Both the position numbers and the translations under genes were made by a program. From Rhodobacterales bacterium HKCCE2091 (GTDB lineage: Bacteria; Pseudomonadota; Alphaproteobacteria; Rhodobacterales; Rhodobacteraceae), in contig WVSL01000005.1 of assembly GCA_015689685.1 (NCBI GenBank), positions 1-64,000 of the forward strand: a stretch of DNA of 64,000 nt, given 5' to 3'. The notes beneath the pieces were generated by a model. It saw nothing but the letters and a program-made list of their open reading frames with translations, was not told the origin of the DNA and did not search any database. How positions within the stretch are numbered: position 1 is the stretch's first letter; every line of letters starts with the position of its first letter. Positions 1-64,000 of the stretch are shown here, in pieces.

Positions 1-229
1 TGGCGACGGGGTCGCCCCCGCTGGCAGCGGGCGGCGCCACGTTCGCGACCGGCCGCGCGATCTGCCCCGCGGGCTGTCCGGCCAGCTGCGCCTGCGCGGC
101 GGCGCGGCCCTGGCCGTACTGGACGTAGTCGTTGAACCCCACGCCCTGCATGGTGTCGTCAGGCACCGGACGGTCACAGGCGGCAAGCGCCAGGAAGGCG
201 GGGATCAGGAGGCTCAGGCCCCGGGTCAT
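1..229 (-). CDS. Putative lipoprotein, 3' part cut by window edge
   Basis: The visible part starts with a short basic N-terminus and a hydrophobic stretch ending in the lipobox-like LAAC, so residue Cys18 would be the lipidated residue of an exported lipoprotein. After it come an Asp/Pro/Gln-rich segment and an Ala/Pro/Gln-rich linker. The reading frame runs off the window at base 1. Two ATGs are possible, at 235 and 229. I chose 229 because AGAGG then lies seven bases upstream. It follows gatA on the same strand by about 30 bases and may be the third gene of a gatC-gatA transcript. No function can be given from the part seen. Confidence 0.6.
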   Translation of the reverse strand, partial: MTRGLSLLIPAFLALAACDRPVPDDTMQGVGFNDYVQYGQGRAAAQAQLAGQPAGQIARPVANVAPPAASGGDPVA

Positions 230-260
230 GCTCATACCTCTGTTTTCTTTGACCGCCCTT

Positions 261-1745
261 CTACCACCATTTGCCGGGTTTCGCCACAAAGCCGGCCGCC
301 TGCTCCAGCGCGTAGGCCGCGTTCAGGAGCTCGCCTTCCTCCCACGGGCGGCCGATGAGTTGCAGGCCGAGCGGCAGGCCGGAAGCGTCGAGCCCCGCGG
401 GCACCGAGATGCCCGGCAGTCCGGCGAGGTTCACGGTCACGGTGAAGACGTCGTTGAGATACATCTCGACCGGGTCCGACATCTCCTTGCCCAGTTCGAA
501 GGCGGCGGACGGCGTCGCCGGGGTCAGGATCGCGTCGACCCCTTCCGCGAAGACCTGGTCGAAGTCGCGCTTGATGAGCGCACGCACCTTGCGGGCGCGG
601 TTGTAATAGGCGTCGTAGAACCCGGCGGAGAGGACGTAGGTGCCGATCATCACCCGTCGCTTGACCTCGGGGCCGAACCCCTCGGCGCGGGTCTTCTCGT
701 ACATTTCGGTCACGCCATCGCCCTGGCCGAGCCGGGCGCGGTAGCCGTAGCGGACGCCGTCGTAGCGGGCGAGGTTCGACGACGCCTCGGCCGGCGCGAT
801 GACGTAATAGGCCGGCAGGGCGTACTTCGTGTGGGGAAGCGAGATGTCACGGATCTCCGCGCCAGCGTCGGCCAGCATTTCGCGGCCGGTTTTCCACAGG
901 GTCTCGATCTCCGCCGGCATCCCTTCCATTCTGTATTCGTTGGGAATTCCGATGGTTTTCCCACGGATATCCCCGGTCAGCATGGCCTCGAAATCCGGCA
1001 CCGGCAGGTCGGCGGAGGTGCTGTCGCGCGGGTCCGCGCCCATCATCGCGCGGCCCATGATGGCGGCGTCGCGCACGCTCCGCGTCATCGGCCCGGCCTG
1101 GTCGAGCGAGGAGGCGAAGGCGACGATCCCGTAGCGCGAGCAGCGGCCGTAGGTGGGCTTCAGTCCGACGATCCCGGTGAAGGCCGCGGGCTGGCGGATG
1201 GACCCGCCGGTGTCGGTGCCGGTCGCGCCGAGGCAGAGGTCGGCGGCCACGGCCGAGGCCGACCCGCCCGACGAACCGCCGGGGGTCAGGCCCGCGTTCT
1301 TTCCGTTGGATTTCCACGGGTTGACCGCGTCGCCGTAGACCGAGGTCTCGTTCGACGAGCCCATCGCGAACTCGTCCATGTTCAGCTTGCCGAGCATGAC
1401 CGCGCCGGCATCGCGCAGCTTGCCCGAGACGGTGCTTTCGTAGGGCGGCAGGAAGCCTTCGAGGATGCGCGAGGCCGCCTGGCTCGGCGCGCCCTCGGTG
1501 CAGAACAGGTCCTTTATGCCGATCGGGATGCCGCACATGTCCGGCGCATCGCCGGATGCGATCCGGTCGTCGGCGGCGCGGGCGCGCTCAATCGCGATTT
1601 CGGGCGTCTTGTGGACGAAGGCGTTCAGCGCGTCGGCGCGGTCGATGGCGTCGAGGCAGGCCTCGGTCAGTTCGGCGCTGGTCACGTCGCCCTTGCGGAG
1701 CGCGTCGCGGGCGTCGGCGATGGTCATCGAGGTCAGTTCGGACAT
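261..1745 (-). CDS. gatA: Asp-tRNA(Asn)/Glu-tRNA(Gln) amidotransferase subunit A
   Basis: Amidase subunit of the GatCAB complex. It hydrolyses glutamine and supplies ammonia to convert Glu-tRNA(Gln) or Asp-tRNA(Asn) to the correctly charged tRNA in the cytoplasm. The protein has 494 residues, the usual length. The amidase-signature glycine/serine-rich segment ([13 protein letters not shown], about residues 155-167) is present with the Ser-cisSer pair, and the upstream Lys sits in [10 protein letters not shown]. The C-terminal [11 protein letters not shown] and [12 protein letters not shown] segments are typical. It lies 36 bases downstream of gatC. gatB is not in this window. Family assignment is very secure. 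Confidence 0.97.
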
Positions 1746-1781
1746 CTGGTCAGTTCCCGTGGGATTGCGGGGCGGCGGCCG

Positions 1782-2069
1782 TCATTCGACGACCTTGGGC
1801 ACGGCGAAGAAGCCTTCGCGCGCCTCGGGTGCGTTCTTCAGGACCTTCTCGGGCTGGTCGCCGTCGGTCACGACGTCCTCGCGGCGCTTCAGCCGCATCG
1901 GCGTGACGCTGACCATCGGCTCCACGTCGTCCACGTCGAGCTCGTTCAGCTGCTCGATGAAGCCGAGGATCGCGTTGAATTCCTGTGCCAGCACTGGCAG
2001 GTCGGCATCCTCGACCTTGATCCGGGCGAGCTTGGCGACCTTCGCGGCGGTGTCTTTATCGATGGACAA
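1782..2069 (-). CDS. gatC: Asp-tRNA(Asn)/Glu-tRNA(Gln) amidotransferase subunit C
   Basis: Small 95-residue subunit that stabilises GatA in the GatCAB complex. The protein runs from SIDKDTAAKVAKLARI to GFFAVPKVVE and ends at the usual C-terminus. There is no ATG at the homologous N-terminus. The start is a TTG at 2069 with GGAG seven bases upstream. An open frame continues upstream to 2360, but that part resembles no GatC and overlaps the divergent gene at 2169, so I reject the longer form. It is the first gene of a gatC-gatA unit. Confidence 0.93.
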   Translation of the reverse strand: MSIDKDTAAKVAKLARIKVEDADLPVLAQEFNAILGFIEQLNELDVDDVEPMVSVTPMRLKRREDVVTDGDQPEKVLKNAPEAREGFFAVPKVVE

Positions 2070-2168
2070 GACCTGTCTCCGTTCGATGAATCCGGTGCGG
2101 TTTAGCCCTCTGCCGCCGCCCCCGCAAGCGGGCTGGACTTCGACGTGCCGCGGGGTTCCACTGGCGGG

Positions 2169-2975
2169 ATGAAACAGCGCGACTTCGCCCGGGCGCTCGC
2201 CGCCGGCTGGACCGGCCCGGAGGCGCCGCGGGCGCTGATGCTGGCCGGAAGCCTCGGCCGCGGCGAGGCCGACGAATGGTCCGATGTCGACCTGCTGGCC
2301 GTGGCGCCGGGGGAACCGGCGGATCTGGTCGAGGCGTTCCGCGATATCCTGTCCCGCCACGCGACGCTCTTCTTCTTCCGGGCCTCCGGCGGCGGAACCC
2401 GGATGCTGGTCAACGCCGTGACGGAGGACTGGCTGCGGGTCGACCTGTTCGTGCTGCCCGAGGCGGAGCTTTTGTCACGCCGCGCGGCCGAGGTCGTGCC
2501 GCTGATCGACCCCGATGGCCTGCACGGCCGCATGTCCGGGGCCACCGGCCCGAGACAGTCGTCGCCGCAGCGCGCGGGCTTTCTCGTGCAGGAGATCCTG
2601 CGGTGTTTCGGCCTTCTGCCGGTGGTGATCGGCCGGGGCGAGGTGCTGACCGGCCAATGGGGCTTCATCACCGTTCGCGACCTCTACACCTTGCTTCTGA
2701 AAGAGGTCTCGCCGCGCGCCGACGGCGGTGGCGCGCTGCACCTGTCGCGGATCATCGACGCGGCGGACGTCGCGGCGCTGGCCGCGATCCCGCCGCCCGG
2801 TGCCGACACGGCTGAGATCGTGGAGGCCCACTTGGCGCTTGCCCGGATCGTCCTGCCCCGCGCCCGCGCCATCGCGGCCGAACTCGGGATCGACTGGCCG
2901 GGGCCGATGGAGGATGCCCTGCGTCGCCACCTGAAGGCGACCCTGGGGATCGACCTGCCAGACCGCGAAGATTGA
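2169..2975 (+). CDS. Nucleotidyltransferase-domain protein
   Basis: A 268-residue protein of the polymerase-beta-like nucleotidyltransferase superfamily. The N-terminal motif LAGSLGRGEADEWSDVDLLAV has the family pattern G-S-x(2)-R-G-x(5)-S-D-x-D-L, in which the two aspartates bind metal. A third acidic residue is likely in the later LRVDLFVL strand. The C-terminal half is helical and Ala/Arg-rich, possibly a substrate-binding helical domain as in aminoglycoside adenylyltransferase-like proteins. An in-frame ATG eight codons upstream (2145) is possible. Substrate is unknown. It is divergent from gatC. Confidence 0.75.
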   Translation: MKQRDFARALAAGWTGPEAPRALMLAGSLGRGEADEWSDVDLLAVAPGEPADLVEAFRDILSRHATLFFFRASGGGTRMLVNAVTEDWLRVDLFVLPEAELLSRRAAEVVPLIDPDGLHGRMSGATGPRQSSPQRAGFLVQEILRCFGLLPVVIGRGEVLTGQWGFITVRDLYTLLLKEVSPRADGGGALHLSRIIDAADVAALAAIPPPGADTAEIVEAHLALARIVLPRARAIAAELGIDWPGPMEDALRRHLKATLGIDLPDRED

Positions 2976-3032
2976 CCCGCGCCCGCCGCCCGCTACGCTT
3001 TGCCCCGGACCCAGACGCGGAGGGAGGCGACG

Positions 3033-3719
3033 ATGAAATACACATGGCTCGGACACGCGAGCGTGCGGCTCGAGATTGGTGACCAGGTCCTGCTGATCGA
3101 CCCGTGGCAGGGCGGGCCGACCTGGCCCGGCGACCGGCGCGACGAGGCGCTAGCGGGCGCCACAGCGATCCTCGTGACCCACGGCCACAACGATCACCTC
3201 GACGGTGTCGCGGACCTCGCGAAGGAGCTCGGGCTGAAGGTCTACGGCATGGTCGAGCTTGCCGGCTGGCTCGGCAACCAGGGGGTGGAGACTGTGGGCT
3301 TCAACAAGGGCGGCACCGTCACCATCGGCGACGTGAAGGTGACGATGGTCGCCGCGACCCATTCCTCGTCGTTCTCGGGCGGCGGCGGGGCGACCTACAT
3401 GGGCGGCGAGACGGGGTTCATGATCGCGGGCGAGGGCCGCTGCGTCTACGTCTCGGGCGATACCGACGTGATGGCCGACATGAAGATCTGGAACGACCTG
3501 CACGCGCCCGACGTCGGAATCCTCTGTGCCGGCGGGCATTTCACGATGGACATGGAGCGCGCCGCCTACGCCGCGTCCAGGCTGTTCTCCTTCGGGACCG
3601 TCATTCCCTATCACTACAGGACCTTCCCGCTGCTTGCGCAGGACGCCGAGGCGCTGAAATCCGCCTTGCCGGGGGTGCGGGTACTGGATCCGGAGGTGAT
3701 GGAAACCGTGGAGATCTGA
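3033..3719 (+). CDS. Metallo-beta-lactamase-fold metal-dependent hydrolase (UPF0173-like)
   Basis: 228 residues. The start MKYTWLGHASVRLE and the metal motif THGHNDHLDG (HxHxDH) identify the metallo-beta-lactamase superfamily, in the group of metal-dependent hydrolases annotated UPF0173 (related to UlaG lactonases). Further metal ligands are the histidine in AATHSS, the aspartate in YVSGDTDVMADM and the late histidine in IPYHYRTFP. The ATG at 3033 has AGGGAGG seven to ten bases upstream. Substrate is not known for this family. It is probably transcribed on its own or after the nucleotidyltransferase, 57 bases away. Confidence 0.85.
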   Translation: MKYTWLGHASVRLEIGDQVLLIDPWQGGPTWPGDRRDEALAGATAILVTHGHNDHLDGVADLAKELGLKVYGMVELAGWLGNQGVETVGFNKGGTVTIGDVKVTMVAATHSSSFSGGGGATYMGGETGFMIAGEGRCVYVSGDTDVMADMKIWNDLHAPDVGILCAGGHFTMDMERAAYAASRLFSFGTVIPYHYRTFPLLAQDAEALKSALPGVRVLDPEVMETVEI

Positions 3720-3819
3720 CCGGTTTCGCGGTAGGCTGACCGGACGGGGGCCAGCGACTCCCCGTCAGGCCCAGGCCCAAGTCTCGCAACTGTGACACTT
3801 GACCTGTAGGAGCCTGGCA

Positions 3820-4482
3820 ATGACCCCGACGCTATCCCCGTCCGCCCTGTTTTCCGCGTTGTTCTCCGCCGCGCCGCCGGCGGTGATCGACATCCGCATC
3901 CCGGAGGACATCGCCGCCGATCCCGGCCGGTTCCCCGCCGCGTGGCGCTTCGACCACCGCGACCGCGACGGGATCGCGGCCGTGGCAAGAACCGGGTGCG
4001 GCGCTGTCATGATCTGCCACGGCGGTCTGAAGCTGAGCCAGGGCGTGGCGTCGCGGTTGCGCGGGCAGGGGATCGCCGCCCGCAGCCTCGAAGGCGGCGT
4101 CCTCGGCTGGCGGGGCGCTGGCCTGCCGCTCTGGCCGGGGGACGAGGCGGTGCCGGTTCGGGTCGCCGGGTGGGATGCGGCATCCGCTGCCGCGCGGTGG
4201 CTTGCCACGCGGTTCCTGCCGCGACCGATCGAGTTGCTGACCGTCGCCCCGGATCAGGTGGAGGGCGCGGCGGCGCGGTTCGACGGCGACGCCCTGCCCG
4301 ATGCCCGCGCGCTTCTCGACCGGCTCGACCGGCCGGTGCCGCGGCTGGCGGCAGCGCTGGAGGCCGCAGCGACACCGCTCTTCGCCCGCCTTGCGGCTGG
4401 GCACGAGGCGGGGGGCGATGACGGCGCGGCGGTTTTCGCCGATCTCGACGCGCTTCTGCGTGCGCCGGAGATGGTGGCATGA
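3820..4482 (+). CDS. Rhodanese-like / ChrB-like protein, partner of ChrA
   Basis: 220 residues. The N-terminal ~100 residues look like a rhodanese domain: VIDIRIPEDIAADPGRFPAAW, then the active-site loop VMICHGGLKLSQG, then GGVLGWRGAGLPL. The loop has the catalytic Cys, but Lys stands where rhodaneses usually have Arg. The C-terminal part, ARWLATRFLPRPIELLTVAP with DQVEGAAARFDG, is reminiscent of the ChrB C-terminal domain. Its stop overlaps the chrA start in an ATGA, so the two are translationally coupled, and a role as regulator or accessory in chromate response is inferred. The ATG at 3820 is preceded by TAGGAG. Confidence 0.7.
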   Translation: MTPTLSPSALFSALFSAAPPAVIDIRIPEDIAADPGRFPAAWRFDHRDRDGIAAVARTGCGAVMICHGGLKLSQGVASRLRGQGIAARSLEGGVLGWRGAGLPLWPGDEAVPVRVAGWDAASAAARWLATRFLPRPIELLTVAPDQVEGAAARFDGDALPDARALLDRLDRPVPRLAAALEAAATPLFARLAAGHEAGGDDGAAVFADLDALLRAPEMVA

Positions 4483-5741
4483 GCGCGCCGTCGATCCCCG
4501 AGATCACCCGCGTCTTCGTCCGTATCGGCGTGCTCAGCTTCGGCGGCCCCGCCGCACAGATCGCGCTGATGCACCGTGAACTGGTCGAGACGCGCCCCTG
4601 GCTGACCGAGCGCCAGTTCCTCAACGCGCTGTCCTTCTGCATGCTGCTGCCGGGCCCCGAGGCGATGCAGCTTGCCACCTATGCCGGCTGGCGGCTCTAC
4701 GGCGTGCGCGGCGGGCTGATCGCGGGCCTTTTGTTCGTGCTGCCCGGCGCGGCGGTCGTGATGGCGCTCGCCGCCGCCTACGCGCAATGGGGACAGGTGC
4801 CGCTGGTGGAGGCGATGTTCCTCGGCGTGAAGGCGGCGGTCGTGGTGATCGTCGTGGAGGCGCTTCTGAAGGTCGCCCGGCGCGCGCTGAAATCCGGGCT
4901 GGCGTGGTGGGTCGCGGGGGCGGCCTTCCTCGCGCTCTTCGCCTTCGACCTCCCGTTCCCGCTGGTGATCGCGGCGGCGGCGGCAGTCGGGGCGGCCGCG
5001 ATGGCGGGGGAGGCCGAACCGGTTCCGGCCCCGCGGGTGCCGGTGGCGACGACGCTTTCCACGCTCGCCCTGTGGCTCGCGCTGTGGCTACTGCCGCTCG
5101 GCATCCTCTGGGCGGTCGATCCCGGCGGGCTCCTCGCGCAGGTCGGAATGTTCTTCGCCCGCCTCGCCGTGGTGACCTTCGGCGGCGCCTACGCGGTGCT
5201 GGCCTACATGGTGCAGGAGGTCGTCGGCGGGTACGGCTGGCTCACCACCGGGCAGATGATGGACGCGCTCGGGCTGGCGGAGACCACGCCGGGGCCGCTG
5301 ATCCTCGTGACCGAGTTCGTTGGCTTCCTCGCCGGCGCGGGGCAGGGCGGCCTGGGCCTCGGGCTCGCCGCCGCCGCGGTCACGCTCTGGGTCACCTTCG
5401 CGCCGTCCTTCCTGTGGATCTTCCTCGGCGCGCCCTACGTCGAGTGGATCGGCGGCCAGCGGCGACTTACCGGTGCGCTGTCGGGCATCACTGCGGCGGT
5501 CGTCGGCGTGATCCTGAACCTGTCGCTCTGGTTCGCGCTCAGCACGCTGTTCGGCGCTGTCGACCGCGTCCCGGTCGGCCCGGCCTCGGTCTGGTGGCCG
5601 GACAGGGGCAGCTTCCGTCTGGAGGCGCTGATCCTGTCGGTCCTCGCCGCCCAACTGCTCCTGCGGATCAAGCTCGACCTGATTGTCGTGCTGGCGCTCA
5701 TGGCGGGGGTCGGGGTCGGCTGGACCCTGGTGTTCGGTTAG
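4479..5741 (+). CDS. chrA: Chromate efflux transporter
   Basis: 420-residue inner-membrane protein of the CHR family, which exports chromate (sulfate analogue). It is the long form with two homologous halves. The N-terminal half has RIGVLSFGGPAAQIALMHRELV, then RQFLNALSFCMLLPGPEAMQLATYAGW. The second half repeats the pattern as RLAVVTFGGAYAVLAYMVQEVV, then TGQMMDALGLAETTPGPLILVTEFVGF. About ten hydrophobic segments are visible. The start overlaps the stop of the rhodanese/ChrB-like gene by four bases. Confidence 0.93.
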   Translation: MSAPSIPEITRVFVRIGVLSFGGPAAQIALMHRELVETRPWLTERQFLNALSFCMLLPGPEAMQLATYAGWRLYGVRGGLIAGLLFVLPGAAVVMALAAAYAQWGQVPLVEAMFLGVKAAVVVIVVEALLKVARRALKSGLAWWVAGAAFLALFAFDLPFPLVIAAAAAVGAAAMAGEAEPVPAPRVPVATTLSTLALWLALWLLPLGILWAVDPGGLLAQVGMFFARLAVVTFGGAYAVLAYMVQEVVGGYGWLTTGQMMDALGLAETTPGPLILVTEFVGFLAGAGQGGLGLGLAAAAVTLWVTFAPSFLWIFLGAPYVEWIGGQRRLTGALSGITAAVVGVILNLSLWFALSTLFGAVDRVPVGPASVWWPDRGSFRLEALILSVLAAQLLLRIKLDLIVVLALMAGVGVGWTLVFG

Positions 5742-5750
5742 CTTTTCCGG

Positions 5751-5778
5751 TTGACAGGACGGCCGCCGCGAATAAAAG
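5751..5778 (+). promoter_or_regulatory. Probable sigma-70-type promoter of rpmG
   Basis: A consensus -35 TTGACA lies at 5751-5756 immediately after chrA. A weak AT-rich -10 (AATAAAAG) follows at 5771-5778, which is 14-16 bases away depending on register. It is the only strong -35 in the chrA-rpmG gap and is placed about 70 bases before the rpmG start. The -10 is far from consensus. Confidence 0.45.
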
Positions 5779-5847
5779 GGCGGCTCCGACAGAATTCTCC
5801 GGTTGCGGCCCCGTTCGGGGGACGCGGCCAACCGACAGGAGCCCGAC

Positions 5848-6015
5848 ATGGCGAAGCCGACGACCATCAAGATCCGCCTCAACTCGTCCGCGGGCACGGG
5901 CCACTTCTACGTGACCAAGAAGAACGCACGCACGATGACCGAGAAGATGACCGTACGAAAGTACGATCCCGTCGCGCGCAAGCATGTCGAGTACAAGGAA
6001 GGCAAGATCAAGTAA
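5848..6015 (+). CDS. rpmG: 50S ribosomal protein L33
   Basis: 55-residue basic ribosomal protein, [20 protein letters not shown] followed by [14 protein letters not shown] and ending EYKEGKIK. This is the zinc-free (Cys-minus) form of L33 typical of alphaproteobacteria. An in-frame ATG at 5803 would add 15 residues foreign to L33, so I chose 5848, which has ACAGGAG upstream. It has its own candidate promoter and a strong downstream terminator, so it is probably a single-gene transcript. Confidence 0.97.
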
Positions 6016-6041
6016 GCCTTCTTCCCGACAGAAGACCCCGA

Positions 6042-6080
6042 GGGGCCGCGCGCTGAGAAAGCCGCGGCCCCTTTTCTTTT
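6042..6080 (+). terminator. Rho-independent terminator of rpmG
   Basis: Nine-base perfect stem GGGGCCGCG (6042-6050) with CGCGGCCCC (6063-6071), a 12-base loop, and a TTTTCTTTT tract at 6072-6080. It sits 27 bases after the rpmG stop and just before the acetyltransferase start. Confidence 0.9.
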
Positions 6081-6103
6081 CGGCCCATCCCGGAGACGGA
6101 TCC

Positions 6104-6610
6104 ATGACCGACCAGATCACCATACGGCCCTCGACGATGGGCGACCTCGCCCGCGTCGATGCGCTGCTGGCGGCGAGCTACCCGAGCCTGCTGAAGCCCG
6201 ATTACCCGCCGTCGGTGCTCGTCACCGCGCTGCCGCTGATCTCGCGCGCGCAGCCGCGACTCCTGGCGTGCGGCACCTATTTCGTCGCACTGGACGGCGA
6301 GGGCCGCGCGCTCGCGGCCGGCGGCTGGACCCATTCCGCGCCGCAGGGCGGGGTCGGGCCGCGCGATGTCGGTCACATCCGCCATGTGGCGACGCACCCG
6401 GGCGCCATCCGGAAGGGGATCGGGACGGCGGTGATGGCGCAGGTTCTGGCGTCGGCCATGTCGGCGGGGATGACGCGGATGATGTGCCAGTCGACCCGGA
6501 CGGCGGTGCCGTTCTACGCCAAGCTCGGCTTCCGGGCGCGGGCCGAGATCGAGATCGCGCTGCGGCCGGGCATCACCTTCCCGGCGGTGGAGATGGAGCG
6601 GACGTTGTAG
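6104..6610 (+). CDS. GNAT-family N-acetyltransferase
   Basis: 168 residues with the GNAT fold pattern: ITIRPSTMGDLARVDALLAASY at the N-terminus, motif A as HIRHVATHPGAIRKGIGTAV (acetyl-CoA pyrophosphate loop RKGIGT), and the C-terminal PFYAKLGFRARAEIEI typical of motif B. The start at 6104 follows the rpmG terminator. An in-frame ATG at 5984 lies inside rpmG and is rejected. Acceptor substrate unknown. Confidence 0.85.
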   Translation: MTDQITIRPSTMGDLARVDALLAASYPSLLKPDYPPSVLVTALPLISRAQPRLLACGTYFVALDGEGRALAAGGWTHSAPQGGVGPRDVGHIRHVATHPGAIRKGIGTAVMAQVLASAMSAGMTRMMCQSTRTAVPFYAKLGFRARAEIEIALRPGITFPAVEMERTL

Positions 6611-6822
6611 GAGCGCTGGACGGGCCGGATGCCCCGCGCGGGACGAGGCCGAAGGCCGCCGCGCATCGCCGGGCCGCCCCCCGGCACGGCGATCTGGTCA
6701 GGTCCGGGCTCAGCGTCGAAGTCTCACGGACATTGCGGGGATCAAGCGACGCAGCGGATCCGTCGGATCGCCGCACCGCGGCCCGCCGATGCGCGGCTCC
6801 GCCCGGCGACCGGGGAACCGCG

Positions 6823-6855
6823 GAAAAGAAAAAGGGCCGGCGAAACCGCCGGCCC
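6823..6855 (-). terminator. Rho-independent terminator of the BI-1 gene
   Basis: On the minus strand a nine-base perfect GC stem (arms 6847-6855 and 6834-6842, loop of four bases) is followed by TTTTTCTTTT (6833-6823). It lies 25 bases after the stop of the gene at 6881. The 270-base stretch between 6610 and 6881 holds nothing else that I recognise. Confidence 0.9.
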
Positions 6856-6880
6856 CTGACCTCTTCGACCCGAAGGGCCG

Positions 6881-7666
6881 TTATTCCCGTCCGCCCATGA
6901 ACTGCAGCAGGAACATGAACATGTTGATGAAGTCGAGGTAGAGGTTCAGGGCCCCCACGATCGCCGACTTCTCCAGCCACTCGGTATCGCCGTGATGGGC
7001 GTGCGCGATGTAGGTGGTCTTGATGTTCTGGGTGTCGTAGGCGGTCAGGCCCGCGAAGATCAGCACGCCGATGCCCGAGATCGCGAACATCATCATCTCC
7101 GACTGGAGGAAGATGTTGACGATCGAGGCGACCAGCAGGCCGATTACGCCCATGATCAGGAACGCGCCCCAACCCGAGATGTCGCGCTTGGTGGTGTAGC
7201 CCCAGAGCGACAGGCCCGCGAAGGCGACGGCCGTCACGAGGAAGGTCTGAACGATCGAGAACCCGGTGAACACCAGGAAGATCCACGAGATCGACACGCC
7301 CATGACGGCGGCGAAGACGAAGAATCCAAGCGCCACGGCCTGTGCCGATCCGCGGCGGAGCAGCGTGCCCATGCCGAGGAACAGCATCACCAGCGGCAGG
7401 AACATCACGACCCACCGCAGCGGCGAGGTGTAGAGCGCCGCGCCGAAACCGGTCAGGAACCGGCCGTCGCCGAGCGCGAGGGTGGCCCCGGTCGGGTCGG
7501 TGGTCACGGACAGCGCCGAGATCGCCCAGGCGGCGAGCGCGGTGATGACCATGCCGATCGACATGGTGCCGTAAACCTTGTTCATGTGGGCACGGAGGCC
7601 CTCGTCGATTGCGACGCTGCGGCCACCAACGGCACCGGTCGATCTGATCGTGTCGAATTCAGCCAT
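6881..7666 (-). CDS. Bax inhibitor-1/YccA family membrane protein
   Basis: 261-residue integral membrane protein with seven hydrophobic segments and the BI-1 family pattern: AHMNKVYGTMSIGMVITALAAW near the N-terminus, TAVAFAGLSLWGYTTKRDIS in the middle, and AGLTAYDTQNIKTTYIAHAHH toward the end (the conserved aspartate of the pH-sensing site is in this last segment). It closes with LNLYLDFINMFMFLLQFMG, typical of the family. BI-1 proteins are thought to be calcium leak channels or stress factors. The gene has its own strong terminator. Confidence 0.93.
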   Translation of the reverse strand: MAEFDTIRSTGAVGGRSVAIDEGLRAHMNKVYGTMSIGMVITALAAWAISALSVTTDPTGATLALGDGRFLTGFGAALYTSPLRWVVMFLPLVMLFLGMGTLLRRGSAQAVALGFFVFAAVMGVSISWIFLVFTGFSIVQTFLVTAVAFAGLSLWGYTTKRDISGWGAFLIMGVIGLLVASIVNIFLQSEMMMFAISGIGVLIFAGLTAYDTQNIKTTYIAHAHHGDTEWLEKSAIVGALNLYLDFINMFMFLLQFMGGRE

Positions 7667-7797
7667 TCATCCCTCCAAGGATCACATCGGAGGACGCCGG
7701 AAAGACGTCCGCCCTCGCGATGAAATATCGGCGAGGGCGGGGCATTTTTCAAGCAGTCGGGGCGACCTATCCGCCCCGAAACACGCTGTTTTGAGCG

Positions 7798-8010
7798 TCA
7801 GCGGAGCCAGTGGCCCGGAACCTGCCAGAACGGGCGGGCGATTTCGGACTGCGCTTCCTGCGCGGAGATGCCGATATCGCGCAGCGAGTGGGCATCGAGC
7901 TGGCCGAGCGCAGCCCGCTGGCGGGACGCCGCGAACATGAGCCCGAGATAGGCCCACACGCCGCCGCGCCGGGCGGGGCCGAAGCTGGTACCGGTCAGAG
8001 TGCGTTGCAT
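7798..8010 (-). CDS. DUF1127 (YjiS-like) small protein
   Basis: 70 residues. A basic N-terminal part precedes the DUF1127 core, RQRAALGQLDAHSLRDIGIS, which has the arginine and the conserved L-x-x-(L/H)-D-x-x-L-x-D-I-G pattern. Many DUF1127 proteins are abundant in alphaproteobacteria. Some bind RNA or take part in phosphate and RNA metabolism, but no role can be fixed here. It is divergent from the LysR gene across a 121-base gap. Confidence 0.8.
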   Translation of the reverse strand: MQRTLTGTSFGPARRGGVWAYLGLMFAASRQRAALGQLDAHSLRDIGISAQEAQSEIARPFWQVPGHWLR

Positions 8011-8060
8011 GGGTTTATCCTTTCCGTTTCGTGAACCAATGCGCCATCATCATTTCGATG

Positions 8061-8131
8061 CTTGATACATGGAGCGACCCGGTTCATGTTGGAAACGAAT
8101 GTTCTTGAGATGAAAGATCAAGGATCTTGAT
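8061..8131. promoter_or_regulatory. CTTGAT repeat cluster, possible LysR operator
   Basis: Between the divergent DUF1127 and LysR genes there are four copies of CTTGA(T) or its complement. They are CTTGAT 8061-8066, CTTGA 8104-8108, ATCAAG 8117-8122 and CTTGAT 8126-8131. The pair 8104/8122 forms CTTGA-N9-TCAAG, containing the T-N11-A core of LysR-type sites. The pair 8117/8131 abuts the ATG and covers the ribosome-binding region. Autoregulation is inferred. Confidence 0.35.
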
Positions 8132-8986
8132 ATGACGCGCAACCTCGACATGACCGCCCTCCGCGCCTTCGTCACGGTGTCCGACGCGGGCGGTGTTACC
8201 AAGGCCTCCGGCTTCCTCAATCTCACCCAGTCGGCGGTTTCGATGCAGCTCAAGCGGCTGGAGGAACTGATCGGCGTTTCGCTCTTCGACCGCACCGCGA
8301 GGCGGATGGTCCTGACCGGCGCGGGGGAGCAGCTCCTGGGCTACGCGCGGCGGATGCTGGAGCTCAACGACGAGGTGCTCGGGCGGCTTACGGCCAAGGA
8401 ATACGAGGGGGAAATCAGGTTGGGCGTCCCCGGCGACATCATCTACCCGGCGATCCCTGAGGTGATGCACCGGTTCCACGCGGCCTATCCGCGGATGAAG
8501 GTCTCGCTGTTCTCGTCCTATACCTCGAAGCTGAAATCGCAGTTCGCGCGGGGCGAGCTCGACGTGATCCTGACCACCGAGGACAGCGTCGACGCCGGGG
8601 GCGAAACGCTGCTGGAACGGCCGCTGGTCTGGGTCGGCGCGCGCGGCGGCACGATCTGGCGGCAGCGCCCCCTTCGCCTGGCGTTCGAGCAGCATTGCAT
8701 TTTCCGCAAGGGTGTACAGCGCGCGCTGGACCAGGCGGCGGTGTCCTGGGAGATGGCGGTGGAAAGTGATTCGACCCGGACCATCGAGGCATCGGTCAGT
8801 GCGGACCTTGCCGTTCATGCCTGCCTGGAGGGCGCGGAGCCACCCTACGTCGAGCGGATCGAGCACCACGGCGCCCTGCCGAACCTGCCGAAGACGCGGA
8901 TCAACATGTACTGCGCGGACGTGAAGACCTCGGCCCCGAACCGCGACCTGGAGGATTTCCTGCGCCAGGGCTTCCGCCACATGTGA
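8132..8986 (+). CDS. LysR-family transcriptional regulator
   Basis: 284 residues. The N-terminal winged helix-turn-helix is clear: LRAFVTVSDAGGVTKASGFL, then NLTQSAVSMQLKRLEELIGV and SLFDRTARRMVLTGAGEQLL. A co-inducer-binding domain follows from about residue 90, with RLGVPGDIIYPAIPEVMHRF. The effector is not recognisable. AGGAT before the ATG is a ribosome site that overlaps the inverted repeat described for 8117-8131. The neighbours give no target beyond the divergent DUF1127 gene. Confidence 0.92.
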   Translation: MTRNLDMTALRAFVTVSDAGGVTKASGFLNLTQSAVSMQLKRLEELIGVSLFDRTARRMVLTGAGEQLLGYARRMLELNDEVLGRLTAKEYEGEIRLGVPGDIIYPAIPEVMHRFHAAYPRMKVSLFSSYTSKLKSQFARGELDVILTTEDSVDAGGETLLERPLVWVGARGGTIWRQRPLRLAFEQHCIFRKGVQRALDQAAVSWEMAVESDSTRTIEASVSADLAVHACLEGAEPPYVERIEHHGALPNLPKTRINMYCADVKTSAPNRDLEDFLRQGFRHM

Positions 8987-9008
8987 CCCGCGCCGGCGGG
9001 TCCCCGGG

Positions 9009-11063
9009 TCAGCCGGTCAGCGCCAATGCCTCGAACCCGCGGGCGACGGGGCGTGCCGTCGGGCCGTAGGCGGCGGTTTCGCCGCCGAGTTCGGGGAAGG
9101 CCGCGAAGAACGCGGACCGCGCGCGCGGAGAGATCGCGGCCATTCCCTCGCCGCCGGGATGGAAGCTCTCGGTCGGGGCGCCCTCGGCGTAGATGACCTC
9201 GTGCCGGTCGAAGGCGAGGTGGACGTAGGCCACGAGATCGCATTCCGCCACACGGGCCTGTCCGCCCTCGACGAGATGTTTCGCGGCGACCAGCACCTCG
9301 GACGCGCCGAACGAAAGCTCTGCCTGCCAGCCGGACAGGAGCATCCGGTGCTGCGGGCTGACGAGAAGCGGGCGGCGCAGGCCGAAGCGGTCGCCGGCGG
9401 GGATGTGGACAGGGGCATGACGCCCGAGACCCTGCGCACGGCTGATCCCGCGCCAGCGCAGCGGTTGCAGCCCAGAATCGCGGGTGACGACGCGGTCGCC
9501 GGGCACCAGCGTTTCCACCGGCCGCTCGCCGGTTTCGGTCAGGATCAGGGTGCCGGGGGTGAAGCAGATGATGTTCTCGATCTCGGTGAAGTAGACGAAG
9601 GACCCGTCGCCCGCGATCGCGTAGCCCGACAGCCCGCCGAGCAGGTCGACCGGGTTGGTGATGACCACCGAGGACAGGGGCGCCACCCGCGCGAGGTCCA
9701 GCGTGTCGCCCGCGCCCTCGCCGGTTTCGCCGCCGGTGATGGTGATGTTGCCCGACCCGGCCTCGCCGAGATCGGCGAGGATGAACAGGTCGTCGCCGTC
9801 GCCGCCGGTGACGGTATCGCCCTGGGCCACGGTGATGGTGTCGTTCCCGGCCCCGCCCGACACGTTGTCTGCACCCGTCCCGCCGGCCAAGACGTCGTCG
9901 CCGCCGTTGCCCTGGATCGTGTCGTTGCCCGCGCCGCCGTCGATGGTGTCGTCGCCGTCGACCGCCGGGATCGAGGTGAAGGCCACGTCGGACATCCAGA
10001 TCGCCTGGGTGCCGTTCAGCCCGTTGGAATAGATGATCTCGATCTCGTCGACCGGGCCGGCGATCTCGAACAGCACCGATCCGTTCTGCGCCGACTGGCT
10101 GGTGCCGGTGTTGCCCGAGGTCACGGTGTTGCCGGATACCGTCTGCGCGCCGCTCGGCGTGATCGTGACCGCGACCGGCACGCCGTCGAGATAGGCGTTC
10201 ACCGTCACGATGTCGCGGTGGTTGTTGTTGCCCCAGTCGAAGTCGTTCAGCCGGAACCGGACGTTCGACACGGCGCCGGTATAGGCGCGGTTGTCGGCGG
10301 AGAAGCTGAGCGTGGTGGTCGAGGTCGGCCCGTCGCCGTCGCCGTAGATATAGAGCGAGGATCGCGCGCCGAACGGTTCGCCCGCGGCGCTGTACACGCT
10401 GTCGGTGGATTCGATCGACCATTGCGGGTTGTTGTTGCCGTCGTTCTGCGTGGTCATCGTCACGTCGATGACGCCGGTCGACCTGGTGAACCCGGCCGAG
10501 ACATCGACCTCGTCGTTCACGACCGAATCCCAGGACAGCATCTCGTTCGTCGCGGCGACCGTGGTCGGGCTGTCGCCGTAGATCACGTCGTTGCCGCCGC
10601 CGCCCGAGATCTGGTCGGAGCCGCCGTTGCCTGCGATGGTGTCGGCCCCGCCGCCCGCGTCGATGGTGTCGTCGCCGTTGCCGGCCCGGATCGAATCGTT
10701 GCCCGCGCCGGGGGTCGTGCCGTCGATGTCGGTATAGCTCGCGTCGATCAGGTCGCCGTCGTCCGTGCCCTCGACGATCCCGTCGTTCAGCGCGAAGTTC
10801 GGCGCCGACAGGACCGAGCCCTCGGTCAGCGTGGCGACGGCGCCGTAATCGGGCACGAAGTACACGTTCCCGTTGGTGGCGAGGTAGTACTGCCCGGGCT
10901 CGGATTCGTTGGTATAGGGGCGGCCGCCGTAGGACCCGGTCCAGAGCCATTCGCCCGCGCCGAGCGATTGTGCAGTCGTGAAACTCGTCCAGCCGCCCGA
11001 GATCGCGTCGATCTCGTCGAGCGTGTTGTTGGTTCCGAGGCTGACCAGGTACCCGCTTGGCAT
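9009..11063 (-). CDS. Secreted RTX-repeat protein with C-terminal Hint domain
   Basis: 684 residues, acidic and Gly/Asp/Asn-rich. Two blocks of RTX calcium-binding nonapeptides (GGxGxDxx type) lie at about 118-165 (for example [20 protein letters not shown]) and 365-425 ([20 protein letters not shown]). Between them is a beta-rich domain resembling cell-surface sandwich domains. The C-terminal 185 residues form a Hint (hedgehog/intein) domain starting at Cys500 in [12 protein letters not shown], with [16 protein letters not shown] and the histidine in VSPQHRML. No N-terminal signal peptide is visible, which fits type I secretion, but no transporter genes are adjacent. Hint domains self-cleave or splice in other proteins, and activity here is inferred only. 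Confidence 0.85.
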
Positions 11064-11161
11064 TTACGATCCTTCGACACACGCATGGCCCGCGGGCCGC
11101 GTGCGGTTAATAGATCATAAATATTCGGATTTCGCGGTCAAACTTCGCGAGAAAGCCGACT

Positions 11162-12145
11162 TTATTGCGGCATCGGCGACGAACGGCCCATGCAGACGAC
11201 GATCTTGCCCGTCGATTTCCGGGATTTGAGCAGATCGAGCGCCGCCTGCGCCTCCGACAGGGGGAATCGCGCGCCGACATGGGGGCGCAGCCTGCCCTCG
11301 GTGTAGAGATCGAACAGCTCGGCCAGGCCCGCGGTCAGCACCTCGGGCGCGAAGCGCAGGTAGCCGCCCCAGTTGAAGCCGAGCACCGAGATGTTCTTGA
11401 CCAGGAGGTGGTTGGCCGGGATCTGTGGCACGTCCCCGCTGGCGAAGCCGATGGCGAGGATCCGGCCCTCGGGGTTGATGGCGCGGAAGGCTGCCCTGAA
11501 CAACTCGCCGCCGACCGCGTCGTAGACCACGTCGGCCCCGCCGAGCGCCTTCACGCCGTCGCGCAGGTCGTCGGTATCGGTGTCGAGCAGGTGCGTCGCC
11601 CCGGCCGCCTTTGCCACCGCCAGCCGGTCGGCGCCCCGGGCGGCCGCGATCACCTCCGCCCCGAGGGCCGCGCCGATTTCCACCGCCGTCAGCCCGACCC
11701 CGCCCGCGGCGCCGAGGACGAGCAGCCGTTCCCCCGGTTGCAGCCTCGCGCGGCGGGTGAGCGCGAGATGTGATGTGCCGTAGGCGACGAGGAAGCCCGC
11801 GGCCTCCTCCGCCGGCATCGCGTCCGGCAGGACCACTGCACGGTCGGCCGGGAAGGCGCCGTATTCCGCGAGCCCGCCGCGCCCGGCATAGACCGCGACC
11901 CGCGCCCCGACCGCCGGTCCCTCGACGCCGGGGCCGAGCGCCTCGACCCGGCCCGCGATCTCCAGCCCGAGGGTGAAGGGCGGCTCCGGCGTTTCCTGGT
12001 AAGTGCCCTTTATCATGAGAAGATCCGCGAAGTTCAGCCCGCAGGCCTCGATCCTCACGCCGATCTCGCCGGGGCCCGGAACGGGTTCCTCGATCTCCAC
12101 GAGTTCCGCGCCCTTCGCGTGATCCCTGACCTGTAGCGCCTGCAC
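11162..12145 (-). CDS. Zinc-type-superfamily NADPH:quinone oxidoreductase
   Basis: 327 residues of the medium-chain dehydrogenase/reductase family, quinone oxidoreductase branch. The N-terminal GroES-like part has EACGLNFADLLMIKGTYQ and LGLEIAGRVEALGPGVEGPA. The Rossmann motif is LLVLGAAGGVGLTAVEIGAA (A-x-x-G-x-x-G). The cysteine set that would bind structural zinc is missing, as usual in this branch. It probably reduces quinones or alkenals with NADPH in the cytoplasm. It stands alone on the minus strand. Confidence 0.88.
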   Translation of the reverse strand: MQALQVRDHAKGAELVEIEEPVPGPGEIGVRIEACGLNFADLLMIKGTYQETPEPPFTLGLEIAGRVEALGPGVEGPAVGARVAVYAGRGGLAEYGAFPADRAVVLPDAMPAEEAAGFLVAYGTSHLALTRRARLQPGERLLVLGAAGGVGLTAVEIGAALGAEVIAAARGADRLAVAKAAGATHLLDTDTDDLRDGVKALGGADVVYDAVGGELFRAAFRAINPEGRILAIGFASGDVPQIPANHLLVKNISVLGFNWGGYLRFAPEVLTAGLAELFDLYTEGRLRPHVGARFPLSEAQAALDLLKSRKSTGKIVVCMGRSSPMPQ

Positions 12146-12361
12146 CCCTGGACCTCCCCGCCGCGTCCCGACTTCGCCGCCTTCCTAGCCGCCCGCTGCC
12201 GTCGAGGCCAGCATTGCCATCCCGGATCCCGGGCGATAGGCTTTCGCCATGCGCCGGCAGAGCATCTCTGCAGGGTGTCATCCGACATTGTCCGGGGACG
12301 GGACGAACGGGGTGGCGGCCGCAGTGGCTGGCGACAGGGCACCTGCCTGAGGAGGGAACAC

Positions 12362-12718
12362 GTGAAGCACCCTGTGGATGTCCATGTGGGCAAACGGGTA
12401 CGGCATCGCCGTTGGATGATCGGGATGACGCAGCAGCAACTGGCCGAGAAGGTCGGGATCAAGTTCCAGCAGATCCAGAAGTACGAGACCGGAGCCAACC
12501 GGATCAGTGCCTCGCGGCTGTGGGACATCGCCGGGGCGCTCGGATCCGAGGTCGGGTATTTCTTCGAAGGGCTGGATGCCGCCGACCTCAGCGATGCGCT
12601 CCCGGACCTCATGGCCGACAAGGAAGCGATGGACCTCGTGCGGTGCTACTACGCGATCCCCGAGGCGCAGCGCCGGCGGCTGTTCGATCTCGCCCGCGTC
12701 CTGTCGAGCGCGGCGTGA
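12362..12718 (+). CDS. XRE-family helix-turn-helix regulator
   Basis: 118 residues. The helix-turn-helix is QQQLAEKVGIKFQQIQKYET followed by GANRISASRLWDIAGALG, a pattern very common in alphaproteobacterial Xre-type regulators, and a short C-terminal helical tail ends EAQRRRLFDLARVLSSAA. I chose the GTG at 12362 because GGAGGG lies five bases upstream (12351-12356) and homologous proteins begin at this point. The frame is open back to an ATG at 12275, which I reject. The stop overlaps the next start (GTGA). Confidence 0.85.
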   Translation: MKHPVDVHVGKRVRHRRWMIGMTQQQLAEKVGIKFQQIQKYETGANRISASRLWDIAGALGSEVGYFFEGLDAADLSDALPDLMADKEAMDLVRCYYAIPEAQRRRLFDLARVLSSAA

Positions 12719-13536
12719 GCCGGGGGGCGGGGCCGGGGCCGGCGCTGGCCGAGGAACTCGTCGCCACCGCCCACAGGCTCGCCGATGCCGCCCGCGAGGC
12801 CACGCTGAAACACTTCCGAAGCGACGGATTGTCGGCGGACAACAAGGACTTGCGTGGATTCGACCCGGTGACTGCCGGCGACCGGGAATGCGAGGCCGCG
12901 ATGCGCGCGATCCTGGCCGAGATCCGGCCCGATGACGGGATACTGGGCGAGGAGGCCGAGGCGGTCCCGTCGAAATCGGGGCTGACCTGGGTGCTCGACC
13001 CGATCGACGGAACCCGCGCCTTCCTCGCCGGAACCCCGACATGGGGCGTGCTGATCGCGGTGTCCGATGACGGCGGCCCGCTCTACGGCCTGATCGACCA
13101 GCCCCATATCGGCGAGCGGTTCGAGGGCGGGTTCGGGCGCGCGACCGTCACCGGGCCGCATGGGACGCGGCCCCTTCGCACCCGGCACGGGCGCAATCTG
13201 TCCGACGCGATCCTGTTCACGACCTTCCCCGAGGTTGGCACCGACACCGACCGGCGCGGGTTCGAAGCGGTGCGGGACCGGGTGCGGCTGACCCGCTACG
13301 GGCTCGACTGCTATGCCTACGCGCTGGTCGCGGCGGGGCACGTGGACCTCGTGATCGAGGCCGGGTTGCAGGCCTACGACGTCGCCGCCCCGATCGCGGT
13401 GATCGAGGCCGCGGGCGGCGTCGTCACGGACTGGTCCGGCGGGCCGGTGCATGACGGCGGGCGCGCGCTGGCGGCCGCCAGTCCCGAGATACATGCCGAG
13501 GCGCTGAAGATCCTGGGGGAGGCCGGTATTGGCTGA
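12715..13536 (+). CDS. hisN: Histidinol-phosphatase, inositol monophosphatase family
   Basis: 273 residues of the Mg-dependent IMPase family. Metal motifs are GEEAEAVPSK (first Glu pair), LDPIDGTRAFLAGTP (DPIDGT) and YDVAAPIAVIEAAGG near the C-terminus. The sequence resembles the HisN group that removes phosphate from histidinol phosphate in histidine synthesis, although inositol-1-phosphate or other substrates cannot be excluded from sequence alone. The start is GTG at 12715, overlapping the XRE stop by four bases. No other his genes are in this window. Confidence 0.8.
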   Translation: MSRGAGPGPALAEELVATAHRLADAAREATLKHFRSDGLSADNKDLRGFDPVTAGDRECEAAMRAILAEIRPDDGILGEEAEAVPSKSGLTWVLDPIDGTRAFLAGTPTWGVLIAVSDDGGPLYGLIDQPHIGERFEGGFGRATVTGPHGTRPLRTRHGRNLSDAILFTTFPEVGTDTDRRGFEAVRDRVRLTRYGLDCYAYALVAAGHVDLVIEAGLQAYDVAAPIAVIEAAGGVVTDWSGGPVHDGGRALAAASPEIHAEALKILGEAGIG

Positions 13537-14863
13537 CTTCCTGCTCCGCAACGCGCGCCTCGCGCTCGCGATGGACGATGCGGGACGGGAATTCGCGGAT
13601 GTGGATATCCTTGTGGACAAGGGCGTCATTTTCGCGGTGGGGCAGGGGCTTGCGGCGGACGCTGAGACCATCGACTGCCGCGATTGCCTGGTCACGCCGG
13701 GGCTGGTCAACACGCATCATCACCTGAACCAGACGATGACTCGCGCGGTGCCCGGCGCGCAGGATGCGCTGCTGTTCGGCTGGTTGCGGCGGCTCTACCC
13801 GATCTGGGCGCGGATGGGGCCGGAGCACATCCGCGTGTCGGCGCTGGCCGGGCTGGCGGAACTGGCCCTGTCGGGCTGCACGCTGACTTCGGACCACCTC
13901 TATCTCTACCCGAACGGGTCGCGGCTCGACGACAGCATCGCCGCCGCGGCGGAGATCGGGCTGCGCTTCCATCCGACCCGCGGCGCCATGTCGATCGGCG
14001 AAAGCGACGGCGGCCTGCCGCCCGACAGCCTAGTGGAACTAGAGGCCGCGATCCTCGACGATTGCATCCGGGTCATCGACGCCTTCCACGACCCCGCGCC
14101 GGGGTCGATGTGCCGGGTCGGGGTCGCGCCGTGCTCGCCCTTCTCCGTCAGCCGGGAACTCATGCGGGACGCCGCGCTGCTTGCGCGCGACAAGGGCGTG
14201 ATGATGCACACGCATCTTGCCGAGAACGACGAGGACGTCGCCTACTCCCTGGAGAAATTCGGTTGCAGACCAGGTGATTACGCCGAGGACCTGGGCTGGA
14301 CGGGCGATGACGTCTGGCACGCCCATTGCGTCAAGCTCGACCCGTCCGAGATCGCGCTTTTCGCGCGAAGCGGCACCGGCGTCGCGCATTGCCCGTGCTC
14401 GAACTGCCGCCTGGGATCGGGGATCGCGCCGGTGCGTGCGATGCGGGATGCGGGCGTGAAGGTCGGGCTCGGCGTCGACGGGTCGGCGTCCAACGACAGC
14501 GGCAACCTCGTGCAGGAGGCGCGGCAGGCCATGCTCCTGCAACGGGTCACCCGCGGCGCGGACGCCATGAGCGCGCGGGAAGCGCTGCGGATCGCGACCC
14601 GGGGCGGGGCGGAGGTCCTGGGACGCGACGATTGCGGACAGCTTGTTCCGGGCTTCCGGGCGGATATCGCGATCTGGGATCTATCCGGGGTCGAAAGCGC
14701 CGGGTCGTGGGACCCCGCCGCGCTGCTGCTTGCCGGGCCGCCGCGAGTGAAGCACCTGCTTGTCGAGGGCCGCCACGTGGTGCGGGACGGGCACATCACG
14801 ACCCTTGACCTGCCGAAGGTACTTGAGGCGCAGCGACGGCTGGCGCTCGAACTCGGGTCCTGA
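13529..14863 (+). CDS. 8-oxoguanine deaminase (amidohydrolase)
   Basis: 444 residues, amidohydrolase superfamily. It converts 8-oxoguanine to urate and ammonia in the group it most resembles. Metal ligands are NTHHHLNQTMTR (HxH), HTHLAEN, WHAHCVKLD and LGVDGSASNDS (final Asp). The cysteine-rich HCPCSNCRLGSG matches 8-oxoguanine deaminases and related guanine or atrazine-type deaminases. The start is TTG at 13529, with GGGGGAGG seven to fourteen bases upstream, overlapping hisN by eight bases. Co-transcription with xre and hisN is likely. Confidence 0.83.
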   Translation: MADFLLRNARLALAMDDAGREFADVDILVDKGVIFAVGQGLAADAETIDCRDCLVTPGLVNTHHHLNQTMTRAVPGAQDALLFGWLRRLYPIWARMGPEHIRVSALAGLAELALSGCTLTSDHLYLYPNGSRLDDSIAAAAEIGLRFHPTRGAMSIGESDGGLPPDSLVELEAAILDDCIRVIDAFHDPAPGSMCRVGVAPCSPFSVSRELMRDAALLARDKGVMMHTHLAENDEDVAYSLEKFGCRPGDYAEDLGWTGDDVWHAHCVKLDPSEIALFARSGTGVAHCPCSNCRLGSGIAPVRAMRDAGVKVGLGVDGSASNDSGNLVQEARQAMLLQRVTRGADAMSAREALRIATRGGAEVLGRDDCGQLVPGFRADIAIWDLSGVESAGSWDPAALLLAGPPRVKHLLVEGRHVVRDGHITTLDLPKVLEAQRRLALELGS

Positions 14864-15130
14864 ACAGGGTTGCCCACAGAATCACGGCCGATTGGTAACA
14901 TAATCCATTGATGATTTCGCACATGGAATCCGTCGGTTTGGCGTTTCACCCCCCGTAAGTTTACACCGAGCGACTTTCTTAACTTTTCGGAAACCAAACC
15001 ACCCACAGCACGCCCGCTCATGCCGGAAATCCGCCGATGAACCGGGTCCGACCGCAAACGTGAACGGCTGGCCTGTTGCGGAGGATGCGCGCGCGGCCGC
15101 ACACTCGGCCCGAGCGAAGGGAGAACCGCA

Positions 15131-15613
15131 ATGCGCCTGTCAGCCCTGTTCCTGACGATCCTTCTGGCCCTTGCCGGATGCAACCAGAACACCGGCCCGG
15201 TCCCCGTCGGCGCGACGCCCGGCCGGGTCTCCGCCGGAACTACGTTCAGCATCGCGCAGGCGGCGGCGCTCCTTTCGCTGGAGCGGGCGAACGCGGGCGT
15301 GGCCCCGGTGGTGCAGAACGCGGCGCTTCAGGCCGCGGCGCAGGCCCATGCCAACGATCTCTACGACAGCAACACCTTCTCCCACACCGGCAGCCGCGGC
15401 TCGACCATGTCGAGCCGGATCCAGTCGGCGGGCTACACCGCCTGCTTCGCCGCCGAGAACATCGCGCAAGGCCAGCCCGACGTCCGCAGCGTGATCGCAA
15501 GCTGGCGGACATCGTCCGGCCACTACCAGAACATGGTCAACGCGCAGGTGACGCAGTTCGGCTTCGCACGGGCCGGGACGATCTGGGTGCTGGTACTGGC
15601 GCGGCCCTGCTAG
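15131..15613 (+). CDS. CAP-domain (SCP-like) lipoprotein
   Basis: 160 residues. The N-terminus MRLSALFLTILLALAGCNQN is a lipoprotein signal with Cys17 as the lipid site. The rest is a CAP/SCP domain: ANDLYDSNTFSHTGSRGSTM, FAAENIAQGQ and WRTSSGHYQNMVNAQVTQFG, which include the histidines and the AENIA motif of bacterial CAP proteins. It acts at the cell envelope with unknown substrate. Start has GAAGGGAG upstream. The preceding gap (14864-15130) is comparatively AT-rich with no feature I can define. Confidence 0.85.
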   Translation: MRLSALFLTILLALAGCNQNTGPVPVGATPGRVSAGTTFSIAQAAALLSLERANAGVAPVVQNAALQAAAQAHANDLYDSNTFSHTGSRGSTMSSRIQSAGYTACFAAENIAQGQPDVRSVIASWRTSSGHYQNMVNAQVTQFGFARAGTIWVLVLARPC

Positions 15614-15620
15614 GCGGGGC

Positions 15621-16145
15621 TCACGCGACCGGCGGCAGGGTCGCCAGAAGCTCGCCGTAGTAGTCGAGGTGAAGCGTTCCGATGCGCGCGCCGCCGCCAG
15701 CGCCGCCCGGTGCGGCGAGGAACGGCGGGACGTCCCATGACCGCCCGCGATGCGCGATCACGAGCCGAGGCAGCGAGGTCAGGGGCGCATCGACCTGCAG
15801 GACGATGTCGTTTCCGGACAGGGCGACGGCCCCGATTTCCCGTGCGCCGTCAAGGCGTTCGCCGATGGTCGGGCGGGTCAGGAACCCGCCGAGGAAATGG
15901 TTGGTGGCGATCCTGTCCTCCTCGATCACGTGCACGCGCTGGCTGAGATCGGCAGCGAAGGACCGGCCGCCCGCGGCGATGCGCACGCGGTCGATCCGGA
16001 CCGAGCCGCCGCTCGCGCCACGGTAGCGGACGAAATCCCGGGATTCGGGCAGGCTTTCCTCCGCGACTGCGGGCAGCGCGGGGAGGAGAAGGGATCCGGC
16101 GATGAGGGCCAGGCCCTGTCGGCGGGTGAGGGTATCTCGCGTCAT
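15621..16145 (-). CDS. Exported protein of unknown function, Tat-like signal
   Basis: 174 residues. The N-terminus TRRQGLALIAGSLLLPALPA has a twin arginine followed by a hydrophobic core and an Ala-x-Ala type end, so export by Tat is likely. The mature part is beta-rich and contains GASGGSVRIDRVRIAAGGRS, but I recognise no family. It is convergent with the CAP lipoprotein, with only seven bases between their stops. No function is claimed. Confidence 0.65.
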   Translation of the reverse strand: MTRDTLTRRQGLALIAGSLLLPALPAVAEESLPESRDFVRYRGASGGSVRIDRVRIAAGGRSFAADLSQRVHVIEEDRIATNHFLGGFLTRPTIGERLDGAREIGAVALSGNDIVLQVDAPLTSLPRLVIAHRGRSWDVPPFLAAPGGAGGGARIGTLHLDYYGELLATLPPVA

Positions 16146-16261
16146 GTCTGCCTCCGACGTTTTGTCGGGGAGGATAGCATGGCCGCGAAGCGCGCGTCAG
16201 TGGGCCGGCGCGCCATCGGCGGAAACGTGATCGCGGCGGCCCGTGGACCGCCCCGAACCGA

Positions 16262-17359
<1,098 letters not shown>

Positions 17360-17428
17360 TCAATCCCCCGCCAGATCGGGCATCAGTCGAAGAAATCATT
17401 CGCCGGATGGCTGAATAAAGGTTGATTA

Positions 17429-17884
17429 ATGCTCGATGACATCGACAGGCGTATCCTGCGCCAGATGCAGGCGGAGCCGGACCTGAGCGGCGCGGAACTG
17501 GCCGAGCGGGCGGGCGTGACCTCCGCGACCTGCTGGCGACGGCTGGAGAAGCTCCGCGAGGCAGGCGTCCTTCGTGGTATCCGCGCGGTGATCGACTGGC
17601 GCGCGCTCGGCTACGCGGTGGAGGTGTCGCTCCGCATCACGCTGGACAAGACCGAACCGCGCGCCTTCGACGACTTCATCGCCGCGGCGCGCGAGATCCC
17701 GGAGGTGCTGGAGATCCAGACGTTCCTCGGCCAGGTCGACGTGCGGCTCCTGCTGATCGCGCGCGACCTCGCCCATTACCAGGAGCTTTACCGGGAACGC
17801 ATCCTCACCCTGCCGCACATTGCGGACCTGGAGGCGCTGATGCATGTCGCGCGGATCAAGACCGACGGGACGGTACCGCTGTGA
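17429..17884 (+). CDS. Lrp/AsnC-family regulator 1
   Basis: 151 residues. The N-terminal helix-turn-helix is DIDRRILRQMQAEPDLSGAE, then ELAERAGVTSATCWRRLEKL. The C-terminal RAM/AsnC ligand-binding domain has VIDWRALGYAVEVSLRITLD and IPEVLEIQTFLGQVDVRLLL. The family usually senses amino acids as octamers. It is divergent from ilvC over 144 bases and overlaps the next Lrp gene, so branched-chain amino acid control is an attractive but unproven role. Confidence 0.9.
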   Translation: MLDDIDRRILRQMQAEPDLSGAELAERAGVTSATCWRRLEKLREAGVLRGIRAVIDWRALGYAVEVSLRITLDKTEPRAFDDFIAAAREIPEVLEIQTFLGQVDVRLLLIARDLAHYQELYRERILTLPHIADLEALMHVARIKTDGTVPL

Positions 17885-18339
17885 CGCTCGACCTAGACGA
17901 GACCGACCGGGCGATCCTGCGGCACCTGTCAGAGGACGCGGAGCTTTCGGCCTCCGCGCTCGGGCGGCGGGTCGGGCTGTCTCAGCCCGCGGCGTGGCGT
18001 CGGGTGCAGCGGCTGGAACAGGCAGGGGCGCTGGCGGGGCGGCGGCTCGACCTCGACCTCGCCGCGCTCGGGTTCGGGGTGACGGTGTTCTTGGGCGTGA
18101 AGATCGGCACGAAGGGGCGGGTCAGCCTCGCGGATTTCGAACGCGCGGTGGCGGCGATCCCCGAAGTGCAGACAATCGAGCACATCCTCGGCGCCTACGA
18201 TTACCGCCTTCGGGTGACGGCACGGGACCTGGCGGATTTCGAGCGGGTGCTCCGGCGGCGGATCATGACGTTGCCGGGCGTGGCGAACGTGGACGCGAAC
18301 GTGATGCTGTCCGAGGAACGCCTGCCCGGCCCTCTCTAG
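17881..18339 (+). CDS. Lrp/AsnC-family regulator 2
   Basis: 152 residues, paralogue of the preceding gene: DETDRAILRHLSEDAELSAS, then RRVGLSQPAAWRRVQRLEQA, and the RAM domain with VQTIEHILGAYDYRLRVTAR. GTG start at 17881, overlapping the upstream stop by four bases, so the two products are made together and could form mixed oligomers. The 3' end overlaps the convergent monooxygenase gene by four bases. Confidence 0.9.
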   Translation: MTLDLDETDRAILRHLSEDAELSASALGRRVGLSQPAAWRRVQRLEQAGALAGRRLDLDLAALGFGVTVFLGVKIGTKGRVSLADFERAVAAIPEVQTIEHILGAYDYRLRVTARDLADFERVLRRRIMTLPGVANVDANVMLSEERLPGPL

Positions 18340-19532
18340 ACGCTGCGGCCGAGACCGAGGCGCATGACCCCCCGGCGAAGCGGCGCGATGTCGTGCAGAA
18401 GGGCGGTCGCCCGCGCCCTGGCCTGCCGCAGCGGTTCCGCCCCGGCCATCGAGGCGCGGTTGAGCGCGTCTATCCCCGCGACGCGGGCGGCGAGGTCCGG
18501 GCGGCGGCGGCGGGCGTAGCTGTCGAGCATTGTGGGGCTGCCGAGGTCGCCAGGTGCGGCAGCGGCGAGATCGCAGAGCGTGGCGATGTCGGCGAGGCTC
18601 ATGTTCAGGCCCTGCGCCCCAATCGGCGGCACCGCGTGCGCGGCCTCCGCGATCAGCGCGAGCCGCGGTCCGGTCAGCCGTTCGGCAAGCTGGCTGACGA
18701 TCGGCCAGACGCCGACGGGCGAGGCGAGCGTGAGCGGGCCGAGCAGGCCACCGGACCGTTCGGTCGCGGCTTCGGAAAACGCCTTGGCGGGCAAGGCGGC
18801 AAGGCGGTTGGCCTCGGGGCCGCGGGTCATCCAGACGACGGCGGAACACGGCGCGCCGTCGCGGTCGGACAAGGGGACGAGGGTGAATGGCCCGCCGTCG
18901 CGGTGGATCTCGGTCGAGACGTTGCCGTGCGGTTCGGGGTGGGTGACGGCGAAGCTGAGCGCGGACTGGCCGTAGCGCAGGGTATGGACCCCGATCCCGG
19001 CCTCGCGGCGCAGGGAAGAATTCCGGCCGTCGGCGGCGACCACCAGCCGTGCCCGCAGCCGCGCGCCGTCCGACAGCGTGACCAGCACTTCCCGGTCGCG
19101 GGCGAGCGTCGCGCCGGTCCCGGTTCCGAGCCGCAGCTCGACGCCCGGTGCCGCCGACAGGAGCGCCATCGCCTCCCGCCGGATCAGCCAGTTTGGAAGG
19201 TTCCAGCCGAACGGCGCGTCGGAGATGTCGGCGGCATCGAAATCATGGCGGGCGAGGCTGCCGTCGGGGCGAAGTTCCGCGATGGCCATGCGGGCGAGCG
19301 GCGTGGCGTGGGGTGCGAGCCGGTCCCAGAGCCCGACGCGGTCGAGCAGCGCCTGCGCCGGTTGCAGGAAGGCGGTGGTGCGAAGATCCGCGCCCGGCGC
19401 GGTCTCCTCGGTCACCGGCGGCGCCGGGTCGGTCAGCGTGACGGTGAACCCCTCGGCCGCGAAGGCCGCCGCGGCGATCAGGCCCGCGGGGCCGCCGCCC
19501 GAGACGAGGATATCGGTGCCGGTCATGTCCAT
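18336..19532 (-). CDS. UbiH/UbiF-type FAD-dependent monooxygenase
   Basis: 398 residues. The FAD-binding N-terminus is DILVSGGGPAGLIAAAAFAA. The second flavin motif is RLALIAEAAHAVPPIGAQGL, where the usual GD-A-A-H reads AEAAH, and the DG motif is LVVAADGRNSSLRREAGI. This is the ubiquinone-ring hydroxylase family, acting at the membrane in ubiquinone synthesis, though related aromatic hydroxylases are not excluded. The start is ATG at 19532 (or 19526). An open frame upstream to 19715 covers the neighbouring HAD gene and is rejected. Confidence 0.85.
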   Translation of the reverse strand: MDMTGTDILVSGGGPAGLIAAAAFAAEGFTVTLTDPAPPVTEETAPGADLRTTAFLQPAQALLDRVGLWDRLAPHATPLARMAIAELRPDGSLARHDFDAADISDAPFGWNLPNWLIRREAMALLSAAPGVELRLGTGTGATLARDREVLVTLSDGARLRARLVVAADGRNSSLRREAGIGVHTLRYGQSALSFAVTHPEPHGNVSTEIHRDGGPFTLVPLSDRDGAPCSAVVWMTRGPEANRLAALPAKAFSEAATERSGGLLGPLTLASPVGVWPIVSQLAERLTGPRLALIAEAAHAVPPIGAQGLNMSLADIATLCDLAAAAPGDLGSPTMLDSYARRRRPDLAARVAGIDALNRASMAGAEPLRQARARATALLHDIAPLRRGVMRLGLGRSV

Positions 19533-19584
19533 GGGGGGAAGATAGGGCGCGGTGCCGGGCCGGTCCAAGCGACACTCCGTCCCG

Positions 19585-20229
19585 TCACGCCAGCCGGCCG
19601 AGGAAGTCCGCGAGGTCGTCGGTATGATGGTGGACATGGGGCGCGGGTTCGGCCTCCGCCGCGACGTGGACCGTGCGCATCCCCATCTCGTGCGGGACGG
19701 CGAGGTTGCGGGCATCGTCCTCGAACATCGCGGCGCGGGCGGGGTCGAGCCCGTCGGTGCCGAACACGGCCTCGAACGCCGCGCGCTCGGGCTTGGGCCG
19801 GAACCGCGCCTCCGCGACGCCGTAGACCGCGTCGAACAGCCCCGACAGGCCCCGCCGCGCGATCACTTCGCGCGCGTAATCCGCGGTGCCGTTGGTGTAG
19901 ACGATCCGGCGGCCGGGCAGGGCGGCGATGGCGCCGGCAAGGCCCGGGTCCGGCTCCAGCACGGTGAAGTCGATGTCGTGGACCTCGGTCAGGTAGCCGT
20001 GCGGGTCGACGCCGTGGTTGTCCATCAGCCCGGCGAGCGTGGTGCCGTGTATCTGCCAGTAGCGACGGCGCAACTCGTCGGCCTCGTCCCGGCCGAGGCC
20101 GAGCTCGCGCATCACCCAGTCGGTCATCCGGGCGCTGACCTGCGGGAACAGCGGGGTCGCCGGCGGGTAGAGCGTGTTGTCGAGGTCGAAGACCCAGGTT
20201 TCGACGTGGGAAAAGGCGTCGTGCGGCAT
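19585..20229 (-). CDS. HAD-family pyrimidine 5'-nucleotidase
   Basis: 214 residues of the haloacid dehalogenase superfamily. Motif I is WVFDLDNTLYPPAT (nucleophile Asp), motif II RRIVYTNGT, the lysine is in ARFRPKPERAAF, and motif IV is AAMFEDDARNLAVPHEMGM. The FDLDNTLY pattern with the cap helix region matches the group annotated as pyrimidine 5'-nucleotidases. It is just upstream of the ubiH-like gene (52-base gap) on the same strand. Confidence 0.85.
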   Translation of the reverse strand: MPHDAFSHVETWVFDLDNTLYPPATPLFPQVSARMTDWVMRELGLGRDEADELRRRYWQIHGTTLAGLMDNHGVDPHGYLTEVHDIDFTVLEPDPGLAGAIAALPGRRIVYTNGTADYAREVIARRGLSGLFDAVYGVAEARFRPKPERAAFEAVFGTDGLDPARAAMFEDDARNLAVPHEMGMRTVHVAAEAEPAPHVHHHTDDLADFLGRLA

Positions 20230-20321
20230 GGTGCCGCCGTAGCGCGGGCGCGGCGGCGGGGCAAGCGGGTTGCCCTCGCGCGCACCGCGACCTAGCGTCT
20301 GCGGACCCGGGGGGATGGGAC

Positions 20322-20993
20322 ATGGCCACCAAGAAACCGCCGAACAAGGACGCCTACGACCTGATCCTGGAGGCGATCGACGTCGGGCTCTACCGCCCGG
20401 GCTCGCGGCTGGTGGAATCGGAGTTGGCGGAGCGGTTCGGGGTCAGCCGGACGCCGATCCGCGAGGCGTTGCAGCGGCTCGAGACGCAATCGCTCCTGGC
20501 CCGCGACGGCCGGTCGCTGATCGTCGCCTCGCTCGACCATGCCGCGACGGCGGAGCTTTATACCGTGCGGGCGGAGCTGGAGGGGCTGGCGGCACGCCTC
20601 GCGGCACAGCACGCGACGCCGGAGGAGGTCAAGGTGCTCGGCGACATGGTCACCGCGGACCACGCCCTGCTCGGCGATCCGCAGGCCCTGTCACGCGCCA
20701 ACCGGCGGTTCCACAAGCAGATCCATCTTGCCAGCCACAACCGCTACCTCGTGCAGCAGCTCGACCTCGTGCATCGCTCGATGGCGCTCCTCGCGACGAC
20801 CTCGCTCGCGGCGGAAGGGCGGGGCGAGGCCGCTTTGGCCGAACACCGGGCCATCGTGGATGCCATCGCCGCGCGGGACGGCGAGACGGCGGCGCGGGCG
20901 TTGAAGGACCATCTGAGCCGCGCCTTCGAGGTACGGCTGAAGGAGGAGGCCGCGGCTCAGATGGCGAAGGCGCCGGGAGAGAGGGCGCCGTAA
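20322..20993 (+). CDS. GntR-family (FadR subfamily) regulator
   Basis: 223 residues. The winged helix is YRPGSRLVESELAERFGVSR, then TPIREALQRLETQSLLARDG, the GntR signature. The C-terminal all-helical FCD domain has LYTVRAELEGLAARLAAQHA and the metal-binding histidines in NRRFHKQIHLASHNRYL and LAEHRAIVDAI. Ligand unknown. Its last 37 bases overlap the 3' end of the convergent glycosyltransferase gene. Confidence 0.9.
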   Translation: MATKKPPNKDAYDLILEAIDVGLYRPGSRLVESELAERFGVSRTPIREALQRLETQSLLARDGRSLIVASLDHAATAELYTVRAELEGLAARLAAQHATPEEVKVLGDMVTADHALLGDPQALSRANRRFHKQIHLASHNRYLVQQLDLVHRSMALLATTSLAAEGRGEAALAEHRAIVDAIAARDGETAARALKDHLSRAFEVRLKEEAAAQMAKAPGERAP

Positions 20994-22876
20994 CGGCCGT
21001 GGGTCGTCTTGGCCCAGTAGAACGGCCGGATCACGAGGTCGATGATGGCGGCGAAGGACGCGATCGTGGCGAGCGGGAAGTAGAGCAGGAGTAGCGGCAC
21101 GAAGCGGCGGTGACGCCGCAGGTGCGGCGCGGCGCAGGCGGTCCAGGGCAGTGCCAGCGTGACCACCAGCGCCATGGCGAAGGCGACCGCGATGGCGGTG
21201 GCGGCCCCGGCCGGAAGCGCTTCGGCCAGCGGGTGCGGGATGCCGAGCGGGATCAGCGCAAGCGACCACAGGAGCGGCGCGGTGAAGAAGCCCGCCACGG
21301 TGCCGAGGAACTGCGCCTGCAACCCGATGAACCGCCGCGGACCGAGATCGCGCCACAGCGCGAGCGGCTGGCGCATCGCCGTCGCCCAGGTGATCGCGTA
21401 GCCCTTGAGCCAGCGCGACCGCTGCCGGATCCAGGGCCAGAACGCCGATGTCGCCTCCTCGAAGGTGGTTGTCTCGATGATCTCGGTCCGGTAGCCGGCG
21501 CGGGCGAGGCGAAGGCCCAGTTCGGCGTCCTCGGTGACGTTGTGAGCGTCCCAGGCGCCGACGCGGATCAGCGCATCGCGGGAAATGAACACCGTGGTCC
21601 CGCCGAGCGGCACGGTCAGCCCGAGCTCCGCCACGCCGGGCAGCAGCAGGCGGAACCAGGTCGCGTATTCCAGCGTGAAGCACCGGCTGAGCCAGTTGTG
21701 ACCGGAGTTGTAGTAGTCGAGCTGCCCCTGCAGGCAGGCAAGCCCCGGCGGCGCGGAGGCGAACCGGGCGGCCACCCGGCGCAACTGGTCGGGCTCGGGC
21801 GCGTCCTCGGCGTCGTAGATGCCGACGATGGCCCCTCGGGCGAAGGGCAGGGCGTAGTTCAGGGCACGCGGCTTGGTGCGCGGGGTGCCGGCGGGCACGG
21901 CGATGGCGCGGGTCCAGAACGGCAGGTCGAGCGCGGCGAGCGCGGAGGCGGTGGTGTCGTCGTCCTCTTCCAGCACGAAGATCACGTCGAGCCGGTCGCG
22001 CGGGTAGTCGAGCCGGGACAGGCGGGCGAGAAGCTTGTCCGCTATGTCCTGTTCGCGGAACAGCGGGACGAGGATGGTGATGACCGGGTCGGCCTCGATC
22101 GGGACCGCGGCGGAGATGTCGGCGGCAGCCGGTCCGCTTGCGCTGTCGGGCGCTGCGGCCCACGCGGCGACCTTGAGCGCCATGTTCACGATGAACACGA
22201 GACCGGCGAAGCCGAACATTGCGACCTGTGCGGCGAGCGTGGCGGCGAGCGCGAGCAGGGTCAGCGCGAGCGAGGCGGTGAAGATCCAGTGGCCGAATTC
22301 CACCCCGCTCCAGACCCGGCAGCTCGTCGCCTGGGGCGCACGGCTTTCGGCGCTGCGGGCGAGCGCCGCGCCGTAGCGGTAGCCGATCTCGGCCGTGACC
22401 TGGTCGCGGGGTGCGAGGGCGATCACCACCCTTTCCCCCGGCAGGGCGCCCCGGATCTCGGCGGCGAGGTCGGGGCGGCAGGTGGCGACCACGAGGATGT
22501 CGCCGTTCCGCGCGTAGGGCACCGCGCCGAGCGCGACCGCGGTTTCCGGCCCTAGCAGCGGGGCCAGCCCCGGATCGCTCGGGTCCGTGGCGAGATCGAG
22601 AAGCCGCGTGCCGTCCGACAGTGCCAGCGCGGCAAGCGCGGTGCGTTCGGGCACCGACCCGTCGAGCACCAGCCGGCGCGCGTAGGCACCCGCCGTTTCG
22701 AGGGGGCGAGGCAGGCGGGACGGGTTGTCGTCGGGAAGCGCGCCCACGGACAGGAGCGCGTGCATCACGTTCGGCGCCCTGCTGTCATGCGGCGTCGCTA
22801 CCGGGTCCTGCACGGCCGCGAGCTGAAGCCCGCCCGCGCCGCGCCGACCCGCCGGAGAGAAGGTAATATCACTCAC
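20957..22876 (-). CDS. Membrane glycosyltransferase, GT2, with MshEN-like N-terminal domain
   Basis: 639 residues. The N-terminal ~170 residues (LLSVGALPDD to DQVTAEIGYRYGAALARSAE) resemble the MshEN/GspE N-terminal fold. Membrane segments lie at about 198-240 and 500-600. The GT2 core at about 262-490 has VITILVPLFREQDIADKLLA, VFVLEEDDDT-like VIFVLEEDDD, YDAEDAPEPDQL, TEDAELGLRLARAGY and the processive-type QRSRW (residues 485-489). It probably makes an exported polysaccharide. It is convergent with the GntR gene and overlaps it by 37 bases. Confidence 0.85.
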   Translation of the reverse strand: MSDITFSPAGRRGAGGLQLAAVQDPVATPHDSRAPNVMHALLSVGALPDDNPSRLPRPLETAGAYARRLVLDGSVPERTALAALALSDGTRLLDLATDPSDPGLAPLLGPETAVALGAVPYARNGDILVVATCRPDLAAEIRGALPGERVVIALAPRDQVTAEIGYRYGAALARSAESRAPQATSCRVWSGVEFGHWIFTASLALTLLALAATLAAQVAMFGFAGLVFIVNMALKVAAWAAAPDSASGPAAADISAAVPIEADPVITILVPLFREQDIADKLLARLSRLDYPRDRLDVIFVLEEDDDTTASALAALDLPFWTRAIAVPAGTPRTKPRALNYALPFARGAIVGIYDAEDAPEPDQLRRVAARFASAPPGLACLQGQLDYYNSGHNWLSRCFTLEYATWFRLLLPGVAELGLTVPLGGTTVFISRDALIRVGAWDAHNVTEDAELGLRLARAGYRTEIIETTTFEEATSAFWPWIRQRSRWLKGYAITWATAMRQPLALWRDLGPRRFIGLQAQFLGTVAGFFTAPLLWSLALIPLGIPHPLAEALPAGAATAIAVAFAMALVVTLALPWTACAAPHLRRHRRFVPLLLLYFPLATIASFAAIIDLVIRPFYWAKTTHGRYGALSPGAFAI

Positions 22877-22959
22877 GTTGGCCCCGACTCGTAGAACGGG
22901 ACCAAAAGACGGTTAATTCCTTAAGAGAGGATTAACCGCGCCCTCCGGGAGGGTGCCGC

Positions 22960-24126
<1,167 letters not shown>

Positions 24127-24274
24127 GGCGGCGGCTCCGGTCTGAGGCGCCCGGGTGGCGGCCGGGCAAATCCGCGGGAACCTATGCCTGGCCTGCCCGC
24201 GGGTCAAGGTTGTGGATGGGGATCGGAGTCAGTATAGGCCGGTGCCTGACGAACAGGATCGGAGACGCTGCGAG

Positions 24275-24733
24275 ATGAGCGTGCGGGAACGGATCAGCGC
24301 GGGGCTGAAGGACGCCATGCGGGAGCACGACAAGATTCGGGTTTCCACGCTTCGGCTCATCAACGCGGCGATCAAGGACCAGGACATCAACGCCCGCGGC
24401 GAGGGCCGCACGCAGGGCGTCGACGAGGCCGCGGTGATGGCGATCCTGGGCAAGATGGTGAAGCAGCGCCAGGAAAGCGCCCGCGCCTACGAGGAAGGCG
24501 GGCGGCTGGAGCTTGCCGAGCAGGAACGCGCGGAAATCGCGGTGATCGAGGATTTCCTGCCCCGTCAGCTCGACGAGGACGAGATCGAGGCCGCCATCGG
24601 CGCCGCGATCTCGGAGGCCGGGGCGACCACGATCAAGGACATGGGCAAGGTCATGGGCATCCTGAAGGCGAAATACGCCGGGCGGATGGACTTCGGTACC
24701 GTTGGTCCGCAGGTGAAGAACCGGCTGGCCTGA
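24275..24733 (+). CDS. GatB/YqeY-domain protein
   Basis: 152 residues of the YqeY family, which shares the tRNA-binding helical tail domain of GatB. SVRERISAGLKDAMREHDKI, LIKDQDINAR-like AAIKDQDINARGEG, RQESARAYEEGGRLELAEQE and DFLPRQLDEDEIE are typical, ending MGILKAKYAGRMDFGTVGPQ. The function is undefined, and a role in tRNA-dependent amidation has been suggested for the family. It is divergent from carA. Confidence 0.92.
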   Translation: MSVRERISAGLKDAMREHDKIRVSTLRLINAAIKDQDINARGEGRTQGVDEAAVMAILGKMVKQRQESARAYEEGGRLELAEQERAEIAVIEDFLPRQLDEDEIEAAIGAAISEAGATTIKDMGKVMGILKAKYAGRMDFGTVGPQVKNRLA

Positions 24734-24860
24734 GCCGGCCGGGGGCGGCGCGAAACCGCGCTTCCGCCGACCTCGGGCAAGGGATCGGACCTCGTGGGCG
24801 CGGCGCGCTCCGGCGCGTTCCGGCCCACATCCAAGATGACCGGGACGGCGATCGGGCGGT

Positions 24861-25364
24861 TCAGGCCGCCCGCAGGTTCTCGTCCAGCGTCGCCTTGAGC
24901 CGCAGGCGTTCGCCCGGGGTGAGAAACGCGCCGAGTTCGATCTCGCGCCCCGCGCCCGACAGCGTCAGGTAGTTCGGCACCGGGCCGCCGTTCTCGTGGA
25001 GCGAGACGCGGACCCAGTAGGGGTTCGCTTCCCAGTCGCGGGGCGGCTTGCGGGGGTCGTGACGCTCGATCCGCAGCCGGTCGTCCCAGAGCGTGACTTC
25101 CTCGTAGAGGTCCATGTCGCGCCAGGACCGCGTCAGCGCCCGCCAGATCGCCCAGAGCGCGGCGCAGACGAAGGGCAGTAGACCCCAGAAGATCGACGTC
25201 CCGAGCACCGAGAACAGCGGCATGAAGATCAGCGCAGCGGTCGTGCCGATGAACCAGACGAACCCTTCCGGCGTCAGCGACTTGTAGGGGGTGAGGATAA
25301 GGTGCAGGCGCGGCCCGTCGCGGTCCCCGGTCGCTGCGATTTCGCCCGCATCACGGATCGGCAT
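24861..25364 (-). CDS. DUF2244 membrane protein
   Basis: 167 residues. Two adjacent hydrophobic segments (about residues 36-76, GFVWFIGTTAALIFMPLFSV and GLLPFVCAALWAIWRAL) are followed by a soluble domain with EEVTLWDDRLRIERHDPRKP and NPYWVRVSLHENGGPVPNYL, matching DUF2244. The family often sits beside cytochrome oxidase genes. Here it is the third gene after ctaD and the CtaD-like mini-protein, with a near-perfect ribosome site formed by the end of that gene. Function unknown; oxidase assembly is inferred from context. Confidence 0.85.
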   Translation of the reverse strand: MPIRDAGEIAATGDRDGPRLHLILTPYKSLTPEGFVWFIGTTAALIFMPLFSVLGTSIFWGLLPFVCAALWAIWRALTRSWRDMDLYEEVTLWDDRLRIERHDPRKPPRDWEANPYWVRVSLHENGGPVPNYLTLSGAGREIELGAFLTPGERLRLKATLDENLRAA

Positions 25365-25365
25365 C

Positions 25366-25376
25366 GGATCACCTCC
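25366..25376 (-). promoter_or_regulatory. Extended Shine-Dalgarno site of DUF2244 gene
   Basis: GGAGGTGATCC on the minus strand, an 11-base match to the usual 16S rRNA tail complement, seven bases (from GGAGG) before the ATG at 25364. It contains the TGA stop of the upstream mini-CtaD gene, so termination and re-initiation happen at the same place. This predicts strong, coupled translation. Confidence 0.75.
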
Positions 25377-25842
25377 GTCCCGAAATGCGGCGGACGAGCG
25401 CGAGCACCACGGTCACCGCCAGCACCACCATACCCGCGGATGCCAGGACCCCGCCGATGGAGAACACGGTCGCCGCGGTCTCGAAGCTGTCGGCGTAGTC
25501 GGTGTACCGGCGGGGCATGTCCCCCCGGAACCACACGACTTGCTGTCCGGCGAAGGTGAGAACGCTGCCCGCGAGGAGCATCCAGAGCGCGGCGTGGCCC
25601 GCGATGGAAAGCCAGCGGTGACGGACCGGACGGACGAGCGCGTAGAACAGCGTCGCGGCGATGGCGAGGACGAAACCGGCGGTCAGTATGTAGTGGGTGT
25701 GCGCGACGACGTAGTAGGTGTCGTGAGTGGCGCGAACGGTGCTGTACCGGGATGTACCGATCCCGATGGCGGTTCCGAGGGCGACGAGGCCGCCCCCGGC
25801 AATGAGCAAGAGCCAATCATGCAGTCCGAAGCTTCGCTGCAT
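25369..25842 (-). CDS. Mini-CtaD: protein like the C-terminal helices of cytochrome oxidase subunit I
   Basis: 157 residues with four hydrophobic segments (about 10-30, 46-70, 80-103, 124-151). The middle matches subunit I helix X and following: [12 protein letters not shown] (residues 40-51) keeps the His/Asp pair of the Mg site and both haem-binding histidines (48 and 50). DMPRRYTDY (109-116) keeps the two arginines that hold haem propionates. The Cu(B) histidines and the helix II haem ligand are absent. It starts nine bases after ctaD and is coupled to the DUF2244 gene. It is not a frameshifted end of ctaD, because ctaD is complete beside it. A haem-handling or oxidase-assembly role is inferred. 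Confidence 0.75.
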   Translation of the reverse strand: MQRSFGLHDWLLLIAGGGLVALGTAIGIGTSRYSTVRATHDTYYVVAHTHYILTAGFVLAIAATLFYALVRPVRHRWLSIAGHAALWMLLAGSVLTFAGQQVVWFRGDMPRRYTDYADSFETAATVFSIGGVLASAGMVVLAVTVVLALVRRISGRR

Positions 25843-25851
25843 GGCCGCCCG

Positions 25852-27729
25852 TCAGTGGCTCGGATGCCTGTCCCACATCTCGCGCGTCGGAAGATCCTCG
25901 AAGGTGTGCTCCGGCGGCGGGTTCGGCAGGGTCCATTCCAGCGTGTCGGCATGTTCGCCCCAGTAGGCCGGCTGCGTCACGCGCTTGCCCGCGAACAGGG
26001 TGTAGAACACGATCCCGATGAAGAACACGAAGCTTATGAAGCTGAGGATCGCGCCCCAGGAACTGACCCAGTGCCAGAGGTGGAAGGCCTCGGGGTAGTC
26101 GATGTAGCGCCGCGGCATGCCCTGGCGGCCCAGGAAGTGCTGCGGGAAGAACGTCACGTTCACACCGATGAAGAACAGCCAGAAGTGCAGCTTGCCGGCC
26201 CATTCGGGATACTGGCGCCCGCTCATCTTGCCGATCCAGTAGTAGACCCCGGCGAAGATGCCGAAGACCGCACCGATGGACATGACGTAGTGGAAGTGCG
26301 CCACGACGTAGTAGGTGTCGTGGTAGGCCCGGTCCACGCCGGCCTGCGACAGGACGATGCCGGTCACGCCGCCGAAGGTGAACAGGAAGATGAAGCCGAT
26401 CGCGAACAGCATCGGCGTCTTGAACTCGATCGAGCCGCCCCACATCGTCGCGATCCACGAGAACACCTTCACGCCCGTGGGCACCGCGATGACCATCGTC
26501 GCGACCATGAAGTAGGCCTGCTGCGTCAGGGTCATGCCGGTGGTGTACATGTGGTGCGCCCAGACGACGAAGCCGAGGCCGCCGATCGCCACCAGCGCGT
26601 AGACCATCGGCAGGTAGCCGAAGATCGGCTTCTTCGAGAAGGTCGAGACCACGTGGCTGATGATGCCGAAGGCCGGCAGGATCACGATGTAGACCTCGGG
26701 GTGCCCGAAGAACCAGAAGATGTGCTGGAACAGGACCGGGTCGCCGCCGCCGGCGGCGTCGAAGAACGCGGTGCCGAAGTTGCGGTCGGTCAGGAGCATG
26801 GTGATCGCGCCCGCGAGAACCGGCAGCGACAGGAGCAGCAGCCACGCGGTCACGAACACCGACCACGCGAACAGCGGCACCTTGTGCAGGGTCATGCCCG
26901 GCGCGCGCATGTTGAGGAAGGTGGTGATGAAGTTGATCGAGCCGAGGATCGACGACGCACCCGAGACGTGGATGGCGAAGATCGCGAAGTCCACGGACAG
27001 GTCGCCCTGTGTGGATAGTGGCGCGTACAGTGTCCAGCCCGGACCGGCGCCGTTGCCCACGAAGACCGAGCAGAAGGCGAGCGCGGTGCCCGCGACGTAC
27101 ATCCAGTAGCTGAGGTTGTTCAGGCGCGGGAACGCCATGTCCGGCGCGCCGATCATCAACGGCATGAAGTAGTTGCCGAACCCGCCGAAGAGCGCGGGGA
27201 TGACCACGAAGAACATCATCAGGACGCCGTGACCCGTGATCATCACGTTCCACAGGTGCCCGTCAGGGTCGCCATCCAGCGTGTTCTTGAGCTCGGCGAG
27301 CGCCGAGAAGGCCTCGGGGCTGGGCGCGGCGGCCATCGCGGTGTCCAGCACGTCCACGGCCTCGGCCCTGGCGCGGCCCTCGATCACGATCTGGCCGGCG
27401 TCGTTTGCCGACAGCGCCGTCAGCGCCGACTGGAGCGACGACAGCTCCGATTCGGCGTATCCGCCGACCGCAGACAGTGCCTCGCCGGTATTGGCGAAGA
27501 GACCGTCGATGGTCTCGGTCGTGGCGGTGTAGGGGATGTACATGTACTGCGTGCCGGGCTCCATGAGCTCCAGCCGCATGTAGACCGTGAAAAGAACCGA
27601 GATCAGGCCCACCACACCGGCGGTGAACAGGTAGAGGATCCCGATGTCCTTGTGGTTGGTGGACATGAACCAGCGGGTGAAGAACCCGCGATCGTCGTGT
27701 CCGTGATCCGAGATGGCGGCGTCGGCCAT
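25852..27729 (-). CDS. ctaD: Cytochrome c oxidase subunit I (aa3-type)
   Basis: 625-residue core subunit that reduces oxygen and pumps protons in the inner membrane. It has HNGHLW-type [19 protein letters not shown] (haem a ligand His167), [13 protein letters not shown] (Cu(B) His and cross-linked Tyr), [10 protein letters not shown] (two Cu(B) His), and [16 protein letters not shown] with the remaining haem ligands. The D-channel region [20 protein letters not shown] is intact. It is longer than the usual ~550-560 residues because of an insert after helix I (about residues 62-155, Ala/Glu/Ser-rich). ATG at 27729 with GGGGAG upstream. First gene of a ctaD, mini-ctaD, DUF2244 unit. Confidence 0.97.
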
Positions 27730-27863
27730 GTCTCACGTCTCCCCTAGGAAAGTCCCTTGGCGCGCGGGGAACCGCTGCGCCGTCATTGTCCCGGTTTTAG
27801 GGCGCGGGGCGGGGCTGCGCAACGGCAAGGGCGCGGGCCGGGGGGTGAAAAATTGCCACGGGG

Positions 27864-28481
27864 TCAGAGCCAGATCGCGACGATGAGCGCGAGCGCCCCG
27901 GCGATCGGCAGAACCGCCACCGCGGCCCACAGGCCGTCGCGCGACAGCATCGCCAGGCAGATCAGGCAGACCGCGAGCGCGAGCAGCGACGAGGAGAACG
28001 GCACCAGTTCGAGGAACGGCATCGTGATCCCGGCGATGGCGGCCACGAGTTCCAGGATCTTCGCCGCCGGGCGGCTGGTGAGGAAAGCCAGCCGCCGGCC
28101 GGAATGGCGGTCGAACCAGCGCGCGGAGGGGCGCAGGTAGCGGATCGCCCCGGCCAGCCGGTCGCCGCGGATGGTCCGGTCGAGGATCAAGCCGGGCAGC
28201 CACAGGTGATGCCGCCCGATCGCCATCTGGATCGCGACGAGGAAGATCATCGTGCCGAAGATCGTCGGCAGGAACGGGATGCCGGAAAGCGGCGACAGCA
28301 CGATCAGGGCGGGAACGAGGAGCGCGGGCACGAAACTACGCTGGCCGAACGCCTCCAGCAGCTCGCGCATGGTCACGTTCTCGGATTTCGCGCTGTCGAG
28401 CAGGCGGTCGAGCACCGGGCCGAGCGCGCCGGCCGGCGCGCACTGGTCCGAACCGCCGGTTTCGAGTGGAACGTCTGTCAT
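27864..28481 (-). CDS. Exopolysaccharide synthesis protein ExoD family
   Basis: 205-residue membrane protein. VTMRELLEAFGQRSFVPALL, LVPALIVLSPLSGIPFLPTI and FLVAIQMAIGRHHLWLP are the ExoD pattern, followed by RLAFLTSRPAAKILELVAAI and three further hydrophobic segments at the C-terminus. The family is named for a Rhizobium gene affecting exopolysaccharide and alkali tolerance. The biochemical role is unknown. Confidence 0.85.
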   Translation of the reverse strand: MTDVPLETGGSDQCAPAGALGPVLDRLLDSAKSENVTMRELLEAFGQRSFVPALLVPALIVLSPLSGIPFLPTIFGTMIFLVAIQMAIGRHHLWLPGLILDRTIRGDRLAGAIRYLRPSARWFDRHSGRRLAFLTSRPAAKILELVAAIAGITMPFLELVPFSSSLLALAVCLICLAMLSRDGLWAAVAVLPIAGALALIVAIWL

Positions 28482-28523
28482 GGAGCGGACCCGAAGCGGC
28501 CCCTTTCGATCATTACGCGACCG

Positions 28524-28685
28524 TCATTGCGGCGGAGGGGCGACCTGCTCGGTCTCGGTCATTTCGCGGGCGGTCCGGAGCGACAGGTCGGTGACCGCCG
28601 CGGCGATCATCAGGCACAGGCCCGACAATGCCCCGACGAGCATCATGATCTCCAGGGAGTCGTTTCGCTTCGGCCCGTTCGCCAT
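28524..28685 (-). CDS. Small single-span membrane protein
   Basis: 53 residues if the ATG at 28685 is used (AGGG about ten bases upstream). It has one hydrophobic segment, IMMLVGALSGLCLMIAAAVT, flanked by a charged N-terminus and an acidic/proline tail. The frame is open back to 28745 with another ATG. It lies just upstream of exoD on the same strand. No family recognised; coding status is probable, not certain. Confidence 0.45.
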   Translation of the reverse strand: MANGPKRNDSLEIMMLVGALSGLCLMIAAAVTDLSLRTAREMTETEQVAPPPQ

Positions 28686-28849
28686 CGTGGCTGTCACCCT
28701 GCTCCGGTGCGCCCCCGATCGCAGACATAGAACGAACGGCGACAATTTACACCAGACCGGGCGAACGTTTCCGTCCCGATGGCAATTATCCGCCGATCAA
28801 ACTGCAAGGCGGTCCACTGATTCCGTTAACGATTTCCGCGACGCGGCAT

Positions 28850-29539
28850 TCAACTTGAAGCGGTCCGCGGTGTTTCGCTGACGGCCTCCGGGGTCGGAAA
28901 CGCCGTTGGAAACGTGCGTTTCAGGGCCACGTCGAGGTCGTCCATCGTCACCGGCAGACCGAGGTCGACGAGGCTTGTGACGCCGTGGCCCGAGATGCCG
29001 CAGGGCACGATGCCGTCGAAGTGCGACAGGTCCGGCTCCACGTTGATCGAGATGCCGTGGAAGCTGACCCATTTCCGCAGGCGGACACCGATGGCGGCGA
29101 TCTTGTCCTCCCGCCCGGTGCCGTCGGGCAGGGGCGGCTTTTCCGGCCGGCGGACCCAGACCCCGACCCGGCCCGCCCGCCGCTCGCCGGTGACGCCGAA
29201 TTCCGCCAACGTCGCGATCACCCAGGCCTCCAGCCCGGAGACGAAGGCGCGGACGTCGCGGCCGCGGGCGCCGACGTCGAGCATGACGTAGACGACGCGC
29301 TGTCCGGGGCCGTGATAGGTGTACTGCCCGCCGCGGCGGGTCTGGTACACCGGGAACCGATCCGGGTCGCGCAGGTCAGCGGGATCGGCGGAGGTGCCGG
29401 CTGTGTAAAGCGGCGGGTGTTCGAGGAGCCAGACGGCCTCGGACGCCCGGCCCTCGGCGATGGCGGCGGCGCGCGCCTCCATTTCCGACAGGGCGGTTTC
29501 GTAGGGCACGGGGCCCGGAGAGATCAGCCAGTCGACCAG
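28850..29539 (-). CDS. lipB: Octanoyltransferase, probable CTG start
   Basis: 229 residues. It moves octanoate from acyl carrier protein to lipoyl domains. Conserved features are [35 protein letters not shown], the Lys region [20 protein letters not shown] and the catalytic cysteine in [21 protein letters not shown] at 29509 is in frame, but it would remove the conserved N-terminal strand [13 protein letters not shown]. The homologous start falls on CTG at 29539 with GGAGG six bases upstream. No ATG, GTG or TTG is available there. Confidence 0.92.
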
Positions 29540-29720
29540 GGGACACCTCCTGTGCCGGACCTATTACCGGCGGCGGCGAAGCGCAATCTTCGGGCATCGG
29601 GGCGGTTCGACGGGCCCCCGGCCCCGAAACCAGCGCATTTGTGATAGCCCGGACGTGAAACCCCGTGTTAGCGTTTCGGCCATCTGGGAAAAAAGCCATT
29701 CCATTACCGGAGGGGATGTC

Positions 29721-31076
29721 ATGATTGCTAAGTTTGTTACCGCCGCGTCCGTCGTCGGCGCCATGTCCTTGCTGCCGGCCGAGCCGGCCCGCGCCGATGC
29801 CGGCGATTTTATCGGCGGCGCGATCGTCGGTGGCCTGATCACCGGCGCCATCATCAACAGCAACCAGAACGCGAACCGCGGCAATACCGGCGGCAGCGCC
29901 CCGCGCACCTACAGCTCCATCCCCGCGACGCAGCAGGGCCGCGAGACGCAGACCGCGCTGAACTACTTCGGCTACAACGCCGGTTCGGTGGACGGCCAGA
30001 TCGGTGCCGGCACCCGCGCGGCGATCGAGCGGTTCCAGGCCGATGCCGGGTTCCCGGTCAACGGCCGCGAATTCTCCGCATACCAGTTCTCCTACCTGAT
30101 GGACGCCTATTACTGGGGCATCAACGGCGGCGCGGCGCAGACGAGCCTTGCGGGCCGCCCGCTTCTCGCTGCCTACCGCCAGAGCCTCACGGCTCCGGTG
30201 CAGCAGGCGGTGACGCCGCCGGTCGCCCCGCCGCCGACCACGGTGATCGTGAACGCGCCGCAGCCGCAAGGCGGGACCCCGGCCGCGCCGCCGCCGACGA
30301 CGACGATCGTCGCCGCCCCGGTCGAGGCCGCCGCGCCCGCGCCCGCCGCGCTGCCGAACCTGTTCCAGGGCGGGTCTCAGCAGGCCTCGCTCGCCAACCG
30401 CTGCAACGCGGTGATGCTGCAGACCACCACGAACGGCGGCTACACCACGCTGGCCACGATGACAGACGCGAACTTCACGCTTGAAGAACAGTTCTGCGTC
30501 GCACGGTCCTATGCCATCAGCGAGGGCGAGGACCTGATCCAGGACATCACCGGCCTGACCGCGGCCCAGATCTCCGAACAGTGCTCGGCCTTCGGTGACA
30601 TGCTCGGCGCGCAGGCCGACGCGGTGTCGCTCCTGCCGCAGACCGAGGCCGTGGCGCAGACCCGTGAATTCGCGCTCGGCACCGGCATCAGCCCGGTCGA
30701 CCTGTCGCGCACCGCGAAGGTCTGCCTCGCCATCGGCTACCGCGAGGACGACATGCGCCTCGCCGTCGGCTCCGCGCTGCTCCTGACCGCGCTCGGCGAG
30801 ACGCCCTACGGCGAGCTTCTCGGCCATCACCTCGTGCAGGGCTTCGGCACCACCAACCGCCGCGACCTCGCGACCCAGTGGTTCGAGGCCAGCCTGACCG
30901 CGCTCGAGGACGGCGCGACGCCGGTCTTCATGCCGGGCCAGCCCGAGCGGGTGGCGCTTCTGAGGGCGGCGACCGGGCAGCTGACCGGGACCGGCTCGGC
31001 CGTGCCGCAACCGACCCCGGCCGCGGCCAGCCAGGAAGAGGTGACGGTGCCGACCTTCGGCTTCGTCGACAACTGA
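29721..31076 (+). CDS. Exported peptidoglycan-binding-domain protein
   Basis: 451 residues. A signal peptide (MIAKFVTAASVVGAMSLLPA, then EPARADA) is followed by a glycine-rich segment GGAIVGGLITGAII, a PGRP-type peptidoglycan-binding module at about 72-125 (QTALNYFGYNAGSVDGQIGA, TRAAIERFQADAGFPVNG), a Pro/Ala/Val linker (about 155-225), and a helical C-terminal domain. ATG at 29721 with GGAGGGG upstream. The C-terminal domain is unrecognised. An envelope-bound role is inferred. Confidence 0.8.
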   Translation: MIAKFVTAASVVGAMSLLPAEPARADAGDFIGGAIVGGLITGAIINSNQNANRGNTGGSAPRTYSSIPATQQGRETQTALNYFGYNAGSVDGQIGAGTRAAIERFQADAGFPVNGREFSAYQFSYLMDAYYWGINGGAAQTSLAGRPLLAAYRQSLTAPVQQAVTPPVAPPPTTVIVNAPQPQGGTPAAPPPTTTIVAAPVEAAAPAPAALPNLFQGGSQQASLANRCNAVMLQTTTNGGYTTLATMTDANFTLEEQFCVARSYAISEGEDLIQDITGLTAAQISEQCSAFGDMLGAQADAVSLLPQTEAVAQTREFALGTGISPVDLSRTAKVCLAIGYREDDMRLAVGSALLLTALGETPYGELLGHHLVQGFGTTNRRDLATQWFEASLTALEDGATPVFMPGQPERVALLRAATGQLTGTGSAVPQPTPAAASQEEVTVPTFGFVDN

Positions 31077-31086
31077 TCCCCGAACC

Positions 31087-31121
31087 CCCCGGGAACCGCC
31101 ACGGCTGCGCGGTTTCCGGGG
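31087..31121 (+). terminator. Strong hairpin after the peptidoglycan-binding gene
   Basis: A 13-base-pair stem (31087-31099 with 31109-31121, one G-T wobble) and a nine-base loop lie ten bases after the stop at 31076. Only a weak T run (GTTTC) follows some ten bases later, so it may end or protect the mRNA rather than be a classical terminator. Confidence 0.6.
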
Positions 31122-31239
31122 TCGGGCGGGTTTCACTCACCCGCCCATCCTGCCCCGGCGGGATGCCCCGATTTTTCCGCCGGTCCCCCCTTCACATCGC
31201 CGGATCGCTCGGATAAGACGCGCGAACGTCAAGGATCGT

Positions 31240-31326
31240 GCGGTCGTGGCGGAATTGGTAGACGCGCAGCGTTGAGGTCGCTGTGGGGTAACTCCCGTGG
31301 AAGTTCGAGTCTTCTCGACCGCACCA
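31240..31326 (+). tRNA. tRNA-Leu(GAG)
   Basis: 87-base tRNA with encoded CCA (31324-31326). Acceptor arms are GCGGTCG (31240-31246) and CGACCGC. The anticodon stem-loop is CAGCG-TTGAGGT-CGCTG with anticodon GAG, which reads CUC/CUU leucine codons. A long variable arm (type II) and the GTTCGAGTC T-loop region are present. Confidence 0.95.
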
Positions 31327-31427
31327 TTCCCTTTCCCCGGGCAGGCGCAAGCCACGGGAAACAAGGCGAAATCCCGCTACAGACAGTCCCCGCTCGCCGC
31401 GCCGCGCCAGTGCGCGAGGAAGCCCGC

Positions 31428-32369
31428 ATGTATGACATCATCCCCGATATCCACGGCCAGTCGGCCAAGCTCCGGGCCCGGCTCACGGCGCTCGGCTACG
31501 TCGAGAGGGGCGGGGCCTACCGGCATCCCGACCCGGCGCGCAGCGTGGTGTTCCTGGGCGATTTCATCGACCGTGGGCCGGACAATGCCGGGGTGATCGG
31601 GATCGTGCGGGCGATTGTAGACGCCGGCACCGCGCGGGCGGTCATGGGTAACCACGAACTGAACGCGATCCAGTACGCCACCGACGATCCCGACACCGGC
31701 GACGGGCTCCGTCCGCGGACGGCGAAGAACACGCGGCAGCACGAAACCTTCCTCGCCGAGTTCGCGCTCGGCAGCGCGGCGGCGGCGGAGGCCGTGGCAT
31801 GGATGCGGACGCTGCCGCTGTTCCTCGATCTCGGTGACCTGCGCGCCGTTCACGCCTGCTGGAGCGACGACCGGATCGCCGCGCTGTCCCGGCTGACGCG
31901 GGACGGCGTGCTGGGCGAGGACGACATCTTCCGCACCGTCGCGCCGGGCGATCCGCTGAAAGACCTCGTGGACGACACGCTGAAAGGTCCCGAAACGCCG
32001 CTGCCGGACGGCACGGGCTTCCGTGACAAGGACGGGACCTGGCGAGACCGCGTGCGGATCGCCTGGTGGAACCGCGACCCCGGCACATGGCAGGCGTTCT
32101 CGATCTCCGTCGACGACCCAGAGGGGCTACCCGACGGCGCGCCGCCCGATCACCTGCGGCCGGACGGCTACGCGGAAACCGCGCCGCCGGTCTTCTTCGG
32201 TCACTACTGGCTGAGCGGCCCGCCCGTGTTGCAGGCGCCGAACGCACTGTGTCTCGACTACTCCGCGGGGCGCGACGGGCCGTTGCTGTCATACCTCATG
32301 GCGCCGGGGGAGACCGCGCTGCGTCTCGACCGGATCGGCGGCGCGGAGGGATCCCCGCGGGGCGCCTGA
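31428..32369 (+). CDS. Metallophosphoesterase (PPP-like)
   Basis: 313 residues of the calcineurin-like phosphoesterase family. Metal motifs are DIIPDIHGQSAKL (D-x-H-G), VVFLGDFIDRGPDN (GDxxDRG) and VMGNHELNAIQYA (GNHE), with the later histidines in LRAVHACWSDD and PVFFGHYWLSGPP. This pattern is that of PrpA/Ap4A-hydrolase-like bacterial phosphatases. The open frame upstream runs into the tRNA gene; the ATG at 31428 has GAGGA before it. Substrate unknown. Confidence 0.87.
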   Translation: MYDIIPDIHGQSAKLRARLTALGYVERGGAYRHPDPARSVVFLGDFIDRGPDNAGVIGIVRAIVDAGTARAVMGNHELNAIQYATDDPDTGDGLRPRTAKNTRQHETFLAEFALGSAAAAEAVAWMRTLPLFLDLGDLRAVHACWSDDRIAALSRLTRDGVLGEDDIFRTVAPGDPLKDLVDDTLKGPETPLPDGTGFRDKDGTWRDRVRIAWWNRDPGTWQAFSISVDDPEGLPDGAPPDHLRPDGYAETAPPVFFGHYWLSGPPVLQAPNALCLDYSAGRDGPLLSYLMAPGETALRLDRIGGAEGSPRGA

Positions 32370-32418
32370 CCGCACAAGCCATTGGACGGCGGGCGCGTTT
32401 TGGTGTTCATCAGGGGGA

Positions 32419-34077
32419 ATGGACCCCGAGAATACAGGGGGCGAAGGAACGAAGCCGTCGACCTCGCCCTTCGCGCCCTTCGCGAACAGACGGTACCTCA
32501 CCTACTGGCTGACGGGGCTTTCGGCCAATTTCGGCTGGCTCATCACCATGGTCGCGGCGTCGTGGATGATGACCTCGATCGGCGGCACGCCGGAACTGGT
32601 GGCGCTGGTGCAGACCTCGATCGCGCTGCCGGTGATGCTGTTCTCGTTGCTGGCGGGGGCGCTCGCGGACGTGTTCGGGCGGCGGACAACGGTGCTGTGG
32701 TCGCAGTCCTTCCTGCTCGTCGTGTCGGTCGCGCTGGCGGTGGTCAGCTTCCTCGGGCTGCTGGGGCCCGCCGGGCTGCTGGTATTCACCTTCCTGATCG
32801 GGACCGGGCGGGCGCTCAATAATCCCGGCTGGCAGACCTTCGTCGGGGAGTTCGTGCCCCGGCGGGAGCTGCCGTCGGCGATCGCGCTCAACTCCGTCGG
32901 CTTCAACCTCGCCCGCAGCCTCGGGCCAGCCATCGGCGGGGTGATCGTGGCGACGGTCGGCGCCTTCGCGGCCTTCGCGGTGAACGCGGCGGCGAACCTC
33001 GTGGTGCTGTTCGCGGCCTCGCGCTGGCGGAGCGGCGGCGCCGAACGGCAATTGCCGCCGGAACCGGTGGGGGAGGCGATGCTGGCGGGCTTGCGCTACG
33101 TCGCGATGTCGCCAGAACACCTGCGGCTCCTGTTGCGGGCCGGAACGTTCAACCTCGCCGGGTCGTCGGTCATGGCGCTGATGCCGCTGGTGGCGCGGGA
33201 CCTCGTGGGCGGAGGCCCGCAGACCTACGGTCTCCTGCTCGGTTTCTTCGGGATCGGCGCCATCGCCGCCGCCCTGTTCGCGCCGCGGTTCCGCATCGCC
33301 CTGCCGGGCGAGGCGCGGGCGCGGGTCACCTTCCTAGGCTTCGCGGCCGCGACACTACTGCTGGGGCTGAGCCGCGTGCTGCCGCTGACGCTGCTCGCCT
33401 GCGCGCTGGCGGGGGCGTGCTTCCTGCTGACCCTGTCGACCTTCAGCGCGACCGTGCAGATGTCGTCGCCGCGCTGGGTCGTGACCCGGTGCCAAGCGCT
33501 CTACATGAGCACGGTGTTCGGCGGCAGCGCGGTCGGCAGTTGGATATGGGGCCACCTTGCCGGCGGCTTCGGCCTGACCGTGGCGCTGTCGGTGTCGGCG
33601 CTGGCGATGGTCGGCGCGGCGGCGGTGGGGATCTGGGTCGCGCTCAGGGATCTCGATACCGACCTTCTCGATCCGCAGGCGCCGTGGCAGCCGCCGCCGC
33701 TGAAGCTCGACATCCGGCCGATGAGCGGGCCGATCCTGACCACCATCGAATACCGCATCCGCGAAGAGGATATTCCCGCCTTCCTCGAAGTCATGGCCGA
33801 ACGCCGCCGCGCGCGTCTGCGGGATGGCGCGCGGCGCTGGACCCTGTCGCGCGACATCGGCGAGCCGGAGGTCTGGTTCGAGCGCTACAAGACCGCGACC
33901 TGGGTCGAGCACGAGCGGGTCGTTCAGCGCCGGACGCTGGCCACCGGCCAACTGGTGGAGCGCATCCGCGCCCTGCACCGGGGCGACAAGCCGAAGGTGC
34001 GCTACGAACTGGTGCGCCAGCCCGCGGCCGAGGTCGCGAACCGTTCCGACGACATCTCGGAGGTCGGGCCGCAGTAA
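32419..34077 (+). CDS. MFS transporter with C-terminal dimeric-barrel domain
   Basis: 552 residues. Twelve hydrophobic segments fill the first ~410 residues, with the MFS motif ALADVFGRRTTVLW and RALNNPGWQTFVGEFVPRRE. This is the enterobactin-exporter-like MFS_3 group. The last ~130 residues (TTIEYRIREEDIPAFLEVMA, RRWTLSRDIGEPEVWFERYK, TWVEHERVVQRRT) are a soluble ferredoxin-like alpha+beta domain typical of that group. Substrate unknown. Convergent with the ABC exporter, with four bases between stops. Confidence 0.88.
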   Translation: MDPENTGGEGTKPSTSPFAPFANRRYLTYWLTGLSANFGWLITMVAASWMMTSIGGTPELVALVQTSIALPVMLFSLLAGALADVFGRRTTVLWSQSFLLVVSVALAVVSFLGLLGPAGLLVFTFLIGTGRALNNPGWQTFVGEFVPRRELPSAIALNSVGFNLARSLGPAIGGVIVATVGAFAAFAVNAAANLVVLFAASRWRSGGAERQLPPEPVGEAMLAGLRYVAMSPEHLRLLLRAGTFNLAGSSVMALMPLVARDLVGGGPQTYGLLLGFFGIGAIAAALFAPRFRIALPGEARARVTFLGFAAATLLLGLSRVLPLTLLACALAGACFLLTLSTFSATVQMSSPRWVVTRCQALYMSTVFGGSAVGSWIWGHLAGGFGLTVALSVSALAMVGAAAVGIWVALRDLDTDLLDPQAPWQPPPLKLDIRPMSGPILTTIEYRIREEDIPAFLEVMAERRRARLRDGARRWTLSRDIGEPEVWFERYKTATWVEHERVVQRRTLATGQLVERIRALHRGDKPKVRYELVRQPAAEVANRSDDISEVGPQ

Positions 34078-34081
34078 CCGG

Positions 34082-35881
34082 TCAGAGCGGCGGGGTCAGT
34101 CCGGCCGATTGCAGCTCGTTCAGGCGGGCATAGGCGCCGCCCGCGGCCATCAGGGTTTCGTGCGTGCCTTCCTCCACCACCCGCCCGTGGTCGAGCACCA
34201 CGATCTTGTCGGCGTCGCGGATCGTGGACAGCCGGTGCGCGATGACGATGGTCGTCCGCCCCGCCGACAGCCGCTCCAGCGCTTCCTGCACCAGCCGCTC
34301 GGACTGGGCGTCGAGGGCCGAGGTCGGTTCATCCATCAGGAGGATCGGCGCGTCCCGCAGCATCGCACGGGCGATGGCGACCCGCTGCCGTTGCCCGCCC
34401 GACAGCGCGGAGCCGCGCGGGCCGACCCGGGTTTCGAGCCCGTCCGGCAGCGCCTCGGCGAAGTCGAGCACCGAGGCATCGCGCGCGGCGGCGCGGACCT
34501 CCTCCTCGGTCGCGGAGAGACGGCCCATGCGGATGTTCGCGGCGATGGTCTCGTCGAACAGCGCGGTTTCCTGCCCGACGACCGCGATCATGTCGCGAAG
34601 CCGCCCGGGATCGGCGGCGTCGGTCGGGGTGCCCCCGATCGTGATCGATCCGCTTTCGGGGTCTACGAGCCGGGTGACGAGGGCGAATACCGTGGTCTTG
34701 CCCGCGCCCGATGGTCCCACCAACGCGGTCGTGCGCCCGGCCTCGGCGCTGAAGCTCAGGCCCTTCAGCACCGGCCGCTCGCCGTAGCCGAAGCGGACGT
34801 CATTGAACCGGATCTCGCCGGGCTCTATCGGTTGCGGGGCGGGCGGCGGGACGATCCCGGGCTCCAGTTCCAGCAATTCGTAGAGACGTTGCAGCGAGGC
34901 CGCGCCGGCCTGGAGCTGCGCGGTGAGAGAGAACACCCGGCGCATCGGGTCCAGCACGAGGGCGAGGGCGGTGAAGAACGACATGAACTCGCCCACTGTC
35001 TTGTCGCCCGAGACGATGTCGTTGCCGCCGACCCAGATCACGGCGAGGAACCCGACCGCCGAGATCAGGTCGACCATCGCCGGTGTTCCGGACTTGGCCC
35101 GTTCCGCCCGCATCTGGCGGCGCAGGAAGTTCGCGACGTGTTCCTGCCAGTTCGCGGACTGGGGCTCCTCCAGCCGGTTCAGCTTGATCGACTGGATGCC
35201 GTGAAACGCCTCGTCGAGCTGCGTCGAAAGCCCGGCCGAGGCGTTCCGCGCGTCGTAGGAGAACCCGCGGACGAGCCGCTGCACGAGGTAGAGCGGCAGG
35301 ACGAGAATCGGCACCCCGATCAGCGCGAGCAGGGACCAGCGCCAGTCGTTCAGGAACATCACGAACAGGAGCGAGACCAGCGACACGCTGTCGCGCCCGA
35401 GCGACATCAGGACGTTCGACGCGATGCCCTGGAGGGCCAGGGTATCGCCCCGCACACGCTCGATCAGGGCGCCCGGCGGGTGGACCTGGAAGAAGCTCAT
35501 GTCGAGCGTCAGGAGGTGGCGCATGAGCCGCACCTGCAGCGCCGCCACGACCTTCAGGCCGACCGAGACGACCAGCAGCCGCTGTGCGTAGCCGGTCACC
35601 GCGCGGACCACGAAGATCAGCGAGATCGTCACCGCGACCCAGAACACCCCGCCGCCGGATTCCGAGTTCAGGACGAGGTCGAACAGCGGCTGAATCATGT
35701 AGGCTGCAAGGCCGAGCGTCCCCCCGGCGATGGCCATGAGGATCAGCGCGAGGATCATCTTCCACAGGTGTTCGCGGACGTGTTCGCGCCAGAGCCGCAG
35801 GACGAGGGTGTGAACCGCGGGCCCGTCGGCGGCGTCTGTCTCGGACGTGGCTGGCATCGGCACCGGGTCTCTGTCTGGCAT
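34082..35881 (-). CDS. MsbA-like ABC transporter, fused membrane and ATPase domains
   Basis: 599 residues. The N-terminal six-helix export domain (about 30-330) has LALQGIASNVLMSLGRDSVS and SYDARNASAGLSTQLDEAFH, as in MsbA/lipid exporters. The ATPase has Walker A LVGPSGAGKTTVFALV, signature LSGGQRQRVAIARAML, Walker B ILLMDEPTSALD and the H-loop VIAHRLSTIRDADKIV. A homodimer exporting lipid A core, another lipid or a drug is likely. It is divergent from the polyamine-type operon. Confidence 0.9.
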   Translation of the reverse strand: MPDRDPVPMPATSETDAADGPAVHTLVLRLWREHVREHLWKMILALILMAIAGGTLGLAAYMIQPLFDLVLNSESGGGVFWVAVTISLIFVVRAVTGYAQRLLVVSVGLKVVAALQVRLMRHLLTLDMSFFQVHPPGALIERVRGDTLALQGIASNVLMSLGRDSVSLVSLLFVMFLNDWRWSLLALIGVPILVLPLYLVQRLVRGFSYDARNASAGLSTQLDEAFHGIQSIKLNRLEEPQSANWQEHVANFLRRQMRAERAKSGTPAMVDLISAVGFLAVIWVGGNDIVSGDKTVGEFMSFFTALALVLDPMRRVFSLTAQLQAGAASLQRLYELLELEPGIVPPPAPQPIEPGEIRFNDVRFGYGERPVLKGLSFSAEAGRTTALVGPSGAGKTTVFALVTRLVDPESGSITIGGTPTDAADPGRLRDMIAVVGQETALFDETIAANIRMGRLSATEEEVRAAARDASVLDFAEALPDGLETRVGPRGSALSGGQRQRVAIARAMLRDAPILLMDEPTSALDAQSERLVQEALERLSAGRTTIVIAHRLSTIRDADKIVVLDHGRVVEEGTHETLMAAGGAYARLNELQSAGLTPPL

Positions 35882-36113
35882 GTCTGGTTACGCCATGCGA
35901 CGCGGCCTCACAAGTCCGGCCCGGAACCCCGATCCGGCCGGTCGCGGGGCAGGGTGTGCCACGGCATCCCGCGCCACCGCCGGTTTGCTGCCCAAACTCC
36001 GGGCAGTTGCTTCGGATCGCGCCAATCCGGTTGCGCCGCGCATCGGGCTTTGTTTTATTGTCGTGCAATCGGGGAAAACCCCGCGTTGCAACAGGGATGA
36101 CAGGGAGAGCGAC

Positions 36114-37211
36114 TTGACCTCAAACGGGGCTGCCGCCTTCGTCGCGTTCGATCGCGTCCAGAAAAGCTACGACGGCGAAACGCTGGTGGTGAAGGACCTC
36201 AATCTGTCCATCGGCAAGGGCGAGTTCCTGACCATGCTCGGGCCGTCCGGTTCCGGCAAGACCACCTGCCTGATGATGCTGGCCGGGTTCGAGACCGCCA
36301 CCCATGGCGAGATCACCCTCGACGGGCGGCCGATCAACAACATCCCGCCTCACAAGCGCGGGATCGGGATGGTGTTCCAGAACTACGCGCTGTTTCCGCA
36401 CATGACCGTGGCCGAGAACCTCGCCTTCCCGCTGGAAGTGCGGAAGATCGGCAAGTCCGAACGCGAGGAGAAGATCCGCCGCGCGCTCGACATGGTGCAG
36501 ATGGGCGCCTTCGGCGGCCGCCGCCCGGCGCAGCTTTCGGGCGGTCAGCAGCAGCGGATCGCGCTGGCCCGCGCGCTGGTGTTCGAGCCCGAGCTGGTCC
36601 TGATGGACGAACCGCTCGGCGCGCTCGACAAGCAGTTGCGCGAGACGCTCCAGTTCGAGATCACCAACCTCGCCCACCAGCTCGGCATCACCACGGTCTA
36701 CGTCACCCACGACCAGACCGAGGCGCTGACGATGTCCGACCGCGTGGCGGTGTTCGACGACGGCGTGATCCAGCAGCTCGACGCGCCCGACGTGCTCTAC
36801 GAGGAACCGCAGAACAGCTTCGTCGCGCAGTTCATCGGCGAGAACAACACGCTGCTCGGCACCGTAGAGTCGATCGCGGACGGGGTCGCCGTAGTGAAAC
36901 TCGACGACGGCTCGCTGATCGACACGGTGCCGGTCAACGTCGACCGGCCGGGCCAGCGCACGCTGGTGTCGATCCGGCCCGAACGGGTCGAGTTCAACAA
37001 GGACCGGCTCGCCCCCGATGCCCACACGCTCAAGGCCGAGGTGAAGGAATTCATCTACATGGGCGACATCTACCGGACACGCATCTCGGTGGCCGGGAAC
37101 GAGAATTTCGTCGTCAAGACGCGCAACGCCCCAGACCAGCGCCGGCTCACTCCCGGCGAGATCATCGAGATCGGCTGGCGGCCGCAGGATTGCCGGGCGC
37201 TCGACGCATGA
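36114..37211 (+). CDS. ABC transporter ATPase, spermidine/putrescine type
   Basis: 365 residues. Walker A is MLGPSGSGKTTCLMMLAGFE, signature LSGGQQQRIALARALVFEPE, Walker B LVLMDEPLGALDKQLRETLQ, H-loop VYVTHDQTEALTMSD, and a C-terminal TOBE domain includes VSIRPERVEF. The group is PotA/AfuC-like. No ATG fits. The TTG at 36114 has AGGGAGA seven bases upstream and starts the conserved part, so it is the likely start. First gene of the 36.1-41.8 kb transport operon. Confidence 0.9.
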   Translation: MTSNGAAAFVAFDRVQKSYDGETLVVKDLNLSIGKGEFLTMLGPSGSGKTTCLMMLAGFETATHGEITLDGRPINNIPPHKRGIGMVFQNYALFPHMTVAENLAFPLEVRKIGKSEREEKIRRALDMVQMGAFGGRRPAQLSGGQQQRIALARALVFEPELVLMDEPLGALDKQLRETLQFEITNLAHQLGITTVYVTHDQTEALTMSDRVAVFDDGVIQQLDAPDVLYEEPQNSFVAQFIGENNTLLGTVESIADGVAVVKLDDGSLIDTVPVNVDRPGQRTLVSIRPERVEFNKDRLAPDAHTLKAEVKEFIYMGDIYRTRISVAGNENFVVKTRNAPDQRRLTPGEIIEIGWRPQDCRALDA

Positions 37212-37327
37212 CGCGTCGGCGCACCGGCGATGGCGGGGACGAACCCTGCCAGGCCGGACGACGGGTCGAACCGTGCCCCCGGGCACGGGACCCGAAGACC
37301 GAAGTCCAACAAAGGAGAGAGAAGAGA

Positions 37328-38440
37328 ATGAAACTCAAGACAGCGATGCTCGCCGGGACGGCGCTGCTGCTGGCGGCACCCGCGGCGCAGGCACAGGACA
37401 TGGCCGACAGCATGACCCTCGTCAGCTGGGGCGGCGCCTACCAGGCCAGCCAGGTCAACGCCTACACCACCCCCTACCAGGAGATGCATCCCGAGGTCGA
37501 AGTGATCTGGGACGAAAGCTCGCCCGAGGCCGTGGCCGGCATGCGCGCCCAGAGCGAGGCCGGCAACGTGACCTGGGACCTCGTGGACGTGGAAGCCGCC
37601 GACGCCATCCGCCTCTGCGACGAGGGCCTGGCGATGGAGCTCGACCATGACGAGGTCCTGGCACCGGGCGACGACGGCTCCTCGGCCACCGACGACTTCG
37701 GCGACATGATCGTGTCGGACTGCTTCGTGCCGCAGATCGTGTTCTCGACCACCTTCGGTTACCGCGCCGACCAGGTGCCCGAGGGCGTCGAGCCGCCGAC
37801 CGGCGCCTGCGACGTGTTCGACCTGGAAACCTACCCGGGCCAGCGCGCGCTGAACCGCCAGCCGATCGCCAACATGGAATGGGCGCTGCTCTGCGACGGC
37901 GTGGCCTACGAGGACGTCTACGACGTGCTCGAGACCGAGGAAGGCATCGAGCGCGCCTTCGCGATGCTCGACACGATCAAGGACGAGACGATCTGGTGGA
38001 GCGCCTCGGCCGAGCCGATCCAGCTTCTCGCGGACGGCGAGGTGTTCATGGCATCGGCCTATAACGGCCGCCTGTTCTCGGCCATCGTCGAGCAGGACCA
38101 GCCGATCGGCATGGCCTGGGACTGGCAGATGTTCGACATCGACGGCTGGGTCGTTCCGGCGGACCTGCCCGAGGACCGTCTCGCGCGGGTGATGGACTTC
38201 CTCTACTTCGCCACCGACACGCAGCGGCTGGCGGACCAGGCGGCCTACATCTCCTACGGTCCGGCCCGTGCCTCCTCGGCACCGCTGGTCGGCACCCATG
38301 CCGAGCTCGGGATCGAGATGGCGCCGCACATGCCGACCGATCCGAACAACGCGGAGAACACCTTCGTGAACAACTACCTGTGGTGGGCTGACTACCGGGA
38401 CGATCTCGACGCCCGGTTCCAGGCCTGGCTCGCCCAGTAA
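37328..38440 (+). CDS. Periplasmic substrate-binding protein, PotD/F-like
   Basis: 370 residues. The signal peptide is MKLKTAMLAGTALLLAAPAA with cleavage near AQAQD. The mature protein starts DSMTLVSWGGAYQASQVNAY and has TWDLVDVEAADAIRLCDEG and EVFMASAYNGRLFSAI, typical of type 2 binding proteins for polyamines or other small organic cations. The real ligand is not known. The ATG at 37328 has AAGGAGAG upstream. A GC hairpin (37271-37288) precedes it and a 12-base-pair hairpin follows its stop. Confidence 0.92.
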   Translation: MKLKTAMLAGTALLLAAPAAQAQDMADSMTLVSWGGAYQASQVNAYTTPYQEMHPEVEVIWDESSPEAVAGMRAQSEAGNVTWDLVDVEAADAIRLCDEGLAMELDHDEVLAPGDDGSSATDDFGDMIVSDCFVPQIVFSTTFGYRADQVPEGVEPPTGACDVFDLETYPGQRALNRQPIANMEWALLCDGVAYEDVYDVLETEEGIERAFAMLDTIKDETIWWSASAEPIQLLADGEVFMASAYNGRLFSAIVEQDQPIGMAWDWQMFDIDGWVVPADLPEDRLARVMDFLYFATDTQRLADQAAYISYGPARASSAPLVGTHAELGIEMAPHMPTDPNNAENTFVNNYLWWADYRDDLDARFQAWLAQ

Positions 38441-38449
38441 ACGCACAGG

Positions 38450-38477
38450 CGCAGGGCGGGACCAATCCCGCCCTGCG
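38450..38477 (+). other. mRNA hairpin after the binding-protein gene
   Basis: Perfect 12-base-pair inverted repeat (38450-38461 with 38466-38477) with a CCAA loop, ten bases after the stop and 24 bases before the DUF1330 start. There is no T run. In binding-protein operons such hairpins protect the upstream message from 3' exonucleases and so raise the binding-protein level; that role is inferred here. Confidence 0.6.
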
Positions 38478-38501
38478 ACCACGGCGCCAAGGGGGACCGC
38501 C

Positions 38502-38789
38502 ATGCCCAAGGGCTACATCATCGCGCATATCACCGTGACCGACCCGGACGGCTACCCCGAGTACGTGCGCCGCGACACCCCGATCCTCGAAGGCCACGGC
38601 GCGAAGTTCCTCGTGCGCGGCGGCCGTGGCGAGGCGGTGGAGGGCGCGTCGGGCGACCGCCACGTCGTCATGGAATTCCCGAGCTACGAGGCCGCGCTCG
38701 CGGCCTGGAACGATCCCGCCTATCAGGAGGTCGCCGAGATCCGCCGCCGCTGCGCCGAAAGCAGCATCGTCGTGGTCGAGGGCACCTGA
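38502..38789 (+). CDS. DUF1330 protein
   Basis: 95 residues. MPKGYIIAHITVTDPDGYPE, EGHGAKFLVRGGRGEAVEG, HVVMEFPSYEAALAAWNDPA and YQEVAEIRRRCAESSIVVVE are the DUF1330 ferredoxin-like (dimeric alpha/beta barrel) pattern. Biochemical function is unknown. It lies inside a transport operon, one base before the VOC gene, so it may act on the imported compound. Confidence 0.88.
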   Translation: MPKGYIIAHITVTDPDGYPEYVRRDTPILEGHGAKFLVRGGRGEAVEGASGDRHVVMEFPSYEAALAAWNDPAYQEVAEIRRRCAESSIVVVEGT

Positions 38790-38790
38790 G

Positions 38791-39264
38791 ATGAGCGGGG
38801 CGCGACCAGACTGGATGGCCCCCGGGCGCGCCCGCGTCTCGCCCTTCATCGTGGTCGCGAATGCCGACGCGGTGGCCGATTTCGCCCGCGGCGTGTTCGG
38901 CGCCCGCGATGTCCGGCCCCCGGTCCGGCGCTCCGACGGGTCACTCTGGAACCTCGAACTCGCGATCGGGGACTGCACCCTGATGCTCGGCGACGGGCAG
39001 CCGGGGATGATCCGGCCCGGGTTCCTCTACGTCCATGTCGAGGACGTGGACGCCACCTATGCCCGCGCGGTCGAGGCCGGCGCGAGACCGGTCCAGCCGC
39101 CCGAGGACCGTTTCTACGGCGACCGCGACGGCGGGGTCGAGGATGCCGGCGGCAACCTGTGGTGGATCGCCAGCCACGTCCGCGACCTGACCGACGACGA
39201 GATCGCCGCCAACGCCCGCTCCGAAGAAGCCGCCCGCGCCGCGGAAAGAGGACAGACCGAATGA
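38791..39264 (+). CDS. VOC-superfamily (PhnB/glyoxalase-like) protein
   Basis: 157 residues. PFIVVANADAVADFARGVFG, LWNLELAIGDCTLMLGDGQP, FLYVHVEDVDATYARAVEAG and RFYGDRDGGVEDAGGNLWWI follow the vicinal oxygen chelate fold; the His usual in the D-P-x-G-x-x-W motif region is not obvious. Substrate unknown. The ATG at 38791 follows the DUF1330 stop by one base and its own stop overlaps the permease start (ATGA), so it is firmly in the operon. Confidence 0.82.
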   Translation: MSGARPDWMAPGRARVSPFIVVANADAVADFARGVFGARDVRPPVRRSDGSLWNLELAIGDCTLMLGDGQPGMIRPGFLYVHVEDVDATYARAVEAGARPVQPPEDRFYGDRDGGVEDAGGNLWWIASHVRDLTDDEIAANARSEEAARAAERGQTE

Positions 39265-40949
39265 GCGACACCAGCGCCACCGGCCCCGACGCCGTTTCCG
39301 GCCCGACACCCGACACCGCGCTCCGCGCTGCGGACGGCCCGATGCTCGCTGCCGACGGCACGCCGCTGAAGCGCAGCCTCAACCGTGCGCTCCGGGCACA
39401 GAAGATGCGCGCGCTCCTGCTGATCGCGCCGCTTCTCATCTTCATCCTCGTGACCTTCGTCGCGCCGATCGCGGACATGCTGTTCCGCTCGGTCGAGAAC
39501 CAGATCGTCAGCGAAACGCTTCCGCGCACCGTCGTCGCGCTGGAGGAGGAGTGGGACGACCACACAGTTCCGCCGAACGAGACCGTCTACGCCGCGATGG
39601 CCTACGATCTCGTCGAGGCCGCGGAGCGTCGCCAGCACACGCGCCTCGGGTCGCGGCTGAACTACGAGACCACCGGGATCTCCTCGCTGTTCCGCCGCTC
39701 CGGCCGGGGCATCGACGATGTCGGCGAAAGCTACGCGGAGAGCTTCATCGCGCTCGACCCGGCGTGGGAGGAACCGGCGACCTGGACCGCGCTGATGGCG
39801 TCCGAGACCTGGCGCGAGGAAGCCGCGGTGGCCGAGGCCAACGGCGACGACCTGCCGCGTTTCGAGACCGCCGAGGGGATCGAGGCCTTCCTGCCCGAGA
39901 CCGCCAGCGCCTACGCGGGCTTCGCGAACACCATCATCGAGGAGGACGGCGATTCCCCCGAGGCGGAGGAACCGTGGAACCCGGTCTACCTCGCGCTCTA
40001 CCGTGACCTGACCGCCAACCCCGAACGGATCGACGAGTACCGTGGCCCCGAATCCGACCTCCTGCGCGCCGCCGCCGAGGCCGCGCAGGGGTTCGAGAGC
40101 GTGCCGGTGATCGACCAGTTCGAGGAGATCGACGACGGCTGGCTCGACCCCGAGGTCTGGGGCACGATCGCCGCCTTCTCGGGCCGCTACACCGCCGGCT
40201 ACTACCTCGCCGCGGCCGACCTGCAACTGACGCCCGAAGGCGTCGAGCGCCAGCCGCCGGACCAGCGCATCTACCTGCTCCTGTTCAAGCGCACGCTGAT
40301 CATGTCGCTCACCATCACCGGCATGTGCATCCTGCTCGGCTATCCCGTCGCGTTCCTGCTCGCGAACCTGCCGCTCCGGACGTCGAACCTCCTGATGATC
40401 CTCGTGCTGCTGCCGTTCTGGACCTCGCTCCTGGTGCGGACATCGGCGTGGAAGGTGCTTCTGCAGCAGGAGGGCGTGATCAACGACATCCTGGTCTGGA
40501 TCGGCGTCGTCGCCGATGGCGACCGATTGCAGCTCATCAACAACCAGCTCGGCACGATCATCGCGATGACGCATATCCTGCTCCCATTCATGATCCTGCC
40601 GCTCTACTCGGTGATGAAGACGGTGCCGCCGTCCTACGTCCGCGCCGCGCGGTCGCTCGGCGCGACCGACTGGACGGCGTTCTGGCGGGTCTACTTCCCG
40701 CAGTCGGTGCCCGGGATCGGGGCGGGGTCGATCCTCGTGTTCATACTCGCCATCGGCTACTACATCACGCCGGAACTCGTCGGCGGCCGCACCGGCACGT
40801 TCATCTCGAACCGGATCGCCTACCACATCTCCGACAGCCTGAACTGGGGTCTCGGCGCCGCGCTCGGTGCGATCCTGCTCGGCGCGGTGCTGGTCCTCTA
40901 CTGGACCTACGACCGCATCGTCGGCATCGACAACGTGAAACTGGGATAG
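39261..40949 (+). CDS. ABC permease PotB-like with very large periplasmic insert
   Basis: 562 residues. One membrane helix (about 51-70, LLLIAPLLIFILVTFVAPIA) is followed by about 270 mostly hydrophilic residues, then five more helices from about 346. The C-terminal half is standard: NLLMILVLLPFWTSLLVRTS, then ILLPFMILPLYSVMKTVPPS and the EAA loop YVRAARSLGATDWTAFWRVY. PotB is usually about 285 residues, and alphaproteobacterial versions with an insert are about 420-430, so this loop is expanded again. Start by ATGA overlap with the VOC gene. Confidence 0.9.
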   Translation: MSDTSATGPDAVSGPTPDTALRAADGPMLAADGTPLKRSLNRALRAQKMRALLLIAPLLIFILVTFVAPIADMLFRSVENQIVSETLPRTVVALEEEWDDHTVPPNETVYAAMAYDLVEAAERRQHTRLGSRLNYETTGISSLFRRSGRGIDDVGESYAESFIALDPAWEEPATWTALMASETWREEAAVAEANGDDLPRFETAEGIEAFLPETASAYAGFANTIIEEDGDSPEAEEPWNPVYLALYRDLTANPERIDEYRGPESDLLRAAAEAAQGFESVPVIDQFEEIDDGWLDPEVWGTIAAFSGRYTAGYYLAAADLQLTPEGVERQPPDQRIYLLLFKRTLIMSLTITGMCILLGYPVAFLLANLPLRTSNLLMILVLLPFWTSLLVRTSAWKVLLQQEGVINDILVWIGVVADGDRLQLINNQLGTIIAMTHILLPFMILPLYSVMKTVPPSYVRAARSLGATDWTAFWRVYFPQSVPGIGAGSILVFILAIGYYITPELVGGRTGTFISNRIAYHISDSLNWGLGAALGAILLGAVLVLYWTYDRIVGIDNVKLG

Positions 40950-40953
40950 GCCG

Positions 40954-41808
40954 ATGTCCGCACTTCCTCCCTATGCCTCCACCGGCCAGCGCGCCTGGTA
41001 CTACGGCTTCCGCGTGCTCTGCGGGCTGATCTTCTTCTTCCTGATCGCCCCGATCATCGTGATCATCCCGCTCAGCTTCAACGCGCAGGACTTCTTCACC
41101 TTCACGCCGGGGATGCTGGCGCTGGACCCGGACGCCTACTCGACCCGGCACTACCAGGATTTCCTGACCAACCCGGACTGGCAGCAGCCGCTGTGGAACT
41201 CGGTCCGGATCGCCCCGGTGGCCACGATCCTGTCGGTGGCGCTCGGCACGCTCGCCGCCGTGGGCCTGTCGCAAAGCCACGTTCCCTTCCGCGGCGCCAT
41301 CATGGCGATCCTGATCTCGCCCATGATCGTGCCGCTGATCATCTCCGCGGCGGGGATGTACTTCTTCTATTCCCGCGTCGGGTTGCAGGGCACCTACTGG
41401 GGCGTGGTCATGGCCCACGCGGCGCTTGGCATCCCCTTCGTCATCATCACGGTGACGGCGACTCTGGTGGGCTTCGACCGGTCGCTGACCCGTGCCTCCG
41501 CCTCGCTCGGGGCGGATCCGGTGACGACCTTCTTCCGCGTGCAGATGCCGCTGATCCTGCCCGGCGTGATCTCGGGCGCGCTGTTCGCCTTCATCACCTC
41601 GTTCGACGAGGTGGTGGTGGTCCTGTTCGTCGGCTCGGCGGGGCAGAAGACGCTGCCCTGGCAGATGTTCATCGGCCTGCGCGAGCAGATCTCGCCCACC
41701 ATCCTCGCCGTGGCCACGATCCTCGTCGCGATCTCCATTGCGCTGCTGACCGTGGTCGAACTGCTGCGCCGCCGGTCCGAACGGCTGCGGGGCATGTCGC
41801 CGGGATAG
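40954..41808 (+). CDS. ABC permease PotC-like
   Basis: 284 residues, six membrane helices. The family pattern includes FFFLIAPIIVIIPLSFNAQD, RGAIMAILISPMIVPLIISA and the EAA loop LTRASASLGADPVTTFFRVQ, ending PLILPGVISGALFAFITSFD. It pairs with the PotB-like permease four bases upstream and is the last gene of the operon. Confidence 0.92.
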   Translation: MSALPPYASTGQRAWYYGFRVLCGLIFFFLIAPIIVIIPLSFNAQDFFTFTPGMLALDPDAYSTRHYQDFLTNPDWQQPLWNSVRIAPVATILSVALGTLAAVGLSQSHVPFRGAIMAILISPMIVPLIISAAGMYFFYSRVGLQGTYWGVVMAHAALGIPFVIITVTATLVGFDRSLTRASASLGADPVTTFFRVQMPLILPGVISGALFAFITSFDEVVVVLFVGSAGQKTLPWQMFIGLREQISPTILAVATILVAISIALLTVVELLRRRSERLRGMSPG

Positions 41809-41821
41809 GGCGGGGCGGCGG

Positions 41822-42754
41822 TCAGGGCAGGATCGCGATCCAGGCCGTGACCGAAAGGATCGACAGGACCGTGCCGATCAGTACCGCCGAGGCCGCGACC
41901 CGCCGCGCCGCGCCGTACATGTTCGCGAACAGGTAGGAATTGACCCCGGGCGCCATTGCCGCCGTGACCACGGCGGAGCGCAGCTGCCCGGGGCTGAGGT
42001 CGGTGACGAAGCGGCCCATGCCGTAGGCGATCGCCGGGTGCAGCAGCAGCGACACGCCGCAGACCCAGGCGATGGTCATCGCGTCGCCCTCGGGCCGATA
42101 GCGGTAGAGCACGCCGCCGAGGCCGAAGAGCGCGGCGGGCAGGGCGGCCCGGATCATCAGGTTCAGCGCGTCGTCGACGACGCCGGGGATCGGCAGGCCG
42201 GACAGGTTGACCGCGAAGCCGAGCACGATCCCGATCATCAGCGCGTTGGTGAAGACCGCCCGCCCGATCCGCTGCGCCACCGCGCCGATGCCGCCGCCGC
42301 CCGCCCGCGCGATCTCCATCGCCGAGATCCCGAGGATGTAGCAGAACGCCGCGTGGACCGAGATGATCGCGTAGTTCGGTGCCAGCGCCTCCGTCCCGTA
42401 GGCGCGCTCCATGATCGGCAGGCCGAGAAGGACGGAGTTCGCGAACAGGCAGGAAAAGCCGATTGCGACCGCGTCGGGCCAGTTGCGGCCGAAGATGAAC
42501 CGCGCCCCGAGCAACCCCGCGGTGAAGCCCGTGGCCGACCCGGTGTAGAAGCTGAGCAGGAGCCGCCAGTCGAAATCCTGCCCGAGGTCGAGCGTCGCGA
42601 TGGCCGAGAACAGGAGGCACGGGATCGCGAACTTCTGGGTGAAGACGTTCAGCCCCTCCACCGCCGCGTCCGAGAACAGGCCGCGCCAGACCGCGAGGAA
42701 CCCCGCGCCGATCACCAGGAAGACGGGAACGACGACGGTGAGGATGCCGATCAC
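41822..42754 (-). CDS. AEC-family (auxin efflux carrier-like) transporter
   Basis: 310-residue membrane protein with about ten hydrophobic segments. VVPVFLVIGAGFLAVWRGLF, NVFTQKFAIPCLLFSAIATL, GFSCLFANSVLLGLPIMERA and GLGGVLYRYR are typical of the AEC/MdcF-like family of anion or amino-acid permeases. Substrate unknown. It lies four bases downstream of the MBL hydrolase gene, so the run 41822-48412 on this strand is almost continuous. Confidence 0.87.
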   Translation of the reverse strand: MIGILTVVVPVFLVIGAGFLAVWRGLFSDAAVEGLNVFTQKFAIPCLLFSAIATLDLGQDFDWRLLLSFYTGSATGFTAGLLGARFIFGRNWPDAVAIGFSCLFANSVLLGLPIMERAYGTEALAPNYAIISVHAAFCYILGISAMEIARAGGGGIGAVAQRIGRAVFTNALMIGIVLGFAVNLSGLPIPGVVDDALNLMIRAALPAALFGLGGVLYRYRPEGDAMTIAWVCGVSLLLHPAIAYGMGRFVTDLSPGQLRSAVVTAAMAPGVNSYLFANMYGAARRVAASAVLIGTVLSILSVTAWIAILP

Positions 42755-42758
42755 GGGG

Positions 42759-43556
42759 TCACGCCCGGAAGCCGAGTGTCAGCCCGTCATGGGCGGGGAC
42801 GACATGCTCGGGGGTCTCGGCCGCGACGGTCTCGTAGTCCAGGTCGACATGCATGTTGGTCAGCACCGCGCGCTCGGGCCGGGCGCGTTCGATCCAGGAC
42901 AGGGTCAGGTCGAGATGCGCGTGGCTCGGATGCGGGGTGCGCCTGAGAGCGTCCACGATCCAGAGGTCGAGACCGTCCAGCGCCGGCCATGTAGCCTCGG
43001 GTATCTCCGAGACGTCGGGCAGGTAGGCCATGCCGCCGACGCGGAAGCCGAGCGCGGTGATCGAGCCGTGGATCACCTCGAACGGCGTCAGCTCGATGGC
43101 TCCGCCTGCGCCGTCGATCCGCACCGTCCCCTCGATCGGGTTGAGGTCCAGGATCGGCGGGTAGTCCGACCCCTCGGGCTGGACGAAGGCATAGCCGAAG
43201 CGGGTGGTCAGGTTCTTTGCGGTCGGCGCGTCGGCCCAGACCGGCAGCCGCTTGCGGGTGTTGAAAACGACCATCCGAAGGTCGTCGATGCCGTGGACGT
43301 GGTCGGCGTGGGGGTGCGTGTAGACCACGGCGTCGAGCCGTCCGACCCCGGCATCGAGCAGTTGCGCCCGCAGGTCGGGCGAGCTGTCGACCAGCACCAC
43401 GGTCTCGCCGTCGGGGCCGCGCCGGCGAAGCAGGATCGAACAGCGGCGGCGGGTGTTCTTCGGGTTCGACGGGTCGCAATCGCCCCAGATGCCGCCGAGC
43501 CGCGGCACCCCGCCCGACGATCCGCAACCGAGGATGGTGACCGTCATCTCGCCCAT
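42759..43556 (-). CDS. PhnP-like metallo-beta-lactamase-fold hydrolase
   Basis: 265 residues. ILGCGSSGGVPRLGGIWGDC at the N-terminus with DPSNPKNTRRRCSILLRR is the PhnP/RNase Z-like pattern. Metal ligands are in VVYTHPHADHVHGIDDLRMV. A phosphodiesterase role on cyclic nucleotides or phosphates is known for relatives. It directly follows tatD (one base between the tatD stop and its ATG), an arrangement I recognise from other alphaproteobacteria. Confidence 0.88.
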   Translation of the reverse strand: MGEMTVTILGCGSSGGVPRLGGIWGDCDPSNPKNTRRRCSILLRRRGPDGETVVLVDSSPDLRAQLLDAGVGRLDAVVYTHPHADHVHGIDDLRMVVFNTRKRLPVWADAPTAKNLTTRFGYAFVQPEGSDYPPILDLNPIEGTVRIDGAGGAIELTPFEVIHGSITALGFRVGGMAYLPDVSEIPEATWPALDGLDLWIVDALRRTPHPSHAHLDLTLSWIERARPERAVLTNMHVDLDYETVAAETPEHVVPAHDGLTLGFRA

Positions 43557-43557
43557 C

Positions 43558-44355
43558 TCAGGCCGCCTCTCGCCACGCGGCGGCCTTTGCGAAGAGCCGG
43601 TCGAAATTGGCGCTGGTCGCGGCGGCGAACTCGTCGGGCGTCAGGCCGAACACCTTCGCCCCGACCGCCGCGGTATGGGCGGTGTAGGCGGGTTCGTTGC
43701 GCTTGCCGCGATGGGGCGGCGGCGCGAGATAGGGGCTGTCGGTCTCCACCAGCACCCGGTCCAGCGGTGCAGCGGCGAAGATATCGCGCAGGTCGCCGGA
43801 TTTCGGGAAGGCCGCGATGCCGGACATCGACAGGTAGAACCCGAGGTCGAGCGCCGCGCGGGCGAGGTCGGGGCCCGACGAAAAGCAGTGCATGACGCAG
43901 GAATAGGCCCCGGCGCGGTGTTCCTCGGTGAGGATCCGCGCCATGTCCTCGTCCGCCGCGCGGGCGTGGATGATGAGCGGCAGGCCGGTGCGCCGCGCGG
44001 CCTCGATATGCACGCGTAGGCTGTCCTGCTGCGCGGCGGCGCTGTCGGCGGTGTAGTGGTAGTCGAGCCCGGTCTCCCCGATCCCGACCATCTTCGGGTG
44101 CCGGGCCAGCGCCTCCAGCGTCTCCACCGCGACCAACGGCTCCTCGCCCGCGCGCATCGGGTGGGTGCCGGCGGCCCAGAACACGGGGGCATAGGTGTCG
44201 GCGATGCCGCGCACGGTGTCGGCGCTGTCCAGCCGGGTGCAGATCGTGACCATGCGCGTCACCCCCGCGGCCTCGGCGCGGGCGATCACGTCCGGAAGCT
44301 CGCCCTCGAAATCCGGGAAATCGAGGTGGCAGTGGCTGTCGACGATCTCGGGCAT
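43558..44355 (-). CDS. tatD: TatD-family metal-dependent deoxyribonuclease
   Basis: 265 residues. VDSHCHLDFPDFEGELPDVI (H-x-H), GIGETGLDYHYTADSAAAQQ (Glu ligand), LPLIIHARAADEDMARILTE, CVMHCFSSGPDLA and LVETDSPYLAPPPHRGKRNE are the family motifs. TatD proteins are 3'-5' DNA exonucleases acting in DNA quality control. It lies 22 bases after holB in the same run. Confidence 0.93.
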   Translation of the reverse strand: MPEIVDSHCHLDFPDFEGELPDVIARAEAAGVTRMVTICTRLDSADTVRGIADTYAPVFWAAGTHPMRAGEEPLVAVETLEALARHPKMVGIGETGLDYHYTADSAAAQQDSLRVHIEAARRTGLPLIIHARAADEDMARILTEEHRAGAYSCVMHCFSSGPDLARAALDLGFYLSMSGIAAFPKSGDLRDIFAAAPLDRVLVETDSPYLAPPPHRGKRNEPAYTAHTAAVGAKVFGLTPDEFAAATSANFDRLFAKAAAWREAA

Positions 44356-44377
44356 GCAGTCCCTGGTTTGGCGCCCC

Positions 44378-45475
44378 TCAGGGTCGCCGCGCTATCGAGA
44401 GACACATATCGAGGATGAGCGCGGAGGGGTCAAGGTTGACCGCCCGCCCGCGCCGTGCCTTCGCCGTCAGCCCCTGCGCGAGCTCCGCCCAGGCGCGCCC
44501 GGCGGCGGGGTCTGGTGACAGGCGGGACAGGGTTTCGGCCTCGCCCGGCACGATCTCCGCGGGCGGCTCGCCCAGGCTGCCGGTGCGGGCGAGCCGCGCG
44601 AGGAAGCGGTCGGTGAGCGTGAGGAAGAGATCGAACCGTTCCTCGGACCCGTTCTCGGCGGCGAGCTTCGAGGCGAGCTGCCGATCCATCCGCGGAAGGC
44701 TTCTGAACAGGGCCGCGATGCGGGCGTATAGATCCGGGCCGCCGGCCTCGGCGAGCCGGATCGCGTCCCCGGCGGAACCCTCGGACAGCAGGTGCAGGGT
44801 TTCCCCGGCCTCGGTCTCGTGGCCCGCCTGCGCCAGCGCCGCGGCGTGGTCCCCTGGCCCGAGCGGGTTCAGCCGAAGCGTCCGGCAGCGCGACCGGATC
44901 GTGGGCAGAAGCCGCGCGGGCTGGTGACTGACGAGGAACAGGACCGCGCGCGCGGGCGGTTCCTCCAGCACCTTCAGGAGCGCGTTCGACGCGGCGGTGT
45001 TCATCTCGTCGGCGGAGTCCACGATCACCGCCCGCGCCCCGCCATCCGCCGAGGACATCTGGAAGAAGCCCTTCAGCTTGCGGGTCTCGTCGATCGTGAT
45101 CTGCGTCGCCAGCCGCTCCGTCTTGTCGTTCCACGGCCGGCGGATCAGCATCAGCCGCGGCTCGGACAGGGCGGCCATGCGGCGGGCGACGGGATCGCCG
45201 GGGTCGATGTCGAGACTGTCGGGCGCGCCGAACAGGCCGCCGCCCTCCGGCGTCGCCAGCAGGAACCGCGCCATCGCCCAGGACAGCGTCGCCTTGCCGA
45301 TCCCACGGGGTCCGGTGACGAGCCAGGCGTGGTGCAACCGGCCCGAGGCATGGGCGGACAGGAACTCCGCCCCGGCGGCGTCGTGGCCGAACACGCGGGC
45401 GGCATGGCGGGGGTGGGGCGCGCCCGGAAGCCGGTCGGGTTCCGGGGCCTCGATATCGGGATCCGCGACCATCAT
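44378..45475 (-). CDS. holB: DNA polymerase III delta' subunit
   Basis: 365 residues. Clamp-loader subunit. ARVFGHDAAGAEFLSAHASG, LHHAWLVTGPRGIGKATLSW (P-loop G-P-R-G-I-G-K-A), and the RAVIVDSADEMNTAASNALL region followed by KVLEEPPARAVLFLVSHQPA and LPTIRSRCRTLRLNPL, with the arginine-finger SRC motif. The P-loop Thr is replaced by Ala, as in delta' subunits that do not hydrolyse ATP. The ATG at 45475 overlaps the tmk stop (ATGA). Start alternative at 45472. Confidence 0.93.
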   Translation of the reverse strand: MMVADPDIEAPEPDRLPGAPHPRHAARVFGHDAAGAEFLSAHASGRLHHAWLVTGPRGIGKATLSWAMARFLLATPEGGGLFGAPDSLDIDPGDPVARRMAALSEPRLMLIRRPWNDKTERLATQITIDETRKLKGFFQMSSADGGARAVIVDSADEMNTAASNALLKVLEEPPARAVLFLVSHQPARLLPTIRSRCRTLRLNPLGPGDHAAALAQAGHETEAGETLHLLSEGSAGDAIRLAEAGGPDLYARIAALFRSLPRMDRQLASKLAAENGSEERFDLFLTLTDRFLARLARTGSLGEPPAEIVPGEAETLSRLSPDPAAGRAWAELAQGLTAKARRGRAVNLDPSALILDMCLSIARRP

Positions 45476-46095
45476 GGCAGCCGCTCCGACACGCGGGCGA
45501 GGCACTCGGCGGCGATGACCTCCTCGGGCCGGTCCGCGTCGACCAGTACGCAGCGGTCCGGGAAATCGGCCGCGAGCGCCCGGAATCCCGCGCGAAGTTT
45601 CCGCTGGAAGGATATGCCGAATTCCTCGAACCGGTCCTCTCCCGACCCGCGGGCGAGACCGCGGGCGAGGGCGAGGTCGGGGTTCATGTCGAGGATCAAG
45701 GTCAGGTCCGGCTCCACCCCGATGACGCGGGCGTGGATGTCGTCGACGAGCCCGCGCAGGTCGCCCCGCGTCGCGCCCTGGTATACCCGTGTGGAATCCG
45801 CGAACCGGTCCGTGACGACGATCTTTCCGGCGGAAAGACCGGGCCGGATCACCCGTTCCAGGTGGTCGCGTCGGGCGGCGGTGAACAGCAGGATCTCGGT
45901 TTCGGGCGACCAGCGGTCGGGGTCGCCCTCGACCAGCAGGCGGCGGATCGCCTCGGCGCCCGGCGCGCCGCCGGGCTCGCGGGTGCGGACGACGTCGCGC
46001 CCGGCGGCCTCCAGCGCCGCGCAGAGCCGCGCGGACTGCGTGGACTTGCCCGACCCGTCGATCCCTTCGAGGCTGACGAAAAGCCCGCGCGTCAT
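45472..46095 (-). CDS. tmk: Thymidylate kinase
   Basis: 207 residues. It makes dTDP from dTMP. P-loop SLEGIDGSGKSTQSARLCAA, the DRYxxS-type segment VVTDRFADSTRVYQGATRGD and LTLILDMNPDLALARGLARG are clear. It is between dacF-like and holB with four-base overlaps on both sides, an order common in alphaproteobacteria. Confidence 0.95.
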   Translation of the reverse strand: MTRGLFVSLEGIDGSGKSTQSARLCAALEAAGRDVVRTREPGGAPGAEAIRRLLVEGDPDRWSPETEILLFTAARRDHLERVIRPGLSAGKIVVTDRFADSTRVYQGATRGDLRGLVDDIHARVIGVEPDLTLILDMNPDLALARGLARGSGEDRFEEFGISFQRKLRAGFRALAADFPDRCVLVDADRPEEVIAAECLARVSERLP

Positions 46096-47279
46096 CCCGT
46101 CTCGGCGCCGGCGGCCCGGCCGAGAACCTCGCCGAGGACGATCCCAAAGGCCGCGCGAATCCGGACCATGAACCCGCCGCGGGCGACGCTTTCGGCGACG
46201 ACGAGCGGCACGCTGCGGTCCTCGAACCCGTCCAGCCGGATGATGAGCTCGCCGACCTGCTGACCCTCGGTCACCGGCGCTTCGAGCGGGCCGGTGTAGA
46301 TCGCCTCGGCCTCGATGTCGCCGGACTGGAGCGCGGGCAGGAGCATCGTCACGTCCTCGGCCGGGGCCAGCCCGACGCTCGGCCGTTCGCCGAGGAAGAC
46401 CTCCGCCTCGGCGACGATGGTGCCCGCGGTGACGACCTGGCGCTCGGCGAACTGGCGGAAGCCCCAGTTGGCGATCCGCTCGGCCTCGGTCGCGCGGTCG
46501 GCGACGGAAGCGAGGCCCGAGATCACGAAGGTCACCCGCCGGTCGCCCTGCATCGCGGACCCGACCAGCCCGTAGCCGGCTTCCTCGGTGTGGCCGGTCT
46601 TGAGCCCGTCGGCGCCGATGTTCATCGACAGGAGCGGGTTGCGGTTGAACCGGTTGTCGGGCGCGCGGCCATCCCAGGCGAACTCGGTTTCCGCGAAGTA
46701 GTGGTAGTATTCCGGGAACTCGGTCACGAAGCGTTCGGCGAGGATGCCGAGATCGCGCACCGACATGACGTGGCCCGGCGCGGGCCAGCCGTTGGAATTG
46801 ACGAAGGTCGAGTTCATCATGCCGAGCTGCCGCGCGCGGTCGGTCATCATCCGCGCCGCGCCGGTCTCCGTCCCGTCCGGCGACAGGGCTTCGGCGAGCA
46901 CGCAGCTCGCGTCGTTCCCCGACAGCACCACGACGCCGCGAACCAGTTCCTCCACGCTCGGGCGGTCCTGGGTGTTCAGGAACATCGTGGAGCCGCCGTA
47001 ATCCATGCAGTGCTGGCTGACGGGCAGGGGCGTGGACAGCGTCAGGCGCCCGTCGTCGAGCGCCTCGAACACCATGTTCAGGGTCATCAGCTTCGACATC
47101 GACGCTGGCGGCAGCGGCAGGTCGGCGTTGTGCTCGAGCAGGACCTGCCCGGTGTTGTGGTCTACGACGTAGGCGGCGCGGGCCTGGGTCTCGAAACCCT
47201 GCGCGGTCGCGCCGGTGGTAAGCGTCAGAAGGGCGAAGGCGGCGGCGACGGCGGCCGCGGGGGCGCTGGCAGCGGACAT
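46092..47279 (-). CDS. D-alanyl-D-alanine carboxypeptidase (S11, DacF/DacC-like)
   Basis: 395 residues. A signal peptide (AAFALLTLTTGATAQ) precedes the catalytic domain. The three penicillin-binding motifs are SMSK (Ser60 to Lys63), SGNDASCVLAE (SxN) and LKTGHTEEAGYGL (KTG). A beta-rich C-terminal domain starts near residue 280, and a hydrophobic segment with an amphipathic character near the end (GGFMVRIRAAFGIVLGEVLG) would hold it on the inner membrane. It trims peptidoglycan stem peptides. Operon position: SPOR lipoprotein, this gene, tmk. Confidence 0.93.
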   Translation of the reverse strand: MSAASAPAAAVAAAFALLTLTTGATAQGFETQARAAYVVDHNTGQVLLEHNADLPLPPASMSKLMTLNMVFEALDDGRLTLSTPLPVSQHCMDYGGSTMFLNTQDRPSVEELVRGVVVLSGNDASCVLAEALSPDGTETGAARMMTDRARQLGMMNSTFVNSNGWPAPGHVMSVRDLGILAERFVTEFPEYYHYFAETEFAWDGRAPDNRFNRNPLLSMNIGADGLKTGHTEEAGYGLVGSAMQGDRRVTFVISGLASVADRATEAERIANWGFRQFAERQVVTAGTIVAEAEVFLGERPSVGLAPAEDVTMLLPALQSGDIEAEAIYTGPLEAPVTEGQQVGELIIRLDGFEDRSVPLVVAESVARGGFMVRIRAAFGIVLGEVLGRAAGAETG

Positions 47280-47287
47280 GACATCCT

Positions 47288-48412
47288 TCAGTTGGTCACG
47301 GCATAGGCGTCTTGATAGCCGAGACCCTGGATGGTTTCCAGCAGCGAGGCGCGTTCCGCGACGTTCGGCGCCGGACCGGCGACGACCCGCCAGAAGGTGC
47401 CGTTCGCGTTGGTCTGCTCGTGGACCGTCGGGACCACGCCGGCGCTGCGCAACGCGTCCGCGACGTCCTCCGCGTTTTCCGCGCGGGTGAAGATGCCGAC
47501 CTGCACGTAGGGCCGTTCCAGCGTGTTCGCGGCGGGCGTGGGGGCGGGGGTCGCCGCTGCCGCAGGGGCCGGTTCGGCTGCGGGCAGCGGGTCGAGGGCC
47601 GCGGTTTCGAACGGCGCGGTCGAGGGCAGGGGCATGGCGTCGGTCACCTCGTCGCCCGTCGCCGCGGCGGCGCCCGTCACGGCGGCAGGCAGGGAGTTCC
47701 GGATCGCGGCGGTGTCGGCGGTGATCGCGTCGCGGTCGATGGCGGCCTCGGCCCGGGTGATGACCTCCAGCGGGGTCTCGGCGGGCAGGGCCTCGGCCTC
47801 CGCCGCGGCGTCCGCGCCGGGGATGGCGGCGGCGGCGATGGCGGCGATATCGGTCTGCGGCACCGGCGCGGCGGCCGGGGCCTCGGGAAGATCCGGCAGT
47901 GCCTCGGCCACGTCCTCCGCCGGCGGGGGCGGCGCGACGGCGAGGTCCAGCGGCGCGGGTTCCTCCACCCGGCGGAGCGCCACCACGGTCAGTTCCGTGG
48001 GCTGGCCCGCGATCACGTTGAGTGCGGCGGCGGCATCGGACGACACCTGGAGTGCCGGCCCGGGGTTTTCCCGCTCGCGCCGGAACAGGGCGCCCGCGAC
48101 GCTCTGCCCTGTCTCGGCATTGGTGATGAGCACGCGTTCGGGGTCGACCACGTCGGGATGCGCGACCCAGACCCCGCCGAGCGACGGCCGGCCGTCCCAG
48201 AGCCCGGATTCACTGGTGGAGAAGACCTCGGGCGCCTCGACCTCGTTGCCGACCATTCGGCCCGCGGGGTTGGCGCCCTGCGACACCTCCGGCGCGGGTC
48301 CGGTTGCGCCGAAGGGCAACCGAAGTCCTTCGTCGCAGCCTGCGAGCACAAGGCTGCCCGCCGCGAGAATCCCGGTGCGGGCCCACAGATGGAATCGCGT
48401 GATCGCAGTCAT
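47288..48412 (-). CDS. SPOR-domain lipoprotein
   Basis: 374 residues. The N-terminus has a lipoprotein signal ending LAGCDEGLRLPF. After a conserved-looking N-terminal domain (EVFSTSESGLWDGRPSLGGV, then WVAHPDVVDPERVLITNA) comes a long Ala/Pro-rich linker. A C-terminal SPOR domain (about 295-374) begins RPYVQVGIFTRAENAEDVAD and includes FWRVVAGPAPNVAERASLLE. SPOR domains bind denuded septal peptidoglycan; the N-terminal part looks RlpA-like, but I do not claim that name. The ATG at 48412 is used; the open frame upstream overlaps tRNA-Ser. Confidence 0.82.
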   Translation of the reverse strand: MTAITRFHLWARTGILAAGSLVLAGCDEGLRLPFGATGPAPEVSQGANPAGRMVGNEVEAPEVFSTSESGLWDGRPSLGGVWVAHPDVVDPERVLITNAETGQSVAGALFRRERENPGPALQVSSDAAAALNVIAGQPTELTVVALRRVEEPAPLDLAVAPPPPAEDVAEALPDLPEAPAAAPVPQTDIAAIAAAAIPGADAAAEAEALPAETPLEVITRAEAAIDRDAITADTAAIRNSLPAAVTGAAAATGDEVTDAMPLPSTAPFETAALDPLPAAEPAPAAAATPAPTPAANTLERPYVQVGIFTRAENAEDVADALRSAGVVPTVHEQTNANGTFWRVVAGPAPNVAERASLLETIQGLGYQDAYAVTN

Positions 48413-48674
48413 TTCAACTATCCCTGCTCTGTCCGCGGTGACGTCCTGACTCTGCCTGTGCAGACCGAAACCGCTTCTTGCCTTGCCTCGAATGGCGCAT
48501 GTGCCTGTCGCGCCTTTTGTCAAAGAATACCCTGTTCCGCCGGGTCTGAAAAGCCGTGGCGGAGACAAAGCGGAGCGTGATGCAAAAACGTTGCGCCCGC
48601 GCCGGAGCCCCGCTATCGGAGAACCCCGCGGCCTTCGCCGCCGGGGCAGGACCCGGCCCGGTCCGCCGCGTGCC

Positions 48675-48762
48675 GGAAGGGTGGCAGAGTGGTCGATTGC
48701 ACCGGTCTTGAAAACCGGCGATGTGCAAGCATCCGTGGGTTCGAATCCCACCCCTTCCGCCA
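48675..48762 (+). tRNA. tRNA-Ser(UGA)
   Basis: 88-base type II tRNA with encoded CCA (48760-48762). Acceptor arms are GGAAGGG (48675-48681) and CCCTTCC. The anticodon stem-loop is CCGGT-CTTGAAA-ACCGG with anticodon TGA, reading UCA-type serine codons. The long variable arm and GGTTCGAATC T-arm are present. The gap on its 5' side (48413-48674) holds nothing else that I recognise. Confidence 0.95.
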
Positions 48763-48925
48763 GCACAGCGAAGCTTTCTTTCCAGCTTCTGTGAAACCGG
48801 ACGCGTGGGCCGGCGGAGGACTCCCGTCCCGCCCGGAGCCGGTTGTTCCTTGATCCCGCGCGCGCGGGGCCGTGAGCGCGGTCACGGTGCCAGCCCCCGC
48901 GACGCCGGGGTCCGCCACAAAGATC

Positions 48926-50302
48926 TCATCCCGCCACCGCCGCGAGGGCGGCTTCTTTCGGCAGGTGGATCAGCAGTACCGCCGGGTTCGCGATCCCGCT
49001 CGCTTCCATGTCCGCCTCGATCCGGGCGAGGGTGGAGACGGCGTGGGTCTCGCCCGGCAGGCTGGCGGAGCCGACCGCCTCGATCCGCGTCGATCCCGGC
49101 CAGCCGCGCCGGAGCAGGGCCGCGCGGATCGCCGGCAGCTGCCGCGTCGCCATGTAGAGCGCGAGTGTGGTGCCCGGGACGGCCAGGGCGGCCACGTCCG
49201 GCACCGATCCGGGCGCGCCGGTCGCGGTGGCGAAGACCACCCGCTCGGTCGCGCCGCGCTCGGTCAGCCCGCGGCCGATGCTGGCGGCGGCGGCGCTCGC
49301 CGCGGTGACGCCGGGCACGATCTCGACCGCCAGCCCGGCGGCGCGGGCGGCGGAGAGTTCCTCCTCCACCCGTCCGAAAATGCCGGGATCGCCGGACTTA
49401 AGCCGCACCACGCGCCGGCCCTTCCGCGCCTCGGCCACGATCAGCGCGTTGATCCGGTCCTGCGGCCAGGCGCAGGCGCCGACGGCCTTGCCCACGAACA
49501 CCCGCTCCGCGTCGCGCCGGGCAAGCTCCAGCGCGCCGGGATCGACCAGCCGGTCGTAGAAGATCACGTCCGCCTCCTGTAGCCGCTGCACCGCGCGCAG
49601 CGTCAGGAGATCGCGCGCGCCGGGCCCCGCGCCGACCAGCGCGATATGCCCCGCGCCGCCGCCGTCCGGCGCCCCGCCCGCGGCGATCGCCGCCTTGATC
49701 GCCCGCGCGGCCTCCTCCTCCGCGCCACGCACATGGGCCTGGCGCGGCGCCCCGGCGAAGACCCATTCCCAGAACGCGCGCCGCCGCGGCTGCGGAACCC
49801 GGTCCGCGACCGCGTTCCTGAGCGTGCCCGACAGCGCCGCGAGGCGGCCGAGGTTCGGCTCCAGCAGCGTCTCGATCCGCGCCCGCAGCCAGCGGCCGAG
49901 CACCGGCGCGGTGCCCTCTGTCCCGATCGCCACCACCACCGGGTCGCGGTCGACGATGGAGGGCGTGACCGCCTCGCAGAGATCGGGCCGGTCCACCACG
50001 TTCACGAGCGCCCCGGCCTCCCGCGCCATCGCGTGGAGCGCGGTGTCGAGTGCCGGGCAGCCGGTCGCGACGAAGACCAGCGCCGCGCCGGCGAAGCTGC
50101 CGGGGCCGACCGGCCCTGCGTCCTGCACCGCACGGCCCGCGCGCACCATGCCCGCCAGTTCCGGCTCCAGCTTCGGCGCGAGGATCCGGATCCGCGCCTC
50201 GGTCCGCGCGACCAGCCGCGCCTTCTGCGCCGCCTGCTCTCCGCCGCCCGCGATCACCACTTCGCGGTCCTCCATCCGCAGGAACATCGGGAAGGTCTTC
50301 AT
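48926..50302 (-). CDS. cysG: Siroheme synthase (fused dehydrogenase/ferrochelatase and uroporphyrinogen methylase)
   Basis: 458 residues, the full-length two-domain enzyme. The N-terminal ~200 residues are the NAD-dependent precorrin-2 dehydrogenase: FLRMEDREVVIAGGGEQAAQ, VNVVDRPDLCEAVTPSIVDR. The C-terminal SAM-dependent methylase has IALVGAGPGARDLLTLRAVQ, VRLKSGDPGIFGRVEEELSA and VEIVPGVTAASAAAASIG. It makes siroheme for NirB. It is the last gene of the nitrate cluster, 11 bases after nasA. An artefactual longer frame continues through nasA. Confidence 0.95.
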   Translation of the reverse strand: MKTFPMFLRMEDREVVIAGGGEQAAQKARLVARTEARIRILAPKLEPELAGMVRAGRAVQDAGPVGPGSFAGAALVFVATGCPALDTALHAMAREAGALVNVVDRPDLCEAVTPSIVDRDPVVVAIGTEGTAPVLGRWLRARIETLLEPNLGRLAALSGTLRNAVADRVPQPRRRAFWEWVFAGAPRQAHVRGAEEEAARAIKAAIAAGGAPDGGGAGHIALVGAGPGARDLLTLRAVQRLQEADVIFYDRLVDPGALELARRDAERVFVGKAVGACAWPQDRINALIVAEARKGRRVVRLKSGDPGIFGRVEEELSAARAAGLAVEIVPGVTAASAAAASIGRGLTERGATERVVFATATGAPGSVPDVAALAVPGTTLALYMATRQLPAIRAALLRRGWPGSTRIEAVGSASLPGETHAVSTLARIEADMEASGIANPAVLLIHLPKEAALAAVAG

Positions 50303-50313
50303 CCTGTCGTCTC

Positions 50314-52941
50314 CTATTCGGCCGCGAGCGAGGGGTGGGTGGCGTCCAAGAGCGCCTGCAGTTCCGGCCGGCACGACCCGCAGTTCGTCCCGGCCTGTAG
50401 CGCCGCGCCGATCTCGGCGACGCTGGCGAGGTTCCGGTCGAGGATCGCGGCCCGGATCGTGTTCACGCCCACGTCGAAACAGGCGCAGACGGTGGCGCCG
50501 GGGTCGGGCCGGTCCGCGCCCGGCCGCCCGGCCATCAGCCCGGCCGCCGTGCTGCCGGCGTAGGCGGAGCGCAGCCAGGACCTGGCCAGCGCCACCGGCT
50601 CCGGCGCGGTGAAAAGCGCGGCGAGCACCTCGTCGCCGTCGACCATCAGCACCCGATGCAGCCCCCGCCCGGCGTCGCGCAATTCGATCGCGCCCGCGCC
50701 CTCGGGCAGACCGCAGATCGCGCGCAGTTCGGCCTCGAGGTCCGCGGGCGTTTCGGTCCAGGCCAGTTCCGCCTGCCAGCCGCCCCTGATCCGCGCGCGC
50801 GCCCAGTAGGCGGTCCCCGGCCGCGGCTCGTCCCGCGACAGCAGGAACCCGTAGCGCGTGACGGCGAGGGGGCTGACCCGCACCGCGGTCGCCTTGCTTT
50901 CCGGCTGGCCAGAAACCGGGTCCGTGACCGCCGCGACCAGCGCGTCGATGCGGCCGGCGCTCGCGGTCTCGGCGGTCCAGTGCATCGGCGCGAAGACCTG
51001 TCCCGGCGCCACCGCCGTCGTGATCCGCACCCGCAGGAGCGCCCGCCCGATGGCGCTTTCCACCTCGGCGATGGCGGCGGGGGCAAGGCCGAGCCGCTCC
51101 GCGTCCGCCGGGTTCACCTCCAGGTAGGGCTCCGCCAGGTGCGCCGACAGCCGCGGCGATTTCGCGGTCCGGGTCATCGTGTGCCAGTGGTCGCGCACCC
51201 GGCCGGTGTTCATCAGAAGCGGGTAGGCCGCGTCCGGCACCGCCTTCGGCGCGGCGGCGCGCAGCGGCAGCATCCGGCCGCGCCCGGTGGCCGTGAAGAA
51301 CCGCCCGTCGCCGAAGAACCGCCCGCCGGTCCGGGCGGTGGTCACCGGCCACTGCACCGGGGCCAGCGCGTCGTACTCCGCGTCCGACAGGCCAGCCAGG
51401 CCCGAGATGTCGAAATCGAGCCCGAAGCGCCCCGCGATCCCCGACAGGGTAGCGTATTCGCGGAAGATCTCCGCCGGGCCGGCATAGTCGAAGGCGGCGG
51501 TCCAGCCCATGCGGCGGCCGACCCCGGCGATGATCTCCCAGTCCGGCCTTACCTTGCCCGGCACCTTGAGGAAAGTCCGCTGCCGGCTGATGACGCGCTC
51601 GGAATTGGTCACCGTCCCGTCCTTCTCGCCCCAGGCGGCGGCGGGCAGGACGACATGGGCGAGCCGCGCGGTATCGGTGCGCGCGGTGATGTCGGAGACG
51701 ACGACGAATTCGCAGCCCGCGATGGCGTCGCGCACGCGGTCGGCGTCGGGCATCGAGACGGCCGGGTTGGTGTGGATGATCCAGAGCGCCCGGATCTCGC
51801 CGCGGCCCACGGCCTCGAACATCTCCACCGCCTTCTTGCCCGGAACGGATGGCGCGGCGGGCGCGTCCCAGAACTCCCGCACGGCGGATCGGTGTGCGGC
51901 GTTCTCCAGTTCCATGTGGCAGGCGAGCATGTTCGCCAGCCCGCCGACCTCGCGCCCGCCCATGGCGTTCGGCTGGCCGGTCACGCTGAACGGCCCCGCG
52001 CCGGGCTTGCCGATGCGGCCCGAGGCCAGGTGGCAGTTCAGGATCGCGTTGACCTTGTCGGTGCCGGTGGCGGACTGGTTGACGCCCTGCGAATACACCG
52101 TGACCACGCGTTCGGTCCGGGTCCAGAGATCGACGAAATCGTGCAGGTCGGCGGGGTCGAGGCCGGTGGCGTCGGGATCGTCGGCATAGGCCGCGCGCAG
52201 GGCCTCGTCGAAGCCGTCCACGTGGGCGAGGTATCCCTTGTCGATCGCGCCCTGCTCGTAGAGCCGGACGAGAAGCGCGTTGAACAGCGCCACGTCGGAG
52301 CCGGGCCGGAGCGCGAGGTGCAGGTCGGCCAGTTCGCTCGTGGCGGTACGGCGCGGGTCGATGGTGACGACGCGCATCTCCGGCCGCGCGGCCCTGGCGG
52401 CGGCGAGGCGCTGGAACAGGACCGGGTGGCACCAGGCGAGGTTCGATCCCACCAGCACCACGAGATCGGCAAGCTCCAGGTCCTCGTAGCTGCCGGGCAC
52501 GGTGTCGGTGCCGAAGGCGCGGCGGTGGCCGGCTACCGACGACGCCATGCAGAGCCTTGAATTCGTGTCGATGTTCGCCGATCCAATGAAGCCCTTCATC
52601 AGCTTGTTGGCGACGTAGTAATCCTCGGTCAGAAGCTGGCCCGAGACGTAGAACCCCACGCTGTCCGGCCCGTGCGCCGCGATCGTGTCGCGGAGCTTGC
52701 GCGCCACAAGATCGAGCGCGGTGTCCCAGTCCGTCGCCGTGCCGCCGACGGTCGGCGCGAGCAGCCGGTCGTCGAGGTCGATGGTTTCGCCGAGCGCCGA
52801 GCCCTTGGAGCAGAGCCGCCCGGCATTGGCCGGGTGGGCCCTGTCGCCGCGCAGCGTCAGCGCACCGGCGACATCCCGCGCCGCGACGACCCCGCAGCCG
52901 ACGCCGCAATAGGGACAGGTGGTGCGCCGCTCGCCGGTCAT
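50314..52941 (-). CDS. nasA: Assimilatory nitrate reductase, catalytic subunit
   Basis: 875-residue molybdopterin enzyme reducing nitrate to nitrite in the cytoplasm. The N-terminal [4Fe-4S] cysteines are C9, C12, C16 and C44 (TTCPYCGVGC and GRLCSKGSA). The molybdopterin domains follow, with GSNLAWCHPVLFQRLAAARA and VNQSATGTDKVNAILNCHLA. The C-terminal ~60 residues form a BFD-like [2Fe-2S] domain (VCACFDVGVNTI and NCGSCRPELQALL), as in assimilatory NasA-type enzymes. The start overlaps the nirD stop by four bases. Confidence 0.96.
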   Translation of the reverse strand: MTGERRTTCPYCGVGCGVVAARDVAGALTLRGDRAHPANAGRLCSKGSALGETIDLDDRLLAPTVGGTATDWDTALDLVARKLRDTIAAHGPDSVGFYVSGQLLTEDYYVANKLMKGFIGSANIDTNSRLCMASSVAGHRRAFGTDTVPGSYEDLELADLVVLVGSNLAWCHPVLFQRLAAARAARPEMRVVTIDPRRTATSELADLHLALRPGSDVALFNALLVRLYEQGAIDKGYLAHVDGFDEALRAAYADDPDATGLDPADLHDFVDLWTRTERVVTVYSQGVNQSATGTDKVNAILNCHLASGRIGKPGAGPFSVTGQPNAMGGREVGGLANMLACHMELENAAHRSAVREFWDAPAAPSVPGKKAVEMFEAVGRGEIRALWIIHTNPAVSMPDADRVRDAIAGCEFVVVSDITARTDTARLAHVVLPAAAWGEKDGTVTNSERVISRQRTFLKVPGKVRPDWEIIAGVGRRMGWTAAFDYAGPAEIFREYATLSGIAGRFGLDFDISGLAGLSDAEYDALAPVQWPVTTARTGGRFFGDGRFFTATGRGRMLPLRAAAPKAVPDAAYPLLMNTGRVRDHWHTMTRTAKSPRLSAHLAEPYLEVNPADAERLGLAPAAIAEVESAIGRALLRVRITTAVAPGQVFAPMHWTAETASAGRIDALVAAVTDPVSGQPESKATAVRVSPLAVTRYGFLLSRDEPRPGTAYWARARIRGGWQAELAWTETPADLEAELRAICGLPEGAGAIELRDAGRGLHRVLMVDGDEVLAALFTAPEPVALARSWLRSAYAGSTAAGLMAGRPGADRPDPGATVCACFDVGVNTIRAAILDRNLASVAEIGAALQAGTNCGSCRPELQALLDATHPSLAAE

Positions 52942-53270
52942 GCGACCTCCGCCCGCGCGACCTGGCCGAGATCGAGAAGGACCCGGCCGTCCTCGACCCG
53001 CACCGGGTAGGTTGCGACGCGGCCGTCGTCGGCGCCCTGCGCCTCGCCGGTTTCCAGGTCGTAGACCCAGTTGTGAAGCGGGCAGGTGACCTTCCGGCCG
53101 TGGACGATGCCCTCGGACAGCGGCCCCCGCTTGTGCGCGCAGGCATTGGCGATGGCGAAGATCGCGTCACCCTCGGTGCGGAAAACCGCGATGCAGCCCT
53201 CCGCGGTCTTCACCTTGCGCGCCCCGCGTTCGGGGATCGCGTCGACTGGTCCGAGATCGAGCCAGGTCAT
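52938..53270 (-). CDS. nirD: Nitrite reductase (NADH) small subunit, Rieske-type
   Basis: 110 residues. A Rieske-like beta fold with the cluster motifs ACAHKRGPLSEGIV (C-x-H) and VTCPLHNWVYDLETGEAQ (C-x-x-H), so this NirD keeps all four cluster ligands. It works with NirB in nitrite reduction. ATGA overlaps with nirB before and nasA after show tight coupling. Confidence 0.94.
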   Translation of the reverse strand: MTWLDLGPVDAIPERGARKVKTAEGCIAVFRTEGDAIFAIANACAHKRGPLSEGIVHGRKVTCPLHNWVYDLETGEAQGADDGRVATYPVRVEDGRVLLDLGQVARAEVA

Positions 53271-55705
53271 TCCGCGGCCTCCAGCGTCAGGTCTGCCAGC
53301 GGGCGGTACTGTTCGGCCCGCTCGCGCACGTGTTCGGCCCAGGGATCCTTCTGGTAGACCGACTGGCTGAGGTCGAAGGCGGCGACGAGGCGCGCGCGCT
53401 CCGCGCGGTTCTCCACCACCTGTTCCCTGATCCAGTCGAGCCCGACCTTGGCGATCCACTTGTAGGGCCGGTCGAGGTATTTCGCGGTCTCGCGGTAGAG
53501 CTGGACGAAGGCGACGGTCAGCTCGATCGCCTCCTCCTCCGTCTTCACCTCGGCGAGCCGCTGCACCTCCTTCAGGTCCATCCCCGCGGCCCCGCCGACC
53601 CCGATCTGGTAGCCGCTGTCGACGCAGACGATGCCCACGTCCTTGCACGTCGCCTCGGCGCAGTTCCTCGGGCAGCCGGACACGGCGAGCTTCACCTTGT
53701 GCGGCGTCCACGATCCCCAGAGCCGCTGTTCGAGCTTGATGCCGAGCCCGGTGGAATCCTGCGTCCCGAACCGGCACCAGTCGCTGCCGACGCAGGTCTT
53801 CACGGTCCTGAGCCCCTTGGAATAGGCGTGCCCCGAGACCATCCCGGCCGCGTTCAGATCGGCCCAGATCGCCGGCAGGTCCTCGCCCTTCACGCCGAGG
53901 AGGTCGATCCGCTGGCCGCCCGTGACCTTCACCGTCGGCACGCCGTACCTGTCGGCCGCGTCCGCGATGGCGCGCAGTTCCGCCGGCGTGGTGACGCCGC
54001 CCCACATCCGGGGCATCACGCTGAACGTCCCGTCCTTCTGGATGTTCGCGTGCTTGCGCTCGTTGATGAACCGGCTCTGCGGATCGTCGCGGTAGTCGAG
54101 CGGCCAGTCCGCCAGCAGGTAGAAATTCAGCGCCGGGCGGCAGACATGGCAGCCATCCACCGTCTTCCAGCCAAGCTCCTGCCACACCGCCGGCATGGAT
54201 TTCAGCTCCCGCCCCTTGATCAGCCGCCGCACGTCCTCGTGGGTCAGGTCGGTGCAGCCGCACATGGGCTGCGCCGCCGGCATCTGGAACGCGTCGCCGA
54301 GCGTGACGGCCAGCACCTGCTCCACCAGCCCGGTGCAGGTCCCGCAGGACGCGCTCGCCTTCGTCGTCGCCCGCACCGCGCCGAGATCGGTCGCGCCGCC
54401 CTCGATTGCGCTGACGATGGTGCCCTTGCAAACGCCGTTGCAGCCGCAGATTTCCGCATCATCCGGCAAGGCTGCAACGGCCGCCATAGGGTCCGCGGCG
54501 GACCCTCCCTGGTAGGCCGGGCCGAAGATCAGGCTCTCGCGCATCTCCGACACATCCTCGCCCGACCGGATCAGGTCGAAGAACCAGTTGCTGTCGCCGG
54601 TGTCGCCATAGAACACCGCGCCCACCAGCCGGTCGCCTTCCAGCACCAGCCGCTTGTAGACCCCGCGCCCCGGATCGCGCAGCACGATGTCCTCGCGGCC
54701 TTCTCCCTCCGCGAAGTCGCCCGCGCTGAAGAGATCGCAGCCGGTGACCTTGAGCTTGGTCGACAACTCCTTGACCTGGAAGGTTTCCTCCTCGTCCAGG
54801 AGCGTCTTCGCCAGCACCTTCGCCTGGTCGTAGAGCGGCGCCACGAGCCCGAAGAGGTTGCCCTCGAACTCCACGCATTCGCCCACGGCAAAGACCGACG
54901 GGTCCGAGGTCCGCATCGCCGCGTCGACCTTGATCGCGCGGCCCATCTCCAGGCCCGCGTCCTTGGCGAGCGTCACGGCCGGGCGGATGCCCACCGCCAT
55001 CACCACGATGTCGCAGGGCAGCACGGTGCCGTCCTCCAGCACCACGCGCTCGACCCGGCCTTCGCCCTCGATCGCCTTCGTCGAGGCCTGCGTCAGCACC
55101 GTGATCCCGCGCTTTTCCAGGTCCTTCTGCAACAGGTAGCCGGCGCTCTCGTCCAACTGCCGTTCCATAAGGTGCCCGGCGATGTGCAGCACGGTGACGT
55201 CCATGCCCCTGAGCCGCAGCGCCGCCGCCGCCTCCAAGCCCAGAAGCCCGCCGCCGATGACCACGGCGCGGGCGCCCGGCGTGCCGGAGGCCTCCATCAT
55301 CGCGCCGGTGTCCTCCAGGTCGCGGAACGCGACGACGCCGGGCAGATCGTGGCCGGGGCAGGGGATGATGAAGGCGCTCGACCCGGTGCCGATCACCAGC
55401 TTGTCGTAGGGCACCTCGCCGTTCGGGGCGATCACCACCTTGCGGTCCCGGTCGATGGCCGTCACCCGCTCGCCGAAACGGCAGGTCACGCCGTTGGCCT
55501 CGTACCAGTCGGGGCCGTGGGTCACGATCTCGTCGTATGATTTCTCCCCCGACAGGACCGGCGACAGCATGATCCGGTTGTAGTTCCCGCGCGGCTCCGC
55601 GTTGAACAGCGTCACCTCGTAGGCACCGGGATCGGCGTCGAACAGGTGCTCCAGCATCCGCCCCGAGGCCATGCCGGCGCCGATGACGACGAGTTTCTGG
55701 GTCAT
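53267..55705 (-). CDS. nirB: Nitrite reductase (NADH) large subunit
   Basis: 812 residues; reduces nitrite to ammonium with NADH, using FAD, Fe-S and siroheme. The N-terminal flavin domain starts KLVVIGAGMASGRMLEHLFD and has AVVIGGGLLGLEAAAALRLR. BFD-type cysteines follow in CGCNGVCKGTIVSAIEGG and ASCGTCTGLVEQVL. The siroheme/[4Fe-4S] domain has CVGSDWCRFGTQDSTGLG and SGCPRNCAEATCKDVGIV. ATG at 55705 with GGAG eight bases upstream. Only 53 bases separate it from the divergent brnT. Confidence 0.97.
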   Translation of the reverse strand: MTQKLVVIGAGMASGRMLEHLFDADPGAYEVTLFNAEPRGNYNRIMLSPVLSGEKSYDEIVTHGPDWYEANGVTCRFGERVTAIDRDRKVVIAPNGEVPYDKLVIGTGSSAFIIPCPGHDLPGVVAFRDLEDTGAMMEASGTPGARAVVIGGGLLGLEAAAALRLRGMDVTVLHIAGHLMERQLDESAGYLLQKDLEKRGITVLTQASTKAIEGEGRVERVVLEDGTVLPCDIVVMAVGIRPAVTLAKDAGLEMGRAIKVDAAMRTSDPSVFAVGECVEFEGNLFGLVAPLYDQAKVLAKTLLDEEETFQVKELSTKLKVTGCDLFSAGDFAEGEGREDIVLRDPGRGVYKRLVLEGDRLVGAVFYGDTGDSNWFFDLIRSGEDVSEMRESLIFGPAYQGGSAADPMAAVAALPDDAEICGCNGVCKGTIVSAIEGGATDLGAVRATTKASASCGTCTGLVEQVLAVTLGDAFQMPAAQPMCGCTDLTHEDVRRLIKGRELKSMPAVWQELGWKTVDGCHVCRPALNFYLLADWPLDYRDDPQSRFINERKHANIQKDGTFSVMPRMWGGVTTPAELRAIADAADRYGVPTVKVTGGQRIDLLGVKGEDLPAIWADLNAAGMVSGHAYSKGLRTVKTCVGSDWCRFGTQDSTGLGIKLEQRLWGSWTPHKVKLAVSGCPRNCAEATCKDVGIVCVDSGYQIGVGGAAGMDLKEVQRLAEVKTEEEAIELTVAFVQLYRETAKYLDRPYKWIAKVGLDWIREQVVENRAERARLVAAFDLSQSVYQKDPWAEHVRERAEQYRPLADLTLEAAE

Positions 55706-55758
55706 GGGAGGTCTCCGATTAAGGGGGCGTTAACCGCGCCGGCCGAAGGCTCCGGCGC

Positions 55759-56052
55759 ATGGAGTTCGAATGGGATGAGGCCAAGAACCGCGTGAACATA
55801 CAAACCCGCGGCATCGATTTCGCGAGCGCCCGCGACTTCGACTTTTCGAGCGCGCAAACCAAGCGTGATGCGCGCCTCGAATACGGCGAGGATCGGTCCG
55901 TGGCCGTTGGTTACATTGGCCGAAGACTTCACGTTCTCGTCTATACTTTGCGGGGTGCGCGGATCCGGGTTATATCTCTTCGCAAGGCCAACTCCAGAGA
56001 GCGGCGAAGCTATGCAAGCGAGAGCGGAAAATCCGGCGGAGATGCCGGATGA
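55759..56052 (+). CDS. BrnT-family ribonuclease toxin
   Basis: 97 residues with the BrnT pattern: MEFEWDEAKNRVNIQTRGID, RSVAVGYIGRRLHVLVYTLR, and RIRVISLRKANSRERRSYA, the last holding the Arg and Tyr residues typical of the RelE-like active site. BrnT cuts mRNA in other bacteria. It lies in reverse orientation inside the nitrate cluster, 53 bases from nirB. Its 3' end overlaps the next gene by 41 bases. The C-terminal GKSGGDAG tail is dispensable-looking. Confidence 0.85.
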   Translation: MEFEWDEAKNRVNIQTRGIDFASARDFDFSSAQTKRDARLEYGEDRSVAVGYIGRRLHVLVYTLRGARIRVISLRKANSRERRSYASESGKSGGDAG

Positions 56053-56293
56053 AGAGAACCCGGAATGGACCGATGAAGACTTCCGCTGGTCCGTCTTCGG
56101 CGGCGATTTCGAAGGCTCGCCGTTCAAGGTCGCCGAATTTCTCAAGCGCCGCGAGGAGTTCCTCCGCTCGGCCGAAGCCATCGGCATCCCCCGCGAAACC
56201 TTCCTGCCGTTCCAGCCCAACAAGCCCGGCTTCGAGGAGCGCGCGAAGGTGCTCCTGAAACTCGGCGAGGCCGTCGGCTGGGCCGCGGAGTAA
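56012..56293 (+). CDS. Probable BrnA-like antitoxin with unusual C-terminus
   Basis: 93 residues. Its N-terminal EMPDEENPEWTDEDFRWSVF resembles the acidic toxin-binding part of BrnA antitoxins. The C-terminal part (FKVAEFLKRREEFLRSAEAI, PRETFLPFQPNKPGFEERA, KVLLKLGEAVGWAAE) does not look like the ribbon-helix-helix DNA-binding domain BrnA normally carries. It overlaps brnT by 41 bases in another frame. That it neutralises BrnT is inferred from position. Confidence 0.6.
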   Translation: MQARAENPAEMPDEENPEWTDEDFRWSVFGGDFEGSPFKVAEFLKRREEFLRSAEAIGIPRETFLPFQPNKPGFEERAKVLLKLGEAVGWAAE

Positions 56294-56306
56294 GCCGCCC
56301 GTCCCA

Positions 56307-57248
56307 TCAGCAATACCACGCCACGACATAGGCGAGCTCGCCGTCCTGGTGGATCGGCAGGCCGACGAAGCTGTCGTAACCGGCGGACTGCGCGGGCTTT
56401 CCCGCCGATGCCAGCGGCAACCCGGTGCCGAGGACCTGGCCGACCAGACCCTGCCACGGTTCCGCCCGCCGTTCGTTGCCCGCGTTTTCCGGGTCCCAGA
56501 GCGCGCCGTCGCGGGCGCAGATGCCGTCGACCAGCTTCGCGCCGCCGGACCGGCCGACCCTGGCGGCGCGGGCGTCCCAGATCTCGAACCGGCGCGCGAT
56601 CGGCGTTCCCCGCGCCGACAGCAGCGTCAGGACGTAGGTTTCGCCCGAGGGCACCGGGACCGGCAGGCCTAGCCCAGTGGTCAGCCCCGCCTTGCCGGCG
56701 CTGTCGGCCCGGATGAAGCGGTAGCCGGACCCGAGGTCGCGCATCAGCATCGGGGTTTCGGATGCCCAGACGCCGCCGGGCAGGCCCTGGCCGCGCGGGA
56801 AATGGGTGTGCTGGCTGACCCACTCGAAATGGCGCGCGGCGCCGTAGTAGCCGTCGTCGAGCATCAGCAGCCCGTCCCGCTCCTGCCAGACCTCGATCGC
56901 CCCGGTGCGGGCGTCGTCGTCGGCGCAGAGAACGACCAGAACCGCCTTCAGCACTGTCCCGGCGAAGACCGGGATGGCGACGGCGCTCGTCAGGCCCGCC
57001 TCCTTCGCGGCCTCGGTGCGCTTGAAGTAGCTGCCGTCGAAGCCCTTCAGCACCACGGGCCGTTCCTCCGCCCAAGCCTTGCCGGGCAGGCCCTCGCCGC
57101 GGGCGAAGCCGGTGCGGCGCGAGGCCTCCTCGAACCCCGCGAGGCTGCCGTAGTTGCCGCCTGCGAGCGTGAGGATGCCGTCGGTCGGAACCCAGACCTC
57201 GGCTACTTCGATGAATGTCTTCGCAGGTGCGTCCAGTATCGCGTCCAT
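56307..57248 (-). CDS. Protein of three tandem GAF-like modules in the nitrate operon
   Basis: 313 residues with no signal or membrane segment. Modules 1 and 2 align by eye: VWVPTDGILTLAGGNYGSLA, GEGLPGKAWAEERPVVLKG and AVAIPVFAGTVLKAVLVVLC against VWQERDGLLMLDDGYYGAAR, GQGLPGGVWASETPMLMRDL and GLGLPVPVPSGETYVLTLLS. Module 3 is more diverged (QGLVGQVLGTGLPLASAGKP, FVGLPIHQDGELAYVVAWYC). This is the GAF pattern. It is cytoplasmic and lies 112 bases after nrtCD. A nitrate/nitrite sensor role like staphylococcal NreA (a GAF nitrate receptor) is inference only. Confidence 0.7.
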   Translation of the reverse strand: MDAILDAPAKTFIEVAEVWVPTDGILTLAGGNYGSLAGFEEASRRTGFARGEGLPGKAWAEERPVVLKGFDGSYFKRTEAAKEAGLTSAVAIPVFAGTVLKAVLVVLCADDDARTGAIEVWQERDGLLMLDDGYYGAARHFEWVSQHTHFPRGQGLPGGVWASETPMLMRDLGSGYRFIRADSAGKAGLTTGLGLPVPVPSGETYVLTLLSARGTPIARRFEIWDARAARVGRSGGAKLVDGICARDGALWDPENAGNERRAEPWQGLVGQVLGTGLPLASAGKPAQSAGYDSFVGLPIHQDGELAYVVAWYC

Positions 57249-57360
57249 CTTCAAATCCTCCTTCGGCGGTGACCGCCGCATCGCCCAAACCCGATGCCGA
57301 ACGCCTTGTTCGAGGGCGCGGGCGGGCCAGGTGTTTCAGTTTCGCGACATCATCGGCGGC

Positions 57361-59061
57361 TCACGCGGCCGCCTTGTCCTTCTTCGCAGCGGCCTCCGCC
57401 GGGGCGGGGGCCGACTTGCCGTGCGCGCCGGTCTCGTACTCCTCCAGGAAGTTCAGGACCTGTTCGCGGTAGAGGTAGTAGTCGGGGTGTTCGAGCAGCG
57501 CCTTGCGGCTCCGCGGCCGGGGCAGGTCGACGTCGAGGATCTTGCCGATGGTCGCCTGCGGCCCGTTGGTCATCATCACCACGCGGTCGGCCAGCAGGAT
57601 CGCCTCGTCGACGTCATGGGTGACGCAGACCGCGGTGACCTTGGTCCGGCTCCAGACCTCCATCAGCACTTCCTGGAGCTCCCACCGCGTCAGGCTGTCG
57701 AGCATCCCGAACGGCTCGTCGAGCAGGAGGAGCTTCGGCGAGAGCGCGAAGGCCCGCGCGATGCCGACCCGCTGGCGCATCCCGTTCGACATCTCCGACG
57801 CCGCCTTGTCCATGCTGTCGCCCAGGCCCACGCGTTCGAGGTAGTATTCGACCACCTCCTGCCGCTCCGCCTGGCTCGCCTTGGGATAGACCCGGTCGAC
57901 GCCGATGGCGCAGTTCTCGCGCGCGGTCAGCCAGGGGAACAGCGACGGGGACTGGAACACCACCGCGCGTTCGGGGTCGGCGCCCTCGACGCCGGTGCCA
58001 TCGAGCCGGATCACGCCCTTGGAGATCTCGTTCAGCCCCGCGGTCATGGTCAGCACCGTGGACTTGCCGCAGCCCGAATGCCCGATCAGGCTGACGAACT
58101 CGCCCTTCCGCATCTTCAGGTCGAAGTTGTCCACCACCGTCAGCGGACCCTTCGGCGTCGGGTAGATCTTCGACAGCTGCGAGAATTCCAGGTAGCGGTC
58201 CTCCAGCACCGACGCGCCGGCCTCGGCCGCGGCCTTCGGCAGCCCGTGGATCGGGGTCACCTCGGGCAGGCGGCGCGAACCCTCCACCTTCGCCTCGATG
58301 CCGACATCCATCAGGTAGCCCGTCACCGCCGCGCGCAGGCGCTTGAACTCCGCGTCGTGGTTCATCTCCCCCCGGTCGCGCGGGCGCGGGATCTTCACCT
58401 CGAAGGGTTCGGCCAGCGTCCCGTCGGGGTTCAGCGGCACGATCCGGTCGGCGAGCAGGATCGCCTCGTCCACGTCGTTCGTGATCAGGACGCAGGTCTT
58501 CTTGTCGGCCTCCCAGATCCGCTCGATCTCGTCAGCGAGGTTCGCCCGCGTCAGCGCATCCAAGGCGCTCAACGGCTCGTCCAGCAGCAACATCTCGGGG
58601 TCCATCGCCAGAGCGCGCGCCACCGCGACCCGCTGGCGCATGCCCCCCGACAGCTCCGCGGGCTTCCGGTCCATCGCGTGGCCCAGGCCCACCATCTTCA
58701 CGTAGTGCTCGACCTTCGCCGCGCGCTCCGCCTTCGACGCCTTCGGGAACACCGCGTCCACCGCCAGCCCGACGTTGCCCCGCACCGACAGCCACGGCAT
58801 CAGGCTGTAGCTCTGGAACACCAGCCCGCGTTCCGGGCCCGGGCCCGACACCGGCTTGCCCTTGAACAGGACCTCGCCGCGGTCGGGGAATTCCAGCCCG
58901 GCGACCAGGTTCATGAAGGTCGACTTGCCGCTGCCCGAGAAGCCGAGGATCGCCAGGAATTCGCCCTCGCGGACCTCCAGGTCGATGCCACGCAGCACCT
59001 CGGTCCGCTCCAGCCCGTCGCCGAAGCCCTTGGATACGTTCCTGAATTCGAGAATGCTCAT
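57361..59061 (-). CDS. Nitrate ABC transporter, two ATPase domains in one chain
   Basis: 566 residues. Module 1 (about 1-250) has Walker [13 protein letters not shown], signature [17 protein letters not shown] and Walker [12 protein letters not shown]. Module 2 (about 280-566) has Walker [13 protein letters not shown], signature [17 protein letters not shown] and Walker [12 protein letters not shown]. The second signature has SNGMR for SGGMR. This combines the two ATPases that are separate NrtC and NrtD in cyanobacteria, without the NrtC substrate-binding extension. It powers nitrate uptake with the permease four bases upstream. Confidence 0.92.
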
Positions 59062-59065
59062 GGGA

Positions 59066-60142
59066 TCACCGGTTGTTCGAGAAGGTGAACATCGACTGGA
59101 TCGCGAACATCAGCCGGTCCAGCAGGAAGCCGATGATGCCGATGGTGAAGACCGCGACCATGATCTTCGCGAGCGACTGGCTCGACCCGTTCTGGAACTC
59201 GTCCCAGACGAACTTTCCAAGCCCCGGGTTCTGCGCCAGCATCTCGGCGGCGATCAGCACCATCCAGCCCACGCCGAGCGACAGCCGCAGCCCGGTGAAG
59301 ATCAGGGGCAGGGCGGAGGGCAGGACCAGCTTGGTGATCTTGGTCCAGGTCGACATCTTCAGCACGCGGCTGACGTTCACGAGATCCTTGTCGATGGAGG
59401 CCACGCCGAGCGCGGTGTTGATGAGCGTCGGCCAGAGCGAGCACAGCGTCACCGTGATCGCAGAGACGAGGAAGGATTTCTCGAACCAGCCGTCCTCGAC
59501 GGTATAGAGCGCCGAGACGACGATCGAGACGATGGGCAGCCAGGCCAGCGGGCTGACCGGCTTGAACACCTGGATGATCGGGTTCAGCGCCGCGTTCGCG
59601 GTCACCGAAAGTCCCGCGGCGATGCCGAGCGGGATCGCGACGGCGGAGGCCAGGAGAAAGCCGAAGAACACCGTTTTGATCGAGGTCCAGATCTGCTGGT
59701 AGTAGGTCGGCGCGCCGGTGAACTCGCGGTAGCGCGGCTCCTGGCCGCTCGCGACCCGCTCCTCGTTGCGCTCGTCCTGCCGGGCGTAGAAATCCGCCGC
59801 GCGCTCGCGGGTCCGGGCGGCGTCCTCGTTCAGGTTCACCACCTGCTCCCAGACCTGTACCGGGCCGGGAATGGCGCCGAGCGAGGTCTGCACCCGGGGC
59901 GCCAGGGTGCCCCAGAGCGCCAGGAACACGAGGATCGACAGAAGCGGCACGCCGAGCAGCATCCACACCTGCTTGAGCTGGCCCCTGGGGTTGTCGCCGG
60001 CGGCGGCGCGCAGGATCGGGGTGATCCAGGCCAGGCCCAGGACCTTGAACCAGCCATCGGCCTTGTTGATCCGGGTGAACAGGCGGGCGCGCCGGGCTTC
60101 GCGGGCGGCGTCTGCCTCGAAATTGGGGTCGATCGTCGTCAT
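59066..60142 (-). CDS. nrtB: Nitrate ABC transporter permease
   Basis: 358 residues. The NrtB/SsuC-type membrane domain has [20 protein letters not shown], the coupling loop [16 protein letters not shown]-like [20 protein letters not shown], and [20 protein letters not shown]. An extra N-terminal hydrophobic region ([20 protein letters not shown]) and a charged segment ([20 protein letters not shown]) lie before the core. It follows nrtA after a 356-base untranslated stretch that contains hairpins and repeats. Confidence 0.93.
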
Positions 60143-60200
60143 CTCTCGCGTCCTTTCTGCATCGCAGAACGGGGCCGGGAGAGAGGCGGGATCGGGAATT

Positions 60201-60252
60201 TTCTACCCGGTTTCTACCCGCTTTCTACCCCGGTTCTACCCGGCTTCTACCT
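60201..60252. repeat. Five tandem 11-base repeats, TTCTACCCG type
   Basis: Units begin at 60201, 60212, 60223, 60234 and 60245 with period 11. They read TTCTACCCGGT, TTCTACCCGCT, TTCTACCCCGG, TTCTACCCGGC and TTCTACCTGCC. They sit in the nrtA-nrtB gap, about 60 bases before the nrtB start. The first seven bases of every unit are identical (TTCTACC). An 11-base period places the units on one face of the helix. No function is known to me. Confidence 0.8.
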
Positions 60253-60445
60253 GCCCGTTTATTGGGCGGTTCCGCGGGGCATGGATTTCGCACCCGCAGC
60301 GAAAGTGTCTCGGTCTGGCGGGATGAACCCCGCCCTACGCGTTAATCATTCGGAGCGCCCGTTTACGGCCCGGCAAGGTCCGGACCGTCCCGGCGTCTCC
60401 GTTCGCGGGGCCCCGGACGCCCGGGGCTCCGCCCGCGAAATGCGC

Positions 60446-60490
60446 GATCTTTCCACCGGAAAGATCACCGGCCCCGCGTGCGGGGCCGGT
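60446..60490 (-). other. Tandem perfect hairpins after nrtA
   Basis: Two adjacent perfect inverted repeats, nine bases after the nrtA stop. Reading the mRNA, the first is a GC-rich 11-base-pair stem (60480-60490 with 60467-60477). The second is GATCTTTCC-GGT-GGAAAGATC (60466-60446). There is no clear T run directly after either. Together with the repeats they fill much of the 60143-60498 gap. Likely roles are partial termination or protection of nrtA mRNA; this is inferred. Confidence 0.65.
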
Positions 60491-60498
60491 CCCGCGTC

Positions 60499-61854
60499 TC
60501 ACCCCTGCACCTCGCCGTTCACGACGATCTGCTCGCCGGTCAGGCCGATCGGAAAGCTGTCGATGTAGGCGTTGGGCTCGCGGCCGTCGTAGGGGACGCC
60601 GTCGATCAGGGTGTCCACGACTTCGCGGTAGCCGTCGGTCTCCCAGGGGAAGTCCGCCTCGTCCGCGAGGCCCTCGTCGACGAGGCTGCGCGCCGCGTCG
60701 AGGTAGATGTCGGGCCGGTAAACCGACGCCGCGACCTCGTGGTACCACTCGTCGGGGTGCGCTTCGGCGATCTGTCCCCAACGGCGCATCTGGGTCAGGT
60801 ACCAGACCGCGTCGGAGTAGTAGGGATAGGTCGCGTTGTAGCGGAAGAAGACGTTGAAGTCGGGGACCTCGCGCACGTCGCCGGGCTCGTATTCGAAGGT
60901 CCCGGTCATCGACGCGGCGATGGTTTCCTCGTCCGCGCCCACGTATTCCGGGTAGGACAGGATCGACACCGCTTCCAGCCGGTTGGCGTTGTCGTTCTCG
61001 TCCAGCCACATCGCGGCGCGGATCAGGGCGCGGACGATGGCGCGGGTCGTGTTCGGGTTCTCGTCGACGAATTCCGCGGTCAGGCCGAAGACCTTCTCGG
61101 GGTTGTTCGGCCAGATCTCGTAGTCGGTGATGACCGCCACGCCGATGCCGCGCTGGACCGCCGCCTGGTTCCACGGCTCACCCACGCAGTAGCCGAAAAT
61201 CGTTCCGGCTTCGAGGGTTGCGGGCATCTGCGGCGGCGGGGTGACGGACAGGAACACGTCCGCCGCGATCTGGCCGGTGATGTCGTCGGGGCTGTAGTAG
61301 CCCGGGTGCAGGCCGCCTGCGGCAAGCCAGTAGCGCAGCTCGTAGTTGTGGGTCGAGACCGGGAACACCATGCCCATGTCGAAGCGGGTGCCCTCGTCGC
61401 GGAACTGCTCCACCACCGGCGCCAGCGCCTCGGCGCCGATCGGATGGACCGGGGTGCCGTCGTCGTTCGAGGCGATGTGCGGGCGCATCAGCTCCCAGAC
61501 CTCGTTCGACACGGTGATGCCGTTGCCGTTCAGGTCCATCGAGAACGGGGTGACGATATGCGCCTCGGTGCCGTAGCCGATGGTCGCCGCGATGGGCTGG
61601 CCGGCGAGCATGTGGGCGCCGTCGAGCGTGCCGTCGATGACGCCGTCGAGAAGGACGCGCCAGTTGGCCTGCGCCTCCAGCGTGACGAACAGGCCCTCGT
61701 CCTCGAAGTAGCCGAGCTCGTAGGCGACGGCGAGCGGTGCCATGTCGGTCAGCTTGATGAAGCCGAAGGTCAGTTCGTCGATCTCGAGGTCCTGGGCGGC
61801 GGCCGGCACCGCGAAGGTCGCGGCGGCGGTGAGGGTCAGTGCGAAGTTGCGCAT
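60499..61854 (-). CDS. nrtA: Nitrate ABC transporter periplasmic binding protein
   Basis: 451 residues. A signal peptide ([20 protein letters not shown]) is followed by the NrtA/CmpA binding fold: [54 protein letters not shown] and [21 protein letters not shown] chose the ATG at 61854; the open frame upstream covers the regulatory leader and is not part of the gene. First gene of the transport operon and controlled by the leader at 61910-62027. Confidence 0.94.
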
Positions 61855-61909
61855 CGGGTGGTCGGTCCTTCTCTTTCCTGGCCCCCGGCCGCCGGGAAAG
61901 GCGTCCGGG

Positions 61910-61964
61910 AAAAACAAAAAAGCCGCACGACACGTCTTGCCCCTTGGGCAAGCGGTCGAGCGGC
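61910..61964 (-). terminator. Conditional terminator in the nrtA leader
   Basis: On the minus strand GCCGC-T-CGAC (61964-61955) pairs with GTCG-T-GCGGC (61931-61922): nine pairs around a T-T mismatch. An inner perfect stem is CTTGCCC-AAG-GGGCAAG. The run TTTTTTGTTTTT follows directly (61921-61910). It ends 55 bases before the nrtA ATG. Its 5' arm shares bases with the second hexaloop hairpin, so the two structures exclude each other. Confidence 0.8.
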
Positions 61965-62027
61965 CATGCTCGGATATCCCGGACGTTGGGAAGAATTTCG
62001 GATCGGGGACGCCATTGCCCTCGATCC
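61957..62027 (-). promoter_or_regulatory. ANTAR-type dual hexaloop RNA target for NasT
   Basis: Hairpin P1 (62027-62000) has arms GGATCG and CGATCC, an A-C mismatch, then GGGC with GTCC, and the six-base loop AAUGGC (62016-62011). Hairpin P2 (61972-61957) is CGAGC-AUGGCC-GCUCG, loop 61967-61962. Both loops have A at position 1 and G at position 4, which is the known ANTAR recognition rule. P2 overlaps the 5' arm of the following terminator, so NasT binding would permit readthrough into nrtA. Confidence 0.75.
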
Positions 62028-62136
62028 CGGAACGACTAGCGAGCGGCGGGGTGCCGCGGCAAGGATTTTCTTCGGTGGCCGGTGAAATGCCGCTGCAGCG
62101 CGGCACGGGCGGCCGGATCTGCCCAATTCGCAGGCA

Positions 62137-63309
62137 TCAATCCGCGTCGGGATCAAAAACCCGCCCGTCGAAGAACCCGTCCGCCTCCAACCAAACCCGC
62201 CCCCCCACCGCCGCCTCGGCGGTTCTTTCGCGAATCGCGCCTTCGACCTTCCGAGACGCGCCGGGCATTTCCGCGCCGGTGTCCGCGAGCGCCTCTCGAT
62301 ACAGGTCCGAGCGGAACGCGCGGCGGGACGCCGCGCGGGCCGCGGCGGGGTCGCGGCCGGTGCGGCGGGCGATGCGGTCGGCGATCCACTCCGCCTGGCT
62401 GAGCCACGGGAAGGTGGCGGCCCCGCGGTGGAACTCGATGAAGCCGGGCACCCGGCGCTGGTCGCCGCGGGGGCTGATCGTCAGTCGCCCGGTCAAGGCC
62501 CGGTCGATCAGCTCCGGCGGGACATCCAGGTATTCGGGTCGCGCGAGAAGCTCCGCCGTGGTCGTCGCGCTGTCCTCCTGCGCGAGCCAGCGGCCGGCCC
62601 GCCACACCGCGCGCATCAGCCGGCCAAGCAGGTGCGGCTCGGTCTCGGCCCAGTCGCGGCGGACTGCGAGCACCTTTTCGGGCGCGAACCGCCAGATCGC
62701 ACTGCCGGGAAGCAGGAGTTCGCCCTCCGACCGTTCGACGGAAATCGACCCCCAGGGGGCGCCTACGCAGAAGGCGTCGATCTCGGCCTCCGCCAGCGCG
62801 GCGCTCATCAGCGGGGGCGGGATCGTGTGGACCTCCACCGCGTCGGCGGGGAAACCGACGGCCTCGAACCAGTAGTACAGCAGCTCCGCGTGCATCGAGA
62901 ACGGGAACGGGACGCCGACACGCAAGGGGCCGTCGAGCGCATCCCGCAACGCGGCGCCCGCCGCCGCCGCGTCGTCGAACCCGAAGCCGAAGCCACGCCC
63001 GCGCAGCCTGTCGGCCAGTGCGCGGCTGACGCCGATGGTGTTCCCGTTGACCGAGAGAACCTGCACCGCCGAAACCTCGACCTGCACCCCGCCGATCCCC
63101 ATCGCCATCGCGACGGGCATCGCCGACAGCATGTGCGCCGCGTCGACCCGACCGAAGGCGAGCATGTCCCTGACCGAGGACCACGAAGGCGCGCGCACGA
63201 GGTCGAGTGCCAGCCCTTCCGCCGCAGCGAAGCCGAGTTCCTGCGCCACGATCAGCGGCGCGGCATCGACAAGCGGCATGTAGGCCGTGGCGAGGGTTGT
63301 CCGGTTCAC
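62137..63309 (-). CDS. nasS: NasS-type nitrate/nitrite sensor, NrtA-like and cytoplasmic
   Basis: 390 residues of the NrtA/CmpA fold: TTLATAYMPLVDAAPLIVAQ, GRVDAAHMLSAMPVAMAMGI, GVSRALADRLRGRGFGFGFD and EIDAFCVGAPWGSISVERSE. Unlike nrtA it has no signal peptide, so it stays in the cytoplasm, as NasS does. In known NasS-NasT systems NasS holds NasT inactive until nitrate or nitrite binds. GTG start at 63309 overlaps the nasT stop by four bases (GTGA). Confidence 0.88.
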   Translation of the reverse strand: MNRTTLATAYMPLVDAAPLIVAQELGFAAAEGLALDLVRAPSWSSVRDMLAFGRVDAAHMLSAMPVAMAMGIGGVQVEVSAVQVLSVNGNTIGVSRALADRLRGRGFGFGFDDAAAAGAALRDALDGPLRVGVPFPFSMHAELLYYWFEAVGFPADAVEVHTIPPPLMSAALAEAEIDAFCVGAPWGSISVERSEGELLLPGSAIWRFAPEKVLAVRRDWAETEPHLLGRLMRAVWRAGRWLAQEDSATTTAELLARPEYLDVPPELIDRALTGRLTISPRGDQRRVPGFIEFHRGAATFPWLSQAEWIADRIARRTGRDPAAARAASRRAFRSDLYREALADTGAEMPGASRKVEGAIRERTAEAAVGGRVWLEADGFFDGRVFDPDAD

Positions 63310-63926
63310 GACAGCAATCCCGCCGCCGTCACCAGTGCGGCCGCGACGTCCGCGACCCGTCGGCCCTGGTCCATCGCGGTCCGGCGGAGCATCGCGTAGG
63401 CCTCGTCCTCTCCGATCCCGCGGGCCTTCATCAGGAGACCCTTGGCGCGGTCGATGACCTTGCGCTCCTCCAGCGCCCGCTTGGTCTCGGCCAGTTCGTT
63501 GCGCATCTGGCGGAACAGCTGGAACCGCGCGATGGCCGCGTCGAGAACGGGCTTGAGCCGTTCGGGCTGGAGCCCGTCGACAACGTAGGCGGAGACGCCG
63601 GCCTCGACCGCCGCCTTGGCCATCCCGCCGCCGGCACCGGACACGAACATCGCCACGGGGCGGTCCTGCGGGCCGGATGCGATGGCAAGTTCCTCCAGCG
63701 TGTCGCGCGAGGGATTCTCGACGTCGATCAGCACCACGTCGGGCTTGCGAGCGGCGATCTGGCGGGCGAGCGACGACACCTCGCTTATGACGAACACGTC
63801 GTAGTCGTCCGCCTTGTCGAGCGCATCGACGATCTGCACGGCACGGTCGCGATCCGCTTCCACCACGACGATGCTGAGCCGGTCTTTCAATTTTCCGTTC
63901 GTCGCCCGATTGCCATGCGTCCGCAT
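63306..63926 (-). CDS. nasT: NasT-type ANTAR antiterminator, response-regulator-like
   Basis: 206 residues with the start used here. The N-terminal pseudo-receiver domain has LSIVVVEADRDRAVQIVDAL and PDVVLIDVENPSRDTLEELA. The C-terminal ANTAR RNA-binding domain has KVIDRAKGLLMKARGIGEDE, then AYAMLRRTAMDQGRRVADVA. In known systems NasT binds leader RNA to stop termination. The start is uncertain: ATG at 63929 or 63926 (GGAG close by) or a TTG at 63890, which matches where homologous proteins begin. Its target is probably the leader 1.3 kb downstream. Confidence 0.88.
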   Translation of the reverse strand: MRTHGNRATNGKLKDRLSIVVVEADRDRAVQIVDALDKADDYDVFVISEVSSLARQIAARKPDVVLIDVENPSRDTLEELAIASGPQDRPVAMFVSGAGGGMAKAAVEAGVSAYVVDGLQPERLKPVLDAAIARFQLFRQMRNELAETKRALEERKVIDRAKGLLMKARGIGEDEAYAMLRRTAMDQGRRVADVAAALVTAAGLLS

Positions 63927-64000
63927 CATGCTCCGGCAGGGGGCAGAGCGGGTCAATCGTTTGGCAATTGTTTGCAGGGCGTTTGGCATCCCGCCCATTG

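Follow-up and report, generated by a model that had tools for sequence, protein, structure and literature searches.

An intact small gene next to ctaD in Rhodobacterales bacterium HKCCE2091 encodes a four-helix protein homologous to the end of cytochrome c oxidase subunit I, and sequence comparisons establish it as one of a mini-COX1 family of Rhodobacteraceae. Members have helices X-XII with the motifs [H]DTYYVV and PRRYxD, have no upstream catalytic helices, and are under purifying selection, as measured on relatives. The protein is neither an oxidase nor an essential factor, the latter because most relatives are without it. It is best read as a non-catalytic mimic of the outer-face haem-propionate and Mg site of subunit I, and it probably plays a role in oxidase biogenesis. 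The sequence-only reading that prompted this analysis knew of no described system of this kind, and none was found in the literature searched, which left out most subscription journals; within that literature, a mini-protein family derived from subunit I appears on sequence grounds to be previously undescribed.

Gene neighbourhood

The window, here meaning the whole stretch of 64,000 nucleotides analysed (contig WVSL01000005.1, positions 1 to 64,000), contains the small gene between ctaD and a DUF2244 gene (Table 1). A gap of 9 nt separates it from the end of ctaD, its stop codon lies 4 nt from the DUF2244 start codon, and no terminator or promoter was found in the window operon. As the sequence-only reading had claimed, the ctaD nine bases upstream is complete and the small gene is a separate gene. 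Because ctaD is complete and the same gene order occurs in relatives, a broken ctaD end or an assembly error is ruled out. Coupling to DUF2244 by a "shared stop" and a Shine-Dalgarno sequence had also been proposed. The Shine-Dalgarno sequence does cover the small gene's stop codon, but the wording was loose, as the stop is common to the Shine-Dalgarno sequence of DUF2244 and not to its reading frame.

Table 1. Features of the ctaD-DUF2244 region, in window coordinates
Feature	Position	Strand	Description
Small COX1-C-terminal-like gene	25369..25842	minus	ATG to TGA, 157 aa, ORF intact
Complete ctaD, cytochrome c oxidase subunit I	25852..27729	minus	625 aa; upstream, same operon; PF00115 E 4e-154
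DUF2244 gene	24861..25364	minus	Directly downstream; PF10003 E 1.1e-42
Shine-Dalgarno of DUF2244, GGAGGTGA	25369..25376	minus	Over the small gene's stop codon; sequence reading
ctaD segment homologous to the small protein	25972..26424	minus	Helices IX-XII, 36% identical; alignment
12-residue motif, residues 40-51	25690..25725	minus	Equivalents of H411 and D412 (Mg site), H419 (haem a3 ligand), H421 (haem a ligand)
DMPRRYTDY, residues 108-116	25495..25521	minus	Equivalents of haem-propionate arginines R481 and R482

Two further observations concern COX1-type sequences in this genome. The window ctaD has an insertion (27270-27560, minus strand), of 70-100 aa in the first periplasmic loop of CtaD, which is present in the window, its congener and the genus of G403 and is missing or much shorter wherever the CtaD N-terminus of another family member was available. 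Additionally, a further COX1-type match is located beyond the window, about 58 kb away (G000:C41:84379-84753; 28% identity, E 5e-9).

Homology and predicted fold

In a Pfam search, COX1 (PF00115) was the sole family matched by the small protein (E 2.2e-15; 56.9 bits against a gathering score of 34.8), which covers profile positions 309-435 of 436, the last quarter. Homology thus places it in the COX1 superfamily, as judged from sequence. Its score against TIGR02891, the CtaD equivalog, is 75.9 bits, below the curated cut-off of 670.75, and of the twelve helices required for a functional haem-copper oxidase subunit I its 157 aa provide only IX-XII. In phmmer searches of solved structures, the closest relatives were the subunits I of R. 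sphaeroides and P. denitrificans, with residues 19-148 aligning to 390-518 of the former (1m56, E 5e-17). Alignment to 1m56/6pw1 and to CtaD gives the R. sphaeroides equivalences H40=H411, D41=D412, H48=H419, H50=H421, R111=R481 and R112=R482. The helix X haem His pair, the Mg-site His/Asp and the propionate Arg pair are therefore all present in the window protein, and the Phe between the two haem histidines of CtaD is replaced by Thr. These results agree with the initial description of a four-helix protein from the end of subunit I that keeps haem ligands. The Cu(B) site and the helix II haem ligand, also described as lacking, are missing because the corresponding part of CtaD is absent.

Four transmembrane helices are predicted (7-31, 42-73, 76-105 and 119-154), and the AlphaFold2 model has four helices (mean pLDDT 84.8). 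The proposed overlay on helices IX-XII gave the anticipated outcome, with the model matching R. sphaeroides subunit I 372-526 at a VIA Z of 12.8, from an input alignment that contained CtaD rows. A Foldseek search with the model returned COX1 chains at TM 0.68-0.71, with no E below 0.001. Since its alignment makes the model not independent of homology, it confirms only that the sequence is compatible with the subunit I fold.

Comparison with known systems

The likeness to CtaD (PF00115, TIGR02891) helices IX-XII extends over the whole small protein and includes the Mg-site, haem His and propionate Arg residues and the predicted fold. In contrast to CtaD, the small protein lacks eight helices, the Cu(B) ligands, the helix II haem a ligand and parts of the D and K channels, has Phe420 replaced, and evolves several times faster. 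Similar in being a small multi-helix membrane protein found in oxidase gene neighbourhoods is CtaM (DUF420), a Firmicutes protein of four to five helices that acts in oxidase biogenesis, is needed for family A oxidases and is reportedly missing from P. denitrificans and R. sphaeroides (PMC9145763). The small protein differs from CtaM, with no match to Pfam DUF420 at E up to 1. Mitochondrial Cox1-c is likewise a stand-alone product of the cox1 3' end; it is a nuclear-encoded 3' fragment whose product, a soluble tail of about 25 aa with SPPPxH, completes a split subunit (PMC5664110), whereas here the full subunit also exists and the piece comprises four helices. The tail motif of the Cox1-c type occurs as NPPPEH in the window CtaD and is absent from the small protein, which is thus not a Cox1-c. 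Finally, styrene oxide isomerase also has four membrane helices and binds one haem via a single His at subunit contacts (PMC11374702); it has no sequence relation to the small protein, and the fold likeness is at the level of the helical bundle only. Given CtaM and styrene oxide isomerase, neither half of the idea of a one-haem protein in biogenesis is unprecedented.

Distribution and origin of the family

A direct protein search of about 150 Rhodobacteraceae genomes found nothing closer than ordinary CtaD, and the congener G001 was matched only through its CtaD. Plasmids and a GTDB scan yielded no close relative, the seven GTDB matches being full-length CtaD of other phyla. However, the window gene is not an orphan, as relatives were found by profile and pattern searches. 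When the DNA downstream of ctaD from about 130 family genomes was searched with a CtaD C-terminus profile, small four-helix ORFs appeared in G074 (E 9e-18), G104 (3e-9), G169, G001 and others, the window's own scoring 8e-26. A DNA pattern consisting of DTYYVV followed by a non-Phe codon revealed more copies among 395 family genomes, and searches within the genera of G403 and G325 recovered close orthologues. G027 and G152 also have four-helix ORFs at the corresponding place, but these lack the motifs and were not counted as members. Class-wide, all seven inspected loci matching DTYYVVAH-not-Phe proved to be full-length subunits I with AHIH.

The family is sporadic and fast-evolving, occurring in more than 12 genera of Rhodobacteraceae; its distribution is patchy, and in most family genomes the genes after ctaD are DUF2244 or others and the small gene is missing. 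Where it occurs, it is usually flanked by ctaD and DUF2244, and its junction with the latter is tight (TGATG in G074; TGACATG in G104 and G169); several members are away from ctaD (G788, G790, G792, G351). In the genus of G325, for instance, the gene is at ctaD in three species and elsewhere in three. The profile search suggested earlier, for conservation beside ctaD with invariant histidines, therefore gave a divided answer: many members adjoin ctaD, but some do not, and the histidines vary. Three copies are pseudogenes: G097 has an in-frame TAG within HDTYY, and G021 and G281 are frameshifted. Motif loss is seen in G001, G169 and G786.

Several variations on the usual form were observed. G403 and G776 each have a tandem pair, with an ATGA overlap between the copies; copy a keeps H411/H419 and both arginines, and copy b keeps H419/H421 and has H411 and R481 replaced. 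The haem/Mg-site residues of these pairs (L214 and L241 in G403, L240 in G776) are thus split between copies, as in complementary loss after duplication. The G790 form is longer, at 304 aa, and also keeps the motif GWTLYAP. Outside the ctaD locus, relatives of about 230-304 aa (L253:1027-3020, L252:404-2178) are followed by a 360-aa many-helix ORF without a Pfam match, a pair conserved in two species. Within the first 60 nt of the small gene, in codons 12-20 of seven relatives (L239, L238, L237, L241, L240, L040, L230), a perfect palindrome of 7-10 bp, GGCGCCCTC..GGGGGCGCC, encodes IGALxGGAY and is followed by a T-rich tail; the window lacks it. This palindrome in the first-helix coding sequence looks like a ctaD terminator or attenuator absorbed into the gene. 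Additionally, lineages outside the window's group have a T-run hairpin separating ctaD from the small gene (L139, computed; L086, L126, L036, L154 and L169, by eye), so that expression of the latter there would need read-through or a separate promoter.

In a tree of CtaD C-termini and 15 small proteins, a branch (98/100) separates the small proteins from all CtaDs, and none groups with its own CtaD. This arrangement suggests an old paralogue rather than repeated recent copies, and a single origin is likely, though not proven; the branches are very long. Recent tandem duplication is ruled out for the window gene, whose protein shares only 36% identity with the CtaD encoded beside it and lies apart from that CtaD in the tree. 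A search for a phage origin gave no PHROGs match.

Residue conservation and selection

Conservation was counted in 20 intact members. D412, Y415 and P480 are present in all 20, followed by Y483 and D485 (17/20 each), H411 and R482 (16/20 each) and R481 (14/20). The axial histidines H419 and H421 are each kept in 12 of the 20, and Phe420, the inter-haem residue invariant in CtaD, in none. Part of this sample was found by the pattern that requires DTYYVV and excludes Phe at 420, so that those columns are inflated; the loss of Phe420 is the same in the pattern-independent members (window, G778, G781, G783, G074, G104, G776, G789, G791, G788, G790 and G792). In eight members H419 is replaced by Y, V, N, R or T, and it differs even among close relatives (Y in G325/G789, H in G791); within the eight-sequence group that includes the window protein, it never varies. 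Both histidines and both arginines are kept in G778, G781, G788, G791 and G792. When the DTYYVV block is excluded, retention of the haem/Mg residues is 70-80%, compared with 29-35% in 57 other columns that are invariant in CtaD (permutation test, p = 0.003 in the window's group and 0.0008 in representatives). The conserved core is the outer-face D412-Y415/P480-R482-Y483 site rather than the axial ligands themselves, because intact members lose one or both histidines.

Selection was estimated as dN/dS (NG86 with codon bootstrap) in congeneric pairs. Values were 0.21 [0.10-0.37] for G325-G789, 0.28 [0.15-0.49] for G325-G791, 0.34 [0.21-0.51] for G778-G781 and 0.46 [0.30-0.68] for G788-G790; for the tandem copies they were 0.34 [0.22-0.50] (G403a-G776a) and 0.22 [0.11-0.33] (G403b-G776b). 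All 95% intervals lie below 1 in every pair measured. Purifying selection is weaker than on ctaD, for which comparable pairs gave 0 to 0.17. The family thus consists of genes that code for protein and are genuinely, though loosely, constrained. Since the window gene has no close relative, its case rests on intactness: in simulated neutral decay to 36% identity, 2-8% of copies were stop-free and fewer than 0.1% kept all six residues, which, with dN/dS coming from relatives only, suggests that this gene too is under selection.

The sequence-only reading had tied a relic of gene duplication to homologues without the two histidines, or to a single decayed copy. Many homologues are in fact under purifying selection, some with both histidines and both arginines, but others are intact with one or both histidines lost, and three are pseudogenes.

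Proposed function and alternatives

The conserved residues map to the outer face of subunit I, the region where the haem propionates come together with the Mg site and subunit II. Overall, we tentatively prefer, at somewhat less than an even chance, a selected family of mini-proteins derived from CtaD helices IX-XII and acting in oxidase biogenesis. Counted for this explanation were the homology, the ctaD/DUF2244 neighbourhood, the tight junctions, dN/dS, haem/Mg retention, the tree branch and the model match; counted against it were the labile axial His, the patchy distribution, the three broken copies, members away from ctaD and the long branches. The small protein would be made together with the oxidase and fold like the matching part of subunit I. 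It would offer an outer-face pocket (Mg-site His/Asp, propionate arginines and, in the window species, one or two helix X histidines) with no catalytic site. Its role might be to hold haem A, or to keep an assembly partner (subunit II or an insertion factor) occupied until CtaD takes its place. In the window species the protein could bind one haem; its histidines, and those of G778, G781, G788, G791 and G792, would allow this, and elsewhere only the outer-face site is left.

Rather less probable is a haem-free docking mimic, in which HDTYYVV and PRRYxD (and GWTLYAP in G790) copy the part of subunit I facing subunit II and the Mg site. The protein's partner would be subunit II, DUF2244 or a copper chaperone, which it would hold, and its histidines would simply be inherited. 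The near-universal outer-face residues (D412, Y415 and P480, then Y483 and R482) and the loss of both axial histidines in several constrained intact members fit this well, G790 being without either histidine and yet constrained with G788. However, H419 is invariant in the window's group, and H419, H421, H411, R481 and R482 are together kept well above other invariant columns. A one-haem "mini subunit I" is unlikely as a whole: in the window species and its nearest relatives, H419/H421 together with the propionate arginines would hold a haem A on its way from haem A synthase to CtaD, giving a dedicated handover template made from the oxidase's own sequence.

A decaying relic of partial ctaD duplication, with no present function, is more doubtful still, and for the family as a whole the data already speak against it. 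The patchy distribution, the very long branches, the pseudogenes and the motif losses would all be expected of it, but each congeneric pair measured is under purifying selection, tandem pairs are intact in two species, and the window ORF is intact at 36% identity with six site residues kept (p below 0.001 under neutral decay). Least probable is that the small protein senses gas or redox state through haem, or is an accessory subunit on the mature oxidase: there is precedent for a four-helix membrane protein that carries a single haem His where subunits meet (styrene oxide isomerase, PMC11374702, whose structure 8pnu is in the VIA list at Z 11.0) and the loss of Phe420 (0/20) fits one haem without haem-to-haem electron transfer, but there is no signalling domain or partner, the isomerase likeness is a common helical-bundle arrangement at 9% identity, and part of the Phe420 sample was chosen by the Phe-excluding pattern.

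Implications

The entry of haem A into subunit I is still poorly understood. A separately encoded natural copy of the part that holds the propionates and the helix X ligands would offer a small protein for direct tests of haem insertion or subunit docking. The family also shows that the haem-copper oxidase core can yield a reduced, non-catalytic paralogue that is kept by selection, in which constraint falls on the outer-face site and the axial ligands can vary freely.
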